From: Thermoleophilia bacterium
GTDB lineage: Bacteria > Actinomycetota > Thermoleophilia > Miltoncostaeales > Miltoncostaeaceae
NCBI GenBank assembly: GCA_009694365.1
Contig: SHVE01000011.1
Coordinates: 1 to 60,334 of the forward strand
Direction: 5' to 3'
Length of the DNA stretch: 60,334 bases
Of this stretch, positions 1 through 60,334 are shown piece by piece. The notes beneath the pieces were generated by a model that made no database searches, was not told the DNA's origin, and was given only the letters and a program-made list of their open reading frames with translations. Each line of letters starts with the position of its first letter. Position 1 is the first letter of the stretch. A program made the position numbers and the translations under genes.

Positions 1-260
1 CGCCAAAGGACCAGGGCCGTGAGCGCAACGGTCTTACCATTCTGCCGCGCGACCGACACGAGACTCCGCCGATGAATGAGGTCGCCGCTTTCGTCGTGTT
101 CTAGTTGGCCGGAGATTGCGTGAACCTGCCACGGCATCAAGGTCATGCCCAGGTGTTCGAGGGCGAGCGCCGCCACCTCGGAGCCGTAGGACTCACCCCC
201 CGTTAGTGGTGTTTCGAGCCGGGGCGTGGTGGGTCCGGCCGCTGGACCGAGGCAGTCCAC
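1..260 (-). CDS. phage terminase large subunit, N-terminal part (runs off left edge)
   Basis: This is the ATPase that powers DNA packaging into a phage head; only the N-terminal ~86 codons lie in the window. Read leftwards from a GTG at 258-260, the product contains LMPWQ about 41 residues in (codons around 126-137), then a region ending in VSVARQNGKT near positions 33-60, which matches the adenine-binding and Walker A region of Terminase_1-type large subunits. The spacing from the GTG to MPWQ is as usual for the family. The same frame stays open upstream to an ATG at 561-563, but those ~100 extra codons are Arg/Pro-rich and resemble nothing I know, so the shorter start is preferred. No holin, portal or integrase is visible because the rest lies outside. 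It sits next to a tRNA 3' fragment, consistent with a prophage end. Confidence 0.75.
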   Translation of the reverse strand, partial: MDCLGPAAGPTTPRLETPLTGGESYGSEVAALALEHLGMTLMPWQVHAISGQLEHDESGDLIHRRSLVSVARQNGKTVALTALVLW

Positions 261-680
261 ATCGCGGCAGCGGCCGATGAGCCAGCGACCATCGCCTACA
301 TCGAGGATCTGGTGACCGCAGCCGCGCCGGCCGGCTACCAGCCGCCGCCGGTTCCTGCCTCCGCGGGGCCCGCGCGTCGGGTCGTACCCGGGGAGGGGGT
401 GCGGAGTGGCATCGCGTCTGGCGGCAACGGTCTCGTGGCAGGGGGTCGGGACATCGAGTGACCAGCACGGACCACATTCAGAGGGCAACGGCTCGCCGCC
501 CGCGTGCTCGTCAAGCGCCCTCGGACTGTCTGAGCGCGCAGGACAACGGGGCCCTGGCGCCATCCTCGCCGTACCGGATGCGGGCAACGGGTAGATGGGT
601 CGACCCTCGCTCGCGTCGGTGACCCCCCGGTGACACCCCAGCCCGCACAGAAGCGTTCTAAGCGGGGGGTTACCGCCTTA
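261..680. other. no recognisable gene between terminase start and tRNA fragment
   Basis: About 420 bases. The terminase frame remains open through 563, but the translation is low-complexity Arg/Pro-rich, and other frames give only similar short products. A small terminase subunit would be expected here in an intact phage and is not recognisable. Confidence 0.4.
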
Positions 681-722
681 CTCGTAATGAAGGGGTCAGC
701 GGTTCGAATCCGCTCGTCGGCT
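681..722 (+). other. tRNA-Thr(CGT) 3' fragment, putative phage attachment site
   Basis: The stretch begins with a tRNA anticodon loop (CTCGTAA, 681-687, anticodon CGT at 683-685) and continues through a perfect T arm (stem 698-702 with 710-714 around loop TTCGAAT) to the 3' acceptor strand CGTCGGC (715-721) and discriminator T at 722. No CCA follows. The 5' half is absent: nothing upstream pairs with the acceptor strand, there is no D arm, and the 5' side of the anticodon stem does not match. A tRNA gene cut at the anticodon loop, next to phage terminase, is the typical footprint of tyrosine-integrase insertion. Host DNA would be to the right and prophage to the left. Confidence 0.65.
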
Positions 723-931
723 CTCACTTTTCCCACTCCTATGCGGTTTTCCACATCGCGAAGTAGTCAGCAATGGCCACATTGTGGCGGCTGAGAGGCG
801 GCCAGCCCAATCAAGTCGAGTGGCGGGACCCTTAGGCCGTTCGCTGCGATAGGCAGTAGGCGTGGCGCGCACTCGGTCCGGGAGAATCCGAATCATCAGG
901 TGGACCCGTCGTTGTCCCCCCAAGTAGGAGA

Positions 932-2065
932 TCACATCCGGTGCATCAGGTCCGCCGTCGGGTCGATTCCCCATCGCATCGCGACCTCGTCGAGGTCGGG
1001 TGCCATCGGCCAGGAGTCGGGTCGCTGGGGTCCCTCATGGGCGGGGGTCCCGCCCTTCAGGGACATGCAGCCGTGGTTGGCGCCGAGGTGGTTGATCTGG
1101 GCGATGTCCTCATTCGAAAGGCGGCGGGTCGTGCTCACCGCGGCGAGTTCGGCGCGCTGTTGCTCCACGGTCTTGTGGCCGGTCCCGGCTTCCTGGATGA
1201 AGGTGGGCACCACCGCGTGGACGGCGGTTTGGGAGAGGGTCCACTCCGCGGCCATTTGTAGCGGTGTGAGGCCGAGGCGATCGGCGATGGGCTGCACCTC
1301 GGCGAGGCGGCGGCGGCCGTCGGCCACCCAGCCCGCCGGGCGGTAGGCACGGTGATCACCCGGGGTGAGGGCGTCCTCGTCGGGCAGGTCGCCGTGGAAG
1401 ATGCCGCCGTAGTCGAGCACGCGGGCGAGCACCTTCACGCCGTACCGGTCGAGTGCCGGGAGCGCCATACCGCCCGGCCAGAACTCGAACGGGTTGAGAA
1501 TGATCATGGCCCAGTCGATTTCGTCGCCAAATAGCTCGACACACCCGATGAGGTCGAGTGTGAATCCGTTGGCAGGCCCCGGGGCGATGCCGATCGATGT
1601 TGCGAGGCCTTCGGCGCGTAGATCGGCCATCGCACGCCACACCACCTCCGACGTGTAGCCGGTGCGGTCCGGGTTGTGGAGCATGACGAGATCCACGTGA
1701 TCGGTACCGAGGCGCGCGAGGCTGGCCTCCAGCGCGCCGAACAGGTAGGTGCGGTAGGCGTGCTCGCCACGCAGGTCGGGGTTGGTGAACCGCGGGTAGC
1801 CGCTTGAGCCCTGGCGTACACCCGTGACGAAGTCGTGGCCGATGGCGCTGGCGATGCAGAACGAATCCCGGGGGAGTCCCGCAGTCGCCCGCCCGACGAT
1901 GCGGTCGGCCTCGCCCTCGCCGTAAACGTCGGCGGTGACGATCGTGGTGATGTCCGGGCCCGGGCGCAGAAGTGCCTCGAGGCGGGCGTCATCGAGGGGG
2001 ACCCCGAAGTGCATGACGCGACCGCCACTCCATGCCCCGATTGCGGTGTGCCCGATCTCGGCCAT
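932..2065 (-). CDS. aldo/keto reductase family protein
   Basis: 377 residues with the (beta/alpha)8 aldo/keto reductase signature: TADVYGEGEAD near residue 45, VDLVMLHNPD near residue 125, and a C-terminal segment rich in AEWTLSQ-type helices. Members reduce carbonyls with NADPH. The catalytic tetrad looks incomplete. The Tyr (in VYG) and His (in MLHN) are present, but the position of the usual Asp five residues before Tyr is Val, and the strand that normally ends in a catalytic Lys reads FCIASAIG without a Lys. It may therefore be a non-reductase relative, or act on an unusual substrate. The gene lies 51 bases downstream of the S4 gene on the same strand, so the two may be cotranscribed. Substrate unknown. 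Confidence 0.75.
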   Translation of the reverse strand: MAEIGHTAIGAWSGGRVMHFGVPLDDARLEALLRPGPDITTIVTADVYGEGEADRIVGRATAGLPRDSFCIASAIGHDFVTGVRQGSSGYPRFTNPDLRGEHAYRTYLFGALEASLARLGTDHVDLVMLHNPDRTGYTSEVVWRAMADLRAEGLATSIGIAPGPANGFTLDLIGCVELFGDEIDWAMIILNPFEFWPGGMALPALDRYGVKVLARVLDYGGIFHGDLPDEDALTPGDHRAYRPAGWVADGRRRLAEVQPIADRLGLTPLQMAAEWTLSQTAVHAVVPTFIQEAGTGHKTVEQQRAELAAVSTTRRLSNEDIAQINHLGANHGCMSLKGGTPAHEGPQRPDSWPMAPDLDEVAMRWGIDPTADLMHRM

Positions 2066-2116
2066 GAGGTGATTGTCGCACCGACCGCCCCGCGTGGGAT
2101 GGGCCGACCGTCCCGA

Positions 2117-2347
2117 TCAGGTCTGCGCGACAACCCGGAGTGTTTCCCCGGCCACCTCAACCACGTCGCCGGGGTGGAGCTGACGGCCGCGTCGGCTGTC
2201 GGCTTCGCCGTTTACGATCGCGCCGCCCACGAGAAGTACCTTGACGTCGTGGCCCCCCTCTGCGAGCCCAGCCAGTTTGAACAACTGCCCGAGTCGGATC
2301 ATGTCGCCAGTGATGGGGATGTCGCGCACGGGGTCACGATACGGCAC
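2117..2347 (-). CDS. S4-domain RNA-binding protein (YaaA/YbcJ type)
   Basis: A 76-residue protein that is nearly all one S4 RNA-binding fold: IRLGQLFKLAGL is followed by a glycine turn, VKVLLVGGAIVNGE, then RRGRQLHPGDVV. This order is that of the small stand-alone S4 proteins (COG2501) thought to bind structured RNA. The GTG at 2345-2347 gives the full open frame; a second GTG at 2327-2329 would shorten it by six residues and fits family alignments equally well. It is divergent from the ctaG-like gene that starts at 2370. Biological role unknown. Confidence 0.8.
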   Translation of the reverse strand: MPYRDPVRDIPITGDMIRLGQLFKLAGLAEGGHDVKVLLVGGAIVNGEADSRRGRQLHPGDVVEVAGETLRVVAQT

Positions 2348-2369
2348 CAGGGCGCTACCGTCAGAGGCC

Positions 2370-3416
2370 GTGGCTGCCTACTCCCCACTCCCCGCACGCC
2401 GACCCGCCGTTGCACGCTGGATCCTCGTTGCCCTTGTCGGTGCCACGATCGTCGCGTTGTCAGTGGTAGTGGCGGGCGCGACCGGTGGCACGTTCGATGT
2501 GTGGGGCGGCTATGAAGCCGCTCTTGATCGTGTGCGTAACGGGGCGTGGTGGTCGCTCTGGGTCGTCCCCGGGGGCATCGTGGCGCTCATCGCCGCACTG
2601 GCCGTCGGAGTGCGCACCTCGCCCGCGTGGCGTCGCTCCACCGACGACACGACCCGACGCGGGGCCTATCTCTGGTCGGGGGTTGCGGTGCTCCTTGTGT
2701 TCTCGTGCACCCCCATTGCCGTTATCGCCCAAGGGGGCCTGCTCACCGCCCACATGGTGCAGCACGTGATGATCGGGGCACTCGCTCCCCTTCTCATCCT
2801 CCTTACGGTTCCCCGTGCACCACGTGGCACCCGTGACCGCCGCCCGATTCTCCGTGTGGTCCTTCACCCGGCCGTATCGCTCACGGTGTGGCTCGCCTCC
2901 ACCATTGCGTGGTTGCTGCCCGATCTCCACCACGAGGTGCTCTCCCGCCCCGCGGTCTGGGTGGTGCAACAGGTTGCCGTCTTCGTGGCGGGCATCATCC
3001 TGTGGGCTCCCATCACCGACCGCATTGTGGACCCACCCCCGTGGTTCCGCACGGGAGCGAAATGCGCGTACATGATCGGGGTGTGGTTCGCCGGAGTCGT
3101 GATCGCCAACGTCTACTGGTTTTCCGGCACGCCCTTTTACGAATCGCATGCGGAGGGTGCTGCCCAGTTCGGCCTCTCCCCCCTTCAGGATCAGGCCAAC
3201 GCCGGAACCGTCATGATCCTCGCCCACTGCGCCATCACATTCGCCGCGATTGGCGTGCTCTTCTTCCGTCACGCATCCGAGCGCGGCCTCGAACAGCGGT
3301 TGGTGGAGGCGGGAATCCCCGAGGACGACGTGTACCGGGCGACCGCCGACGGACAGTTGCGCGACCTCGCCGCCCGCGCGGGTGTGGCGGAGCACACCCG
3401 GACGGGCCTCGACTGA
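2370..3416 (+). CDS. ctaG: cytochrome c oxidase assembly factor, CtaG (caa3) family
   Basis: 348 residues, polytopic membrane protein with about seven hydrophobic segments beginning near residue 15. It has the family pattern with histidines in a membrane helix (GLLTAHMVQHVMIGALAPL region), a PDLHHEV motif, and a late ALA/FYESH region followed by ILAHCAITFAAIGVLFF. CtaG proteins of the caa3 type help deliver copper to, or assemble, the oxidase. The GTG at 2370 is chosen because upstream codons overlap the divergent S4 gene and are not family-like. Its stop overlaps the next gene's ATG by one base. No oxidase subunit genes are in the window, so the link to respiration rests on family membership. 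Confidence 0.8.
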   Translation: MAAYSPLPARRPAVARWILVALVGATIVALSVVVAGATGGTFDVWGGYEAALDRVRNGAWWSLWVVPGGIVALIAALAVGVRTSPAWRRSTDDTTRRGAYLWSGVAVLLVFSCTPIAVIAQGGLLTAHMVQHVMIGALAPLLILLTVPRAPRGTRDRRPILRVVLHPAVSLTVWLASTIAWLLPDLHHEVLSRPAVWVVQQVAVFVAGIILWAPITDRIVDPPPWFRTGAKCAYMIGVWFAGVVIANVYWFSGTPFYESHAEGAAQFGLSPLQDQANAGTVMILAHCAITFAAIGVLFFRHASERGLEQRLVEAGIPEDDVYRATADGQLRDLAARAGVAEHTRTGLD

Positions 3417-4558
3417 TGCGGGTCCTTGCGGTGCTCGGGATCGTTCTCTGGGGCCTTGCGGGGACTGCCGTCGCGAGCACGGAACCCCTTTTGCGTCCGG
3501 CCGACGGCGAAGCCTTCTTCGGTGACGTGGTCGCCGCGGCGCCGCGGGATGCGACGAGGGCCACCGTCAGCAGTCGTGGAGTGGTCCGACAGGTGAGGAT
3601 TTTCGGGGGGTTTCTTCGCACCACCGTCTCGGGGGCGCCGGGGCCACGCGGAGTCACGGTCGTTTTCCGCGGACCGGACGGCTACCCGATCGTCACGCGA
3701 CGGACCTCAGGTGCCTACCTCCTACCGGCCTCCGGGGCGGTGGCGGTCCCGGGATCACGACGGTCGGTGGCGCTTGAGCGGTCCCTCGCACGCATCGCGT
3801 CACGGCACACGGGCGTTACCGGGATTTGGGTCCAGCGTCTGTGGGACGGACGCACGGCCGGGGTGAACGCGGACGCAGAGTTCCCCGCCGGCAGCCTCGT
3901 GAAACTCCCGCTCGTTGTGGGGTCGGTGATGCGCATGGGTCGTCACCCCTGGCGGCATCCGGCGTGGCGCGACGTCGTCGCCGTGCTCACCCGCAGCGAT
4001 AACAGCGCTGCGAACAACCTGATGAAGCGCTTCGGTTCCGGGTGCGGGACGGCCGCCGATGCCACCGCGGCCGACGGGCTCCGTCGCCTTGGGGCCCGCC
4101 AGAGCACGTTCACCGACTGTTACCTGACCGAGGACGAGCTCCAGCCCCGCCTCCCGGACGGAGGCCGCACGAGTACACCGGCGTGGTCCAACCGTCACAC
4201 CACCGCGCGGGACATGGGCCGGATGCTCTTCGCACTCCACGCCGCCGCCGTTCCAACCCGCGCGGGAACTCGGCAGACCGGCATCGATTCGCTGCGGGCG
4301 CGATTGATCATCGATCAACTCCTCCAGGCGGTCCAAGTGGGGCAGAACGCGAACCTGTTTGTGGATGGACTTCCCGCGGAGACCCCGCTCGCCGGGAAGA
4401 ACGGGTGGAGGAAGAACGAGCAGCACAGTGCAACGCTTGCTTACGTGCGACGCGGACCACTCATCCTGGTTGTCCTCACGCAACACACGACCGGGGCCAA
4501 CGTGGCCGATGCCCGGGCTATCGGCCGCGAGGTCGCCCAAGCCGCGAACGGGGCATGA
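3416..4558 (+). CDS. class A beta-lactamase-like serine hydrolase, exported
   Basis: 380 residues with an N-terminal hydrophobic signal (residues 1-21, ending VAS). After an ~100-residue region without known domain comes a class A beta-lactamase/PBP-like fold: SxxK as S160-L-V-K163, SDN at 194-196 and a KNG triad at 328-330 standing in for KTG. All three active-site motifs are present, so a serine acyl-enzyme mechanism is likely. Whether it destroys beta-lactams or acts on cell wall peptides cannot be told. The start ATG overlaps the ctaG stop, implying translational coupling, and a Mur ligase-like gene follows, which favours a cell-wall context. Confidence 0.75.
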   Translation: MRVLAVLGIVLWGLAGTAVASTEPLLRPADGEAFFGDVVAAAPRDATRATVSSRGVVRQVRIFGGFLRTTVSGAPGPRGVTVVFRGPDGYPIVTRRTSGAYLLPASGAVAVPGSRRSVALERSLARIASRHTGVTGIWVQRLWDGRTAGVNADAEFPAGSLVKLPLVVGSVMRMGRHPWRHPAWRDVVAVLTRSDNSAANNLMKRFGSGCGTAADATAADGLRRLGARQSTFTDCYLTEDELQPRLPDGGRTSTPAWSNRHTTARDMGRMLFALHAAAVPTRAGTRQTGIDSLRARLIIDQLLQAVQVGQNANLFVDGLPAETPLAGKNGWRKNEQHSATLAYVRRGPLILVVLTQHTTGANVADARAIGREVAQAANGA

Positions 4559-4734
4559 TCTGAAACCCCTTGCACATGGAGAGACGTTGACTGACCATGT
4601 GACGTCCGGCCGGAGACTCGGGCTGTGGGCATGGGGTCGGTGATGCACGCGCAGCGATCATCTCCCCCACTGCGTGATGTCGTGGTCGATGAACCCGGTG
4701 TCGTGGTTCCGGTCCGGTTGGGCGACGGGTCATC

Positions 4735-6006
4735 GTGAGGTACGACGACCCTCTCCGTCTGGAGGGAGCATCGGTACGAATCCTCGCCCGTGGCCCGGAC
4801 GCCCGAGCGGTGGCGATGCTGGTCACCGCTGCGGAGGGCGCCCAGGTCCTCACCCACGCCGACCCTCGTCACCCGGACATTCTGGTGGTGGACGAGTGGA
4901 CCCCGGAGCATCACCCAACTGTGGTCGCGGCCCGATCCGCGGGAACCCGCGTAACCGTGCTCGCAGAGATGATCCTCGACCGTGCGCTCGGTCCCGTGGT
5001 CGGTGTTACGGGGACCGCCGGAAAAACGTCCACCTGTCACGCGCTCGCCGCGATCCTCAGCACGTGCGGCCGGGGTGCGGCGATGAGTCGGACCGCCCCA
5101 TCGTCCAACGCGTGGCTCGATCACTCGATGGCGGAGGCGGACCTCGGCCCCGACCGCGTTCTGGTCGCCGAGATCACCTCCACCCACCTGTGCCACATGG
5201 ACATCCCCCGGGGTCCGGACGTTGCGGTCATCACCACCATCCGCCCGGATCACGCCGATCTGCACCCCGGTTTCTCCGCCTACGTCGCGGCCAAGCGGCG
5301 CCTTCTCGACGCACAGACGGAGTCCGACGCTGTGGTCCTACCGTCGGACGATCCCGAGACAGTTCGACACCTGCGGGGCGTTCGTGCCCGGGTGTGGCAC
5401 TTCGGGGCCACCGACAGCGGCGACGACGGCGCATTCGTCGGGCCGGGCGGCGTGGTGCTCCGGTCCGGCGACCACACCGCGGTGTGCACCCCTCCCACGG
5501 GATTGGCACCGTTCGTGCGGTCCACGCTGGCCGCCGCCACCGCGGCCCTCGCACTCGGCGTCCCGCTGGATGAGGTGGCCGCCGCCGTTCCCGCCCTCCT
5601 CCCCTCACCCCACCGATTGGCCCCGGTGGGGACATTCCGGGGTGCCCGAATCGTCGATGACACCATGGCCGCAACCCCGATGAAGTGCCGTGCCGGGGTG
5701 GACGCCTACGCGGATCAGCGACCGGTCGTGGTCCTCGGAGGCGACCTCGCACCGGGCCACGACTTGCGCGAACTTGCCGCCGCACTCATCCACGTGAGTG
5801 AAACCGCTGCCGATGTTGTTGCGTTCGGCCCCGCAGCGGACACCGTCACCGCGCGTATCGGGGTTCGGGCCGCCGCACTTACCGTCTCCGGCGCCGTGGG
5901 AATCGCCGCGACCCTTGCCGGTCCGGGCGGCCTTGTGCTGGTGAGCCCGATGTTCCCGATGACACCGGACGAACGCGACCGGATCGCGGCCCTCGCCGAC
6001 CGTTAG
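4735..6006 (+). CDS. Mur ligase family protein, MurD-like
   Basis: 423 residues, starting at GTG 4735; a stop lies in frame about 40 bases upstream and no better start exists. It has the Mur ligase layout: a short N-terminal Rossmann-like domain (residues ~1-90), an ATP-binding loop GVTGTAGKTST (~92-102), a central domain with ITTIRPDHADLH and an AYVAAKRRLL helix, and a C-terminal domain with VVVLGGD. This is most like MurD (UDP-MurNAc-L-Ala:D-Glu ligase), but the N-terminal domain lacks the usual MurD substrate loop. The gene stands alone rather than in a dcw cluster, so it is probably a paralogue. It converges with the downstream gene, sharing 4 bases of 3' end. Confidence 0.7.
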   Translation: MRYDDPLRLEGASVRILARGPDARAVAMLVTAAEGAQVLTHADPRHPDILVVDEWTPEHHPTVVAARSAGTRVTVLAEMILDRALGPVVGVTGTAGKTSTCHALAAILSTCGRGAAMSRTAPSSNAWLDHSMAEADLGPDRVLVAEITSTHLCHMDIPRGPDVAVITTIRPDHADLHPGFSAYVAAKRRLLDAQTESDAVVLPSDDPETVRHLRGVRARVWHFGATDSGDDGAFVGPGGVVLRSGDHTAVCTPPTGLAPFVRSTLAAATAALALGVPLDEVAAAVPALLPSPHRLAPVGTFRGARIVDDTMAATPMKCRAGVDAYADQRPVVVLGGDLAPGHDLRELAAALIHVSETAADVVAFGPAADTVTARIGVRAAALTVSGAVGIAATLAGPGGLVLVSPMFPMTPDERDRIAALADR

Positions 6007-6575
6007 ATCGGTGCCAAGCGGGTACGCCCCGACTGGCGGAGACGGCGCAGCTGATCGCCCTCCTCACGGTACTGCCCCACCCAGGCCAACGGCGGCGAGT
6101 ACGAGTGCACCGACACGGCAGGCTCGCCGGACTCATGTTGCACGCGATGGATGTACCCGAACGGTCCCTCTTGTGTATCCCCGGGTTCCATGAGGTGATC
6201 GGTGGCGGGATGGGTCAGGTGCAGGTGGTGTTCGCGAATCACACCGTCGGCCGTACAGATGCCTACTTCCGAGATGTCGTGGTCGTGGAACCCCGTTTCC
6301 TGCCCGGGCATCCACGACAGCACCCAGATGTCCACATAGTCGTTCTCGTACACCAAGCGGTAGTCGCGGTACTCCTCGCACACGGTCACGTAGTCCCGCC
6401 ACACGCCGGACTCGACGATGCGACGACTGACCGCTGCCAGCTCGGGCGCGTGTAACTGGTGGTCGATCCCCGCGAGAAATGCGGCCCCCGGTGGGAGGTC
6501 CGGGAACGGCACCCGCGGTTCGGGTATGGGCCACGCGGGGCGGGTCCGGGCGACAGTGGTCACGACGTGCTCCAT
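6003..6575 (-). CDS. cysteine dioxygenase-like cupin protein
   Basis: 190 residues from the ATG at 6573-6575; the frame is open to 6641 but the extra residues are not family-like. It has the cysteine dioxygenase cupin: YENDYVDIWVLSW, then TGFHDHDIS supplying the HxH iron ligands, then a REHHL strand, and a late HRVQHESGEPAVSVHSYSPPL region supplying the third His and the conserved HxYSPPL end. Enzymes of this family oxidise cysteine or related thiols such as 3-mercaptopropionate. The exact thiol substrate is not determined. No sulfur gene neighbours were seen. Confidence 0.75.
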   Translation of the reverse strand: MEHVVTTVARTRPAWPIPEPRVPFPDLPPGAAFLAGIDHQLHAPELAAVSRRIVESGVWRDYVTVCEEYRDYRLVYENDYVDIWVLSWMPGQETGFHDHDISEVGICTADGVIREHHLHLTHPATDHLMEPGDTQEGPFGYIHRVQHESGEPAVSVHSYSPPLAWVGQYREEGDQLRRLRQSGRTRLAPI

Positions 6576-6669
6576 GGTCAGTGGCGTGGGCGGAACATTA
6601 CGCCCCCGGATGGCGGCACTACCGGCACGTGGTGGGGACACACACCGCAGCGTTCACCGGTACCGTCCG

Positions 6670-7116
6670 GTGGTGCCTCGCGACCTCGTTCTCAACGCTC
6701 TCGTGCCGTTCTCCACTCGGTATGCGGACGATGGCCTTCTCCACGTACGGGGGTGGCAGGGATCCGCGGGCGCCGTCATCCTCGTGGCGGAAATGGACTG
6801 GGCACTGCTCGTGGGTGACCGAACGGATGCCTACTTTGGCCCCGGCCTCTTCCAATACCCCGAGTACGCGTTCGCCGCTGCGCGATCCGCCGCTCACCGG
6901 GTGGGCCTGTATGAGCCCGGCATTCTCACGCGCATGCCGGATCCGCCCGGGGAGCGCTACGACCGCGTCGTCGATCCCGACGATCCCCAGGGATGGCAGC
7001 TGCTCACCATCGAGCAGGTAACCCAACTTGTCGGGGCACCCGTCCACCAGCCGCCACCCGGGTCGTACGTCCCGCGGGTGGTGGCCGAGTGGATTCGCAC
7101 CGGTTCCGCTCCGTAA
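6670..7116 (+). CDS. hypothetical protein
   Basis: 148 residues if started at GTG 6670 (another GTG follows directly at 6673; an ATG at 6610 would overlap the divergent cupin gene). No signal peptide or membrane segment. The N-terminal half reads like a compact alpha/beta domain with GAVILVAEMDWALLVGDRTDAY, followed by a Pro-rich C-terminal part. I do not recognise the family. Amino-acid composition is like the neighbouring genes, so it is probably real. Confidence 0.5.
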   Translation: MVPRDLVLNALVPFSTRYADDGLLHVRGWQGSAGAVILVAEMDWALLVGDRTDAYFGPGLFQYPEYAFAAARSAAHRVGLYEPGILTRMPDPPGERYDRVVDPDDPQGWQLLTIEQVTQLVGAPVHQPPPGSYVPRVVAEWIRTGSAP

Positions 7117-7138
7117 TCACCGGTAAGCCCGCCTCGGA

Positions 7139-7774
7139 CTAACTGCGGGGGGTCCGGCCGGTTGCACGAATCGCCCGCACCGCCGCCGCGCCCGCCACCT
7201 CAATCTCCACGGCCGCTCTCAGGATTTCGTCCCGATCGCCTGCGGGCACGGTCACCAGGCCGTCGTCGTCCACGTGTACCCAGTCACCGTGTTGGATGGT
7301 GATTCCACCGAAGGCCACCGGCCCGCCCACCTCGATTACCTGCAGGAGATCACCGCTTCCTCGCGGCGTGCCACCGAGTGACCAGACCCCCATCGCGTAT
7401 TCGCTCACTTCGGAAGCGTCGCGGATGCGACCCCACGCGATCACGCCCGCCGCGCCGAGTTCCTCAAGGGCCGCGAGTTTCCGACCGCCAGCGACCGCCT
7501 CCCCCGGTGCATCAGGCCCCGCGATGACAAGTACCGCACCCGCCGGAATGTCGGCCAGCGCCCGCGCCGCTGCATCGATGAGGTCGGGGGAAGGCATGTC
7601 ATCCCGACGCGGGGCCATCCGGATGGTTGCCGCGATTCCCGCCGTGGCCGTTCCGGGGTGCGTGGGGATGAGCCCGGTAATGTGGGCGCGGTGGGAGTAC
7701 CGGCGGGCCATCGCATCGCAGATCGACGCGCTCGTCACCGTTGCGGTGAGCGCGAGAGCCACATCGAGATCCAT
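7139..7774 (-). CDS. RraA family protein (demethylmenaquinone methyltransferase-like)
   Basis: 211 residues of the RraA fold: an N-terminal SASICDAMAR segment, a middle PAGAVLVIAG strand, a GAAGVIAWGRIRDASEV segment equivalent to the GG...DG.vRD motif, and a late GGITIQHGDWVHVDDDGLVTVP stretch typical of the family. Members include 4-hydroxy-4-methyl-2-oxoglutarate/oxaloacetate aldolases and regulators of RNase E. The usual Asp before R-I-R-D is Gly-Arg here, so activity is uncertain. Divergent from the YciI gene, with 35 bases between them. Confidence 0.75.
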   Translation of the reverse strand: MDLDVALALTATVTSASICDAMARRYSHRAHITGLIPTHPGTATAGIAATIRMAPRRDDMPSPDLIDAAARALADIPAGAVLVIAGPDAPGEAVAGGRKLAALEELGAAGVIAWGRIRDASEVSEYAMGVWSLGGTPRGSGDLLQVIEVGGPVAFGGITIQHGDWVHVDDDGLVTVPAGDRDEILRAAVEIEVAGAAAVRAIRATGRTPRS

Positions 7775-7809
7775 GTCCCCTCCCCGGGATCGTGTGCGAC
7801 GATTGGCCT

Positions 7810-8088
7810 ATGACCAACACGCACATTCTTCTCATGTACGACTACACCGACGACATCATCGAGCGCCGCGGACCCTATCGCGAGGCACACCTGAGTGGGC
7901 TTCAGGCGCTCAAGGACTCCGGGCGGGTGGTGATGGCCGGGGCCCTCGGCGACCCGGTGAGCGGAGCCGCCATCGTGTTTGCGGCCTGCGATCCGGCCGA
8001 GGTGGGGGAATACGTGCTGCACGACCCGTACTACCGGGCCGGGCTCGTCACATCGTGGCGCGCGCTACCGTGGACGGTCGTGATCTAG
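7810..8088 (+). CDS. YciI-like protein
   Basis: 92 residues, beginning at ATG 7810. It shows the ferredoxin-like YciI fold: ILLMYDYTDDIIERRGPYREAHL at the start, a central RVVMAGALGDP turn, and a terminal HDPYYRAGLVTSWRALPW motif with the conserved D-P-Y. Family members are small dimeric proteins of mostly unknown function; a few act as hydrolases or dehydrochlorinases. It overlaps the convergent gene at its 3' end by 4 bases. Confidence 0.8.
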   Translation: MTNTHILLMYDYTDDIIERRGPYREAHLSGLQALKDSGRVVMAGALGDPVSGAAIVFAACDPAEVGEYVLHDPYYRAGLVTSWRALPWTVVI

Positions 8089-8753
8089 GCCCCCTGCGCG
8101 GTGGTGTCGAGGGTGTAGGCGATGGCCGCCACCACGAACCGCACGTTGCCCTGCACGACCGCCGCCTGTCCGATGCGGTTGACCACACCGGCGTCGGCGA
8201 TCGCGTCCTCGCCACCACGAGCGCGTTCGGCCTCCTTCGCGCGACGATCCATGGAGAAGATGGTCTCGGCGAGCTCGGTCTGGTGGTCGGCCATCCATTC
8301 CCGTGCGCGCATGGCGAGTCCGGCGTTGCCGGTCGCCGTCTCGAGTCCGGTGAGGAACACGTTCGTCCAGCCAATGATGCGGACCCGGCGGTCGATGACC
8401 TTCCGGTTCGTGGGATCGTCCCCGGCGGCGGGACCGAACTGCAACATCGCCTCCAGCGCGTGGGCCTCCCCGACCTCGCGGATCGCCGCGTCCACGTCGG
8501 CCGCGTGGGCCACGAGCCACGCTGCCGCGGTCCGTCCGAACTCCTCCAACGGCTCCCGTCGCGTTGGGGACGCCGTTGCCCCCACGGCCTCCGCCACGAA
8601 TGCCAGATGCGCGAGGATCGAGGGGTCCCCGGCCGGCGAGAGATCTCCCCCGCCCGTGGCCACCTCGTCCAGCAAGCGTCGTAGATTGCCGGGATTGGCC
8701 TGCATCCACCCGAGAATCGCCTGAGCGGTGGGGTGCTTCACGCGAGTGGTCAT
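8085..8753 (-). CDS. hypothetical helical protein
   Basis: 222 residues from the ATG at 8751-8753, which begins MTTRVKHPTAQAILGWMQ. The protein is mostly helical by composition, without signal peptide or membrane segment, and has a basic, charged segment MDRRAKEAERARGGED near residue 170. I do not recognise the family. It lies 16 bases after the lytic transglycosylase stop on the other side of a short gap, on the same strand downstream of that gene's start, so it may be the distal gene of the polA-rpsA-coaE run. Confidence 0.5.
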   Translation of the reverse strand: MTTRVKHPTAQAILGWMQANPGNLRRLLDEVATGGGDLSPAGDPSILAHLAFVAEAVGATASPTRREPLEEFGRTAAAWLVAHAADVDAAIREVGEAHALEAMLQFGPAAGDDPTNRKVIDRRVRIIGWTNVFLTGLETATGNAGLAMRAREWMADHQTELAETIFSMDRRAKEAERARGGEDAIADAGVVNRIGQAAVVQGNVRFVVAAIAYTLDTTAQGA

Positions 8754-8769
8754 GCCGGCACCGTACCGA

Positions 8770-9384
8770 TCAGCCGGTGTGAGTGAGCCGGTCCCCGTAG
8801 GCCCGGCGGTAGATGCCCCGGGCCTCTGTGACGTCCTCGACGTAGGCACGCGTCTCGGCGAAAGGGATGTCTTCGGGGATGCGGAACTCCTCCTCCCGCG
8901 CGAGGGCCGCCGCCTTCCACCGGCGCAGGTTCTCCGGCCCTCCGTTGTACGCCGCCAGGGCCTCGGGCACCGATCCGTTCTGGGTGTCCATGAGGTAGTG
9001 CAGATACCAGGCACCGAAAGCGATGTTCACCTCCGGGTCACCCAGATCCACCGCCCGGCCCGGAGGGGGATCGGTTTGAGACTCGATAAACCGGGCGGTT
9101 GACGGCAGCACCTGCGTGAGCCCCACCGCACCGGTGGCCGACCGTGCCGCCGGGTCATATCCGCTCTCCCTCCAGATGACCGCAGCGAGGAGGGCGGGGT
9201 CGAGGGCGTTGCGCTCCGCGTGCCGTTGGATGAGCGCGTCGAACTCGAGGGGGTACCACGCCCGGGCGTACCAGGCGGGCATCGACTGGTGCACGGCGAA
9301 CCCCATGGCGACGAGAACGCTGATGAGTACGAGCACGACGAGAACGGTCCGTCCCCCGCGGCGCCTGTGCCGTCTACGCCCCAT
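8770..9384 (-). CDS. membrane-anchored lytic transglycosylase (SLT domain)
   Basis: 204 residues from ATG 9382-9384. A basic N-terminus (RRRHRRRGGR) leads into one hydrophobic helix (~13-31), so it is probably anchored with its catalytic domain outside. The SLT domain follows: AAVIWRESGYDP contains the catalytic Glu, then GAVGLTQVLPSTA, NIAFGAWYL and ALAAYNGGPEN. Such enzymes cleave the MurNAc-GlcNAc bond of peptidoglycan to give 1,6-anhydro ends. The start overlaps the coaE stop by 11 bases. Confidence 0.85.
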   Translation of the reverse strand: MGRRRHRRRGGRTVLVVLVLISVLVAMGFAVHQSMPAWYARAWYPLEFDALIQRHAERNALDPALLAAVIWRESGYDPAARSATGAVGLTQVLPSTARFIESQTDPPPGRAVDLGDPEVNIAFGAWYLHYLMDTQNGSVPEALAAYNGGPENLRRWKAAALAREEEFRIPEDIPFAETRAYVEDVTEARGIYRRAYGDRLTHTG

Positions 9385-10021
9385 CGCCGGGCCGTCGCCC
9401 GCGGCGCTCCATGATGTCGGCGACCCAATCGTCCACCCGATCGATCGGACCGTCGTTGACCAGCACCTCATCCGCGGCCGCCACCTTGGCGGACTCATCC
9501 CACTGGCGGCCCATCCGGGGCGCAAACTCCTGACCCCGCGCGGTGACTCGCGCACGACGGACTGCCTCAGGAGCGGTGATCACGGCCACGGCGTCGAACC
9601 GGTCGACAAGGCCCGCTTCGAAGAGCAACGGCACCTCGCACACGAGGAGCGGTGGTGGGGGGTCGGTGGAGAGTTGCTGTTGTACCCAGGCTTCACGGGC
9701 GCGAGTTACGCGGGGGTGGAGCAGCGACTCGAGGAACGCGATGCCGCCCTCCTCCGCGAAGGCCCGCTCCCCGAGCACCGCCCGGGCGACCGATCCGTCC
9801 GGCGCAAGAACCTCTTGGCCGAAACGGTCGACCACGGCCGCGATGACATCAGATTCCTCGTAGAGGCGGTGTACCACGGCGTCGGCGGACAGGACGGCGG
9901 CTCCCCGGCGCGAGAACGCGTCGAGAGCCGCCGACTTGCCCGCCCCGATGCCCCCGGTGAGCCCGAGGCACAGCGGCGCAGGCGCCTCGGGTCCGGCGCT
10001 ACTCCTCGGCCTCGTCGGCAT
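9374..10021 (-). CDS. coaE: dephospho-CoA kinase
   Basis: 215 residues. It phosphorylates dephospho-CoA on the ribose 3'-OH, the last step of CoA synthesis. The P-loop is GLTGGIGAGKS (~19-29), followed by LSADAVVHRLYEE, the LLHPRVTRAR segment, and LLVCEVPLLFEAGL, all in the order of CoaE. The ATG start lies 23 bases inside the rpsA 3' end; the first ~16 residues are not conserved, so a somewhat later start is possible. Confidence 0.9.
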   Translation of the reverse strand: MPTRPRSSAGPEAPAPLCLGLTGGIGAGKSAALDAFSRRGAAVLSADAVVHRLYEESDVIAAVVDRFGQEVLAPDGSVARAVLGERAFAEEGGIAFLESLLHPRVTRAREAWVQQQLSTDPPPPLLVCEVPLLFEAGLVDRFDAVAVITAPEAVRRARVTARGQEFAPRMGRQWDESAKVAAADEVLVNDGPIDRVDDWVADIMERRGRRPGDGA

Positions 10022-11354
10022 CCACCAGGTCGGCGGTGGCCTCGATGTCTGGGGCCGGGGTCACCTCGTCCGCGATTAGCGCCTCTGCGCTGTCCCGCCC
10101 CGCACTCTCCGGCTCCGTGATTTCCCAGTCCGCGCTATCCCCACCGTCGATTTCGACGACGGCCTCGGCATCATCGATCGACTCGGAATACGGGATGGCG
10201 TCGGCGTACTCGCCGCCATCGGGGGCCGGCGTAACGCGCTTCAACGACAACGAGAGGCGACGGCGCTCGGCGTCGATCTCGATGATGCGCACCTCGAGGC
10301 CATCACCCTGGTTGACGACCTCACGCGGGTTCTCGACATGGTGGTCGGCGAGCTCGGAGATGTGAACGAGGCCCTCCACGCCGGCGTGGATCTCGACGAA
10401 GGCGCCAAACGTGACGACCTTGGTGACCGTCCCCGGCACGATGTCGTTGATTTGGTAGGTCTCGATGACGCTCTGCCACGGGTCGGCCTGGGTCTGCTTG
10501 AGGCCGAGGGAGATGCGCTGGCGTTCACGATCGATCTCGAGAACCTGAACGTCCACCTTCTCACCGACGTTGACCACCTCGGACGGGTGGTTGACATGAC
10601 TCCACGACAGTTCGGAGATGTGGATGAGACCGTCGATGCCGTCAAGATCCACGAAGGCGCCGAAGTCCACGATGTTGGAAATGGTGCCCTCCACAACCTT
10701 GCCCGGAGCGAGGTCGTCGAGGATCCGCTGGCGGACCTCGCGGCGCTCGTGCTCCAGGACGGCACGGCGGGACAGGACCACGTTGTTGCGGCTGCGGTTG
10801 AGCTCGATGACCTTGCACTCGAGCTTCTGGCCCATGAACTCGTCAAGATCCTGAACCCGGCGGATGTCCACCAGCGAGGCGGGCAGGAAGCCGCGCACCC
10901 CGAGGTCGAGGATGAGGCCGCCCTTGACGACCTCGATAACGGTGCCCTCCACAATGTCGCCAGCGGCGGAGGCGGCCTCGATGCGCTTCCACGCCATCTC
11001 GAAGCGCGCGCGCTTCTTCGACAGAATGAGTTGGCCGTCCTGGTCCTCTTTCTGCATGACCAGGGCAGCGATCATCTCACCCAGCTGCACCTCATCCGAA
11101 ACGTTCACCGACTTGCGGATGGAGAGCTCGTGGAGGGGGATGATCCCCTCGCTCTTGTATCCGATGTCAACGAAGACCTCGTCCTTGTCGATACGGACGA
11201 CACGCCCCGTTACCACATCACCTTCGCTGAAGGAGGGAATCGTGATGTCGTAGTTCGGGACTCGTTTGCCGTCAACCTCGATGTATTCGGGGCCGTCCAG
11301 AGTGAAGACGGGCGTTTCGAGGTCGATGATGATCACATCGTCGGTGGTGCTCAT
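9999..11354 (-). CDS. rpsA: 30S ribosomal protein S1
   Basis: 451 residues with four S1 RNA-binding domains at about 43-114, 131-197, 217-286 and 305-372, and an acidic C-terminal tail. Domains 3 and 4 carry the best S1 signature (DFGAFVDL...GLIHISELS and TFGAFVEI...GLVHISELA). Four rather than six domains is usual for Gram-positive and actinobacterial S1, which helps load mRNA on the 30S subunit. It is followed by coaE, a common actinobacterial pairing. A purine-rich AAGGA is found about a dozen bases before the ATG. Confidence 0.95.
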   Translation of the reverse strand: MSTTDDVIIIDLETPVFTLDGPEYIEVDGKRVPNYDITIPSFSEGDVVTGRVVRIDKDEVFVDIGYKSEGIIPLHELSIRKSVNVSDEVQLGEMIAALVMQKEDQDGQLILSKKRARFEMAWKRIEAASAAGDIVEGTVIEVVKGGLILDLGVRGFLPASLVDIRRVQDLDEFMGQKLECKVIELNRSRNNVVLSRRAVLEHERREVRQRILDDLAPGKVVEGTISNIVDFGAFVDLDGIDGLIHISELSWSHVNHPSEVVNVGEKVDVQVLEIDRERQRISLGLKQTQADPWQSVIETYQINDIVPGTVTKVVTFGAFVEIHAGVEGLVHISELADHHVENPREVVNQGDGLEVRIIEIDAERRRLSLSLKRVTPAPDGGEYADAIPYSESIDDAEAVVEIDGGDSADWEITEPESAGRDSAEALIADEVTPAPDIEATADLVDADEAEE

Positions 11355-11406
11355 GTCGGTGAATTGTCCTTGTGGACGGGGACCCCCAGAATGCAGACGC
11401 CCCCGG

Positions 11407-11631
11407 TTAGCGATCAGGGAACGTAGGAGTATAGGCGGCGATAAGCACCGTCCGGGCCCACATCAGGCGCACGAGCCACCGGGCACCGTCCGCCTCGTCG
11501 TGGCAAGCCATCTCCCGGAGTACCGCGAACGCCGCCTCGATCACCTCGGGCCGGGCATCCTGGTGTACCTCCAAGACCCGATACGGATCGAGACCGGGGT
11601 CCGGCGGCGGCGGGTCCCACACCGTACTCAC
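11407..11631 (-). CDS. small J-domain-like protein
   Basis: 74 residues, starting at a GTG (11629-11631) that overlaps the polA TGA as GTGA, so it is probably translated by coupling. The segment DPYRVLEVHQDARPEVIEAAFAVL resembles helices I-II of a J domain, but the diagnostic HPD tripeptide is not present (HQD instead) and helix III is short. It may be a degenerate DnaJ-like protein. Function unknown. Confidence 0.6.
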   Translation of the reverse strand: MSTVWDPPPPDPGLDPYRVLEVHQDARPEVIEAAFAVLREMACHDEADGARWLVRLMWARTVLIAAYTPTFPDR

Positions 11632-14462
11632 GCCTTGGCGGCGAGCCAGGTGTCTCCCTGGCCCACATCCACCGCGAGCGATGGGTCGAGGGGATACGCC
11701 CCGGTCATGGCCTCCACAACGAGTGTGCGAATAACGTCGCACGCCCCCGGGGGGGTCTCAACGAGCAGTTCATCGTGAATCTGAAGCACCAATCGGGCAC
11801 CCGTACCGGACTGGGTGATCGCCGCGTGGGCACGGATCATGGCGATCTTGATGATGTCAGCGGCTGATCCTTGGATGACCGTGTTCACGGCGAGGCGCTC
11901 CCCCAATTGCCGCTGGGGCCGAGTGGAAGCCGTGAGCTCCGGGATCGCCCGGCGTCGGCCGAGGAGGGTAGTGACGTACCCATCCGCGGTGGCCCGGGCG
12001 ATCGTCGCGTCCACGAACGCGCCCACCTTCGGGTAACGCGCCCGATAGGTGTCGATGTAGGAACGGGCGTCGGCCCGGGAGATGCCGAGTTGTTCCGACA
12101 GGCCAAAGTCGGAGATGCCGTAGATGATCCCGAAATTGACCGCCTTCGCCCGGGCACGCAGCGTCGCATCCACGCTCTCGGACGGAACGTCGAACACCTC
12201 AGACGCGGTTGCGGTGTGGACGTCGATGCCCCGATCGAACGCGTCCCTGAGAGCGGGCTCCGCCGAACAGTGGGCGAGGATCCGAAGTTCGACCTGGGAG
12301 TAGTCGAAACTCATGAGCACCATGCCCGCGGTCGCCACGAAAGCGGCACGCACCTCCCGACCTGCGGGGGTGCGCACCGGGATGTTCTGGAGGTTCGGGC
12401 TGGTGGACGACAGGCGCCCGGTTTCGGCCACCGTCTGGTTGAACGTGGTGTGCACGCGACCGTCCACTGGGTCCACAAGTTCCGGTAGCGCCGCGAGATA
12501 GGTGCTGTCGAGCTTCACCAGTTCGCGGTATCGAATGATGGCCGGCACGATCTCGTGCACGTCCGTGAGGGACCTGAGCACCATGCGATCCGTGGAGTAG
12601 CCGGTTTTGCCCTTGCGCCCCGACGGGAGACCGAGCCGCTCGAAGAGCACCTCGGCAAGTTGCTTGGGCGAATCGATGGTGAACGGACCACCGGCGTGGT
12701 CGTGGATCCGCTCGGTGAGGGTTGCGATCTCCGCGCGTACCCGCCCGCGGATCTCAGCGAGGCGGTCCACGTCGATGGCCACGCCCACGTTCTCCATGGC
12801 GGCCAGCACTCCGACGAGGGGCAATTCGATGTCGCGGAACAGCGGCTCCAGACCCTCCACCGCGATGCGCGACGCCTGAATTGGGGCGAGTGCGCGGACG
12901 TGGGCGGCGACGGTGGCGGCGGCACAGGCGTCCTCGGCGCCGCCCTCAGCGCGCACGTGGATCCCCTCATCCTCCGCCAACTGATCGAGGGGGTAGGCAG
13001 ATCGACGCGGGTTGAGCAGGTAGGCCGCGATCATGGTGTCGTGAACCGGGAGGGGCCCGTCGAGCCGGGCTGAGCGGAGGATAGCCTTGGCGTCGTGGGC
13101 GGCCCACGGCGCCGCACTCAGGATGGGTGCGATTCCCGCGTCCACCCCGGCGACACGGGCGACCGACCGTGCCACTCCATCCCCCGAGACCACCGCGATG
13201 GTGTCTCCGGCACAGCCGATGGCGGCCTGATCGCCGCCGGCCAACGCAATGGCGACCGCGTCCGGGGTGTCCTCCTGCACGCGCACAACGGTGGCCCGGG
13301 ATTCGGGGACACTGGCTCCCCCGTCCTCCGTGAGCGCCATCTGGACCCCCCACCCGGAACGCGACCCGTCGTCCTCGCTCGCGCTGTCGTCCTCCGTGAG
13401 CGCCATCTGGATCCCCCGCCCGGAAGGCGACCCGTCGCCCTCGTCCGGCCTTTCGTCCTTCGTGAGCATCGTCGGGACCCCCCGACCGGCACGCGAACCG
13501 TCGTCTTTGCCCGCGCTGTCGTCCGTCGTGGCACCCCCCATCTGTTCCACCCGCCGAGCGAGGGTACGAAACCCGTACTGCTCGAACGCGGCTCGAATGG
13601 CCGCCAGTCGGTCCGGATCGCGGGTGATGAGGGGAGCGTCCAACGGATCGAGATCGAGGGGCACCGACTGGTCGATGACCGAGAGATCACGACACAGGAG
13701 GGCAGTCGCGGCGTGGATGATGAGGTTTTCACGCCGCTTGGGGGTCTGCTCGTCGGCGTGGGCGAGGATTGCCTCGAGGGTGCCGTACCTCTTCATGAGC
13801 TCGGCAGCGGTTTTCTCTCCGATGCCGGGGACCCCGGGGAGGTTGTCACTCTGATCCCCAACCATTCCGCGGAGATCGGGCATGAGCGACGGCACGACGC
13901 CGTACCGCTCCTCCACCGCGGCCGGTCCGTAACGGGTGGTATCGGTGACCCCGCGACCGGTGGCGAGCACGCTGATGTTGTGATCCACCAACTGGAGGGC
14001 GTCACGGTCACCGGTCAGAATGGTGACCCGGGCACCCGCGTCGGACGCACGACGCGCCAAGGTGCCGATGACGTCGTCGGCCTCGAACCCCGCTGCCTCC
14101 ACGTTCACGGCCCCGAAGGCCTCCATGAGTGGGCGAAAGTGCGGCACCTGAGCACGGAATCCCTCTGGGGTCTCGCGCCGCCCGGCCTTGTACGCGGGGT
14201 ACATTCCGTCCCGGAACGTGGGTCCGGGTGGATCCCACGCCACGATCACCCGGGATGGTCGCTCATCCTCGATGACCTTCATGGTCATCGCCGACAGCCC
14301 GTACAGGGCGTTCGTGGGCATACCGTCGGAACGGGTGATCGTCTCGGGCAGGGCGAAAAAGGCCCGGAAAGCGAGGCTGAAACCGTCGATGAGCAGAATC
14401 TCACCGTCGGGATTGCCACCCCCCGTGTTCATCTCCGTGCTCACGCCGCGGAGTCTATTCAC
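11628..14462 (-). CDS. polA: DNA polymerase I
   Basis: 944 residues. An N-terminal 5' nuclease domain (to ~300: LLIDGFSLAFRAFFALP, ILTGDRDALQLV, PGVPGIGEKTAAELM), a 3'-5' exonuclease-like domain (~395-560) lacking the DxE metal-binding motif and so probably without proofreading, then the polymerase domain with FDYSQVELRILAH, RAKAVNFGIIYGIS and QIHDELLVE. It fills gaps in repair and removes Okazaki primers. The linker between nuclease and exonuclease-like domains carries three 22-residue repeats (DNA 13323-13520). The GTG at 14460-14462 is the first start; a GTG six codons later or ATG 14430-14432 are alternatives. Confidence 0.95.
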   Translation of the reverse strand: MNRLRGVSTEMNTGGGNPDGEILLIDGFSLAFRAFFALPETITRSDGMPTNALYGLSAMTMKVIEDERPSRVIVAWDPPGPTFRDGMYPAYKAGRRETPEGFRAQVPHFRPLMEAFGAVNVEAAGFEADDVIGTLARRASDAGARVTILTGDRDALQLVDHNISVLATGRGVTDTTRYGPAAVEERYGVVPSLMPDLRGMVGDQSDNLPGVPGIGEKTAAELMKRYGTLEAILAHADEQTPKRRENLIIHAATALLCRDLSVIDQSVPLDLDPLDAPLITRDPDRLAAIRAAFEQYGFRTLARRVEQMGGATTDDSAGKDDGSRAGRGVPTMLTKDERPDEGDGSPSGRGIQMALTEDDSASEDDGSRSGWGVQMALTEDGGASVPESRATVVRVQEDTPDAVAIALAGGDQAAIGCAGDTIAVVSGDGVARSVARVAGVDAGIAPILSAAPWAAHDAKAILRSARLDGPLPVHDTMIAAYLLNPRRSAYPLDQLAEDEGIHVRAEGGAEDACAAATVAAHVRALAPIQASRIAVEGLEPLFRDIELPLVGVLAAMENVGVAIDVDRLAEIRGRVRAEIATLTERIHDHAGGPFTIDSPKQLAEVLFERLGLPSGRKGKTGYSTDRMVLRSLTDVHEIVPAIIRYRELVKLDSTYLAALPELVDPVDGRVHTTFNQTVAETGRLSSTSPNLQNIPVRTPAGREVRAAFVATAGMVLMSFDYSQVELRILAHCSAEPALRDAFDRGIDVHTATASEVFDVPSESVDATLRARAKAVNFGIIYGISDFGLSEQLGISRADARSYIDTYRARYPKVGAFVDATIARATADGYVTTLLGRRRAIPELTASTRPQRQLGERLAVNTVIQGSAADIIKIAMIRAHAAITQSGTGARLVLQIHDELLVETPPGACDVIRTLVVEAMTGAYPLDPSLAVDVGQGDTWLAAKA
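13323..13520. repeat. three tandem 66-base repeats inside polA
   Basis: Copies begin at about 13323, 13389 and 13455, exactly 66 bases apart, keeping the frame (22 residues). On the coding strand each unit encodes a variable DD-GS-S/R-G-G/R-stretch ending in QMALTED or TMLTKDE. The two copies nearest the 3' exonuclease-like domain are the most alike; the third is more diverged. They fall at about residues 314-380, an inter-domain linker. Confidence 0.85.
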
Positions 14463-14564
14463 GGTTCCCGGCGTGCCGAAGCACGGCAGGGGTCGCCTCT
14501 CGGGAGGTGAATCACGCCAGTGCGGCTAATGTTCCGCACTTCGTCGACTGGTCGGGAGGACCAC

Positions 14565-15986
14565 GTGGGAGTCACTCCGAGCGCGCAGTACAGCCTCACC
14601 CTTCGGCTCGAGATCGAGTCGGGCCGTTCCGGCATCGCCGCCGATTTGGCGACGGCGATTGCGAGTCAGGGTGCGTCCATCACATCGATGGAGGTGCTCG
14701 ATGCCGACCACCAGCGCGTGGTACGGGAGCTCGTGGTCGATACCACCAGCGTGGAGAACCAGGACGAGGTCATCGCGGCCGTCGGAGCCATTGCTGGAAT
14801 CACGGTCATCGCGGCCGAGGATCGCACGTTCCGTCTGCACAAGGGTGGGAAGATCGAGATGGTGCCGCGCATCTCGATGCGCAGCCGCGACGACCTCGCC
14901 GTGGCCTACATGCCGGGCGTTGCCGCCGTGGCCGCCCGCATCGCCGCCGATTCGGCCGCCGCCTTCGACTACACGCTCAAGCGGAACATGGTCGCGGTCA
15001 TCACCAACGGAACCGCCGTCCTGGGACTCGGTGACATCGGGGCCGTCGCCGGAATGCCGGTGATGGAGGGTAAAGCGCTGCTCTTCAAGGAGTTCGCCGA
15101 CGTGGACTCTTACCCCATCTGCGTGGACACGCACGATGCCGAGACCCTCATCCGCGTGTGCGAGGCCGTTGCGCCGGCGTTCGGTGGCATCAACCTCGAG
15201 GACATCCGGGCACCCATGTGTTTTGAGGTGGAGGACGCGCTCAAGGAGCGTCTGGACATCCCGGTCTTCCACGACGACCAGCACGGCACGGCGGTGGTGC
15301 TGCTTGCGGCGCTCATCAACGCTTGCAAGATCACCGGTCACAACATTGCCGACCTGAAGGTCGTGGTCAACGGCATCGGGGCGTCGGGTGTGGCGTGTTC
15401 GAAGATTCTCCTGAACGCCGGGGTCACCAACATCATCGGCTGCGACACCCGCGGGGCCATCTATGCGGGGCGTACCGAGAACATGAACTTCATGAAGGAC
15501 TGGTACGCCGCGCACACCAATCCGGAGGGGATCACTGGTGACCTCACCGAGGCCGTGAAGGGCGCGAACCTCTTCGTGGGGTTGTCCGGGCCGGGAACGT
15601 TCTCGGTGGAGCAACTGAAGACCATGGCGACGGACCCGATCGTGTTCGCCATGGCCAACCCGACGCCAGAGATCATGCCCGAGGAGGCCGCGCCCTACGT
15701 ACGGGTAATGGCCACCGGGCGCTCGGACTACCCCAACCAGATCAACAACGTGCTCGCGTTCCCCGGAATCTTCCGCGGAGCGCTCGACGTGCGTGCGCGC
15801 CAGATCAGCGAGGGGATGAAGGTGGCGGCGGCCCACGCCATCGCGGGAACCATCCACGACGACGACCTTCACGAGGACTACATCATTCCCAGTTGCTTCA
15901 ACCCGGCCGTCGCCGTGGCGGTCGCTGCGGCCACCCGGCGCGTGGCCATCGAGGAGGGCTTGGCCCGAATCATCCCGGAGGACTAA
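14565..15986 (+). CDS. NAD-dependent malic enzyme with N-terminal ACT domain
   Basis: 473 residues from GTG 14565, preceded by a strong ribosome site GGGAGGA at 14554-14560. Residues ~5-85 form an ACT-like domain ([23 protein letters not shown]). The malic enzyme part has [31 protein letters not shown], the divalent-metal region with [10 protein letters not shown], and a Rossmann fold GIGASGVA. It converts malate to pyruvate and CO2. ACT domains usually bind amino acids and regulate the enzyme. Just outside, tRNA-Leu follows by 41 bases. Confidence 0.92.
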
Positions 15987-16027
15987 CCGCAAGGAGCGGT
16001 GGCAACCGCGAGGTCGCCGCCGCACAC

Positions 16028-16110
16028 GGGGGCGTGGCGGAACGGTAGACGCGGCGGACTCAAAATCCGCTCATGGAAACATGGTGTGGGTTCGATTCCC
16101 ACCGCCCCCA
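16028..16110 (+). tRNA. tRNA-Leu (anticodon CAA)
   Basis: 83 bases. Acceptor stem GGGGGCG (16028-16034) pairs with CGCCCCC (16103-16109), discriminator A at 16110. Anticodon stem GCGGA/TCCGC encloses loop CTCAAAA (16059-16065), anticodon CAA at 16061-16063. A long variable arm (TCATGGAAACATGG region) marks a type II tRNA, and the T arm is GTGGG-TTCGATT-CCCAC. CCA is not encoded. Confidence 0.95.
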
Positions 16111-16129
16111 TCGGGTCTAGGCTGGACGT

Positions 16130-17113
16130 GTGAAGGCGATCATCTGCGACCGCGCCGGGGGACCCGATGTTATGCGGATGGCCGAGGTGGCCGACCCCGT
16201 CCCCGCACCGGGCGAGGTGCTGGTGCGCATTCGGGCCACGGCGGTCAACCGCGCGGACATCCTCCAACGGGAGGGTAACTACCCCCCACCCGAGGGCGTA
16301 AGCCCGATCCTGGGCCTCGAAGCGGCGGGCGAGGTCGTCGCGGTGCCCACGGCCGCGGCACACGACCTGCGGGTTGGCGAGCGGGTCATGTGCCTGCTCG
16401 CGGGCGGCGGTTACGCTGAGTTCGTCGCCGTTCCGGTGGGCCACGTCATGCGGATCCCCGACCGCCTGTCGTTCGCGGAGGCCGCCGCAATCCCCGAGGC
16501 GTTCCTTACGGCACACCTCGCCCTCATCCGACTCGGGAACGCGGGGTCCGGCGACATCGTGCTGGTACACGCCGTCGCGAGCGGTGTGGGAACGGCGGCC
16601 GCCCAGATCTGCGCGGCGATCGGCGCGAGGTGCATCGGCACCTCTCGCGGCCCCGTGCGAGCGCACGCCGCCGACCGCTGGGGAGCGACACCCGTGGCCG
16701 TGCGTGACGGATCATTCGCCCCGGCTGTGCGGGACCTGACGGATGGCCATGGTGCCGACGTCATCCTCGATCTCGTGGGTGCCGCGTACTGGCAGCAGAA
16801 CGTGGCGTCACTCGCACGCCACGGGCGCATCGTTCTCACCGGTCTGGTGGGTGGGCGACGAGCCGAGGTCGACCTCGGGGACCTGTTCCCCCTTCAGGCG
16901 ACCGTCATCGCATCCACCCTGCGTGGTCGCACCGGGCCCGAGAAGACCGAAATCGTGAGCGAGTTCACCCGATGGGGGCTCCCCCTGTTCGACACGGGAG
17001 TCCTCACCCCGGTCGTCGATCGCGTACTGCCTCTGGACCGCGCGGCGGACGCGCACCGGCACGTCGCGGCCGACGCCGCCGTGGGCAAGGTCATCCTGTG
17101 GGTCAGCGGCTGA
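16130..17113 (+). CDS. NAD(P)H quinone oxidoreductase, zinc-free MDR family (PIG3/QOR-like)
   Basis: 327 residues starting at GTG 16130, 20 bases after tRNA-Leu. Medium-chain dehydrogenase layout: an N-terminal GroES-like domain with the QOR pattern TAVNRADILQREGNYPPPEG, and a nucleotide-binding domain where the usual GGxGGVG-type loop is VHAVASGVGTAA. Structural zinc cysteines are missing, as in quinone oxidoreductases of the PIG3 class. Substrate not determined. Its last 31 bases are repeated exactly downstream at 17152-17182. Confidence 0.88.
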   Translation: MKAIICDRAGGPDVMRMAEVADPVPAPGEVLVRIRATAVNRADILQREGNYPPPEGVSPILGLEAAGEVVAVPTAAAHDLRVGERVMCLLAGGGYAEFVAVPVGHVMRIPDRLSFAEAAAIPEAFLTAHLALIRLGNAGSGDIVLVHAVASGVGTAAAQICAAIGARCIGTSRGPVRAHAADRWGATPVAVRDGSFAPAVRDLTDGHGADVILDLVGAAYWQQNVASLARHGRIVLTGLVGGRRAEVDLGDLFPLQATVIASTLRGRTGPEKTEIVSEFTRWGLPLFDTGVLTPVVDRVLPLDRAADAHRHVAADAAVGKVILWVSG

Positions 17114-17182
17114 CTCCCCGGCTTCGATTCCTGCCCCACTGGGCGTTTGAGGTGGGCAAGGTCATCCTGTGGGTCAGCGGCT
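17081..17182. repeat. exact 31-base direct repeat: duplicated 3' end of the oxidoreductase gene
   Basis: Bases 17081-17111 (the last codons and the first base of the stop of the oxidoreductase gene, encoding VGKVILWVSG) recur without a mismatch at 17152-17182, 71 bases downstream. The second copy runs into unrelated sequence (TAT instead of TGA). The 40 bases between are not repeated. Confidence 0.9.
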
Positions 17183-17351
17183 ATCTCCTGCGCCCCCCGA
17201 GGGCGGGCCGGGCGTACGGTCATGGCACATTTCGTCACGTTGCGAACCACTGGGGACCGTCGCGAGGTTTCGCCCGGATCCGATCCTCGCCATTCGCCCG
17301 GCCCGCTTGCACCCGTGTTACGGTTGATCCGGGCCGCGATCGGAGGAAACC

Positions 17352-17534
17352 ATGAAGACCCTCATCAAGTTCCTGATGCTCGTGGGTGTTGCCGCCCTCG
17401 TGTACTGGTTCGTGCGGGAGCGCCTCGCCGCTGAGCCCGACGAGTTTACGTTCACCGAGGTCACGGACACGGTTGCCGATGCCGCCCAGAAGTCCGTTGT
17501 CGACGCCCCGGACGCGGCTGCCGAGGCCGCTTAG
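17352..17534 (+). CDS. small single-pass membrane protein
   Basis: 60 residues, ATG 17352 preceded by GGAGG at 17342-17346 region. One N-terminal hydrophobic helix (LIKFLMLVGVAALVYWFV) follows two basic residues, then an acidic, Ala-rich tail (VTDTVADAAQ, DAAAEAA). No family recognised. The good ribosome site and composition suggest it is real. Confidence 0.65.
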   Translation: MKTLIKFLMLVGVAALVYWFVRERLAAEPDEFTFTEVTDTVADAAQKSVVDAPDAAAEAA

Positions 17535-17555
17535 GCCGACGGCGGGACCCTCGTC

Positions 17556-18029
17556 GTGGGAATCGTCCCCACCGACGAGTCCGACCCCACCGAATTCCTC
17601 GGTCCCGACCTAGTCGGCGCCGCGCGGGGGATCGGAATGGCGGTCGCGATGCGCCTGATGGATCTGGCCCCGGCGCTCAGACCCGCCGGTACCGACGGGT
17701 CTGAACCGCAGTTGGTGATCGAGTCGATTGTGCTCGACCCCCATGATCCCACGGACCCGGTCACACTCATCGCCTGCATCCAAGCCCACGACGCCTACGT
17801 AAGGTCTCGCGGCCGCCCGGCGGGCGCAAGCCCCGGGGCTCTGGCCCTTGCTCGGGTGCTTGTGTGGTCCGTGCGTGCCGAGGCCCTCGGACCGGCACCA
17901 CGTATCGCGTGGATCGGCCCGCCATCCCGTCGCCCTGCCGATCTCGCGGGCCACGACGTCACCGCCGAGGTTCGCTTGTCCGGATCCGATGGCCCGGTCC
18001 GGGCCGCCGCAGTACTCGTCGTCGGCTAG
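17556..18029 (+). CDS. hypothetical protein
   Basis: 157 residues from GTG 17556. No transmembrane segment or signal peptide is evident. The stretch from ARGIGMAVAMRLMDLAPAL to QLVIESIVLDP looks like an alpha/beta domain. Not recognised. It begins 21 bases after the small membrane protein and overlaps the convergent dnaG 3' end by 4 bases. Confidence 0.5.
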   Translation: MGIVPTDESDPTEFLGPDLVGAARGIGMAVAMRLMDLAPALRPAGTDGSEPQLVIESIVLDPHDPTDPVTLIACIQAHDAYVRSRGRPAGASPGALALARVLVWSVRAEALGPAPRIAWIGPPSRRPADLAGHDVTAEVRLSGSDGPVRAAAVLVVG

Positions 18030-19759
18030 TCGCCCGCCCGCAGCGCGGTCTCGACGCGCTTCACCATTGATTGCAGCCGGAGGTACTCGGCGTCGTCCCC
18101 GGCCGCACGTACGACGGCCATGCGGCGCTCCAGGGCGCGCTTCTCAACGCGGAGGTACGCGTCGCGCAGTTCGGCCTCGCTGCCGCCGTCCGCTGCCTCG
18201 GCCCGGAGTCCGCCCTCGAGGGCCGCAAGGTGCGAGGGCCACCCAGAGTTCCCCTCGACGATGAGCGCACGGGCCTCCCGATGCTCCGGGGAACCCAGAT
18301 GGTCGGCCTGCATACGCGCAAGCATCACGGGTCCCACATCCGGGACCGCCAGAGCGAGGGCCAACAGGCGCCTCTCCCGGATCTCGTCCAGGGACGCGGG
18401 CGCCGGCTCTGGTACCTCATCGGTGGGGGGTGTTCCCCTAGGCGTGGCGCTGGCCCCCCCGCCCTGTACCTGGCGCATGAACCGGTCGAACAGAACCGCG
18501 GACAGCCCGAGGGCCGTCACCCTCCGGATCGCCTCATCCTTGTCGGGTGACTCCGTGACGCCCCGGAGCAGCGACCCGAGATCCGCGAGCGCCCGATCCG
18601 TGTCGACGGGGGCGTCACCGGTTCGCGCGATGCGCCGACTGACAAGCCACGGGAGCAACGGGTCGGCCGAGCCCACCGCGGCCGCGAGCACGGCCCGACC
18701 CGCGGGGTCCGCCGCCAACTCCCCCGGGTCGGTGCCAGTCGGCAGATCGACGACACCGAGGCGGATGGGAACGTCACGCGACGCCTCGACGGTGCGGAGA
18801 GCGGCATCCTCTCCCGCCCGGTCAGCGTCGAAGCACAGGCGCACCTCGGGGGCGACCCGGGCGAGAAGTCTCAACTGCGCGGTCGTGAGGGCCGTGCCCA
18901 TGCAGGCGACCGCATTCTCGATACCCGCCAACCGCAGGCCCAGCACGTCGGTGTAGCCCTCGCTTACCACCGTAAACCCCGTTCGGGCAGCCGCCTGGCG
19001 CGCATGGTCGATGCCGAACAGGAGCTCCCGCTTGTGGAACCGGTCCGACTCGGGGGAGTTGACGTACTTCGCATGTTCGTTCGGATCCAGTGTGCGGGCA
19101 CCAAATCCCTGAATCCGACCGCGCTGATCGCTGATGGGGAAGGTGATCCGCCCCTGGAAAAAGTCGTGAGCCACGGAGCCGTGGATTCGGGCGAGGCCGG
19201 CCCGACTGAGTTGCTCCCGTGAGAACCCCCCCATGATCGCGCGACCGGCGAGCCCGTTGCCACCCGATGGTGCCCATCCCACGCGGAAGGTGCGCAACAG
19301 GTCCTCCGGGAACCCTCGGCCGAGGAGGTAGTCGCGGGCGGGTGCCGCTTCGTCGGACAACCAGAGGGTGGTGGTATAGAAGGAACAGGCGCGGTCAAGT
19401 AACTCCGATATCCGCTCCCGTTCCCGGCGACGCGCGTCGTCATCGGGAGATCCCTTCTCGTAGGTGAGGGCCACCCCGAACCGGTCGGCCAACTGTTCGA
19501 CGGCCTCCATGAACGAACTCGCACCTTCGCGCTCCTGCATCCACGTGAACGAATCTCCCGTGGCGCCACAGCCGTAGCAGTAGTAGTGGCGGTTCTCGGG
19601 CGGGATGAGGCAAAACGACGGAGTGCGCTCGTCGTGAAACGGACACCGGCCCCACCAGCGTCCGCCGCGGCGGGCGATCTGTACCTGCCCCCGGACCAGT
19701 TCCACGAGGTCGGCGGTACGCCGGACCTCGTCGACGCTGTGATCCTCGATGCGCGGCAT
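18026..19759 (-). CDS. dnaG: DNA primase
   Basis: 577 residues. The zinc-binding domain has the CHC2 ligands C39, H42, C61 and C64 (RCPFHDE, YYCYGCG). The TOPRIM catalytic core includes VVSEGYTDV and LCFDADRAGEDAA, with the conserved Glu and the Asp pair. The C-terminal domain that binds the replicative helicase is present but poorly conserved. It makes RNA primers for replication. The ATG overlaps the dgt stop (TGATG), so dgt-dnaG is an operon, as in several actinobacterial relatives. Confidence 0.95.
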   Translation of the reverse strand: MPRIEDHSVDEVRRTADLVELVRGQVQIARRGGRWWGRCPFHDERTPSFCLIPPENRHYYCYGCGATGDSFTWMQEREGASSFMEAVEQLADRFGVALTYEKGSPDDDARRRERERISELLDRACSFYTTTLWLSDEAAPARDYLLGRGFPEDLLRTFRVGWAPSGGNGLAGRAIMGGFSREQLSRAGLARIHGSVAHDFFQGRITFPISDQRGRIQGFGARTLDPNEHAKYVNSPESDRFHKRELLFGIDHARQAAARTGFTVVSEGYTDVLGLRLAGIENAVACMGTALTTAQLRLLARVAPEVRLCFDADRAGEDAALRTVEASRDVPIRLGVVDLPTGTDPGELAADPAGRAVLAAAVGSADPLLPWLVSRRIARTGDAPVDTDRALADLGSLLRGVTESPDKDEAIRRVTALGLSAVLFDRFMRQVQGGGASATPRGTPPTDEVPEPAPASLDEIRERRLLALALAVPDVGPVMLARMQADHLGSPEHREARALIVEGNSGWPSHLAALEGGLRAEAADGGSEAELRDAYLRVEKRALERRMAVVRAAGDDAEYLRLQSMVKRVETALRAGD

Positions 19760-20727
19760 CAGAGGGGCCCTTCATGCGGGATAAACAGGTCGCCGTACAC
19801 CCGCAGGGCGTACCGATCGGTCATCCCGGAGACGAAGTCGGTGACCCGGGTGACGAGGTCCACCTCGTGGGACAGCGGGAGCAGACCGGGATCGTCGAGG
19901 TACGCGCGCACCAGACCCTGCACCACGTACCGGGCACGACGGGCCTCGTCAGCCGCCGGGGAGGCCAGATACACGAAATCGAACATGTAGGTGCGGAGCG
20001 AGCGGAACGCCTCCCCCACCTCCGCACTTTGTACGATGACATCGCCCGCCCCGGAGGTCTCCACGATATCGGTGACCAACCGGGTGATGCGGGCGGAGGT
20101 GGTCGGCCCAAGAACCGCGATCTCCTCACGCGGGAGGTCGGCGGGGCGAATGATCCCCGCCCGCGTGGCGTCGTCGATGTCGTGGTTGACGTACGCGATG
20201 CGGTCAACCAAGCGAACGATCTGCCCCTCCAGCGTTGCGGGCACGCCGTCGCCGGTGTGGTTGCGGATTCCATCGCGGACCTCACGGGTGAGGTTGAGCC
20301 CCTGCCCGTCGCGCTCGATCACCTCCACGACGCGCACGCTCTGCTCGTTGTGGAGGAAGCGCCGGCCCACCGACTCCCGGAGGAAGTCGTCGAGGGCGTG
20401 CTCCCCGGCATGCCCGAATGGGGCGTGCCCGAGATCGTGCCCCATCGTGATCGCCTCGACGAGATCCTCGTTGAGCCCCATGGCGCGGGCGACGGTGCGC
20501 CCGATGGCCGAGACTTCGAGCGTGTGGGTGAGCCGCGTCCGGTAGTGATCCCCCTCAGGGGAAATAAACACTTGGGTCTTGTGCTTCAGGCGTCGAAACG
20601 CCTTGGTGTGGATGATGCGGTCGCGATCGCGCTGGAATGCGGTGCGAAGTGGGCAGGGCGACTCGGGGATGTCCCTCGTCGCTTCCGCGGCGCGCGCGGC
20701 GCGTGGATCGAGGGACGGCTCCTTCAC
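19759..20727 (-). CDS. dgt: deoxyguanosinetriphosphate triphosphohydrolase-like protein (HD domain)
   Basis: 322 residues from GTG 20725-20727, which overlaps the preceding gene's TGA as GTGA. The HD phosphohydrolase signature is complete: RLTHTLEV with H68, GHDLGHAPFGHAGE with H97-D98, and a later VDRIAYVNHDIDD Asp. It hydrolyses dNTPs (commonly dGTP) to the nucleoside and triphosphate. Location upstream of dnaG is conserved in many bacteria. Confidence 0.92.
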   Translation of the reverse strand: MKEPSLDPRAARAAEATRDIPESPCPLRTAFQRDRDRIIHTKAFRRLKHKTQVFISPEGDHYRTRLTHTLEVSAIGRTVARAMGLNEDLVEAITMGHDLGHAPFGHAGEHALDDFLRESVGRRFLHNEQSVRVVEVIERDGQGLNLTREVRDGIRNHTGDGVPATLEGQIVRLVDRIAYVNHDIDDATRAGIIRPADLPREEIAVLGPTTSARITRLVTDIVETSGAGDVIVQSAEVGEAFRSLRTYMFDFVYLASPAADEARRARYVVQGLVRAYLDDPGLLPLSHEVDLVTRVTDFVSGMTDRYALRVYGDLFIPHEGPL

Positions 20728-21443
20728 GCGTAGACGGGAGCGACCAGACCCAGCTGGACATGGAAGATCCACGGCCCGGGTGTGGCCTCCGACTCCTCCT
20801 TGGGGTCCCCCAGAGCGGCGACAGTGATCGTGATCTCTTCGGTGTCCGTGGGGATCGCCGGACCGATGGCGTACGCCCCCTCCACCCGATTGGCATCGTG
20901 ATGGTCGTTGAGCAGCGCGGAGGTGTAGGTGCGTCCGTGGGAGTCGATGATTTCGATCCCGACCAGTTGGAGGTTCTTGCGCTTTCGGATCTCCGGTGAC
21001 TGGGCGAGGAATCGCAGCCGCGCGCCATCTCGGTAGCGCTCGAGGGTGGTCAGCACAATGGTCACATCCCCCACGACGCGGGTCTGGTCGATTGCGGTCA
21101 CTCCGCGCAGAGTGGCGGGGCTGAAGATGAGGGCACCGGGAAACGGGTCCACAACCGGTGTCCACCCATCGTGCTCGCCGGGCGTGGCCATGGGGATGTC
21201 CTGGGCCATTAGATGAATGCGCTCGGCACTCCGGTGCTTCCAGATGTGAGGACACTCCCGGAACGAGGAGATGAGGGCTCGATGAGAGAACGCCTTGCCG
21301 TCATCCGGGATGTAGATGCCGTAGCGGCCTTGATCGGCCCGTACGAGTTCGATGAAGGCCCCCGGTACGTGGGGGTCGGTGTCCGTGAGGCCGGAGTCGT
21401 CGGCGTAGTGCAGACGATCCACCTGCCACCCATCCACAATCAT
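20724..21443 (-). CDS. hypothetical protein, first gene of the dgt-dnaG operon
   Basis: 239 residues. No signal peptide or membrane helix. It begins MIVDGWQVDRLHYADDSG, contains ERIHLMAQD and the beta-rich segment GDVTIVLTTLERYRDGARLRF, and ends in an antiparallel-looking WIFHVQLGLV. I do not recognise it. Strong 4-base overlap (GTGA) with dgt suggests coregulation. Confidence 0.6.
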   Translation of the reverse strand: MIVDGWQVDRLHYADDSGLTDTDPHVPGAFIELVRADQGRYGIYIPDDGKAFSHRALISSFRECPHIWKHRSAERIHLMAQDIPMATPGEHDGWTPVVDPFPGALIFSPATLRGVTAIDQTRVVGDVTIVLTTLERYRDGARLRFLAQSPEIRKRKNLQLVGIEIIDSHGRTYTSALLNDHHDANRVEGAYAIGPAIPTDTEEITITVAALGDPKEESEATPGPWIFHVQLGLVAPVYA

Positions 21444-21560
21444 GTCGATGAGTTCACCCAGACTGCTTGGGCGGTAGCGCTCCTCAGTGGCGATGTGACA
21501 CTCCTCCCGGGCCCGATTCGCGAAGGGCGATCCTACACCCGTGCGGCGTCATGGCCTCCC

Positions 21561-24227
21561 CTACGCCCCGTCGCCATGTGCCCCTCGGATGGCCGCTTGG
21601 CCCGCCGCCAAGCGTGCCACCTGAACCCGAAAGGGCGAGCACGACACGTAGTCCACGCCCACAGCGTGGCAGAACGCGATGGAGGCCGGATCGCCGCCAT
21701 GTTCACCACAAATCCCCAACTTGATGCCGGGACGTACCGATCGAGCGCCCTCGGACGCGATGCGGATGAGACGTCCCACCCCGTCCACGTCGAGGGTCTC
21801 GAAGGGGTTGCTCGACAGCACGTTGTCGTCGAGGTAGCGCGTAAGGAAGCGCCCTTCGGCGTCATCCCGTGAGAAGCCGAGAGTGGTCTGGGTCAGGTCG
21901 TTGGTGCCGAACGAGAAAAAGGCGGCATCCTGTGCCACCTGATCGGCGGTGAGCGCCGCCCGGGGCAACTCGATCATGGTTCCGACGAGGTAGTCCACTC
22001 GTTGGCCACCGGCCTGCTCGAGCACGACCTCCACGGCGTCCACCACGATCCGTCGCGCCCGTCGGAACTCCTCGCGGAACGCCACCAGCGGGATCATGAT
22101 CTCGACGATCGGGGGCTCCCCCGTCTCATCCCGCACGGCAACCGCCGCCGTCATTATCGCCGATGCCTGCATCGAATAGATCTCCGGGTACTGGAGTCCG
22201 AGGCGTACGCCGCGCGTGCCGAGCATGGGGTTGGCCTCATGCAACTGGCTCACCCGCGCGAGCTGGGCCTCGAGGTCGGGGTCCTCGATTCCGGCTCGCC
22301 GTGCGGCCTCGACGCGCAGCGTGAGATCGGTGACACTCGGCAGGAACTCGTGGAGGGGCGGATCGAGGAGGCGGATCGTCACCGGCAGGCCACGCATTTC
22401 CCGGAAGATTCCGGTGAAGTCGTCCACCTGGAATGGGCGGAGACGCGCGAGCAGGCGCGTCCGTTCCGACGCGTCGTCGCTCATGATCATCGCCTGCACG
22501 ATCGGCGCACGGTCCTCACTGAAGAACATGTGCTCGGTGCGGCAGAGCCCGATGCCCTCGGCACCGAAGGCGCGGGCGCGCCGTGCGTCGTCCGGCGTGT
22601 CCGCGTTTGTACGCACGCGAAGCACCCGCACACGATCGGCCCACTCGAGCACGCGGACCAGATACGGGTTGGCGGGATCAGGCGCGATGAGCGCCACCTC
22701 GCCTCCGAACACCTGTCCGGATGATCCGTCGATCGTGATGATGTCCCCTTCGACGAACACCCGGTCGCCGAAGCGGACAGTCCTTGAGTTGTCGAACTCA
22801 AGACCCGGGACCCCGCACACCGCGGGGCGCCCCATGCCCACGGCGACGATGGCGGCGTGGCTCGTTCTGCCACCACGCGCCGTAACGATGCCCTGCGCAG
22901 CGATCATCCCGTGGAGGTCGTCCGGGGTCGTCTCGTCGCGAACGAGGATCACCTTCTCCCCGGCCCCTCCCCGCCGTTCCGCCTCGTCGGCGGACAAGAC
23001 GATTGCGCCGACGGCGGCGCCCGGTGACGCGTTGACGCCACGTGCGATTGCCGGACCGGCCCGGGTGGGGTCGAATTGGGGCAGAAGCATCTGCGGAATC
23101 TGGGACGGGTCGATGAGGCGGTCCAGCGCCTCATCCTCGGTGACGAGCCCCTCGTCCACCATGTCCGCCGCGATGCGGAGCCGCGCCAACGCCCCGCGCT
23201 TGCCGCTGCGGGTCTGCAACATGTACAGGCGCCCGTCCTCAATGGTGAACTCGACGTCCTGCATGTCGCGATAGGTGGTCTCGAGCAGGGCCATGGTGTC
23301 CATGAGCTCGCGGAACGCCTCCGGCAGCACCTGTTCCAGTTCGTCCAGGGGGCGGGGGGTACGGATGCCGGCGACGACGTCCTCGCCTTGGGCATTCATA
23401 AGGAAGTCCCCAAAGGGCCTTCCGCTCTCACCGGTCACGTTGTTTCGCGTGAACGCCACCCCGGTGCCGGACCGCTCCCCCGCGTTCCCGAACACCATGC
23501 GCTGGACCGTAACGGCGGTTCCGAGGTCGTGGGGGATCCCGTTGAGCCTGCGGTAGTCGTAGGCGCGCCGGTTCTCCCAACTCTCAAACACGGCGCGAAT
23601 GGCCCCCTGAAGTTGCCCACGGGGGTCCTGAGGGAAGGCCGACCCCGCGTGCTCCCGGAAAATGGTCTTGAAGGTCGCCACCAGACCACGGAGGTCGTCG
23701 GCGCTGAGGTCCACGTCATTCACCGCGCCGGTGGCCGACTTGAGCTCGCCGATCGCCAGTTCGAAGTGGTGCCGGTCCACCCCGCAGACCACGTCCCCGT
23801 ACATCTGGATGAGCCGCCGGTAGGAGTCGTAGGCGAACCGGGGGTTTCCCGTGATGGCCGCCAGGCCCTCGACGCTCGCGTCGGTCAGACCGAGATTGAG
23901 GATGGTGTCCATCATTCCGGGCATCGAGTCACGCGCCCCACTGCGTACGGACACGAGCAGGGGCCCCGCCGGGTCGCCGAGCACCGTGCCCGCACCGAGT
24001 TCCGTGAGCGCGAAATCGACCTGCTCGTCGAGACCGTCCGGGAGCGTCCGGCCGTCACGGAGGTATGCGATGCACGCCGTCGTGGCAATCGTGAATCCGG
24101 GCGGAACAGGGAGCCCGAGACGGGTCATTTCGGCGACGTTCGCGCCCTTCCCGCCGAGGAGATCCTGCATGTGCCGCGATCCCTCCGAGAAGGGGTACAC
24201 CCACTTCTCCCCGGAGGCGGCGGTCAC
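21561..24227 (-). CDS. ppdK: pyruvate, phosphate dikinase
   Basis: 888 residues, full length for bacterial PPDK. N-terminal ATP-grasp domain (LLGGKGANVAEMTRLGLPVPPGF), the swivelling phosphohistidine domain with catalytic His in GGRTSHAAIVA, and the PEP-binding TIM barrel with EGIGLCRTEHMFF, GTNDLTQTTLG and catalytic Cys in GICGEHGGDP. It interconverts PEP and pyruvate using ATP and phosphate. The GTG overlaps glyS by 4 bases (GTGA). Coupling to a tRNA synthetase is unexpected. Confidence 0.95.
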   Translation of the reverse strand: MTAASGEKWVYPFSEGSRHMQDLLGGKGANVAEMTRLGLPVPPGFTIATTACIAYLRDGRTLPDGLDEQVDFALTELGAGTVLGDPAGPLLVSVRSGARDSMPGMMDTILNLGLTDASVEGLAAITGNPRFAYDSYRRLIQMYGDVVCGVDRHHFELAIGELKSATGAVNDVDLSADDLRGLVATFKTIFREHAGSAFPQDPRGQLQGAIRAVFESWENRRAYDYRRLNGIPHDLGTAVTVQRMVFGNAGERSGTGVAFTRNNVTGESGRPFGDFLMNAQGEDVVAGIRTPRPLDELEQVLPEAFRELMDTMALLETTYRDMQDVEFTIEDGRLYMLQTRSGKRGALARLRIAADMVDEGLVTEDEALDRLIDPSQIPQMLLPQFDPTRAGPAIARGVNASPGAAVGAIVLSADEAERRGGAGEKVILVRDETTPDDLHGMIAAQGIVTARGGRTSHAAIVAVGMGRPAVCGVPGLEFDNSRTVRFGDRVFVEGDIITIDGSSGQVFGGEVALIAPDPANPYLVRVLEWADRVRVLRVRTNADTPDDARRARAFGAEGIGLCRTEHMFFSEDRAPIVQAMIMSDDASERTRLLARLRPFQVDDFTGIFREMRGLPVTIRLLDPPLHEFLPSVTDLTLRVEAARRAGIEDPDLEAQLARVSQLHEANPMLGTRGVRLGLQYPEIYSMQASAIMTAAVAVRDETGEPPIVEIMIPLVAFREEFRRARRIVVDAVEVVLEQAGGQRVDYLVGTMIELPRAALTADQVAQDAAFFSFGTNDLTQTTLGFSRDDAEGRFLTRYLDDNVLSSNPFETLDVDGVGRLIRIASEGARSVRPGIKLGICGEHGGDPASIAFCHAVGVDYVSCSPFRVQVARLAAGQAAIRGAHGDGA

Positions 24228-26314
24228 TCCCCGCCGCCGAGTACCAGAATCGAGAAGTCCGCGACCTGCCCGTATACGTCACCGGTCCGTCGGACGAGTG
24301 CATGACGCCGCTCGCGCGCTGCGGGGTCGTCGGCGTTCACCATCACCACCTCGAAGAACCGGTCAACGGGATCACCAAGGTCGCCGGCCGTACCGATCGC
24401 CGCCATCGCATCCCCGGTGGCCCGCGCCGACACGATCTGCGCTTCGGCGAGTTCCAGAGCGACGGCTAGGGCATCTTCGTCCGGGTCGCCGGCCGACACG
24501 AAGGGACCGGACTCAGACGTTGAACTCTGGACGATGCGCCGACACCGGTTGGCGGCCATTCCGGCGCGGGCGAGGGAGTCGCGGTGAGAATCCAGCGCGC
24601 GGGCCCATGCGGCCACGGTGGCGAGGCCACCGGGATCCACGGCGATGGCGGACCGCACGGCGTCCGCCGCGATTCCCTCCTGCCCGAGGTGATAGACGAG
24701 GCGATCATGGATAAAGCCGACTAGGTCACCACGGGCGTCGTCGTCCGACACCACGAGATCCGCGCCCTGGGCGCGAAGCCGCTGCATCGCGGCCGTGAGC
24801 ACGCGGGCCAGATCGAGATCCCAGCCGCGATCCAAGAACACCCGCACGAGACCGGCCGCCGCACGGCGGAGCCCGTAGGGGTCCTTTGACCCGGAGGGGA
24901 CCTCCCCGATAAGGAACGCCCCCACGAGGTTGTCCACCTTCTCGGCGGTCGCGAGAAGGGCGCCGGCCTCACTGGTCGGGATGGGCGAACCCGGACCCTC
25001 CGGGAGATACTGCTCGGCGATCGCGTCGGCCACGGCGTCTGTGCGCCCGGCGAGGCGCGCGTAGTGCGACGCAGCGAACCCCTGCAGTTCGCTGAACTCC
25101 GCCACGAGGATGGCGCCCTGGTCCACCTTCGCCAGTCGGGCGGCCGACTCGGCGATGGCACAGACGGCGGCATCGGATCCCACCGCGCGCGCAATGTCGC
25201 GAGTGCCCTCCACGAGACGGTCGCGCTTGGCGGCGAGGGTGCCGAGGCGAGCGTGGAACACGATGTCGTCGAGGCGGGAGTCAAGGTCGGCGAGGCCCGC
25301 CGCGACATCCCGGTCGTACGAGAAAGCCGCGTCCTTGAGGCGTGCGTGAAGAACGTCCTCGTTGCCGCGCACAATGGTCTCGGCGTGTGCTGGATCACCG
25401 TTGGACACCGCAAGGAACAGCGGCAGAAGGGCACCGTCGGGTCCGTAGAGCGGCATGTAGCGCTGGTGGCTCTGCATCGCGGTGACCACGACGCGTTCCG
25501 GGAGTCGCAGGTGGTCCTCCGGGATCTGCCCGGTGATGATGCTCGGCCACTCGACGAGGTGGACGACCTCCTCGATCTTGCCGGACGGATCGCGCCAGGA
25601 CGCGTCGACCGCGCGGGCGGCCCGGTCGAGCCCCGTGATGATCAGGTCCCGGCGTTCACCGTGGTCGGCCACCACGCACGATGCACGCAGCGCGTCGCGG
25701 TACCCGGACGCCTCCGCGATATCCACGGGGCCGCCAAGAAATCGGTGACCCCGGCTCGTGCCTGCAGCCGGGATTCCCGCCACCTCGAACGTCACCGTGT
25801 GTGATCCCACCTTCGCGGTGATCCAGCGCACCGGACGGGAGAAGCGCAGGCCGCGTCCATCGCCCCACCGCATGGTCTTGCCAAACCGAAGGCCCTCAAG
25901 CACACGCGTGGCGATCTCGGGGACCAGATCCACAAGGAGGGCACTCTCTGCGACCCGTTCAGCATGGACGAACGCCCGACCGGTCTGGGGATCGTCTCTC
26001 ACCGACAGATCGGCGACGGCAACACCCTGACTCCGAGCGAATCCTGTTGCGGCGGGGGTGGGTGCGCCATCGGGACCAAACGCGGCCGACGCCGCCGGGC
26101 CCCGAACCGACTCTGCGCCGCCGCTCTGGCGGTCCGCGACATCCCCGGCGAAGACCGCGATGCGACGGGGGGCGACCCACACGATCGCACCGTCACCGGT
26201 CAGGTGGAGGGCGGCGAGTGCGGCGTCCAGCAGACCAGGTGCCTGTGCGATGGCCTCACGGCATGCACTGGACGGGAGTTCCTCGCACCCGAGCTCGATG
26301 AGAAGATCAGACAT
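24224..26314 (-). CDS. glyS: glycyl-tRNA synthetase beta subunit
   Basis: 696 residues from ATG 26312-26314; the beginning [21 protein letters not shown] is the family start. The middle holds [20 protein letters not shown] and [10 protein letters not shown], then an HD-like region and a C-terminal anticodon-binding domain. Together with GlyQ it forms the alpha2beta2 enzyme that charges tRNA-Gly. The start overlaps the glyQ stop by 8 bases. Confidence 0.95.
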
Positions 26315-27179
26315 TGGTCGTCGTATCCGCGCCATCCCGCGCAAGCCACGCCTCGGCGCACCGGGCGGCGAGTGCCCGCACGCGCCAGATGTACGACCCC
26401 CTCTCCGTCACGCTGATGACCCCACGGGCGTCGAGCAGATTAAAGGAATGGCTGCACTTGAGTACCTGATCGTAGGCGGGCAGCACGAGCCCGGCGTCGA
26501 GGCAGCGCACGCACTCAGCTTCGTGGTCGTCGAAGTGCCGGAACAACGTCGCCGTATCCGCCACCGTGAAGTTGAACGCGCTCCATTGGCGCTCGTTCTC
26601 TTGGTACACGTCGCCGTACGTGACGCCGGGGCTCCACTGCAGGTCGTACACCGATCGCACTCCCTGCAGGTACATGGCGATTCGCTCGAGGCCGTAGGTG
26701 AGTTCGACCGAGATCGGGGCCAGATCCACCCCGCCCGCTTGTTGGAAGTAGGTGAACTGCGTGATCTCCATCCCGTCGAGCCACACCTCCCACCCGAGTC
26801 CCCACGCCCCGAGCGTGGGTCCCTCCCAGTCGTCCTCCACAAATCGAACGTCATGGACCCTGGGGTCCAGACCGAGGGCGGTCAGCGAACCGAGGTACAG
26901 ATCCTGCACGTCGTCGGGAGAGGGCTTGAGGAGGACCTGATACTGGAAGTAGTGCTGCAGCCGGAACGGGTTCTCGCCGTAACGGCCGTCGGTAGGTCGG
27001 ATCGACGGCTCCACGTACGCGACGCGCCACGGGTCGGGTCCGAGACTCCGGAGGAGCGTGGCCGGATTGAAGGTCCCCGCGCCGACCTCCGTGTGGTAGG
27101 GGTGCATAAGAGAGCATCCCCGTGACGCCCAGTAGGCGTGGAGGTCCAAGATGATCTGCTGGAAGCTGGGGCTCGGCAC
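26307..27179 (-). CDS. glyQ: glycyl-tRNA synthetase alpha subunit
   Basis: 290 residues, the usual length for GlyQ, from GTG 27177-27179. It reads [18 protein letters not shown] at the N-terminus, then [52 protein letters not shown]-like and [12 protein letters not shown] segments that define the class II alpha subunit active site. No good Shine-Dalgarno lies before the GTG; the upstream frame adds nothing family-like. Confidence 0.93.
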
Positions 27180-27253
27180 CGGCGGGCAGCATAGTCGCCA
27201 TGGCCCGCGCCGACCCGGTGGGAAACGTTGGGAAAGGCGTCTCCGGGCTGGAG

Positions 27254-27600
27254 TGAGGTTCCGCGATCCGGCACCCGTACCACACATCACCGGCGCCGAT
27301 CATTGGCCTCGCTGTACTCGTTCTCGCCGGGTGCCTGGGGTCCGGCGGGTTCCCCGCGGGCGGGGTGCCCCGGGGGCCGCGGTCATCGCCCGGCCAGCAG
27401 ACGCGGCCGCGTCCACGTACACCGCCGTGGCTCACGGGGCCACCACCACCCGGGCGCACTCACCGTGCGGACATCACCACCGGCGGATCCCACGTTGCCC
27501 TGATTCGGAACTGCGGCACCCGTATCCCAGCGGCGGTCTCGCGCGAACCGTCGACGCCGGAAGGGGGATGGGGACGCGCGAGGTGTGACATATCCCCTCC
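27254..27600 (+). pseudogene. decayed lipoprotein-like reading frame upstream of cyclophilin gene
   Basis: A 474-base gap (27180-27653) separates glyQ from the cyclophilin gene. On the + strand one frame, open from a TGA at about 27251, encodes [17 protein letters not shown], a textbook lipoprotein signal with lipobox LAGC (27323-27334), followed by a Pro/Arg-rich stretch and ADITTGGSHVALIRNCGT. There is no ATG, GTG or TTG ahead of the signal, and the frame runs on into the cyclophilin gene out of frame. The pieces look like a frameshifted, dead lipoprotein, perhaps a second peptidyl-prolyl isomerase. Alternatively it is chance. Confidence 0.3.
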
Positions 27601-27621
27601 GGTCGCGCCACCCGACTGGTC

Positions 27622-27627
27622 TATAAT
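27622..27627 (+). promoter_or_regulatory. -10 element TATAAT upstream of cyclophilin gene
   Basis: A perfect consensus TATAAT hexamer in very GC-rich surroundings, 27 bases before the ATG at 27654. No convincing -35 hexamer lies 16-18 bases upstream, so strength cannot be judged. A ribosome site AAGGAAA lies a few bases before the start. Confidence 0.5.
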
Positions 27628-27653
27628 TGGTCGGCCCACAACAAGGAAACGTC

Positions 27654-28151
27654 ATGCCCGAGCTGCCGCCCCCTGCCGATACCGACCGGAACTACGTCGC
27701 CGTGTTCGACACCTCCGCCGGTGAGATCCGATGCGAGCTGTTTGCCGCTGACTCCCCGCAAACCGTGGGGAACTTTGTCGGCCTCGCCGAGGCGGGCTAC
27801 TACGACGGCCTGATCTTCCACCGCATCATCCCGAACTTCATGATCCAAGGCGGATGCCCCGACGGTCGCGGAACCGGTGGACCCGGCTACAACTTCGCCG
27901 ACGAGTTCAACGCCCACGCGCTGGTCAAAGGGAGCCTCGCCATGGCGAACGCCGGTCGGAACACCAACGGGTCCCAGTTCTTCATCGTCACCGCCGAGGC
28001 CACTCCGTGGCTCGACGGGAAGCACACCAACTTCGGTCGCGTCGTCGGTGGTCAGGACGTGGTGGACGCGCTCGGTGCGACTGCCACCGGCGCGAACGAC
28101 AAGCCGGTTCAGGACCAGCGGCTCAACTCGATCACGATCGAGGTCTCCTAG
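27654..28151 (+). CDS. peptidyl-prolyl cis-trans isomerase, cyclophilin type
   Basis: 165 residues, no signal peptide, so cytoplasmic. Cyclophilin core: FDTSAGEIRCELFAADSPQTVGNFVGLAE, YDGLIFHRIIPNFMIQGG with the catalytic Arg, NTNGSQFFIVT and LDGKHTNFGRVVGGQDVVDAL. It speeds prolyl isomerisation in folding. Starts at ATG 27654; the GTG at 27627 overlaps the promoter and is rejected. Confidence 0.95.
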   Translation: MPELPPPADTDRNYVAVFDTSAGEIRCELFAADSPQTVGNFVGLAEAGYYDGLIFHRIIPNFMIQGGCPDGRGTGGPGYNFADEFNAHALVKGSLAMANAGRNTNGSQFFIVTAEATPWLDGKHTNFGRVVGGQDVVDALGATATGANDKPVQDQRLNSITIEVS

Positions 28152-28157
28152 CACGAT

Positions 28158-28192
28158 CGGGAACCCCGCGCCACTTCCGGCGCAGGGTCCCG
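28158..28192 (+). terminator. GC-rich stem-loop after the cyclophilin gene
   Basis: The arms at about 28158-28172 and 28179-28192 pair as CGGG..CCC..GCGCC with GGCGC..GGG..CCCG around loop ACTTCC, with one or two bulged bases. It begins 7 bases after the stop. No U-tract follows, so it would be a weak intrinsic terminator or a processing/stability hairpin before rpoD. Confidence 0.5.
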
Positions 28193-28234
28193 ACGCTCTA
28201 GGATTACATTGATGGCGACCCCCAGCGGAGACCG

Positions 28235-29320
28235 ATGACCACCTCACTCACGCAACTGGCGGAACTCATCGACCACGGTGAGTTCCGCGTACTCCTGCAC
28301 CGCGGTCAGGAGGTCGGCTTCCTCTCAATCGAGGACGTCGCGGACATGCTCGACGCCCTCGGTGTGGACGCCAGCTTGGCCGAGAACATCTACCAACAGC
28401 TCGACGAGGCGGGGATCGACCTCCTCGAACCCGCCGAGGCCACGTCGCGCATGGCCGAGATCGCCGACCAGGCTGACCGGCCCCGACGCCAGACGACGGT
28501 GGAGCAGACCACCGACGCCCTGCAGTTGTTCCTCAAGGACATCGGCCGGGTGCCACTGCTCACCGCCGCGCAGGAAGTGGACCTCGCCAAGCGCATCGAG
28601 TCGGGTGACCAGACGGCGAAGACGCAGATGGTCGAGGCGAACCTCCGCCTTGTCGTGTCCATCGCCAAGGGGTACCGCGGACGCGGACTGCCCTTTCTCG
28701 ATCTGATCCAGGAAGGGACCCTCGGACTGGTGCGGGCCGTGGAGAAATTCGATTGGCGCCGGGGGTTCAAGTTCTCGACGTACGCCACGTGGTGGATCCG
28801 CCAAGCGGTCACCCGCGCACTCGCCGACAAGGGTCGCACCATCCGCATCCCGGTCCACGTCGTGGAGAAGCTCAACCAGATCAGCCGCGCCGAACGCACC
28901 CTCGTGGGCCAGTTGGGGCGCGAGCCCACCGCCGAGGAGATCGGTGCCGTCGCCGGCCTCCCCGCCGCCGAGGTGGAAGACATCCTGCGTAGCGCCCAGC
29001 CGATCGTGTCGCTCGAGAAGCCGGTCGGCGAAGACGAGGAGTCCGAGTTCGGGCGCTTCCTCGCCGACGAGACCAGTATCGCCCCGGATCTCGCTGCGGA
29101 GCAGTCCCTCCGGGACGAGGCGCTTCACGACGTACTCGACCAACTGTCCTATCGGGAACGCCGGGTCTTGGAGCTCCGCTACGGACTCGGTGGCGAGAAG
29201 CCGCGCACGCTCGATGAACTCGGTCGCATGTTCAACGTCACCCGCGAGCGCATCCGGCAGGTCGAGCACCAGTCGCTGCAGAAGTTGTCGGGTATGACGG
29301 AGGCCAGCCGCCTCTCGTAG
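28235..29320 (+). CDS. rpoD: RNA polymerase primary sigma factor
   Basis: 361 residues of a group 1/2 sigma-70 protein: an N-terminal region 1.1-like domain (to ~85), region 1.2 (LFLKDIGRVPLLTAAQEVDLAKRI), region 2 (NLRLVVSIAKGYRGRGLPFLDLIQEG, KFSTYATWWIRQAV), region 3 and region 4 (ELGRMFNVTRERIRQVEHQ). The complete regions support a housekeeping sigma factor. GGAG lies 5 bases before the ATG. No second sigma gene is in the window. Confidence 0.93.
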   Translation: MTTSLTQLAELIDHGEFRVLLHRGQEVGFLSIEDVADMLDALGVDASLAENIYQQLDEAGIDLLEPAEATSRMAEIADQADRPRRQTTVEQTTDALQLFLKDIGRVPLLTAAQEVDLAKRIESGDQTAKTQMVEANLRLVVSIAKGYRGRGLPFLDLIQEGTLGLVRAVEKFDWRRGFKFSTYATWWIRQAVTRALADKGRTIRIPVHVVEKLNQISRAERTLVGQLGREPTAEEIGAVAGLPAAEVEDILRSAQPIVSLEKPVGEDEESEFGRFLADETSIAPDLAAEQSLRDEALHDVLDQLSYRERRVLELRYGLGGEKPRTLDELGRMFNVTRERIRQVEHQSLQKLSGMTEASRLS

Positions 29321-29347
29321 TTCCGTAGGGCCGCCACCGACGCCACC

Positions 29348-29908
29348 TCAGTTGAGGAGCGGATCCTCCGGGGCGTTCGCCATCAGGCGATACGAACCAC
29401 CCGCGCGACGTAGAACCTCTCGCCAGAGACCGTCCGGATCCGCCGTGAATACGTCATCCGCGTGGGGCGCGACGTCGATCCAGGTGTCGTGGTCGATCTC
29501 GAACTCCAACTGCCCCCCACCCCATCCGGCGTACCCCCCGAACGCACGGGCACGACGGAGGCCCGGGTCACGGCCATCCTCAAGCGATTCCGGGTCGAGG
29601 ATCCCCACCGACCCGAACGCGATGGCGCCAGGCACGTCGGTGTCGAGGAACTCGGCGAGAACGATGATTGTGCCCGGCTGTACCGGTCCCCCCCGATGAA
29701 GCGGCGAGCCCTCAGTGACCACGGACGCAAGGGGTTCGGGCAGGGAATCCCCCGCCGGAAGTTGCATCGGTTGGTTCAGAACAATGCCGAGGGCGCCTTC
29801 CTCGGCATGCGTCAAGACGAGAATCACGGCCCGATGGAAGTTCGGGTCGTCGTCCAGATGGGGGGCGGCGAGGAGAAGTCGTCCCCGCCGCCAGCGAAGC
29901 GCGCTCAC
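29348..29908 (-). CDS. yqgE: YqgE/AlgH family protein
   Basis: 186 residues from GTG 29906-29908. It has the YqgE start GRLLLAAPHLDDDPNF, RAVILVLTHAEEGALGIVLNQP, the LHRGGPVQPG turn and FGGYAGWGGGQLEFEI, which are the conserved family blocks. Function is not established in the family. The frame extends upstream to 29980, but those residues are not conserved. It converges with rpoD. Confidence 0.9.
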   Translation of the reverse strand: MSALRWRRGRLLLAAPHLDDDPNFHRAVILVLTHAEEGALGIVLNQPMQLPAGDSLPEPLASVVTEGSPLHRGGPVQPGTIIVLAEFLDTDVPGAIAFGSVGILDPESLEDGRDPGLRRARAFGGYAGWGGGQLEFEIDHDTWIDVAPHADDVFTADPDGLWREVLRRAGGSYRLMANAPEDPLLN

Positions 29909-29924
29909 AAGGAGCGCGCCGAGG

Positions 29925-30164
29925 TCAGTGTGCGGCGCTCCGCCGGCGCGAGGACACCGTGTTGTAGACGCCACCCACAACGATGAGCACGACGCCGACG
30001 AGGAGACCGGCCCAGAACACGCCGTAGTGCCCCCAGAGTTCCTTCCCGGAGTCGTGAACCGCGAATCCGATCTGGAACCAGATGAGACCGATCACAATGA
30101 AGAGGCCGCCGAGCGTGAATGGCCAGACCTGCGGGAGACCCCGGTCGTTCGTCGTGTGAGCCAC
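29925..30164 (-). CDS. small two-helix membrane protein
   Basis: 79 residues from GTG 30162-30164, with GGAGG shortly upstream. Two hydrophobic helices: TLGGLFIVIGLIWFQIGFAV and YGVFWAGLLVGVVLIVVGGV, ending in a basic tail SSRRRS. Both ends probably face the cytoplasm. Unrecognised; likely cotranscribed with yqgE. Confidence 0.7.
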   Translation of the reverse strand: MAHTTNDRGLPQVWPFTLGGLFIVIGLIWFQIGFAVHDSGKELWGHYGVFWAGLLVGVVLIVVGGVYNTVSSRRRSAAH

Positions 30165-30254
30165 TTGGTCCTCCGTTACGGTCGCCTACTGAACGGGGCG
30201 AGGCTACCACGGCATGTGGCGGGCATCCGGCGCGCGGTGGGGCGAAGTACCCGC

Positions 30255-30917
30255 CTACTGGGGCGGATCGTCCCCCGAGGAGATCGCTCGGGCGGCCCGG
30301 CGCTCCCGGGCGTCCACGGCGAAGTGGCCGCCCGCTGAGGAATACAGCCGGGCGGGGCGCCCCCGCCCCTCGGAACGCACGTGTCCGGAGTCCGCAACCA
30401 CTCCGGCACCGAGCACGTCCCGACGGAAATTCCGTGAATCGAGCCGACGACCCAACAGGACCTCATAGACCGTCTGGATCTCACCGAGGGTGAACAAATC
30501 GGGAAGGAGGTTGACGGCGACCGGCGCGTACGTCGTTTTCGCGCGCAGGCGAGCGAGGCCGTACCCCACAACGGCCGACTCACCCTTCCCCATGGTGGGT
30601 AGGTCGTCGAACGGGAACCACCGGACCTCCACCACATCCGGTCCCGGGGACAACGGATGCCGACTCCAGTCGATCAGCGCGAGGTACGCAACCGCGACCT
30701 CGTGCCCATCTCCGTCGAATGTGTAGAGCTGCTCCATCGCCACACCCCGGAGTCCGGCACCAGTCTCGAGGGCGCAGTGCGCCGCGTGGTCGAGGCCGCC
30801 ATCGTCGGCCGGAACCGCACCGGGCAAGATCCAGATGCCCCCTGAACGGCGGGCGAGGAGGACCTGAAGCCGGCCATCGCGCACGGTGAAAACGGCAACC
30901 TCCACGTGCACCCTCAT
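30255..30917 (-). CDS. NrtR-like transcriptional regulator: Nudix domain plus winged helix
   Basis: 220 residues from ATG 30915-30917, which overlaps the upstream gene's TGA (ATGA). The N-terminal Nudix fold begins VEVAVFTVRDGRLQVLLARR. The Nudix box is degenerate: in the GAVPADDGG...HCALETGAGL stretch the catalytic REUXEE core reads HCALET, so pyrophosphatase activity is unlikely. The C-terminal part LLPDLFTLGEIQTVYEVLLGR and SRNFRRDVLGAGVV...GRGRPARLY is the winged helix-turn-helix of NrtR regulators, which sense ADP-ribose or related ligands. Target genes are not evident here. Confidence 0.8.
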   Translation of the reverse strand: MRVHVEVAVFTVRDGRLQVLLARRSGGIWILPGAVPADDGGLDHAAHCALETGAGLRGVAMEQLYTFDGDGHEVAVAYLALIDWSRHPLSPGPDVVEVRWFPFDDLPTMGKGESAVVGYGLARLRAKTTYAPVAVNLLPDLFTLGEIQTVYEVLLGRRLDSRNFRRDVLGAGVVADSGHVRSEGRGRPARLYSSAGGHFAVDARERRAARAISSGDDPPQ

Positions 30918-31831
30918 GCGGCGACCTTCGCCTCGCGCTCGGCCATGACCATGAGCCCGTCCATGTTGTTGTCGTACCAGCCGAATGCCAGCCACCGGAT
31001 ACGGGCCTCGGGAGTCGCGAGCGCGGAATCTGGTGGCCAGGCGGCGTCCACGGCCGACCGCAGGGCACCGCGGTCACCCGGGGCGCGAGCATGGGACTGT
31101 CGAGCGGCTTCCCCCATCGCCGATTGGGCGCGCCGACCGAGATCGATGGCCGCACCCGGGTCCCCGGCGTCACCGAAATGACTCAGGTAGATCACGGTCG
31201 GCGAGATCTGATCGAAGGTGTCAAGCGTGTCCACGGCGGCGACCACGTCGAACTCGGGCGGCGGGAGGGATGGGTAGATCGCACCGCCACCCATTGTCGC
31301 CCCCACGGCGTCACCCGCGAACAACACACCCCGTGACTCATCCAGAAGGGCCATGTGGTGCCGTGCATGCCCGGGAGCCCAGACCACCCGAAGGGTCCGG
31401 CCCGGTCCGATCGGTATCCCGTGGCCGTCGTCGGCCGCGATGATCCGGTGCTCGTCCACCGGAGTGAGGCCTCCGATCGTAGCCGCGAGGCGCCCGTAAA
31501 TGACATGCGTGCCGTGAACGAGGCGTGCGGGGTCCACCAAGTGACGCACTCCGCGGGGGTGCACGACGATTGACGCCTTGGGGAAGACACGGGCGAGATC
31601 GCCCACCGCGCCGCAGTGATCGAGGTGGACGTGGGTGAGCACCAGCCATGCCAACTCATCGGGCGCGATACCGGCATTCGCGACCGCCGCCCGGACCGTT
31701 TCGGTGCTCGTCTGGGTCCCGCAGTCGATCAGAGCGGGCTGATCGCCCGGAATGAGGTGGACCCCGGTCATTCCGGACACGCCACCGAGAAGGGTGTCAA
31801 TCTGAATGATGTCACCGGGATGTACGTCCAT
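30914..31831 (-). CDS. metallo-beta-lactamase-fold hydrolase
   Basis: 305 residues from ATG 31829-31831. Metal-binding motif THVHLDHCGA (HxHxDH) near residue 68, a later GHARHHMAL His and LFAGDAVGA Asp, which complete the binuclear site. The C-terminal ~90 residues are helical and less conserved. Similar proteins are glyoxalase II-like or other thioesterases; the substrate is unknown. It shares a 29-base divergent gap with rpiA and is coupled to the regulator gene. Confidence 0.82.
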   Translation of the reverse strand: MDVHPGDIIQIDTLLGGVSGMTGVHLIPGDQPALIDCGTQTSTETVRAAVANAGIAPDELAWLVLTHVHLDHCGAVGDLARVFPKASIVVHPRGVRHLVDPARLVHGTHVIYGRLAATIGGLTPVDEHRIIAADDGHGIPIGPGRTLRVVWAPGHARHHMALLDESRGVLFAGDAVGATMGGGAIYPSLPPPEFDVVAAVDTLDTFDQISPTVIYLSHFGDAGDPGAAIDLGRRAQSAMGEAARQSHARAPGDRGALRSAVDAAWPPDSALATPEARIRWLAFGWYDNNMDGLMVMAEREAKVAA

Positions 31832-31859
31832 CCGTGCGAGTCTCGCATACCCTTGATGC

Positions 31860-32519
31860 ATGGCGAACACGAGAGAGGCCGCGTGGGCCGCCGCAGGCGC
31901 TGCCTGCGCCAACCTGGTGGAAGACGGAATGCGGGTCGGTCTCGGCACGGGACGCGCGGCCACGGCCGCGATCGTGGCTCTCGGCGCGCGGGTGCGGTCT
32001 GAGGGACTCCGTGTGGTGGGCGTCCCCACCTCACCACGCAGCGCGGAGCTGGCGGTTACGGCCGGGCTTACGATGGGCGTCCTCGACGACCCGCTTGACT
32101 TGGCCTTCGACGGGGCGGACGCCATCGATGCACGCGGCCTGTGTGTCAAAGGGGCGGGTGGCGCGATGGTGCGCGAGCGGATCGTCGCCATGTCGGCACC
32201 ACGCTTTATCGTCTTGGTGGATCCCCCGAAGATGGTCGCGTCGCTCGACGAGTGGGGCATCCTTCCCATCGCGGTCGTTCCGTTCGCGGCGAACACCGTG
32301 ATCCGGGCGCTCGGCACGTTCGCACCCACGCGCAGGGATTCCCTGAGCGACGACGGACTGGTTCTGCTCGACCTTCGCCTTCCCCCCAGATCGGACTGGG
32401 CGGCCGTAGCGGACGAAATCCGCCGGGTTCCGGGGGTCATCGACCACGGCCTGTTCCGCCTCGTCCTCGCGGACGTGTTCATCGGCCACCCGGACGGATC
32501 GGTGGCCACCGCCGCGTGA
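31860..32519 (+). CDS. rpiA: ribose-5-phosphate isomerase A
   Basis: 219 residues: GMRVGLGTGRAATAAI phosphate loop, a PTSPRSAELA segment, FDGADAID containing the catalytic Asp pair region, KGAGGAMVRERI with the catalytic Lys and Glu. It interconverts ribose-5-phosphate and ribulose-5-phosphate. The usual DGADE is DGADA, a mild variation. The stop overlaps the murT GTG as GTGA. Confidence 0.92.
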   Translation: MANTREAAWAAAGAACANLVEDGMRVGLGTGRAATAAIVALGARVRSEGLRVVGVPTSPRSAELAVTAGLTMGVLDDPLDLAFDGADAIDARGLCVKGAGGAMVRERIVAMSAPRFIVLVDPPKMVASLDEWGILPIAVVPFAANTVIRALGTFAPTRRDSLSDDGLVLLDLRLPPRSDWAAVADEIRRVPGVIDHGLFRLVLADVFIGHPDGSVATAA

Positions 32520-33904
32520 GCCTGCTGGCCCGAGGATCCGCCGGACTTGCGCGTGCCGCCGGACGGGTATCACGGGCGCTCGGCCGGGGGGGCGGCACGA
32601 CCGTGCCGGGAGTCGTCTTGCTCCGACTCAATCCCGGTGCCGTGCGGACCCTCGCCGCCGACCTCGTGGACGGCAGCATCCTTGTCTCCGCGACCAACGG
32701 CAAGACGACAACGACGCGCCTCATCGCCGGGGCGTTGCGGGCCGACGGCCGTTGCGTGGTGACCAACGCGGCGGGGGCGAACCTCCTCACTGGAGTTGCC
32801 GCCGCCCTCGCAAACCACCGTGACGGCGCTGGGGCGGCGGGCACCGGGGTCTTCGAATGCGACGAGGCGGCGCTCCCGGCCATCGCCGACACGGTTCGCC
32901 CGCGCGCGGTTGTGCTTATGAATCTCTTCCGTGACCAGTTGGATCGCCACGGCGAACTCGAAGCGATCGGGGGACGTTGGGAAACGATGATCGCCGGGTT
33001 CGCGGCCGCGCCGGGCCCCACCCTCGTGCTCTGCGCCGACGACCCCCTTGTCGCCGCTCTCCCCCGCCCGGATTCCCGGGTCGTGTGGTTTGGGATCGAC
33101 GACCCCGCGGTCTCCGGGTCGCACCTGTCTCACTCCGCCGACTCCACTCGTTGCCGCATCTGCTCGGCGGCCCTCGTGTACGACCACATCTGGATCGGCC
33201 ACCTCGGTGCATGGCGGTGCCCGTCGTGCGAATCGACTCGCCCCCCGCGTGACGTGTCCGTGATCCACGCCGGACTCACCGGAGGGCGTGGGGCCAATCC
33301 GATTATCCGCACCCCCGAGGGCGAGGTCCAGATCCATCTCACGCTCCCGGGACTCCACAACGTGCTGAACGCGGCCGCCGCGCTCGCTGGCGCGATCGCC
33401 ATGGGCGTTTCCGCCGCGCGGGCCGCCGCCGCGATCTCTGAGGTCCCGGCGGCCTTCGGGCGCGCGGAACGGGTGACCGTGGATGATCACGAGGTCGTCC
33501 TGCTCTTGGCCAAGAACCCGACCGGCACGAACGAGAACGTGCGAACGCTTCTTCTGGACGACGGTGATCACGACATCCTGGTCGCACTCAATGACCAGAT
33601 CGCCGACGGGCGTGACGTGTCGTGGATCTGGGATGTGGACTTCGAGCCCCTCCTTGCTCGCACGCGCCATATCACCGTCACGGGTGACCGCGCGCACGAC
33701 CTCGCCCTGCGGTTCAAGTACGCAGGAATGGCCCCGGACTCCCTCCACGTCGAGCCCGACCCCGGCCGTGCGCTAGACGTGGCGCTCGGTGCCCTGTCGC
33801 CCGGCGGTACCCTTACGGTTTTCCCCACCTACACCGCCATGCATCAGATCCGGGCGGCTCTTGTCGCACGGGGCGCTGCGACCCTCTCGTGGGATGAAGC
33901 CTGA
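32516..33904 (+). CDS. murT: lipid II isoglutaminyl synthase, MurT subunit
   Basis: 462 residues from GTG 32516. A Mur ligase ATP-binding loop SATNGKTTTTRLIAG, GVFECDEAALP and LMNLFRDQLDRHGEL, followed by a zinc-ribbon insertion (CRIC...CPSC) and a C-terminal DUF1727 domain. These are the hallmarks of MurT, which with GatD converts the D-Glu of lipid II to D-isoglutamine using ATP and glutamine-derived ammonia. Its last 87 bases are repeated, diverged, just downstream (33907-33993). Confidence 0.95.
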   Translation: MSLLARGSAGLARAAGRVSRALGRGGGTTVPGVVLLRLNPGAVRTLAADLVDGSILVSATNGKTTTTRLIAGALRADGRCVVTNAAGANLLTGVAAALANHRDGAGAAGTGVFECDEAALPAIADTVRPRAVVLMNLFRDQLDRHGELEAIGGRWETMIAGFAAAPGPTLVLCADDPLVAALPRPDSRVVWFGIDDPAVSGSHLSHSADSTRCRICSAALVYDHIWIGHLGAWRCPSCESTRPPRDVSVIHAGLTGGRGANPIIRTPEGEVQIHLTLPGLHNVLNAAAALAGAIAMGVSAARAAAAISEVPAAFGRAERVTVDDHEVVLLLAKNPTGTNENVRTLLLDDGDHDILVALNDQIADGRDVSWIWDVDFEPLLARTRHITVTGDRAHDLALRFKYAGMAPDSLHVEPDPGRALDVALGALSPGGTLTVFPTYTAMHQIRAALVARGAATLSWDEA

Positions 33905-33993
33905 TGGTCCTTCCCACCTACGCGGCCATGCATCAGATTCGGGCGGATCTCGTCGCACGCGGCGCTACGACCCTCGCCTGGGACGAGGCCTGA
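33818..33993. repeat. duplicated murT 3' end, 87 bases, diverged
   Basis: 33818-33904 (last 29 codons of murT with stop) and 33907-33993 align without gaps at 73 of 87 positions (84%). Most differences are synonymous third-base changes. The second copy reads VLPTYAAMHQIRADLVARG then ATTLAWDEA stop, against VFPTYTAMHQIRAALVARG then AATLSWDEA stop in murT. Both copies end in GCCTGATGG, so the second copy also leads straight into an ATG. Confidence 0.9.
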
Positions 33994-34757
33994 TGGTGGC
34001 CATCTCCCCGGCCCGGGGTTTCATCCAGGAGCACGTCCACTACGCGGACGATGCGGGGTTCTGGCAGGCCCACGCCGATCGCCTCGGGGGACTGGTGGTG
34101 GACCTCGGATCCGCCGCCGGGCGGGTGGCGATCCCCCTCGCCCTCGCGAATCATTCGGTGTGGGCAGTGGATGCCGACCCCGAGATGCTGTGCGTCCTTG
34201 AGGAACGCGCTCGGGTGGCCGGGGTGAGCCACCTCATCGAATGCCACGTCGGTGATCTCGCGCGTCCCACGCTGCCCCCGTCGGTGTCGCTCGTGATCAT
34301 CGCCATGAACACCCTTCAGGTACTTCACGACGAGCACGAGCACCTCACCTGTCTCACGGCGTGCGCCGCCGCGCTGCGGCCCGGGGGTGAGGTCATCCTG
34401 GATGTCGCCATGCCCGCCTTCGACGACGTCCTCCCCAACCTTGGAGTGGAGATCACCCAGTCGTCCTACCGTGACCCCGACACCGGGACACTGGTCACGC
34501 AATCGGCGGTCTACGAGTTCGCCGACCCCACATCAGGGACCCTTTCGTTCCGGATCATCATCGAACGCCACACCCCGGACGGCGACGAATCACGGGTTGA
34601 GCGGGTTCACCACGTCCACCTCTTCGCCCCCGAGGAGGTCCGCGCCCTCGCGCGGCGTTCCGGGCTCGACGTGCTTGACGTGCACGGGGGCTTTCAATGT
34701 GAACGCCTTTCCCCGGAATCCGAACGTCACGTTTACCGCCTTGGGATCGCCGAATGA
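33993..34757 (+). CDS. class I SAM-dependent methyltransferase, inserted between murT and gatD
   Basis: 254 residues from ATG 33993, which overlaps the TGA of the second murT tail. SAM-binding motif I is VVDLGSAAGRVAIPLA, followed by an acidic VDADPEM, then DLARPTLPPSVSLVIIAMNTLQV and a LRPGGEVILDV motif, all typical of class I methyltransferases. The acceptor cannot be told. Its stop overlaps the gatD ATG (ATGA), so it is cotranscribed with murT and gatD and could act on a cell wall precursor or related lipid; that is an inference from context only. Confidence 0.85.
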   Translation: MVAISPARGFIQEHVHYADDAGFWQAHADRLGGLVVDLGSAAGRVAIPLALANHSVWAVDADPEMLCVLEERARVAGVSHLIECHVGDLARPTLPPSVSLVIIAMNTLQVLHDEHEHLTCLTACAAALRPGGEVILDVAMPAFDDVLPNLGVEITQSSYRDPDTGTLVTQSAVYEFADPTSGTLSFRIIIERHTPDGDESRVERVHHVHLFAPEEVRALARRSGLDVLDVHGGFQCERLSPESERHVYRLGIAE

Positions 34758-35536
34758 CCGTTCCCCACGCGATCGTCCGCTTGTGCCACCTCTACCCCGG
34801 AGAGATGAACATCTACGCCGACCGGGGCAACATCGCCGTGCTCCGCAGCCGACTCGAATGGCGCGGACTCGCACTCGACGTGACGCCCTGCGGCATCGGC
34901 GACGAGGTTACACCCGGTTTTCATGACATCTATTACCTCGGTGGCGGGCAAGATCGTGATCAGGCGGTCGTTGCCGCCGACCTCTCCGGGACGAAGGGTG
35001 CGGCGATCCGATCGGCGATCGAAGATGGCGCGGCTCTTCTCGCCGTGTGCGGCGGGTTCCAACTGGCGGGACATGGCTACGTGGGTGGGGACGGATCGTC
35101 CATGCCCGGATTCGGCGTCTTTGACGCCGAGACGGTGGCCGAAAACGGTCGGCTCGTCGGCGATGTGTTGATCCAGGCCACCTTGGCTGGTGACCACCAA
35201 CGGGTCACCGGATTCGAGAACCACGCCGGTCGGACGCATTTAGCCGCAGGCTGCACCCCATTTGGCCAGGTGGTTGCGGGCCACGGGAACGACGGCCACA
35301 GCGGGGTCGAGGGCGCCACCCGGCTCCGAGCAATCGGCACCTATCTCCACGGGCCCCTCCTCCCGCGCAACCCATGGGTCGCCGACACACTTCTGTCGTG
35401 GGCCCTCGCGCACCGGACCGGCGAAACGGTTCCCCTTACACCGTTGAATGACTCCCTCGAGATGGCCGCCCATGAGGTGTCCGTGGGCCGGGCACGCGGA
35501 GATCGGACCGAAGGTCGGATGGGACGCCGGGCTTAG
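34754..35536 (+). CDS. gatD: lipid II isoglutaminyl synthase, GatD glutamine amidotransferase subunit
   Basis: 260 residues, CobB/CobQ-type amidotransferase: [30 protein letters not shown], and the nucleophile in [11 protein letters not shown] with the catalytic His near [13 protein letters not shown]. It supplies ammonia to MurT. The Cys and His are both present, so it is likely active. It overlaps the methyltransferase by 4 bases at the start and converges with dut, sharing 4 bases at the end. Confidence 0.95.
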
Positions 35537-35943
35537 CGACCCGTCGAACCGAATCCCCCCTCGCCCCGGGGCGTCGCGCCGGGAAGGTCGTCCACTTCCA
35601 TCGCCGCGACCAGCGCCACCGGCACGATTACCAGCTGGGCGATGCGGTCGCCACGAGCGATGGTCACCGGAGACTCGCCGAGATTGATGAGGATCACCTT
35701 CACTTCGCCCCGGTAGCCCGCGTCGATGAGTCCCGGAGCGTTGGCCACCGTCAGGCCCATCTTCAGCGCGTTGCCCGACCGGGGAACGATCAGCCCGGCC
35801 ATCCCCTCAGGAATGGCCACCGCCCATCCGGTGGGAACTGCGACCCGCATGCCCGGGGTGAGAACCACATCCTCACATGATCCGAGGTCGAGCCCGGCGT
35901 CCCCCGGATGCGCCCGAACCGGCAGGACAGCCTCCGGGCGCAT
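35533..35943 (-). CDS. dut: deoxyuridine 5'-triphosphate nucleotidohydrolase
   Basis: 136 residues, trimeric dUTPase: [12 protein letters not shown] (motif I), [12 protein letters not shown] (motif III region with the conserved Ser), [21 protein letters not shown] and the C-terminal flexible motif [11 protein letters not shown] that closes over the substrate. It hydrolyses dUTP to dUMP. The ATG is 17 bases after the dapL stop on the same strand. Confidence 0.95.
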
Positions 35944-35959
35944 CCGAAAGAACGGGATC

Positions 35960-37132
35960 TCAGGTGTCGATGAGACGGGAGATCCTGCTCGCGGCCTCGA
36001 GGAGGCGATCGTCGGGCGTGGTGAGACTCATGCGTACGAAACCCTCGCCGCTGGCGCCGTACGCCGCGCCCGGGGTGATGACCACGGCCGCATCCTCCAA
36101 AACTCGCTCGGTGAACGACGCGGAGGTCTCCCCGTCCGGGACCCTCGCCCACACGTAGATGGCCCCCTTGGGGGGGGTCACGTCGAGGCCGATGGCGGTG
36201 AGGGCGTCCACGAGAATGTCGCGGCGGCGGCGGTAGACCTCGCACATCTCGGCAACGGATGCCTGATCACTGTCGAGCGCGGCCACGCTGGCCTCCTGGA
36301 CCGCCTCGAACATTCCGCTGTCCAGGTTCGTCTTGAGTTGCCAGTAGGCGGAGACGACCTCGGGATTACCCACCACGGCACCCGACCGCCATCCGGTCAT
36401 GTTGTACGTCTTGGACAATGAGAACACCTCGATGCCCACATCCTTCGCCCCGGGCGTGGCGAGGAACGAGGGGGCCACGTAACCGTCGTAGGTGATCTCG
36501 GAATACGCGTTGTCGTGGACGACGATGATGTCGTGCGCCCGGGCGAACGCCACGACCCGCTCGAAAAGGTCACCTTCGACCACGGCCCCCGTGGGGTTGT
36601 TCGGGTAGTTGAGGTACATGATGCGGGCGCGGTCACGCAGGTCGGCGGGGATCGCGTCGAGGTCGGGTTCGAATCCCAACCCGGGGATCAGTGGCATGGC
36701 CACTGGCTCGGCACCCACCAGAAGCGGTCCGTTCGTATAGACCGGATAGCCGGGATCACTGGCCAGCGCGACGTCGCCGGGGTCGAGCAGCGCGAGGTTC
36801 AGGTTTGCGATCGCCTCCTTCGCTCCCAGCGCCGGAATGATCTCGGTCGCCGGGTCGAGGTCCACTCCGAATCGTCGCGAATAGAACCCGGCCACCGCGT
36901 CACGGAACGACTCGCGACCGCGATTGCTCGGGTACTGGTGGGTGCCGGGGTCAGCGACGGCCGCCCGCATCCGCTCGATAACGAGGGGAGGGGTGGGGGT
37001 ATCGGGGTCACCGATCCCAAGGGAGATGATGTCGACGCCCGCCCGCCGCTTGTCGGCGATCTTCTGCTCGATTGCCGCGAACAGATACGGGGGGAGCATC
37101 CCCATTCGGGCCGCTCCGATTGGGCGGCTCAT
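35960..37132 (-). CDS. dapL: LL-diaminopimelate aminotransferase-type PLP enzyme
   Basis: 390 residues, class I/II aminotransferase. The PLP Lys lies in [39 protein letters not shown] and the start [21 protein letters not shown] with [13 protein letters not shown] are those of LL-diaminopimelate aminotransferases, which convert tetrahydrodipicolinate to LL-DAP directly. Its ATG overlaps the dapF stop (ATGA). The neighbour supports this substrate; a related aspartate or succinyl-DAP aminotransferase activity cannot be excluded. Confidence 0.85.
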
Positions 37133-37944
37133 GCTGCCACCACACGTGAGGTGAGGTCAGCGGACATGCGTCCGTCATACACCGGCTCGGCCGGTCCGGT
37201 CATGGTGACCTCCAGATCGTCACGGACATCGATAATGAGGTCGCCACCGGCAAGGTGCACGGTGACGGGGCTGGTGGCACCGTCACGGCGGACCACGGCC
37301 ACGGCAGCCGCGCAGGCACCGGTTCCGCAGGCCATGGTCTCGCCCACGCCGCGTTCCCAAACACGCACGGTGATCTCCCCCGGCCCGTCGCGGCGGACGA
37401 ACTCCACGTTGGTGCGCTCGTGGAACCGCGGATCCACCTCGATCAGCGGGCCGAGGGTACGCACCACGGAGTCCGGGTCGTCATGCCGAACGATCACGTG
37501 GGGGTTGCCCATGGACACGCTCACCAGACGCACGTCGCCGGCATCGGTGGCGAGGGTTTCCTCGCCGTCCCCTGATGGGAACACCGCTGTCCCCATCTGA
37601 ACGGCGACGACCGACCCCTCCACCCTTACCCGGACAACCCCGGCACCGGTAAGGATGCATCCGTCGGCCGGAAGGCGGCCCGTCACGTCGAGATATCGGG
37701 CCACCATGCGGATCCCGTTGCCGCAAATCTCGGCGGTGCTGCCGTCAGGGTTCCACACCACCATCTCGGGCCCTCCGGTATTCATGCGAAGTTCGAGGAT
37801 GCCGTCGGCGGCGATCCCGAAGTGCGGGTCGCACACCACGCGCACACGGGCGGGTGTGATGGGAACCGGCCAGCCCTCCGCCTCGGTGACGATGTAGTCG
37901 TTCCCGAGGCCCTGCCACTTCTGAAATGGGATTCCGTCGGACAC
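37129..37944 (-). CDS. dapF: diaminopimelate epimerase
   Basis: 271 residues from GTG 37942-37944, giving the family start PFQKWQGLGNDYIV. The two catalytic cysteines are in EICGNGIRM and MACGTGACAAAV. It epimerises LL-DAP to meso-DAP, for lysine and peptidoglycan. An earlier ATG at 37984-37986 would overlap miaA and adds only basic residues. Confidence 0.93.
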   Translation of the reverse strand: MSDGIPFQKWQGLGNDYIVTEAEGWPVPITPARVRVVCDPHFGIAADGILELRMNTGGPEMVVWNPDGSTAEICGNGIRMVARYLDVTGRLPADGCILTGAGVVRVRVEGSVVAVQMGTAVFPSGDGEETLATDAGDVRLVSVSMGNPHVIVRHDDPDSVVRTLGPLIEVDPRFHERTNVEFVRRDGPGEITVRVWERGVGETMACGTGACAAAVAVVRRDGATSPVTVHLAGGDLIIDVRDDLEVTMTGPAEPVYDGRMSADLTSRVVAA

Positions 37945-37955
37945 GGGGCGGGAGG

Positions 37956-38885
37956 CTATCCCACGTCCCCGCGCGCGTGCCGCCACATCGCCACAAGCGC
38001 GGGGAGGGCATCGACGGCCGGATCATCCCCGAGGTCGAGCACCTCCGCCGGCGCAAGGCGCCGCATCCACGTCGCCTGCATCCGGGCGAGCCGCCGGGTA
38101 CGCGCACAGAGAACCTGTTCGAGGGAGTCTCGCGGCAGGTCCCCAGCCGCTACCGCGGCCACCTCCCGCATGCCGATAACCTGGGCCGGGCCACGGGCGA
38201 GGTCCGGGCGGGCGAGTGCGCGCGTGAGTTCGTCCACGAGACCCTCGTCAAGTTCACGGCGCACCCGGATGGCAATGAGGGCGTGCAGCACGGCCCGGGG
38301 CCGGTCCACCCCGACGAGCAGCGTGGGCAGACGATCGGGTGCGCTCCAGAGATCGTTGCCCAGCGCCTCCTCGCCGGCCACGCTCCGCTCTAGGGCACGG
38401 GCAAGGCGCCGGGGGTTCGCGCCGTCAATCCGTTCCGCCGCCCTGGGATCCCGGCGGCGGAGCTCCGCGAGGGCGGACGCGGTATCGACTGACAGGGTCT
38501 CGGCCCACGCCCGCACACCCGGATCGGGTGACGGGCGCATGTCGAGATCGGCGACCGCGCCCCGTAGATAGAGACCCGTTCCCCCGGCAACGATCGGCAC
38601 CCGGTCACGCCCGAGAACATCGTCGATCACCGAGTGGGCGCGATGCGCGTAATCCCCGGGGTTCGAGTTGTCGGAGAGCGCAAGATCGCCGACCAGGTGA
38701 TACGGCACGTCGTCCCGCTCTGACGGACGCGGGGCGTCGGACGCGATCTCGAGCCCCAGATACCGCTGGAACGGGTCCGCGACAACGATCTCCCCGCCCA
38801 CCTCACGCGCGAAGACATGCGCGAGCGCGCTCTTTCCGGTCGCCGTCGGCCCGAACAGGGCCAGAACCTGAGGACGGTCGATCAG
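37956..38885 (-). CDS. miaA: tRNA dimethylallyltransferase, probable CTG start
   Basis: 309 residues if begun at CTG 38883-38885. The enzyme transfers an isopentenyl group to A37 of tRNAs. The P-loop LALFGPTATGKSALAHVF comes at residues ~7-24, followed by VVADPFQRYLGLEIASDAP, VGGTGLYLRGAV and the RRDPRAAERIDGANPRRL region. No ATG, GTG or TTG exists between an in-frame stop and the P-loop; a GTG at 38799-38801 would delete the P-loop. The CTG overlaps the miaB TGA as CTGA, mirroring the ATGA/GTGA couplings used elsewhere here. Confidence 0.88.
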   Translation of the reverse strand: MIDRPQVLALFGPTATGKSALAHVFAREVGGEIVVADPFQRYLGLEIASDAPRPSERDDVPYHLVGDLALSDNSNPGDYAHRAHSVIDDVLGRDRVPIVAGGTGLYLRGAVADLDMRPSPDPGVRAWAETLSVDTASALAELRRRDPRAAERIDGANPRRLARALERSVAGEEALGNDLWSAPDRLPTLLVGVDRPRAVLHALIAIRVRRELDEGLVDELTRALARPDLARGPAQVIGMREVAAVAAGDLPRDSLEQVLCARTRRLARMQATWMRRLAPAEVLDLGDDPAVDALPALVAMWRHARGDVG

Positions 38886-40216
38886 ACTGTTCCGACGAGG
38901 TCACCCACCTGCGCCATCCGACCCGACAGCGTGGTGGATGTCGAACGCTCGATGAGGACCGGCACGATGCGACCCGGATCCGACTGCCCGGAGAAGTTGA
39001 CCGTGACGTTGTGGGTGGTGCGCCCACTCATGCGCGTGTCATCCGTACGGGACGGCCCCTCCACGAGCACGTCGCAAACGGTCCCCACGTGGCGCTGAAG
39101 CCGCGTACGGGCCGTCGCCTGAACCACATCCACGAGGGCACCGATGCGCGCACTCTTGACCTCGGGCGACACGTCGTCGTCCATCGTCTCCCCGGCCTCG
39201 GTACCGGGACGGGGCGAGTAGACGAAGGTGTACGCGCCGTCGTACCCCACTTCCGTGACCAGCGACAGCGTCTCGGCGAAATCCGCATCGCTCTCCCCGG
39301 GGAACCCGACGATCAAATCGGTCGTGAGGGCGATGTCGGGCACCTCCGCACGAATGCGGTCCACCAACTGAAGGTAGCGCCCACGGTCGTAGGTACGCCG
39401 CATCGCCTTGAGCGTACGACTCGACCCAGACTGGGCGGGAAGATGGATGTGGTGGCACACCTCGGGCACATCCCGATGCACGGCGATCACGTCGTCGCGG
39501 ATGTCCTTAGGATGGGGGCTCGTGTATCGGACCCGCTCGATTCCATCGACCGCTGCCGCCGCCCGCAGCAAGTCCGCGAATCCGATTCGATCGGCGGCCG
39601 GGAGGTCGCGGCCGTACGCGTTCACATTCTGACCCAGCAGGGTCACCTCCACCACTCCATCCGACGCCTGTACGCGGATCTCATCCAGTACGTCACGGTG
39701 CGGGCGGCTGCTCTCCCGACCACGGACGGTCGGAACGATGCAGTACGAGCACACGCAGTTACACCCCACCGAGATCTGAACCCACGCCTGGTGGTCCCGT
39801 TCACGCAGCGACGGCAAGTCGCCGCTGAACCGACCGTCGAACGTGAATGCCCCAACCGCCGAAATGCGCTCCCGGGCGAGGAGTTCGCCCATCCGGTTCA
39901 TCTCGCCCGGACCGAATGCGATGTCCACAAACGGGAAGTCGCGGAAGACCGCCTGCTTCTGGCTCTGCGCCCAACACCCCCCCACCGCGATCACGACATC
40001 CGGGCGCTCGCGCTTGATGCGCTTTGCCTCACCCAGGTTGCCCATGAATCGGTCATCCGCAGATCCGCGGATGGTGCAGGTGTTGAACAGGATGAGGTCC
40101 GCAATCTCGCGATCGTGAGCCTCCTCGTACCCGAGGGTCTGGAGGACGCCACGCATGTGCTCTGAGTCATGGGCGTTCATCTGGCACCCGAAGGTGGTCA
40201 GGTGGTACCGGGGCAT
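38882..40216 (-). CDS. miaB: tRNA-2-methylthio-N6-dimethylallyladenosine synthase
   Basis: 444 residues from ATG 40214-40216. UPF0004 domain with TTFGCQMNAHDSEHM and NTCTIRG cysteines, radical SAM domain with CNCVCSYCIVPTVRG (CxxxCxxC), and a C-terminal TRAM domain. It thiomethylates i6A37, so it acts after MiaA, with which it is coupled. Longer frames upstream to 40582 are not family-like. Confidence 0.95.
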   Translation of the reverse strand: MPRYHLTTFGCQMNAHDSEHMRGVLQTLGYEEAHDREIADLILFNTCTIRGSADDRFMGNLGEAKRIKRERPDVVIAVGGCWAQSQKQAVFRDFPFVDIAFGPGEMNRMGELLARERISAVGAFTFDGRFSGDLPSLRERDHQAWVQISVGCNCVCSYCIVPTVRGRESSRPHRDVLDEIRVQASDGVVEVTLLGQNVNAYGRDLPAADRIGFADLLRAAAAVDGIERVRYTSPHPKDIRDDVIAVHRDVPEVCHHIHLPAQSGSSRTLKAMRRTYDRGRYLQLVDRIRAEVPDIALTTDLIVGFPGESDADFAETLSLVTEVGYDGAYTFVYSPRPGTEAGETMDDDVSPEVKSARIGALVDVVQATARTRLQRHVGTVCDVLVEGPSRTDDTRMSGRTTHNVTVNFSGQSDPGRIVPVLIERSTSTTLSGRMAQVGDLVGTV

Positions 40217-40362
40217 AATCGGTGATCGTAGTCGGCCCCGGCCGTGGGCCGACGGTGGACAAAGGAACAACCGGTGTAGTCGTTCGGACGGCCCCGACCG
40301 CCCGGTGCGGGTGGGCGGTGACACGACCGGTGATCCTCGTCGCTGCCCGGCCGTGGGGTGAT

Positions 40363-40406
40363 CCCCGGTCCCCGGCCGTTGGGTGATCATCGGCCGGGGA
40401 CCGGGG
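40363..40406 (-). terminator. perfect 16-base inverted repeat between recA and miaB
   Basis: Arms 40363-40378 and 40391-40406 are exact reverse complements of 16 bases (CCCCGGTCCCCGGCCG) with a 12-base loop TTGGGTGATCAT. It starts 11 bases past the recA stop in the direction of recA transcription. No T-tract follows, so it may be a factor-independent terminator without U-tract, or an RNA-stability hairpin. The left neighbour CGGCCGTGGGGTGATC is a near copy of the left arm plus loop (CGGCCGTTGGGTGATC). Confidence 0.6.
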
Positions 40407-40416
40407 AACGGGGATC

Positions 40417-42042
40417 TCAGGCGGCTGCGACCTCCGTCGTGGTCTCCACAACGGTCCCGGAGTCCTCGGCGATGGATGCCGCCCCACCATTCGCCTCTGC
40501 GGCGCGGGCGGCCTCGGCCTTGGACGCGAGGGTGGTACCCCGCGCCGGCGCGGGCGTGATGCCGGCGGCCGTGCGAATGCAAGTCTCGATCTCGTCCGCT
40601 AGGTCCGTGTGCTCGATGAGGAAAGCGCGGGCCGCGTTACGGCCCTGCCCGAGCCGGTCGTCGCCGAACGAGAAGTACGAACCGCTCTTGGTGACGATGT
40701 CGTACTCGATGCCCAGATCGATGAGCGACCCCTCGCGGGACACTCCCTCGCCGTAGAGGATGTCGAACTCGGCCTGCCGGAAGGGCGGGGCGACCTTGTT
40801 CTTGACCACTTTGACGCGGACCCGACTTCCGATGACCTCGGCGCCGTCCTTCAGATTCTCGATGCGGCGCACGTCCAGACGGATCGTCGAATAGAACTTG
40901 AGTGCACGGCCCCCCGGTGTTGTCTCCGGTGAGTTGTGCACCGCGACCCCGTCGACGAGATACGTGTGGTTGCCCTCGACCTCCATGTCGAAGCGGCGCA
41001 TGTCGCGGAGGCCCGTGACCGTCTCGACCCCGAGCACGTAGGCGCGCGATGCCCTGAGGCCACCGTCGCTCACATCGGGCGCGCGATGTTCGGCCCCCGC
41101 CGTCCCCACCAGAACGCGCTCGGAAGTCCGCGTCGGCTCGCTGGCGAACACCTCCATGCCCGGATGCAGATCCCCGGCCGGAATCTCCCCGATCGGCGTG
41201 ATGATGATGTGGTTCGGGGTGCAGGTGAGCACGCGATCTCCGTCCCCACCCGAGATCCGGATGCGGAGGAAGTTCTCGGCGAGACCGTTGTCGTACCAGT
41301 TGACCACGCGGCGTGGCTCAACTCGACCCGTCGCGGGATCAAGCGACATGACCTCCACCGGGAGGCGGTCCGACACGATTCGCCCGATCGGCATCGTGGT
41401 GCCGTCCGCCAGCAGAATCGGGGCGTCATGGTGGAAGCATCCGAACATCACGCCGATCTTCTCGCGCAACTGGTTCGTGAATACGCAGATGGTGCCCGCG
41501 CGGTTGAGGGTTCCCGCGAGCTTTCGCAGCGCCTGCGACATGAGTCGCGCCTGCAGCCCCATGTGGGTGTCCCCCATTTCACCCTCGATCTCCGCCTTCG
41601 GCACGAGGGCCGCCACGGAGTCGATGGCCACGATGTCGAGGGATCCGGACCGAACTAGGAGGTCGGCGATCTCAAGTGCCTGCTCGCCGTGGTCGGGTTG
41701 CGACACCAGCAGTTCATCCGTGTTGACCCCGATGCGGCGCGCATAGGCCGGGTCGAGTGAGTGCTCCGCGTCGATGAATGCTGCGAGTCCACCACGTTTC
41801 TGCGCCTGGGCCATGACGTGGTAGAGGAGCGTGGTTTTACCGGATGCCTCCGGGCCGAAGATTTCCACGATGCGACCCCGGGGGAGGCCACCGATCCCGA
41901 GCGCGATGTCCAACGCGAGGGACCCGGTGGGCACGTAGTCGATGTCGGAAAGGGGCATGTCGCCCATCCGCATGATCGAGCCCTTGCCAAACTGCTTCTC
42001 GATCTGCGCAACCGCCGAACTCAGCGCCTCAGTCCTATCCAC
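40417..42042 (-). CDS. recA: recombinase RecA, interrupted by an intein
   Basis: 541 residues from GTG 42040-42042; AGGGGG lies 7 bases upstream. The RecA core has Walker A GPEASGKT (63-70), [14 protein letters not shown], and [14 protein letters not shown] after the insert, then DNA-binding and C-terminal regions, ending in an unrelated acidic Ala/Thr-rich tail. Removing 202-370 leaves a normal RecA of 372 residues. The product must be spliced to be active. A LexA-type site lies 88 bases upstream of the start. Confidence 0.95.
40933..41439 (-). mobile_element. RecA mini-intein, 169 residues, no homing endonuclease
   Basis: Residues 202-370 of RecA. Starts at C202 after MFG, with block [20 protein letters not shown]; block [13 protein letters not shown] has the Thr and His (T275, H278); the end [21 protein letters not shown] carries blocks F and G with the terminal His-Asn. 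The +1 extein residue is Ser. All splicing residues are present, and there is no LAGLIDADG or other endonuclease between them. The insertion point (MFG before SPETT) is that of the Mycobacterium leprae RecA intein. Confidence 0.93.
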
Positions 42043-42243
42043 CGTCCATCCCCCTGTGCCTGGCCCCGTGGGGCCTCGAATCGTCGTCGCAGAACGGACA
42101 GGACCCTAACGGCCCGTCCGGCGTATCGAGAACATATGTTCGCATGTGGTCCGGATGTTCCTTCCCACGGACCGCGAACCTACGGGGGACACGCGCATGC
42201 GGGCACCACGGACCGTTCCACTTCGCGCGCGGACGCGTCGCCC
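42043..42243. promoter_or_regulatory. recA-cinA intergenic region
   Basis: About 200 bases with no gene. It holds the SOS box at 42130-42141 and the recA leader. No -10 or -35 element stands out, and cinA ends to the right at 42244, so it is only the recA promoter region. Confidence 0.6.
42130..42141. promoter_or_regulatory. SOS box (LexA operator) upstream of recA
   Basis: GAACATATGTTC is a perfect palindrome matching the Gram-positive LexA consensus GAAC-N4-GTTC, flanked by G. It lies 88 bases upstream of the recA start codon. Repression by LexA and DNA-damage induction are expected. Confidence 0.85.
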
Positions 42244-43485
42244 TCAGGCCCCGATGACCTCGCGCAACAGGTGCAGTGCCATCGTGGAGGCCGACGCGCG
42301 TATGCGCTCCCGATCACCGGGGAGGTGCAGCTCTCGGGCGGTGGCGACGTTCGGCCCCGACACCCCCACGAACACAAGCCCCACCGGCTTGTCGGGAGTG
42401 CCACCCCCCGGCCCGGCGATACCGGTGATCGCCACGCCCCATGCCGACCCCACGGCCACTCGGACACCAGCGGCCATGGCGATGGCGCACGGGGCCGATA
42501 CCGCGCCGTGCAGCTGGATCACGTCGGGTGGGACCCCGAGCAACGCTTCCTTCACGGCATCGTCGTACGCCACGATCCCCCCCCGGTACCACGCGCTCGC
42601 ACCCGGAACGCGAGTCAGGCGTGCCCCCACCGATCCCCCGGTACACGACTCCGCCGTGGCGACGGTCTCGCCCCTCGCAACGAGGGCCCGCCCGATCACT
42701 TCCTCGACCTCGCTCCCGTCTGTGGAGACAACGGCACCGGGGAACGCCGCCTTGAGAATCCTGACGAACGAATCCGCGGCCGGGCCAGCGGGACGAACGG
42801 TCACGTCGAGTTCGCCCGGGCGCGCGCACACCCCCACATCAAGACCCATGCCCTCCGGCGGATGGACCCGCAGGATCTCGATGATGTCCGCCTCCACCAC
42901 GCCCGACATGCGGACCTCGATCGGCCCGTGGGCCGAGTCTCGGCCGATTATTCCCGCGACGGGCGGCGTCGCGCAGGCCGACTGAAAGGACGCCATACAC
43001 TCCCACGGGGGGCCGGGCAGCACTACGACAACGGTCCCCCCGGATGTGAGGACCACCCCCGGTGCGGTCCCGGGGGGGCTTAGTACCAGAGCGCCCTCGG
43101 GTACCGTCGCCTGCTTGCGTATCCCCACCGCTCTCGTCCCGGGCTGGCCTCGGGCCGGAACGGATCCCATGGCCAGGATCACCATCGCCTCAGCATCCTG
43201 GTCGACATGAAGCGGGCGGCCCACCGCGAGGGCCACGGCCTCCATGGTGCGATCGTCGTGCGTGGGACCGAGCCCTCCGGTGGTCACCACGAGATCCACC
43301 CCCAGTCCGCACGCCTCAGCGACCGCAGATCGGATTTCTCCCACACCGTCGCCCACCACCGTGACACGAACGATTTCGACACCCGCGGCCACGAGACGGG
43401 CGGCCACCGACGCGCCATTCCGATCTCGCACCCGTCCCTCCAACACCTCGGTTCCGGTCACGACGATCGCCGCCGTGGCAGGCAT
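42244..43485 (-). CDS. cinA: CinA family competence/damage-inducible protein
   Basis: 413 residues from ATG 43483-43485. An N-terminal MoaB/MogA-like domain (IVVTGTEVLEGRVRDRN, VDLVVTTGGLGPTHDD) is joined to a C-terminal CinA/PncC amidohydrolase domain (TVATAESCTGGSVGARL, GVAITGIAGPGGGTPDKPVG). Related enzymes deamidate nicotinamide mononucleotide in NAD recycling. Proximity to recA is conserved in many Gram-positives. It overlaps the next gene upstream by TGATG. Confidence 0.92.
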   Translation of the reverse strand: MPATAAIVVTGTEVLEGRVRDRNGASVAARLVAAGVEIVRVTVVGDGVGEIRSAVAEACGLGVDLVVTTGGLGPTHDDRTMEAVALAVGRPLHVDQDAEAMVILAMGSVPARGQPGTRAVGIRKQATVPEGALVLSPPGTAPGVVLTSGGTVVVVLPGPPWECMASFQSACATPPVAGIIGRDSAHGPIEVRMSGVVEADIIEILRVHPPEGMGLDVGVCARPGELDVTVRPAGPAADSFVRILKAAFPGAVVSTDGSEVEEVIGRALVARGETVATAESCTGGSVGARLTRVPGASAWYRGGIVAYDDAVKEALLGVPPDVIQLHGAVSAPCAIAMAAGVRVAVGSAWGVAITGIAGPGGGTPDKPVGLVFVGVSGPNVATARELHLPGDRERIRASASTMALHLLREVIGA

Positions 43486-44204
43486 CAGCCCGCCGGCAGG
43501 CGCTCGGCGCCGGAGCGGGATATAACGAAGGTTCCGGTGCCGCCGGTGATCCGGAGGGGCGAGCCATTGAGAGTCACCGCGATCGCCGCCGGGTTGCCCA
43601 TGCGCACCCAAGCGAACTTCGTAATGATGAACCGGTGCGTCGCACCCGGCACGAGGACACCGCTATAGACGGTGGCCCCTGTTTCGGACCCTCGCCGCAC
43701 CTCAAGGTAGGCGCCCTGTTGTCCCCGGCCGGTGAACCTGATGTCCATGGCGGCCGTTGTCGGCCTAGGCGTCGTGGACGTGCGCACTTCGGGGACCACT
43801 GATGACGGCGGGACGGAGGTCGTGCCCCCGACGCCCATCCAACCGAGAAGGGCAATGCCCATGACGCCACCGATCGCGAGCCACAGCAGTTTCGCTTCAC
43901 GCCGACGCGGTCGGCCATCCGCCCGGCGCTGGGCGCGACGACGCCCGTCGGACGAGATGGCCAGCAACAGGTCTCCGTAGCGGGACTCGTATTCATCGAG
44001 GGCGAGTAACGGGTCGAGGCCCAGATACGTGGTGTACGCCCGGAGGAACCCGCGTACGTACGACGGATCCGGGAGACGGTCGAACTGCTCGTCCTCCATC
44101 GCTCGGAGGTAACGCACCCGGATCCGGGTGCCAGCTTCGGCAGTCGGAAAGTCGATGCCCTGGCGTACCCGGGCGTTCTTGAGGCTGTTACCGATCTCAT
44201 ACAT
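43485..44204 (-). CDS. RodZ-like cytoskeletal/HTH membrane protein
   Basis: 239 residues. An N-terminal HTH_25-type domain (GNSLKNARVRQGI, LRAMEDEQFDRLPDPSYVRGFLRAYTTYLG), a basic patch (RRRAQRRADGRPRRRE), one transmembrane helix (LLWLAIGGVMGIALLGWMGV), a Thr/Pro-rich linker, and a C-terminal DUF4115-like beta domain (GAYLEVRRGSETGATVYSGVL). This is the layout of RodZ, which links MreB to the envelope. It lies between ftsK and cinA as in other actinobacteria and Firmicutes. Confidence 0.85.
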   Translation of the reverse strand: MYEIGNSLKNARVRQGIDFPTAEAGTRIRVRYLRAMEDEQFDRLPDPSYVRGFLRAYTTYLGLDPLLALDEYESRYGDLLLAISSDGRRRAQRRADGRPRRREAKLLWLAIGGVMGIALLGWMGVGGTTSVPPSSVVPEVRTSTTPRPTTAAMDIRFTGRGQQGAYLEVRRGSETGATVYSGVLVPGATHRFIITKFAWVRMGNPAAIAVTLNGSPLRITGGTGTFVISRSGAERLPAG

Positions 44205-44312
44205 ACATAGGTGGAATCCCCGCCCGTCGCGCTGCAGGGCGACGCTAGCACCCCCCGGTACCCAAACGAGATCGGGGCACCCAGTACGGGGCTCGACACG
44301 TCGAGGGTGCGG

Positions 44313-46772
44313 CTAGTCGTCCGCAGACACGTCCGCACCCACGGTGGCGACGCCGAGGACCCGGTCGATCTCGCCCTCGCCGATCAGCACGGTACGAGGG
44401 CGGGAACCCTCATACCCGGAGATCACGCCGAGGCGCTCGAGCGAATCCACGAGGCGCCCGGCGCGGGCGTACCCCACTCCCAAACGCCGCTGGAGCAGCG
44501 AGACGGACGCCGTCCCCTGCTGCACGACGGTCTCCACGGCCTTCGGGATAAGCTCGTCGCCACCGAACATCACATCGGCGTCCGGGACATAGCGGCGCTC
44601 AAGCAATTCCTCGTGCAACTCCGGACGTCCCTGGCGCCGCCAGTGATCCGTGATCGCGAGGATCTCCTCCTCCGAGACGTAAGCACCCTGTAGGCGCTGA
44701 AGGCGCGAAGTTCCCACCGGACGAAAGAGCATGTCGCCGTCCCCGAGCAGCGACTCCGCGCCACCGGCGTCGAGGACAACCCGCGAATCCACCTGCGACG
44801 ACACCGCGAACGCGATGCGTGACGGCACGTTGGCCTTGATCATCCCGGTGATCACATCCACCGACGGGCGCTGCGTCGCCAGCAGGAGATGGATCCCCAC
44901 GGCACGACTCTTCTGCGCGAGGCGGATGATCGCGTCCTCAACCTCTCCCGGGGACACCATCATCAGGTCGGCGAGTTCGTCGATGACCACGAGGATGTGC
45001 GGGACGGTGCTGAGGCCCTGCGGGCGGCGGATGGCATTCCAGTCCGCGAGGTTCCGAGCACGGGCCGCCCCCATCAGTTCGTATCGGGCCTCCATCTCCC
45101 CCACGATGTTGGACAACACCGCCGTGGCGTTCTTCATGTTGGTCACCACGGGGGTGAGGAGATGCGGGATGCCCTCGTAGTGGTTCAGCTCGACCTTTTT
45201 CGGATCGATCATCACCAGACGCAGATCGTCGGGAGTGGCCCGGAGGAGGATGGAGGCGAGGAGGACGTTGATGCAGACGCTCTTCCCCGTGCCGGTCGAA
45301 CCCGCGATGAGCAAATGCGGCATGCGGGCAATGTCGAGGTACACCGCCGTGCCGCCGATGTCGAGACCGAGCCATGCAACCAGAGGCCCTGCGTCGGAGG
45401 GGAACTCCCGCCACACGTCGCCCAGCGTCACCAAGCTCGCGTCGGGGTTCGGCACCTCCACACCCACCGCCTGCTTACCGGGGATGGGCGCGAGGATTCG
45501 CAGTTCGGCCGTGGCGGCGAGCGCGTAGGCAAGGTCGTCACGCAGCGAGGAGACGCGTGAGACCTTGGTGCCCGGCGCGAGGCGCAACTCATACCGCGTG
45601 ACGCGCGGGCCGGACACCGTGTGGGTGATGTCGGCGGTCACCCCGAATTCCGCGAGCGCCTCCACGAGACGCCGCGAGGTGGCGCGCACCAGCGATGCCG
45701 ACATCGTCGACACCCCGGACGACCTCACGAGCGTACGCCGGGATGGCGGCTTCCACCCACCCCGCGGTCCGTTGGAGGGCGCGGTGTGGATGTTCTCCAC
45801 CACCCCTCCCCGCGGATCCTCGTCACGTGCCTCGTCGTCACCCGGGTCCACGCCCGGCAGTGCCACCGGCAGGAATACGTCGTCGCCCAGCATCTCGTCG
45901 TCGCCATCGAATGGGTCATCGAGCACGTCGTGGGCGTCAGTGCCAACGAACAGGCTCCGCCCGTCGTCAATTGACACCGGCGTGGGCCAGTCCTCATCGC
46001 GACGTACACCCGAGTCGTACGCGGGATCGTCGTCTAGGTAGTCCTCATCAGTGCGTCGCGTGGTGGGCGTGGCGAGCGTGCGGGCAATGGCCCGGGCCTC
46101 GCCACCCGCACGGCGACCCCCGCGGACCGTGGTGACCGTGGCCGTCGCCACGCCCCGACCCACGGCGGCGCCCGCTGTGGCCACGCTCCGACCAGACCCC
46201 CGTAGCGCATCGCCGAGCGACGCACCGCTCATCAGCACCATTCCCGCCGCGATTCCGAGAACGGTGACGATGTTGGCACCGACGGCACCGACGGTGTTGG
46301 CGGCCGACCACCAGAGACCGGCCCCGGTCACGCCACCGGTGGCCTGCATGTCGCGCATCACGAACCACCCCCCGGACGTCTCCATCCCCACCCCGAAGAT
46401 CCCGGATGCGAGCCCGAGGAGAATCGCGGCTCCGGCAATGCCCGCGCCGATCCGGAAGGGAGTCGTGTCGAACACGGGGATGCGCACGATCAGATGGATT
46501 CCCACGACGACCATCACGAGAGGCGCGAGGCCCACCCCACGGCCCAGGACGCCGCGGAAAACGGACTCCAGTCCCACGCCGAATGCACCGCCGCCGAGGC
46601 CCGCGAAGACCACCGCACCGAGGAACGCCCCCAGTGCGATGAGCGCGAGCCCACCGATCTCACGGTAGCCACGGCCACCCCGCTTCGGAGCACGGCGCCG
46701 GGCACGGGCCCGCGTGGCGGGGCGCGTCGTTGGGGCGGACTGCGTTCGGGTCCTACGGGTGGTTGCGGGCAC
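44313..46772 (-). CDS. ftsK: DNA translocase FtsK/SpoIIIE
   Basis: 819 residues from GTG 46770-46772, with GGGGAG just ahead; a TTG at 46797-46799 would add nine residues. Basic N-terminus, four hydrophobic helices to ~residue 185, an acidic linker (DDDPAYDSG, DDPFDGDDEM), then the motor domain with Walker A IAGSTGTGKSVCIN, LVMIDPKKVELNHYE, LVVIDELADLMM and LATQRPSVDVITG. The C-terminal winged helix is the FtsK gamma domain (SVSLLQRRLGVGYARAGRLVD). It pumps chromosome ends apart at division. Confidence 0.95.
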   Translation of the reverse strand: MPATTRRTRTQSAPTTRPATRARARRRAPKRGGRGYREIGGLALIALGAFLGAVVFAGLGGGAFGVGLESVFRGVLGRGVGLAPLVMVVVGIHLIVRIPVFDTTPFRIGAGIAGAAILLGLASGIFGVGMETSGGWFVMRDMQATGGVTGAGLWWSAANTVGAVGANIVTVLGIAAGMVLMSGASLGDALRGSGRSVATAGAAVGRGVATATVTTVRGGRRAGGEARAIARTLATPTTRRTDEDYLDDDPAYDSGVRRDEDWPTPVSIDDGRSLFVGTDAHDVLDDPFDGDDEMLGDDVFLPVALPGVDPGDDEARDEDPRGGVVENIHTAPSNGPRGGWKPPSRRTLVRSSGVSTMSASLVRATSRRLVEALAEFGVTADITHTVSGPRVTRYELRLAPGTKVSRVSSLRDDLAYALAATAELRILAPIPGKQAVGVEVPNPDASLVTLGDVWREFPSDAGPLVAWLGLDIGGTAVYLDIARMPHLLIAGSTGTGKSVCINVLLASILLRATPDDLRLVMIDPKKVELNHYEGIPHLLTPVVTNMKNATAVLSNIVGEMEARYELMGAARARNLADWNAIRRPQGLSTVPHILVVIDELADLMMVSPGEVEDAIIRLAQKSRAVGIHLLLATQRPSVDVITGMIKANVPSRIAFAVSSQVDSRVVLDAGGAESLLGDGDMLFRPVGTSRLQRLQGAYVSEEEILAITDHWRRQGRPELHEELLERRYVPDADVMFGGDELIPKAVETVVQQGTASVSLLQRRLGVGYARAGRLVDSLERLGVISGYEGSRPRTVLIGEGEIDRVLGVATVGADVSADD

Positions 46773-46851
46773 GGTCTCCCCGGGGTCGACGTTCCCCAAG
46801 GCTTTGGACGCCTACGGGCCGACTCCTGCCTCGATCGACCGTGCCCGTGGC

Positions 46852-48540
46852 CTAGACCTCCACCACCACCGGGATAATGACCGGACGCTGCCGCGACCGT
46901 CGGTTGATAAGCGAACCCACGGCATCGTGCAAGCGCTTTTTGAGCACGTCGACCTCGTGGACGCGCTCTTCGGACGACTCGGCGACGCTCTCCGCGACGA
47001 CCTCGCGAATGCTCGCAATCAGGTCCTCGTCGTCGGCCCCCGCGAAACCGCGGGTCACGATGTCGGGTTCGCCCGCGATGGTGCCGTCGTGAGCGTCGAT
47101 TTGGATGACCACAAGCACCAGCCCGTCCTCCGACATGTGGCGGCGATCGCGCACCACCCCTTCGCCCACGTCCGCGGTCCCGAACGAGTCCACGTACGTG
47201 ATACCCGACTCCACCCGTTCACCGAGGACGACCCCGTCCGACGACACCTCCATCACGTCGCCGTTCTCGAGGATGACCGTGCGCTCAGGGATCCCCAGTC
47301 GGTTCGCGAGATCGGCGTGGGCCATCTGGTGACGCGCCTCGCCATGAATCGGGGCGAAGAAACGCGGGCGCACGAGTTGCAGCATCCAGGCGAGCTCGTC
47401 GCGCACGCCGTGCCCGGACGCGTGGATGTCGGGGCGGGTCTCCGGCGTGACCACATGCGCCCCGGCAGCGACCAAGCGGTTGATGGTTTCGTCGATCGCC
47501 AACTCATTCCCGGGAATACGACGGGAGCTGTAGACGATGGTGTCCCCCGGTGTGATGCTGACCCGGGGATGGGCTCCGTTGGACATGCGGCGGAGCGCCG
47601 ACAACGGCTCACCTTGGCTGCCCGTGGTGATGATGACCAACTCGTCGTCCGGCGTGGTCCCGATCTCCTTGTCGCCGATCATCACACCGTCGGGCACCGT
47701 GAGGTAGCCGAGGGTGCGGGCCACGTTAACGTTACGCACCATCGAACGCCCGACCACCGCGACCTGCCGGCCGTCCCGGTACGCGGCCGTGATCACCTGC
47801 TGGATTCGGTCGATCTGTGACGAGAACGTCGTGACGATAACTCGACCCGGAGCGGTTGCGAACAGGCTGGAGAGCGCCGGGCCGACCGCCTCCTCCGGAC
47901 GCTTGCCGGAGACCGGAACGTCCGCGTTGGTGGAATCGCCGAGCATAACGAGGACGCCACGCTCGCCCAGACGTGCGAGGCCTGCGATGTCACTGCGCTT
48001 AGACGGCCCCCCGATCGGGAGGTGGTCGAACTTGAAGTCACCCGTGTGAAACAGCGTGCCGGCAGGACTGTGGAGCGCCACCGCCACACAGTCGGGGATG
48101 CTGTGCGTCACGCGCAGGAACTCGGCCTCGAAGGGACCGACCGTCCGCGGCGGATCCCCGGCGGCCACCTCGATCAACTCGACATCGCCGAGGAGGCGAT
48201 GCTCATCCAGTTTGCCGCGCAGCAGCGCGAGGGTGAACCGCGTTCCGATGATCGGAACCGGGCCGACCTCACGGATGAACCACGGCACCGCGCCGATGTG
48301 GTCCTCATGGCCATGCGTCAGGATGAGGGCGTCGATGCGCGACCGGTTCTCTGCCAGGTACGTCATGTCCGGCAGTACGAGGTCCACACCGAGTTGGTCA
48401 GGAGTCGGAAATGTCACGCCGCAGTCGATCATCACGATGCGATCGGCGTATTCCACGACGTACAGGTTTTTGCCGATCTCGCCCACCCCGCCAAGCGGGA
48501 TGATTCGGAGCGACGGAGCGGGGCCACTTGGCGGTGTCAG
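46852..48540 (-). CDS. rnj: ribonuclease J, probable CTG start
   Basis: 562 residues if begun at CTG 48538-48540. Metallo-beta-lactamase domain with THGHEDHIG, then GDSTNADV, the beta-CASP domain and a C-terminal domain. It degrades and processes RNA by 5' exo- and endonuclease action. The family start LRIIPLGGVGEIGKN lies upstream of the first GTG (48484-48486), so that GTG cannot be the start. In frame above it the only start-like codon is a CTG preceded, six bases away, by AGAAGGG; it gives TPPSGPAPSLRIIPLGG, a natural N-terminus. Confidence 0.92.
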   Translation of the reverse strand: MTPPSGPAPSLRIIPLGGVGEIGKNLYVVEYADRIVMIDCGVTFPTPDQLGVDLVLPDMTYLAENRSRIDALILTHGHEDHIGAVPWFIREVGPVPIIGTRFTLALLRGKLDEHRLLGDVELIEVAAGDPPRTVGPFEAEFLRVTHSIPDCVAVALHSPAGTLFHTGDFKFDHLPIGGPSKRSDIAGLARLGERGVLVMLGDSTNADVPVSGKRPEEAVGPALSSLFATAPGRVIVTTFSSQIDRIQQVITAAYRDGRQVAVVGRSMVRNVNVARTLGYLTVPDGVMIGDKEIGTTPDDELVIITTGSQGEPLSALRRMSNGAHPRVSITPGDTIVYSSRRIPGNELAIDETINRLVAAGAHVVTPETRPDIHASGHGVRDELAWMLQLVRPRFFAPIHGEARHQMAHADLANRLGIPERTVILENGDVMEVSSDGVVLGERVESGITYVDSFGTADVGEGVVRDRRHMSEDGLVLVVIQIDAHDGTIAGEPDIVTRGFAGADDEDLIASIREVVAESVAESSEERVHEVDVLKKRLHDAVGSLINRRSRQRPVIIPVVVEV

Positions 48541-48559
48541 GGAATGCCCTTCTGGTTGG

Positions 48560-49438
48560 TCAGGCCGTTCGCCCGATGGCGAGTTCGGCCAGGAGCACGC
48601 GCAGACGCACGCGCTCGTCGTCGGTCGCGTCGACGAGTGGCAGGCGAACGGTCCCAGACGGGATCATCCCCAGCACCTCGAGAGCGGCCTTGATAAGAAT
48701 CGGATTGGTGGTCTCAAACAGACCAGTCCACAGCGGTGCGAGGGATTGGTCGATCGCCCGTGCGCCCGCCATGTCCCCGGCCGTTGCGAGGGACGCCATC
48801 GCCTGCATGCGTTCACCCACGAGGTGTGAGGCGACAGAGATCACTCCCTGGCCCCCCATCTCCAGCACCGGCATGAACATGTCGTCGTTTCCCGCATAGA
48901 TCGCGAGATCCGTGGACTCCATCACCGCGCGGGTCTCGGCGAGATCGGGGTTCGCCTGCTTCAGCGCGACCACCCCGGGAATCTCCGCGAGATCCGCGAT
49001 GAGGTCCGGTGGCATGTTGAGCGCCGTGCGCCCGGGAATGTTGTAGAGCACGACCGGCAGACCGACCTCGGCGATCGCGCTCACGTGGCGGCGAATGCCC
49101 TCCGGCGGGGGCTTGTTGTAGTACGGAGTGACAACCAGCACGGCGTCGGCGCCGAGGTCGCCGGCCACCTCCGTGAGGTGGACGGAATGCGCGGTGTCGT
49201 TACTTCCGGTACCCACGACCAGTGTCTGCCCCTCCCCCACTTCCTCGCGGGTGGAGCGAAACAGGGCAATCCGCTCATCGTCGGTGAGGGTGGAGGCTTC
49301 GCCGGTCGTGCCGGCCACGACGATGCCATCGGACCCTGTGGCTAAGAGCGTGCGCACGAGGGTCCGGAGCGCGGCGTCATCAACGGCTCCAGTTGAATCG
49401 AACGGCGTGACCACCGCAGTGAGGACTGCTCCCAGCAC
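48560..49438 (-). CDS. dapA: 4-hydroxy-tetrahydrodipicolinate synthase
   Basis: 292 residues from GTG 49436-49438, giving LGAVLTAVVTPFDSTG. It has VVAGTTGEASTLTDDE, YYNKPPPEGI, YNIPGRT with the catalytic Tyr, and the Schiff-base Lys in GVVALKQANPD. It condenses pyruvate with aspartate semialdehyde, starting the lysine/DAP branch. It lies directly upstream of rnj on the same strand, as in many actinobacteria. Confidence 0.95.
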   Translation of the reverse strand: MLGAVLTAVVTPFDSTGAVDDAALRTLVRTLLATGSDGIVVAGTTGEASTLTDDERIALFRSTREEVGEGQTLVVGTGSNDTAHSVHLTEVAGDLGADAVLVVTPYYNKPPPEGIRRHVSAIAEVGLPVVLYNIPGRTALNMPPDLIADLAEIPGVVALKQANPDLAETRAVMESTDLAIYAGNDDMFMPVLEMGGQGVISVASHLVGERMQAMASLATAGDMAGARAIDQSLAPLWTGLFETTNPILIKAALEVLGMIPSGTVRLPLVDATDDERVRLRVLLAELAIGRTA

Positions 49439-49519
49439 GGGCGGCAGTATAGGGCGGTGCCGCGGGGTCCGGCAGATTGGGCCGCAGCCGGACGGTGGTC
49501 GGCGACGCGGCCGGGGCAC

Positions 49520-49847
49520 TCAGCAATCGGGGCTCACCACGATGGAATATGCGCGTACGTCCCCTTGCAGACCGCGGTCGCCGGCGATGAGCCGGGCCAA
49601 CCGGTCCTCGCAGAACCGCCGACCGGGACGAAACGGAGACCATGGAATCGTCGGCGTATGCGGATGACGATCTCCTCGCGGACCTGATCCCGCACGGGGA
49701 TCAGGTCCAGGTTCGAACGGCACGCGATTGAGACTGCGACCGTCGTCGCCTCGCGATCGTTGATCGCCACGGAACCACAACGAATACTCGGTCGCCAATC
49801 TGATGGTCGGCCGCAACACCGCCGACTGAGCCGCTGCCGATGATCAC
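49520..49847 (-). pseudogene. probable frameshifted small gene between dapA and cupin
   Basis: The 429-base gap 49439-49867 holds no intact gene. On the minus strand three frames in turn look protein-like: from GTG 49845-49847 IIGSGSVGGVAADHQIGDRV; next, about 49700-49770, INDREATTVAVSIACRSNLDL, then REEIVIRIRRRFHGLRFVP; and finally RFCEDRLARLIAGDRGLQGD ending in VSPDC and a stop at 49520. Joined by two frameshifts they would make a ~110-residue protein. I do not recognise it. A perfect 12-base inverted repeat (49680-49691 with 49697-49708) lies within. Sequencing error is an alternative to decay. Confidence 0.35.
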
Positions 49848-49867
49848 GCCGTACTGCCGGGCGGATA

Positions 49868-50275
49868 TTAGGGGCGCGGGATCTCCTGGCCGGTTTCCGG
49901 ATCGATGCGAATGCCGTCGGTGATGCCCGTGCCCGGAGGCGCCCCGATGATGAGCCATGTTGCGTCGCGGTCGGAGGTGTTCTGAATACGGCGGCTGGTG
50001 TCCTTGCCCACGCGCAACCAGTCGTAATCGTTCACGATCACGACGTCACCCTCGATGAGCATCTCCTGCGGCCCACCGACGATGAGGTGGTAGATCTCCT
50101 CCTGCTCGTGGTGGCGGTGATACGCCATCTGGTGCCCCGGACCGAACGTCCAGACGCGGCAGGTCATGTGTTCCGCGCCCACGGCACCGGCGAAGTCCTG
50201 TGACGCCGGACCTCCGCCCTTCCGTTCCCTGCGCTCCACGTCGTCAGACGTAACGTGCGTGTATCCATCCGCCAT
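49868..50275 (-). CDS. cupin-domain protein
   Basis: 135 residues. One cupin_2-like barrel: MAYHRHHEQEEIYHLIVGG carries the metal-binding His and Glu residues, followed by LIEGDVVIVNDYDWLRV and TSDRDATWLIIGAPPG. Probably binds a small ligand or metal; function unknown. It is 62 bases after dapB on the same strand. Confidence 0.8.
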   Translation of the reverse strand: MADGYTHVTSDDVERRERKGGGPASQDFAGAVGAEHMTCRVWTFGPGHQMAYHRHHEQEEIYHLIVGGPQEMLIEGDVVIVNDYDWLRVGKDTSRRIQNTSDRDATWLIIGAPPGTGITDGIRIDPETGQEIPRP

Positions 50276-50337
50276 CGGAAACTCCTGATCCGGGTACGTC
50301 GAACGAGCCTACCAGCGCACACCCCAGCACCCCGGTC

Positions 50338-51033
50338 TCACTCCCCGAAGAGAATGGCCTCAAGGCCCAGCGTCACGCCCGGGCGATCCCCCACCGCACG
50401 AATGCCCTGAAGGACACCCGGCATGAAACTCGCACGCGACAGAGTGTCGTGCCGGATCGACAACGTCTCGTCGTGACCCCCGAGCACCACCTCCTGATGG
50501 GCGACGAGGCCCGGAAGGCGTACCGAGTGGATGACCACATCCCCCTCCATCATCTCCGCCGTGCGGATGGACGTCCCCGAGGGTGCGTCGACCTTGCCGT
50601 CGTGATGGAGTTCGATGATCTCCGCACGCTGCATATGGCGCGACGCTTCGGCCGCGAAGCGCATCATGAGAACGGCCCCAATGGCGAAGTTCGGTGCCAC
50701 GAGCAAGTTGGCGGGGCCGCCGTCCGCGGTTACGCGAAGCGCGTCCATCTGAGCCCCGGTGAGCCCCGTGGTTCCTACAACAACGTGCACACCCGCATCG
50801 AGACAGGCCGTCGTCGTGGCGAAGACGACGTCGGGGTGGGTGAAGTCCACCGCGACGTCGGGGGATGCGGCGGTGATGGCCTCCGCGACACTCACGAATG
50901 CGGGTGGTGCCTGGCCCGCGAGCACCGGGTCGACCGTCGCCACGAGATCCATGTCCGCGGCCACCGTCACGGCCTCAACGACGGCCCGCCCCATCCGCCC
51001 CGCTGCGCCAACCACCATCACACGAATCATCAC
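50338..51033 (-). CDS. dapB: 4-hydroxy-tetrahydrodipicolinate reductase
   Basis: 231 residues. NAD(P)H-binding VVGAAGRMGRAV, VDFTHPDVV, VVGTTGLTGAQ, VAPNFAIGAVLMM, and the DapB signature ELHHDGKVDAPSGT with catalytic His-His and Lys. It reduces the DapA product. The start overlaps the M16 stop as ATGA. The gene is separated from dapA by the cupin and decayed gene. Confidence 0.93.
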   Translation of the reverse strand: MMIRVMVVGAAGRMGRAVVEAVTVAADMDLVATVDPVLAGQAPPAFVSVAEAITAASPDVAVDFTHPDVVFATTTACLDAGVHVVVGTTGLTGAQMDALRVTADGGPANLLVAPNFAIGAVLMMRFAAEASRHMQRAEIIELHHDGKVDAPSGTSIRTAEMMEGDVVIHSVRLPGLVAHQEVVLGGHDETLSIRHDTLSRASFMPGVLQGIRAVGDRPGVTLGLEAILFGE

Positions 51034-52310
51034 GCCTCCACTCCCTGTGGCGCCAACCGCCCGGCGGCCGTACGCACGACGTCGTCATTCGGCCCAATCG
51101 CCGCGACCGACATCCGTGAAGGATTCCAGAATTCGCGGGCCACTGCGCCCACGTCGTCTGCCGTCACCGCCTCGATGCGCTCCATGATCTCATCCACCTC
51201 GAGGAGTTCGGTCCCCGAGAGCACGGCGCGGCCATTGCGATGCATGCGTGTGGCCGGGCTTTCGAGCCCCAATACGAGGCGTCCCTTCAGGTGTTCACGG
51301 GCCCGGCTCAACTCCTCGGCCGGAACGGGTTCCGACCCCATACGGGACATCTCCCGTCCAACGATCTCCGCCGCCTCGGCGAGGTTGTCCTCACGGGTGC
51401 CGAGGTACACGCCCACCTGCCCCGTGTCGGCGTACCCGACCGAGTAGGTGCCGACCGAATATGCGAGCCCGCGCTTTTCCCGGATCTCTTGGAACAGGCG
51501 CGAGCTCATCGATCCACCGAGAATGACGTCGAGCACGCCCATCGCATGCCGGCGATCGTCGGATCGATCGAGACCGGGGCCGCCGAGGGCCAAGTGGTAC
51601 TGCTCGGTTGGCTTCACCCGCGACACGATCGTCGGGGCTCCTGGTGCTCCCGGCACCACCTCGTGCGTCTCGGTCGTCTCTCCAAGGCCGCCGAGATACC
51701 GCTCGGACAACTCAACAAGACGCCCCTGATCGATGGAGCCACTGGCGGCCACCACGATGTTGCCCGCCGTGTAGTGGCCCCGATGAAATGCCCGGAGGTC
51801 GTCGTCCGGGACGGAGGCGATGACCTCGCGGGTACCGATCACCGGGCGCCCAAGCGGCTGGTCGGGGAACACCGCCTCCGAGATGAGATCGTTGACCAGA
51901 TCACCGGGATCGTCCTCGTACATGACGATCTCCTCAAGAATGACCTGCCGCTCCTGCTCCACCTCCCGGAATGCCGGGCGGGTGAGCATGTCGGCGATCA
52001 CCTCGAAGGCCACCTCGAGGTGCTCATCGAGCACTCGCGTGTACACAACCGTGTGATCGCGCCCGGTCGCCGCGTTGATCTCTCCGCCCAGACCGTCGAA
52101 CAACTCGGCGATCTGTGCGGCGGAGTAGCGGTCGGTGCCCTTGAACAGGAGGTGCTCGATGAAGTGGGAAATCCCACCCTCCGACGCCCGTTCGAAGCGG
52201 GACCCGACGCCGATCCAGAATCCGAGCGCAACCGAGCGCACCCCCGCGAGGGGCTCCGAAATAATCCGGAGCCCCTCGCGGGTGGTGTCGAGCGCTCGGT
52301 CCCCGGTCAC
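51030..52310 (-). CDS. M16 family zinc metalloprotease
   Basis: 426 residues. HFIEHLLFKGT is the inverted HxxEH zinc motif, with the third ligand Glu in VILEEIVMYEDD. Layout of two homologous ~200-residue halves, the second inactive, as in insulinase-like peptidases. Conserved position after pnp in Gram-positives; the physiological substrate is unknown. GTG overlaps the pnp stop (GTGA). Confidence 0.9.
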   Translation of the reverse strand: MTGDRALDTTREGLRIISEPLAGVRSVALGFWIGVGSRFERASEGGISHFIEHLLFKGTDRYSAAQIAELFDGLGGEINAATGRDHTVVYTRVLDEHLEVAFEVIADMLTRPAFREVEQERQVILEEIVMYEDDPGDLVNDLISEAVFPDQPLGRPVIGTREVIASVPDDDLRAFHRGHYTAGNIVVAASGSIDQGRLVELSERYLGGLGETTETHEVVPGAPGAPTIVSRVKPTEQYHLALGGPGLDRSDDRRHAMGVLDVILGGSMSSRLFQEIREKRGLAYSVGTYSVGYADTGQVGVYLGTREDNLAEAAEIVGREMSRMGSEPVPAEELSRAREHLKGRLVLGLESPATRMHRNGRAVLSGTELLEVDEIMERIEAVTADDVGAVAREFWNPSRMSVAAIGPNDDVVRTAAGRLAPQGVEA

Positions 52311-54526
52311 TCGGCGACGTCAGACGCGGACAGGCGGCGGCGGCGGCGCGGGCGACCAGCGGCGTCGTCGTCACCGTCCCCCGTCTCGGCATCCCCGTCG
52401 GGGGTTCCGCCCGGAGCCGGCACGGAATCGTCGTTGAGCAAGCGCAGGCCGATACGACCGCGGGCCCGATCCACTTCCTCCACGCGCACATCCACGGAAT
52501 CGCCACGGTTGAGGACGTCCTCCACCTTCTCCACACGGCCGGAGCCCATGTTGGAGATGTGCAGCAGTCCGTCGACTCCCTTGCTGAGTTCCACGAACGC
52601 TCCGAAGGTGGTCGTCTTCACGACCTTCGCGCCCTCATACACGTCGCCGACCTCGACATCCTTCGTCATCGAACGGATGCGCTCGACGCACTGATCGGCC
52701 TTCTCTCCTTCGACACCGTAAACGCTCACGGTTCCGTCGTCCTCGATCGAGATCTCCACCTCGAAGTCGGCCTCGAGGCCGCGGATGGTCTCGCCACCCT
52801 TGCCGATGACCATTCCGATCTTGTCGGGGTCGATCTTGATCGCCGTGATGCGCGGGGCCCACGGGGAGAGTTCCTCACGCGGAGCGGGAAGCGCCTCGGC
52901 CATGATGCCGAGGATGGTCAGGCGTGCTTCCTTCGCCTGCTGAAGTGCCTGCGTCATGATTTCGGTGGTCACGCCCTGGATCTTGATGTCCATCTGGAGC
53001 GCGGTGACGCCCTCCGATGTACCGGCCACCTTGAAGTCCATGTCACCGAGGTGGTCCTCGTCGCCCTGGATGTCGGTGAGCACGATGTGCTCACCGCCCT
53101 CCTTGATGAGGCCCATCGCAATACCGGCGACCGGGCGTCGGATCTGCACGCCCGCGTCGAGGAGGGCGAGGGAGGAACCGCACACCGACGCCATGGACGA
53201 CGATCCGTTGCTCTCGAGCGTCTCGCTTACCAGCCGGAGGGTGTACGGGAAGTCCTCCGCCGACGGGATGACCGGGAGGAGGGCGCGTTCGGCGAGGGCA
53301 CCGTGACCGATGTCACGACGCTTCGGCCCACGCATGAAGCCCGTCTCACCCACGCTGAAGGGCGGGAAGTTGTAGTGGTGGATGTAGCGCTTGGTGGTGT
53401 CGATCGAGAGATCGTCGAGGCGCTGCGCCTCCTTCATCGTGCCGAGTGCGAGAAGCGTGAGCACCTGCGTCTCGCCACGGGTGAAAAGACCCGATCCGTG
53501 CGTGCGGGGAGCGACGGCGGTGTCCACCCAAATCGGGCGGATTTGCTCGGCCGTGCGGCCGTCCGGGCGCTGCTTGTCGACGGCGATGCGGTGGCGGATA
53601 GTCCGCTTGACGATCGCGTCGAAGGCCCGGGAGAAGGACGCCGCCGCCTCCGGGGTCGACTCGGATCCGAGCACGGTGGCCCGTGCGGCCGCCTTCGCGT
53701 CGGAGATCATGTCCCGGCGCTCCAACTTGCCCTGTTCGCGGGTGGCCGTCTCGATCGGCGCGAGGGCGGCAGCCTCAACCGCCGCCAGCATCTCGGGGTC
53801 CACCGTCTGCGGCACGACCTCCCACTTGGGCTTGCCCGCCATCTCGCGGAGGGTGTCCTGCGCGTCACAGAGCTTCTTGATCTCGTCGTGCGCGATCTGC
53901 AGCGCCTCGATGATGTCGTCCTCCGACACCTCATTGGCACCGGCCTCGACCATCGAGATTGCTTCGCGAGTACCCGCGACAACCAGATCGAGCTTCGACT
54001 CCGCCAACTCCTGGAGGGTCGGGTTGATCACGAAGTCATCGTCGAGCATGCCGATGCGCACCGCCCCGACCGGTCCCTGGAACGGGAGTTCGGAGAGCAT
54101 GAGCGCGGCTGACGCGCCGTTGATGGACAGGATGTCGAATGCGTTGACCTTGTCGATGGACAGCACCGTCGTGACGACCTGCACCTCGTTGCGGTAGCCC
54201 GTGGGCCACAACGGACGCAACGGACGGTCGGTCATGCGGCACGTCAGGATCGCGCGCTCACTGGGGCGGCTCTCCCGCTTGATGAAGCCACCGGGGATTG
54301 CCCCCTTCGCGTACATACGCTCCTCGACGTCCACCGTGAGGGGGAAGAAGTCCGCTCCCTCACGCGGCGCACGTGCCCCCACGGCCGTGACCAGCACGAG
54401 GCTGTCACCGGAGCGCACGGTCACGGATCCATTCGCCTGCTTCGCGAGACGTCCCGTCTCGAAGATGATTTCTTGGCCGCCGATGTCGGCGACGACGCGG
54501 ATTGCGTCGGGTCCCTTGCCTGTCAT
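52307..54526 (-). CDS. pnp: polyribonucleotide nucleotidyltransferase
   Basis: 739 residues from ATG 54524-54526, preceded by GAGGGA. Two RNase PH domains (GARAPREGADFFPLTVD, LPVIPSAEDFPYTLRLVSETLESNGSSS are partial landmarks), then KH (KIGMVIGKGGETIRGLE) and S1 (EGAKVVKTTTFGAFVELSKG) domains. It degrades RNA 3' to 5' by phosphorolysis. The C-terminal tail is acidic then basic (RPRRRRR). Confidence 0.95.
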   Translation of the reverse strand: MTGKGPDAIRVVADIGGQEIIFETGRLAKQANGSVTVRSGDSLVLVTAVGARAPREGADFFPLTVDVEERMYAKGAIPGGFIKRESRPSERAILTCRMTDRPLRPLWPTGYRNEVQVVTTVLSIDKVNAFDILSINGASAALMLSELPFQGPVGAVRIGMLDDDFVINPTLQELAESKLDLVVAGTREAISMVEAGANEVSEDDIIEALQIAHDEIKKLCDAQDTLREMAGKPKWEVVPQTVDPEMLAAVEAAALAPIETATREQGKLERRDMISDAKAAARATVLGSESTPEAAASFSRAFDAIVKRTIRHRIAVDKQRPDGRTAEQIRPIWVDTAVAPRTHGSGLFTRGETQVLTLLALGTMKEAQRLDDLSIDTTKRYIHHYNFPPFSVGETGFMRGPKRRDIGHGALAERALLPVIPSAEDFPYTLRLVSETLESNGSSSMASVCGSSLALLDAGVQIRRPVAGIAMGLIKEGGEHIVLTDIQGDEDHLGDMDFKVAGTSEGVTALQMDIKIQGVTTEIMTQALQQAKEARLTILGIMAEALPAPREELSPWAPRITAIKIDPDKIGMVIGKGGETIRGLEADFEVEISIEDDGTVSVYGVEGEKADQCVERIRSMTKDVEVGDVYEGAKVVKTTTFGAFVELSKGVDGLLHISNMGSGRVEKVEDVLNRGDSVDVRVEEVDRARGRIGLRLLNDDSVPAPGGTPDGDAETGDGDDDAAGRPRRRRRLSASDVAE

Positions 54527-54546
54527 GTTGTCCCTCGTCCCTTCAT

Positions 54547-54566
54547 GCCGCACCACCCGGTGCGGC
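54547..54566 (-). terminator. hairpin between rpsO and pnp
   Basis: Arms GCCGCACC (54547-54554) and GGTGCGGC (54559-54566) pair perfectly around ACCC, just downstream of rpsO in the reading direction. No T-tract. In other bacteria this gap holds a terminator or RNA-processing hairpin, which would fit here too. Confidence 0.5.
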
Positions 54567-54631
54567 GCATCATGCGGCACCGCCATCCGGGCGGTCCGCC
54601 GTCATAAGCGCATCCGGCGCTCCGGTCATGT

Positions 54632-54895
54632 CTACCTGCGGATGCCAAGCGAGCTGGTGAGCTCGCGATACGCGTCCACATCGGTTCGTTGCAGATAACT
54701 CAGGAGGCGACGTCGGCGACCGACCATTGTCAGGAGACCGCGGCGTGAGTGATGGTCCTTCGCGTGGACCTTCAGGTGCCCCGTGAGGTGATTGATCCTC
54801 TGAGTGAGGATCGCGATCTGGACCTGGGGCGAACCCGTGTCCGTGTCATGCTGACGGTGCGGCGCCATGACGCCCGCCTTGGTTTCCTTGTCCAT
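54632..54895 (-). CDS. rpsO: 30S ribosomal protein S15
   Basis: 87 residues. [37 protein letters not shown] and [10 protein letters not shown] are the S15 core that binds 16S rRNA and S6/S18. GAGGAG lies shortly before the ATG. Usual partner of pnp. Confidence 0.95.
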
Positions 54896-54988
54896 CTGTC
54901 TACTCCTCGTACGGCCACGGGGCAGCGATGAGCCGCACCCGGGTCAATGTCCGGGGCAGGGTATCACCGACACCGCCTGCCACCCGGG

Positions 54989-55933
54989 TCACGCCGTTGC
55001 CACGACCTCGCGCGTGCGCACGACGTCACTGTGCATCTGGGCGACCAACTCCGCAGGGGTCGGGAACCGGCGCTCGTTCCGAAGCCGTTCGAGGAACTCC
55101 ACACGGATGCGCTCCCCGTACAGGTCCCCGCCCTCGTAGTCGAGAATGAAGGCCTCGAGGCGGCGCAAGGGGTCCTCGTCTGCGGTGAAGGTGGGTGCGT
55201 ACCCGAGGTTGATCGCGGCCGGATACCGGCCCGTCGCGAGCACCACGCGCCCCGCGTACACCCCACGACCGGGCAATGCGATGTCCGACGGCACAGAGAC
55301 ATTTGCCGTTGGGAATCCCAGATCGCGTCCGCGACGGTCCCCCGGAACCACCATGCCCTCCACCGAGTGCGGACGGCCGAGGAGAGGGATGACGTCGGCC
55401 ACCTGCCCCACGCTTACGAGGCGGCGGACCCGAGTGGACGACATCGGCTTGCCGTCGTGGCTCACCACCGTCCCCGGGCTCTCCACGACGATCCCTCGTG
55501 CCCGGCCGAGTCGCTGGAGGTATGCCGAAGTGCCGGACCCGCCGTGGCCGAACCGGAAGTTGGTTCCCACCACGATGCTTTCGGCGTTGAGCGGGGCCGA
55601 TCCCAACATTTCCACGAAGCGCTCAGCACGGATGCGGGCGAATGCTGGTGTGAAGGGCACAACGAGAAGAGCGTCGGCCCCGAGCGCCTCGATCACCTGC
55701 GCTTTGAAATGGGGCTCGGTGAGGACCGCCGGAGCGAGCTCCGGCCGCAGGATGGCCAGCGGATTGGGTTCGAAGGTGAGCACCATGGACTGGAGCCCGC
55801 GTGACCGCGCACGCTCGATCGCCCTCTGAATGATCGCCTGGTGACCACGGTGCACGCCGTCGAAGGTGCCGATGGCAAGCACGCGGCGCTCCTCCCCAAG
55901 CGGCAGTTCGCCGATGGACTGATACCGCTTCAT
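54989..55933 (-). CDS. ribF: bifunctional riboflavin kinase/FMN adenylyltransferase
   Basis: 314 residues from ATG 55931-55933 (ATGA overlap with truB). FAD synthetase domain with IGTFDGVHRGHQAII and VVGTNFRFGHGGSG, and the C-terminal riboflavin kinase with VPGDRRGRDLGFPTANV and AFILDYEGGDLYG. It converts riboflavin to FMN then FAD. Its place between truB and rpsO is conserved. Confidence 0.95.
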   Translation of the reverse strand: MKRYQSIGELPLGEERRVLAIGTFDGVHRGHQAIIQRAIERARSRGLQSMVLTFEPNPLAILRPELAPAVLTEPHFKAQVIEALGADALLVVPFTPAFARIRAERFVEMLGSAPLNAESIVVGTNFRFGHGGSGTSAYLQRLGRARGIVVESPGTVVSHDGKPMSSTRVRRLVSVGQVADVIPLLGRPHSVEGMVVPGDRRGRDLGFPTANVSVPSDIALPGRGVYAGRVVLATGRYPAAINLGYAPTFTADEDPLRRLEAFILDYEGGDLYGERIRVEFLERLRNERRFPTPAELVAQMHSDVVRTREVVATA

Positions 55934-56802
55934 CCGGTCATCACCACACGCGGTTGGACGGCGACCGTCCCGCTGCCCTCCCCCACCGCGATCAGACACC
56001 CGGCCCGCACCAGTGCCACATGTCCCTCCGCGATGACCTCGTCCACCTGGACGGTGCGTCCGTGACCCACGTCGTCAGCGGCGGCGGCGTCGAGTTCCAC
56101 GCGGGGCATGAAGCCGAGCGCCTCGATCGGATCCGCTCCCGAGTCGGCAGTGACCTGATGGGGGGCGATCGCCTCGACCACGGACAGTTCACCGACACGG
56201 GTACGGCGGAGCCCGACGCAATAGGCGCCGCACCCGATGGCCTCGCCCAGGTCAACCGCCAACTGGCGCACGTAGGTTCCCGAACCGCATCGGATGTCCA
56301 CCGACGCGAGTCCCGTCACCGGGTCGTACGCCAGCAAGCGCGCGTGATGGACGGTCACCTCACGCGTGGGACGGATAACTGTCTCCCCCCGCCTCGTACG
56401 CGTATACAGGCGCTCGCCATCGACCCTCACGGCGGAAAGAGCCGGAACCATCTGCTGCTGCACGCCGCCAATGGCCTCCACGGCGACACGCACCGTGGCC
56501 TCGTCGGGCAGCGGGCCACCGGCCGTGATCGGCCCTTCGGGATCGCCGGATTCGGAGCGAGCGCCCATGCGCACGGTCGCGAGGTAGGTCTTGTCAAGCC
56601 CCGACAGATACGGAGCGAGGCGGGTCGCGCGGCCGATGAGCATGACCAGAAGGCCGGTGGCGAAGGGGTCCAGCGTTCCGGTGTGGCCGATGCGCGACAT
56701 GGACAGCGCCCCGCGCAACACGTGCACCATGTCGTGGGAGGTGGGTCCGGCGGGTTTGTCGACGAGGATGACACGAGCGGGGGCATCGGCACGGCGTCCC
56801 AT
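55930..56802 (-). CDS. truB: tRNA pseudouridine synthase B
   Basis: 290 residues from ATG 56800-56802. LVDKPAGPTSHDMVHVLR and RIGHTGTLDPFATGLL with the catalytic Asp, then YLATVRMGARSES and SGTYVRQLAVDLGE. It makes pseudouridine 55 in the T loop of tRNAs. The longer frame to 56832 overlaps nrnA and is not conserved. Confidence 0.93.
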   Translation of the reverse strand: MGRRADAPARVILVDKPAGPTSHDMVHVLRGALSMSRIGHTGTLDPFATGLLVMLIGRATRLAPYLSGLDKTYLATVRMGARSESGDPEGPITAGGPLPDEATVRVAVEAIGGVQQQMVPALSAVRVDGERLYTRTRRGETVIRPTREVTVHHARLLAYDPVTGLASVDIRCGSGTYVRQLAVDLGEAIGCGAYCVGLRRTRVGELSVVEAIAPHQVTADSGADPIEALGFMPRVELDAAAADDVGHGRTVQVDEVIAEGHVALVRAGCLIAVGEGSGTVAVQPRVVMTG

Positions 56803-56803
56803 C

Positions 56804-57805
56804 TCAGGCGTCCCCGCCCTGCATGGCATCACAGATCAGGGCGACGATCCCGTCGGGATCGCGACGGGAGGTGAAGCCCGCGGCCGCGCGGTGTCCTCCG
56901 CCGCCCTCGAGTGCGGCGATCGCGGAGACGTCCACGGTGTCGCCCGACGCCCGCATGGATACCCGCCACTGCCCGTCGGGGACCTGGCGAATCAGGGCCG
57001 CCACATCCGCACCGCGGACGGCCCGAAGGGCCTCGACCACGCCATCTGAGTTACCGCCCCCAGCCGACCGCACATCCTCCTCGGTGAGCACCGTGACGAT
57101 GAGCCGCCCATCCAACTCCTCTCGCGCCGCGGCAAGCCCACGACCCAAAACGTGGAGATCGACCAGCGGGACACCCTCGTACACCTGCCGGAACACCGCA
57201 CCGGGGTCCACGCCGGTCGCAACGAGGCGCGCCGCCACCGCATGCGCTTCGGGACCAGTGCTCGAATAACTGAACCGACCCGTATCGGTCACCAATCCCA
57301 CGTACAGCGGCAGTGCGATGGACTCGTCGATTTCGACGCCGAGAGCGTCGGCCACCCGCACCACGATTTCGGCGGTGCTCGACGCGTCCCCGTCCACCAG
57401 ATTGTGGTGCCCCCAGTGCGGGTTGTCGTGATGGTGATCGATGTTGATGATCACCTCACCAAGATCGGACGGGTCGCTGTCGGTGATCCGGTGCGGCGTC
57501 GCGGCATCCACGCTCACCAGAACACGCTCCCGGTGATCCGCGATGGAGCCGCTGACCACCTGCTCATCGTCGCGGAGCAACCATTGGAGGTCGGCCGGAA
57601 CCCCCGGACCCTCCGCGTGCCACATCACCACGTCGTGCCCAATCGTCCGGAGCACGCGGGCAATCCCCACCATCGATCCGATGGCATCCCCATCCGGTTT
57701 CCGGTGGGTGGTCACGGTGACGGCCCGACCGGGGTCCGCAAGCAGGGCGATGATCTCGGTCATGTCCGCGCCGGGCTCCCCGCGGTGACGGTCCGGCCGA
57801 CTCAT
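56804..57805 (-). CDS. nrnA: DHH/DHHA1 phosphoesterase (NrnA-like)
   Basis: 333 residues. Metal site in THRKPDGDAIGSM, NIDHHHDN and the DHHA1 RNA-binding motif GGGGHRAAAGF. NrnA-type enzymes degrade nanoRNA or pAp. ATG overlaps the rbfA stop. The rbfA-nrnA-truB order is that of other Gram-positives. Confidence 0.9.
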   Translation of the reverse strand: MSRPDRHRGEPGADMTEIIALLADPGRAVTVTTHRKPDGDAIGSMVGIARVLRTIGHDVVMWHAEGPGVPADLQWLLRDDEQVVSGSIADHRERVLVSVDAATPHRITDSDPSDLGEVIINIDHHHDNPHWGHHNLVDGDASSTAEIVVRVADALGVEIDESIALPLYVGLVTDTGRFSYSSTGPEAHAVAARLVATGVDPGAVFRQVYEGVPLVDLHVLGRGLAAAREELDGRLIVTVLTEEDVRSAGGGNSDGVVEALRAVRGADVAALIRQVPDGQWRVSMRASGDTVDVSAIAALEGGGGHRAAAGFTSRRDPDGIVALICDAMQGGDA

Positions 57806-58191
57806 TGCTCGTGCGGTTCCTCGATCGGGCCGTCGGGGGCGACCGCGTCGATGAGCGCCGTGAGACGACGCGCCTCGTCCTGAAGGTCGTCGTGGATGAA
57901 CACCAGGTGCGGAGTCTGACGTGACCGGAGTGCGCCCGCCACGCGCCCCTGCAACACGCCCCGCGACGACTCAAGCGCGGCCACCGCGCCCTCGACCCCT
58001 TTCGGATTGAGCACCGTCCAGTACACCTTGGCCCGCGCGAGATCCGGGCTCGATTCCACTCCCGTGACGGTCACCATCCGGAGACGGGGGTCGGCGAGTT
58101 CCGTGAGAAGGCTGGATCCGATTGCCATTCGGATCGCCTCGTTCGCGCGTCGCTGGCGCTGGCGGGGCGCAGTCAGGGAGTTACCTCGCAC
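57802..58191 (-). CDS. rbfA: ribosome-binding factor A
   Basis: 129 residues from GTG 58189-58191. KH-like fold with RANEAIRMAIGSSLLTEL, LRMVTVTGVESSPDLARAKVY and LRSRQTPHLVFIHD. It assists 16S rRNA 5' end maturation. 13 bases after infB on the same strand. Confidence 0.92.
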   Translation of the reverse strand: MRGNSLTAPRQRQRRANEAIRMAIGSSLLTELADPRLRMVTVTGVESSPDLARAKVYWTVLNPKGVEGAVAALESSRGVLQGRVAGALRSRQTPHLVFIHDDLQDEARRLTALIDAVAPDGPIEEPHEQ

Positions 58192-58204
58192 ATCGGTCCC
58201 GCCC

Positions 58205-60334
58205 CTACTCGCCCATCACCGGAGCGGAGACCTGCGCGGTGCGGGGGACCTCTTTGAACTCGAAGACCTCGACAACGTCGCCCTCCTTGACGTCGTTGTA
58301 GTCCTCGATCAGCACACCGCACTCGAATCCCTGCTGGACCTCTCGCACGTCGTCGTTCACCCGTCGGAGCGATCCGATCCGTCCGACGTGTACCACCGTG
58401 CCATCCCGTACCAAGCGACAATCGGCTCCACGGCGAGCGAGGCCGTCCGTGACGTAGCACCCCGCGATCGTGCCGATACGACTCGCCTTGAACGTGGCGC
58501 GGACCTCGAGGGTTCCCATGGATTCCTCCACGATGTCCGGGGCGAGAAGCCCAACCAAGGCGTCGCGCACATCCTCGATAGCACGGTAGATGACGCGATA
58601 GGTGCGCACGTCGACGCCCTCGCGGTCGGCCAGCAACTTGGCCTCGGGCCGGGGACGTACGTTGAACCCAATGATGATCGCCTGCGAGGCGGCGGCAAGC
58701 ATGACATCGCTCTCGGTGACCGCACCCACACCGGTGTGGATGATCTTGAGGCTCACCTCGGTCTGCTCCACCTTGTTCAGGGCATCCTCGAGGGCGCCGA
58801 CCGACCCCTGCACATCGCCCTTGATGATGATGTTGAGTTCCTTGACCCCGCCTTCCTTGACACGCGCGAAGAGGTCCTCCAAGGACACGGGTCGGCGGTT
58901 GGCGAGTGCCTCCGCACGCAGCCTCTGACTGCGGATTGCGGCGATCTGGCGTGCGAGGCGCTCCGTCCCGACCGCACGGAACTTCTCGCCGGCGTCCGGA
59001 ACGCCGTCGAGACCGAGGATCTCCACCGGAACCGACGGACCGGCCTCGCCCATCGGCTGGCCGTTGTAGTCGAGCATGGCGCGCACACGGCCGAATGTCT
59101 CCCCCGCAACCAGGATGTCTCCCACCCGCATGGTTCCCCGCTGCACGAGCAGAGTGCAGACCGGGCCACGACCGGGATCAAGACGCGACTCCACCACCGT
59201 GCCCGATGCTTCGACCCCGGGGTTAGCCGTGGGCTCCGCATCGGCATCGGCAACGAGGAGCACAGTCTCCACAAGTTCATCAAGGCCATCCCCGCGCTGC
59301 GCGGACACGCTCACGAACTCGGTATTGCCGCCCCAGTCGGACGGAATGACGTCCCGGATGGCGAATTCCTGCTTCACCTTGTCCGGGTTCGCACCCTCCT
59401 TGTCGATCTTGTTGATCGCCACGACGAACGGAACGCCAGCGGCCCGTGCATGATCGATGGCCTCGATGGTCTGGGGCATGACGCCGTCGTCGGCAGCCAC
59501 CACGATGACGGCCACGTCGGTGATTTTGGCACCGCGGGCACGCATGGCGGTAAACGCTTCGTGGCCCGGCGTGTCGAGAAACGTCACGTCACGCGAGCCG
59601 TGATGCACCTGGTAGGCACCGATGTGCTGGGTGATGCCGCCGGCCTCGCCCGCCGCCACCTCGGTGCGACGAATGGCGTCGAGAAGGGACGTTTTCCCGT
59701 GGTCCACGTGACCCATGACGGTTACCACCGGGGCGCGGGGCACCAGATCGGCAGGGTCGTCGTCGTAGACGGCCTCCAGATCCGGCTCCTCCTCCGCGTG
59801 GATGATGGTGATCTTTCGCTCACGATCCGCGGCGATGAGCTCGATGGCGTCGTCCGAGAGGGACTGGGTGATCGTGACGAGATCACCCATGGTCATCATG
59901 AACTTGATGATCTCTGAGGACGGCGTGCCGAGGCCCTCGGCGAGTTCCTTGACCGTTGCGCCCGACCGGATATCCACCGACGGCATGTCGGCCGGGTTTT
60001 GCTGAGGCAGGGCCACGGCGTCCCCGTGATCCCTCGGGCCACGTCGGCCCGCGCGATCACGGCCACCACCACCCTGACGTCGGCTGGCTTGGGCATCGAT
60101 GACCACCCGACGCTTGCGGCCACGAGCACCGGCACCAGCGGCAGCACGGATCCCACCGGTGCCACGCGGCGGAAGGGTGCCCGAACGCCCCCGGTCCCCC
60201 GGGGCACCGACAGCGGGACTCTCAGGCTCACTCTGTGCGGCCGGGTTCGGCGGGTTCGGCGGGTTCGGCGGGTTCGGCGGGTTCGGCGGGTTCGGCGGGT
60301 TCGGCGGGTTCGGCGGGTTCGGCGGGTTCGGCGG
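58205..60334 (-). CDS. infB: translation initiation factor IF-2 (start lies beyond the window)
   Basis: At least 710 codons. An N-terminal low-complexity arm starts with (Asn-Pro-Pro) repeats, then basic Gly/Arg stretches, then the IF2_N domain ([19 protein letters not shown]). The GTPase has [14 protein letters not shown] (G1), [10 protein letters not shown] (G3) and AINKIDKEG (G4), followed by domains II-IV. It positions fMet-tRNA on the 30S subunit. The frame remains open to the window end, so GTG 60106 is not the true start. Confidence 0.95.
60242..60334. repeat. 9-base tandem repeat in the IF-2 N-terminal region
   Basis: At least ten copies of GGGTTCGGC (+ strand), without a mismatch, run to the window end. 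In the infB frame they encode Asn-Pro-Pro repeats. The repeat continues beyond the window, so copy number is unknown. Confidence 0.95.

Follow-up and report, generated by a model that had tools for sequence, protein, structure and literature searches.

The left end of the 60,334-nucleotide stretch analyzed here (the window) probably belongs to a mosaic island, now decayed, that sits in a tRNA-Thr(CGT) insertion hotspot, with the tRNA-Thr fragment found there being a 3' end displaced by site-specific insertion. The 680 bases inside the fragment consist of a large terminase piece, the end of an endonuclease gene on the opposite strand and a short module, with the terminase most likely there as a passenger.

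Results

The source genome (G000) comprises 1,496,510 bases in 19 contigs, with a completeness of 98.14% and a contamination of 0.21%. The window is all of contig C11 (G000:C11:1-60334), and therefore its left edge, where both the tRNA fragment and the terminase piece sit, is a contig end. At the opposite end, the last 93 bases (60242-60334) align with the end of contig C15 in three registers, each shifted by 9 bases, a pattern suggestive of a tandem repeat with a 9-base unit at that contig break. The initial annotation had described a fragment of tRNA-Thr(CGT) cut at the anticodon loop, and this proved correct. Window positions 680-723 (+) correspond to tRNA positions 31-74, the match beginning in the anticodon stem-loop, and form an attR-like 3' fragment that is identical at 43 of 44 bases to the genome's own tRNA-Thr(CGT); window 680-725 is identical at all 46 bases to the end of the tRNA-Thr gene of genome G018. 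ARAGORN called no complete tRNA at 680-723. Integrases that target tRNA genes commonly recombine at the anticodon stem-loop. An open frame at 335-754 (-) was dismissed as spurious, as it has no Pfam match and overlaps the tRNA fragment.

An intact tRNA-Thr with the same 3' sequence had been predicted on the far side of the element, and such a gene was found at C6:402-475 (-), one base different from the window fragment; the first 2,000 window bases, used as query, hit no further tRNA-Thr(CGT) in G000. On contig C6 this predicted gene is separated from the left end by 401 bases and has a suitable orientation, with its 3' side toward the gap. Its placement relies on G018, where a single contig of 455,217 bases holds, in order, an aldo/keto reductase, a multicopper oxidase, tRNA-Thr and relatives of C6 genes. 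Because relatives of C11 genes, tRNA-Thr and relatives of C6 genes are in line there, C11 and C6 appear to border one insertion site, each with its left end, and by synteny the two contigs would face each other over one gap. The stretch between C6:1 and C11:1 is unassembled, both contigs ending inside the interval. On the C11 side, the aldo/keto reductase gene (932-2065, -) belongs to the chromosomal flank, and its neighbourhood with tRNA-Thr is kept in relatives. On the C6 side, C6:1-156 codes a helicase-like piece that soon stops, with 43% identity over 35 residues (E = 7e-4) to a putative RecQ, a name read from translations. Weak matches to this piece occurred in two class-level genomes, and searches of Pfam, PHROG and PDB gave no meaningful match (one PDB row, E = 0.38). 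The resemblance between the two sides extends beyond the tRNA itself, as about 60 bases 3' of the fragment (722-781, +) are like the tail of the intact gene: window 680-781 is 82% identical to C6, and 676-778 is 85% identical to the first fragment of G012. Since this tail is alike on both sides, recombination between longer repeats could also make or move such fragments.

The large terminase noted at the left edge was confirmed by a PHROG_9 match and by viral relatives, with homology confined to about positions 3-239 (-). These ~80 residues, from the N-terminal half, correspond to about residues 133-211 of a 592-residue HNH-terminase protein on viral contig L043; the gene runs off the contig end, which cuts this copy short. 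The match to PHROG_9 (terminase large subunit) had an E-value of 2.5e-10 for the 195-aa open frame (3-587) and of 2.8e-11 for window 3-245 alone, over about 76 residues, which identifies the piece as a homolog of this family. The open frame 3-587 as a single terminase was rejected, as homology stops near 240 and the rest reads over the endonuclease gene end on the opposite strand. At least 600 viral-contig pattern matches were obtained, at least 544 of them coding a terminase relative, and the best 80 of these showed 46-74% identity over the matched segment and were borne by viral contigs of about 4-23 kb. Among annotated phages there were 179 matching records, all below 60% identity, with Gordonia phages of 17 kb at the top. 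The Gordonia phages McGonagall, Jeanie and GMA5 (~17 kb, phrog_9-type terminase) share 43-45% identity over the terminase piece and carry their terminase near the genome end, like the window piece at its edge. In contrast to these phages, the window holds only an 80-residue piece, with no further phage structural gene found beside it. The 592 matching genome-contig stretches listed in the terminase-piece scan included at least one relative (Armatimonadetes MAG, 36%). No match to the terminase part was found in the 19 other genus genomes searched, G004 and G017 matching only the non-terminase part of the query.

A second terminase copy lies at the right end of C6 (C6:92603-92847) and is 94% identical to window 1-245 over 245 bases. 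It is truncated and carries a one-base frameshift directly after the residues LVLW; a stop within 20 codons after LVLW was seen in none of the 80 best viral sequences kept. Homology of this copy ends at C6:92943, beside an exact repeat common to the C1 and C5 ends. An exact repeat of 93-133 bases is present at the C1 end (L126), the C5 start (L112) and the C6 end (L007), beginning at the breakpoint of the second copy. The window and the frameshifted C6 copy agree in the two bases that follow the Trp codon of LVLW, a state likewise seen in none of the 80 viral sequences. This is suggestive only, the argument consisting of two bases at a contig end, that the window terminase may share the frameshift. 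Over 243 aligned coding bases, 11 of the 15 differences between the copies fall at third positions (binomial P = 0.002), and the change is synonymous in 10 of the 13 codons affected. Such mostly third-position differences suggest that the copies diverged while functional, which fits badly with one shared broken ancestor. In all, five G000 pieces match the viral HNH-terminase protein (two on C6 and one each on C11, C5 and C16), and all are within 1 kb of contig ends. Those at C5:108645-108902 and C16:466-702 are HNH-endonuclease pieces resembling the HNH fused to the viral terminase, and no terminase match was found alongside either of them. A genome-wide search of G000 for PF20441 (TerL_nuclease) was negative, the same search being positive in 3 of 14 control genomes.

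Beyond these terminase pieces, the portal from a viral relative gave no match in assembled G000, of which the interval is not part (a search run without a positive control). Only two PF00589 integrases are present in the assembled genome, adjacent on C1, and we read them as an Xer-like pair. A phmmer search with the long open frames of the C1 loci across 20 hotspot stretches, the window, L006 and L007 returned one weak hit, from an antisense query frame; it was a poor search, having missed PF00589 matches in L191 and L196. At six other contig ends bearing scraps or the repeat described above (C6 end, C3 end, C5 end, C16 start, C1 end and C5 start), no tRNA 3' end was detected with 15 tRNA types, less than the genome's full set. 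The earlier view of this locus as a prophage edge therefore held in part: a tRNA-Thr insertion site with a terminase piece is there, but the assembled genome yielded no portal match and only the Xer-like integrase pair. Within the assembled sequence, a check for an integrase, phage genes and a complete tRNA found the complete tRNA-Thr on the far side, but neither an integrase near the site nor a portal match. That the element might be degraded or rearranged was upheld by the mosaic of gene pieces at the edge and by the frameshifted, truncated second terminase copy.

Next to the terminase piece and on the strand opposite to it, positions 243-338 (+) encode the C terminus of a treble-clef zinc-finger (PF14311) endonuclease, with 72% identity to residues 393-423 of a gene on G004:C2; a similar gene end is present in G017:C69. 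The part preceding the zinc-finger end of that endonuclease gene is presumably GIY-YIG-like. This is followed by a ~360-base module (317-679) with nucleotide matches 83% identical in G004:C81 and 81% identical in G019:C114, and its part 322-603 is 81% identical in G003:C26. Any match to the module was found in 7 of 41 genomes, the source genome included, and those outside G004, G019 and G003 were short. In G004 and G019 the module stops at a tRNA-Thr fragment, as it does in the window, and in all three genomes a pentapeptide-repeat gene lies beyond it (in G019 as an N-terminal part of 85 residues, identified through its similarity to a G012 protein). In G003:C26 (L237, 10525-10978) the module part is near a complete tRNA-Arg(CCT), about 110 bases from its 5' end.

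tRNA-Thr fragments were surveyed in 26 genomes, counting as a fragment any match starting at tRNA position 27 or later and leaving out matches starting earlier (likely other tRNA genes) and one 26-base match in G026. By this measure, 3' fragments are present in 5 of 16 genus genomes, the source genome included (G000, G004, G005, G012 with three, and G015), and in 1 of 10 class-level genomes (G026, with two); G019, outside this search, also has one. Judged from these sequences, the locus appears to be a repeated insertion site in the genus. In G012:C86 (L180), fragments at 146, 4038 and 8065, about 4 kb apart, bracket multicopper oxidase and pentapeptide-repeat genes, followed by metal-transporter-like and regulator-like genes (named by reading the translations). 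The same contig contains two aldo/keto reductase pieces in opposite orientations. ARAGORN called the middle fragment (L180 4010-4084) a complete tRNA-Thr, a call that was rejected: its 5' half is unrelated, its acceptor stem is poor and includes mismatched pairs, and its match to tRNA-Thr does not start before position 27. In G004:C81, an intact tRNA-Thr is 1.4 kb from the fragment, with the pentapeptide-repeat gene between them.

An integrase is found beside tRNA-Thr(CGT) in 2 of 9 class-level genomes (G025:C40:26180 and G026:C1:461172), the latter holding an internal stop and having tRNA-Thr fragments at a distance of about 18 kb. Among the PF00589 matches listed for the 16 genus genomes, several of whose tRNA contigs are short, none was close to tRNA-Thr or its fragments; on fragment-bearing genus contigs the list had only two short open frames, one each on G005:C24 and G015:C2, at 6-8 kb from the fragments. 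Relatives of the window 4558-4735 neighbourhood include a ~200-residue gene with a PF00589 match, its sequence seen in G001, G005 and G012 and, through tblastn, in G018, and PF00589 matches on the reductase contig also occur in G004, G006, G011, G014 and G015. This ~200-residue gene has no match within the window.

Discussion

The arrangement is best explained by insertion followed by decay, and we consider this account probable. An element with its own tRNA-Thr 3' end would have recombined at the anticodon stem-loop, restoring an intact tRNA gene (now on C6) and pushing the original 3' end away to what is now window 680-723. The island interior would later have decayed or recombined into a patchwork, leaving the terminase as a leftover piece that may no longer be a working packaging gene. 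By this reasoning, a tyrosine integrase presumably carried out the insertion, the patchwork would run on across the unassembled gap, and the window terminase would be dead. We favor this reading because the intact C6 tRNA faces the gap, with the G018 order and the fragments in genus relatives agreeing; because the module adjoins a tRNA-Thr fragment in G004:C81 and G019:C114 as well; because the C6 terminase copy is broken and the window shares the two bases after its Trp codon; and because integrases lie beside tRNA-Thr(CGT) in G025 and G026 and the C6:1-156 piece soon stops. Several observations count against it, namely the unassembled gap, the absence of an integrase near tRNA-Thr in the 16 genus genomes, the mostly synonymous differences between the terminase copies, the similar tail after the tRNA on both sides, and the G003 module, which is near a tRNA-Arg and not a tRNA-Thr fragment.

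An unlikely alternative is that a small actinophage-like virus is integrated in tRNA-Thr(CGT) as a genuine prophage, in which case coverage or strain variation would have lost the interior from the bin and left only two edges visible, the terminase on C11 and the helicase-like end on C6. Both contigs do end inside the interval and all five pieces matching the HNH-terminase are close to contig ends, which would suit such a loss, and the terminase has relatives in viral contigs of ~4-23 kb and in actinophages such as the 17 kb Gordonia phage McGonagall, its two copies differing mostly synonymously. Against this, the terminase piece abuts the opposite-strand endonuclease end and a module that goes with a pentapeptide-repeat gene in three relatives, the C6 copy is broken and truncated, assembled G000 has no integrase beyond the Xer-like pair and no portal match, and the terminase part is unmatched in the 19 other genus genomes.

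More doubtful is a serial array of short integrase-less units at tRNA-Thr(CGT), added and lost via an enzyme acting in trans; each unit would end in a tRNA-Thr 3' fragment and carry pentapeptide-repeat or other secreted-protein genes, with the phage pieces as passengers. It is improbable that the window's first few hundred bases arose as an artefact of assembly or binning, in which repeat-derived sequence was misjoined to a chromosomal tRNA-Thr fragment: many G000 contig ends do have exact or near-exact repeats in common, and another contig end holds the 94% copy of the terminase piece, but the module and fragment recur in the same order in the separate assemblies of G004 and G019, a recurrence that covers 317-679 plus the fragment and does not back part 1-316 as a unit.

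Islands at tRNA genes, including tandem arrays, and the tRNA fragments that betray them have been well documented (PMC4383910, PMC9897764). As in the Islander-mapped islands (PMC4383910), our decayed-island reading has a regenerated intact target tRNA gene at one end (C6:402-475, placed by G018 synteny) and a displaced 3' fragment in matching orientation at the other (window 680-723). Compared with those islands, the assembled part here has no integrase and the interval is unassembled, and the G004 interval measures only 1.4 kb, with a pentapeptide-repeat gene. Partial tRNA genes arise from integration and are expected to be pervasive (PMC9897764), and the window fragment is alike in being such a partial gene. 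Relative to what is outlined there, G012 differs in that a single contig carries three fragments of the same tRNA and no integrase match.

Overall, these results precisely locate a mobile-DNA hotspot in a small-genome genus, and they caution against taking a terminase next to a tRNA fragment as proof of a prophage. Should units that lack an integrase truly move in and out at this site, it would offer a simple setting in which to study mobilisation in trans.
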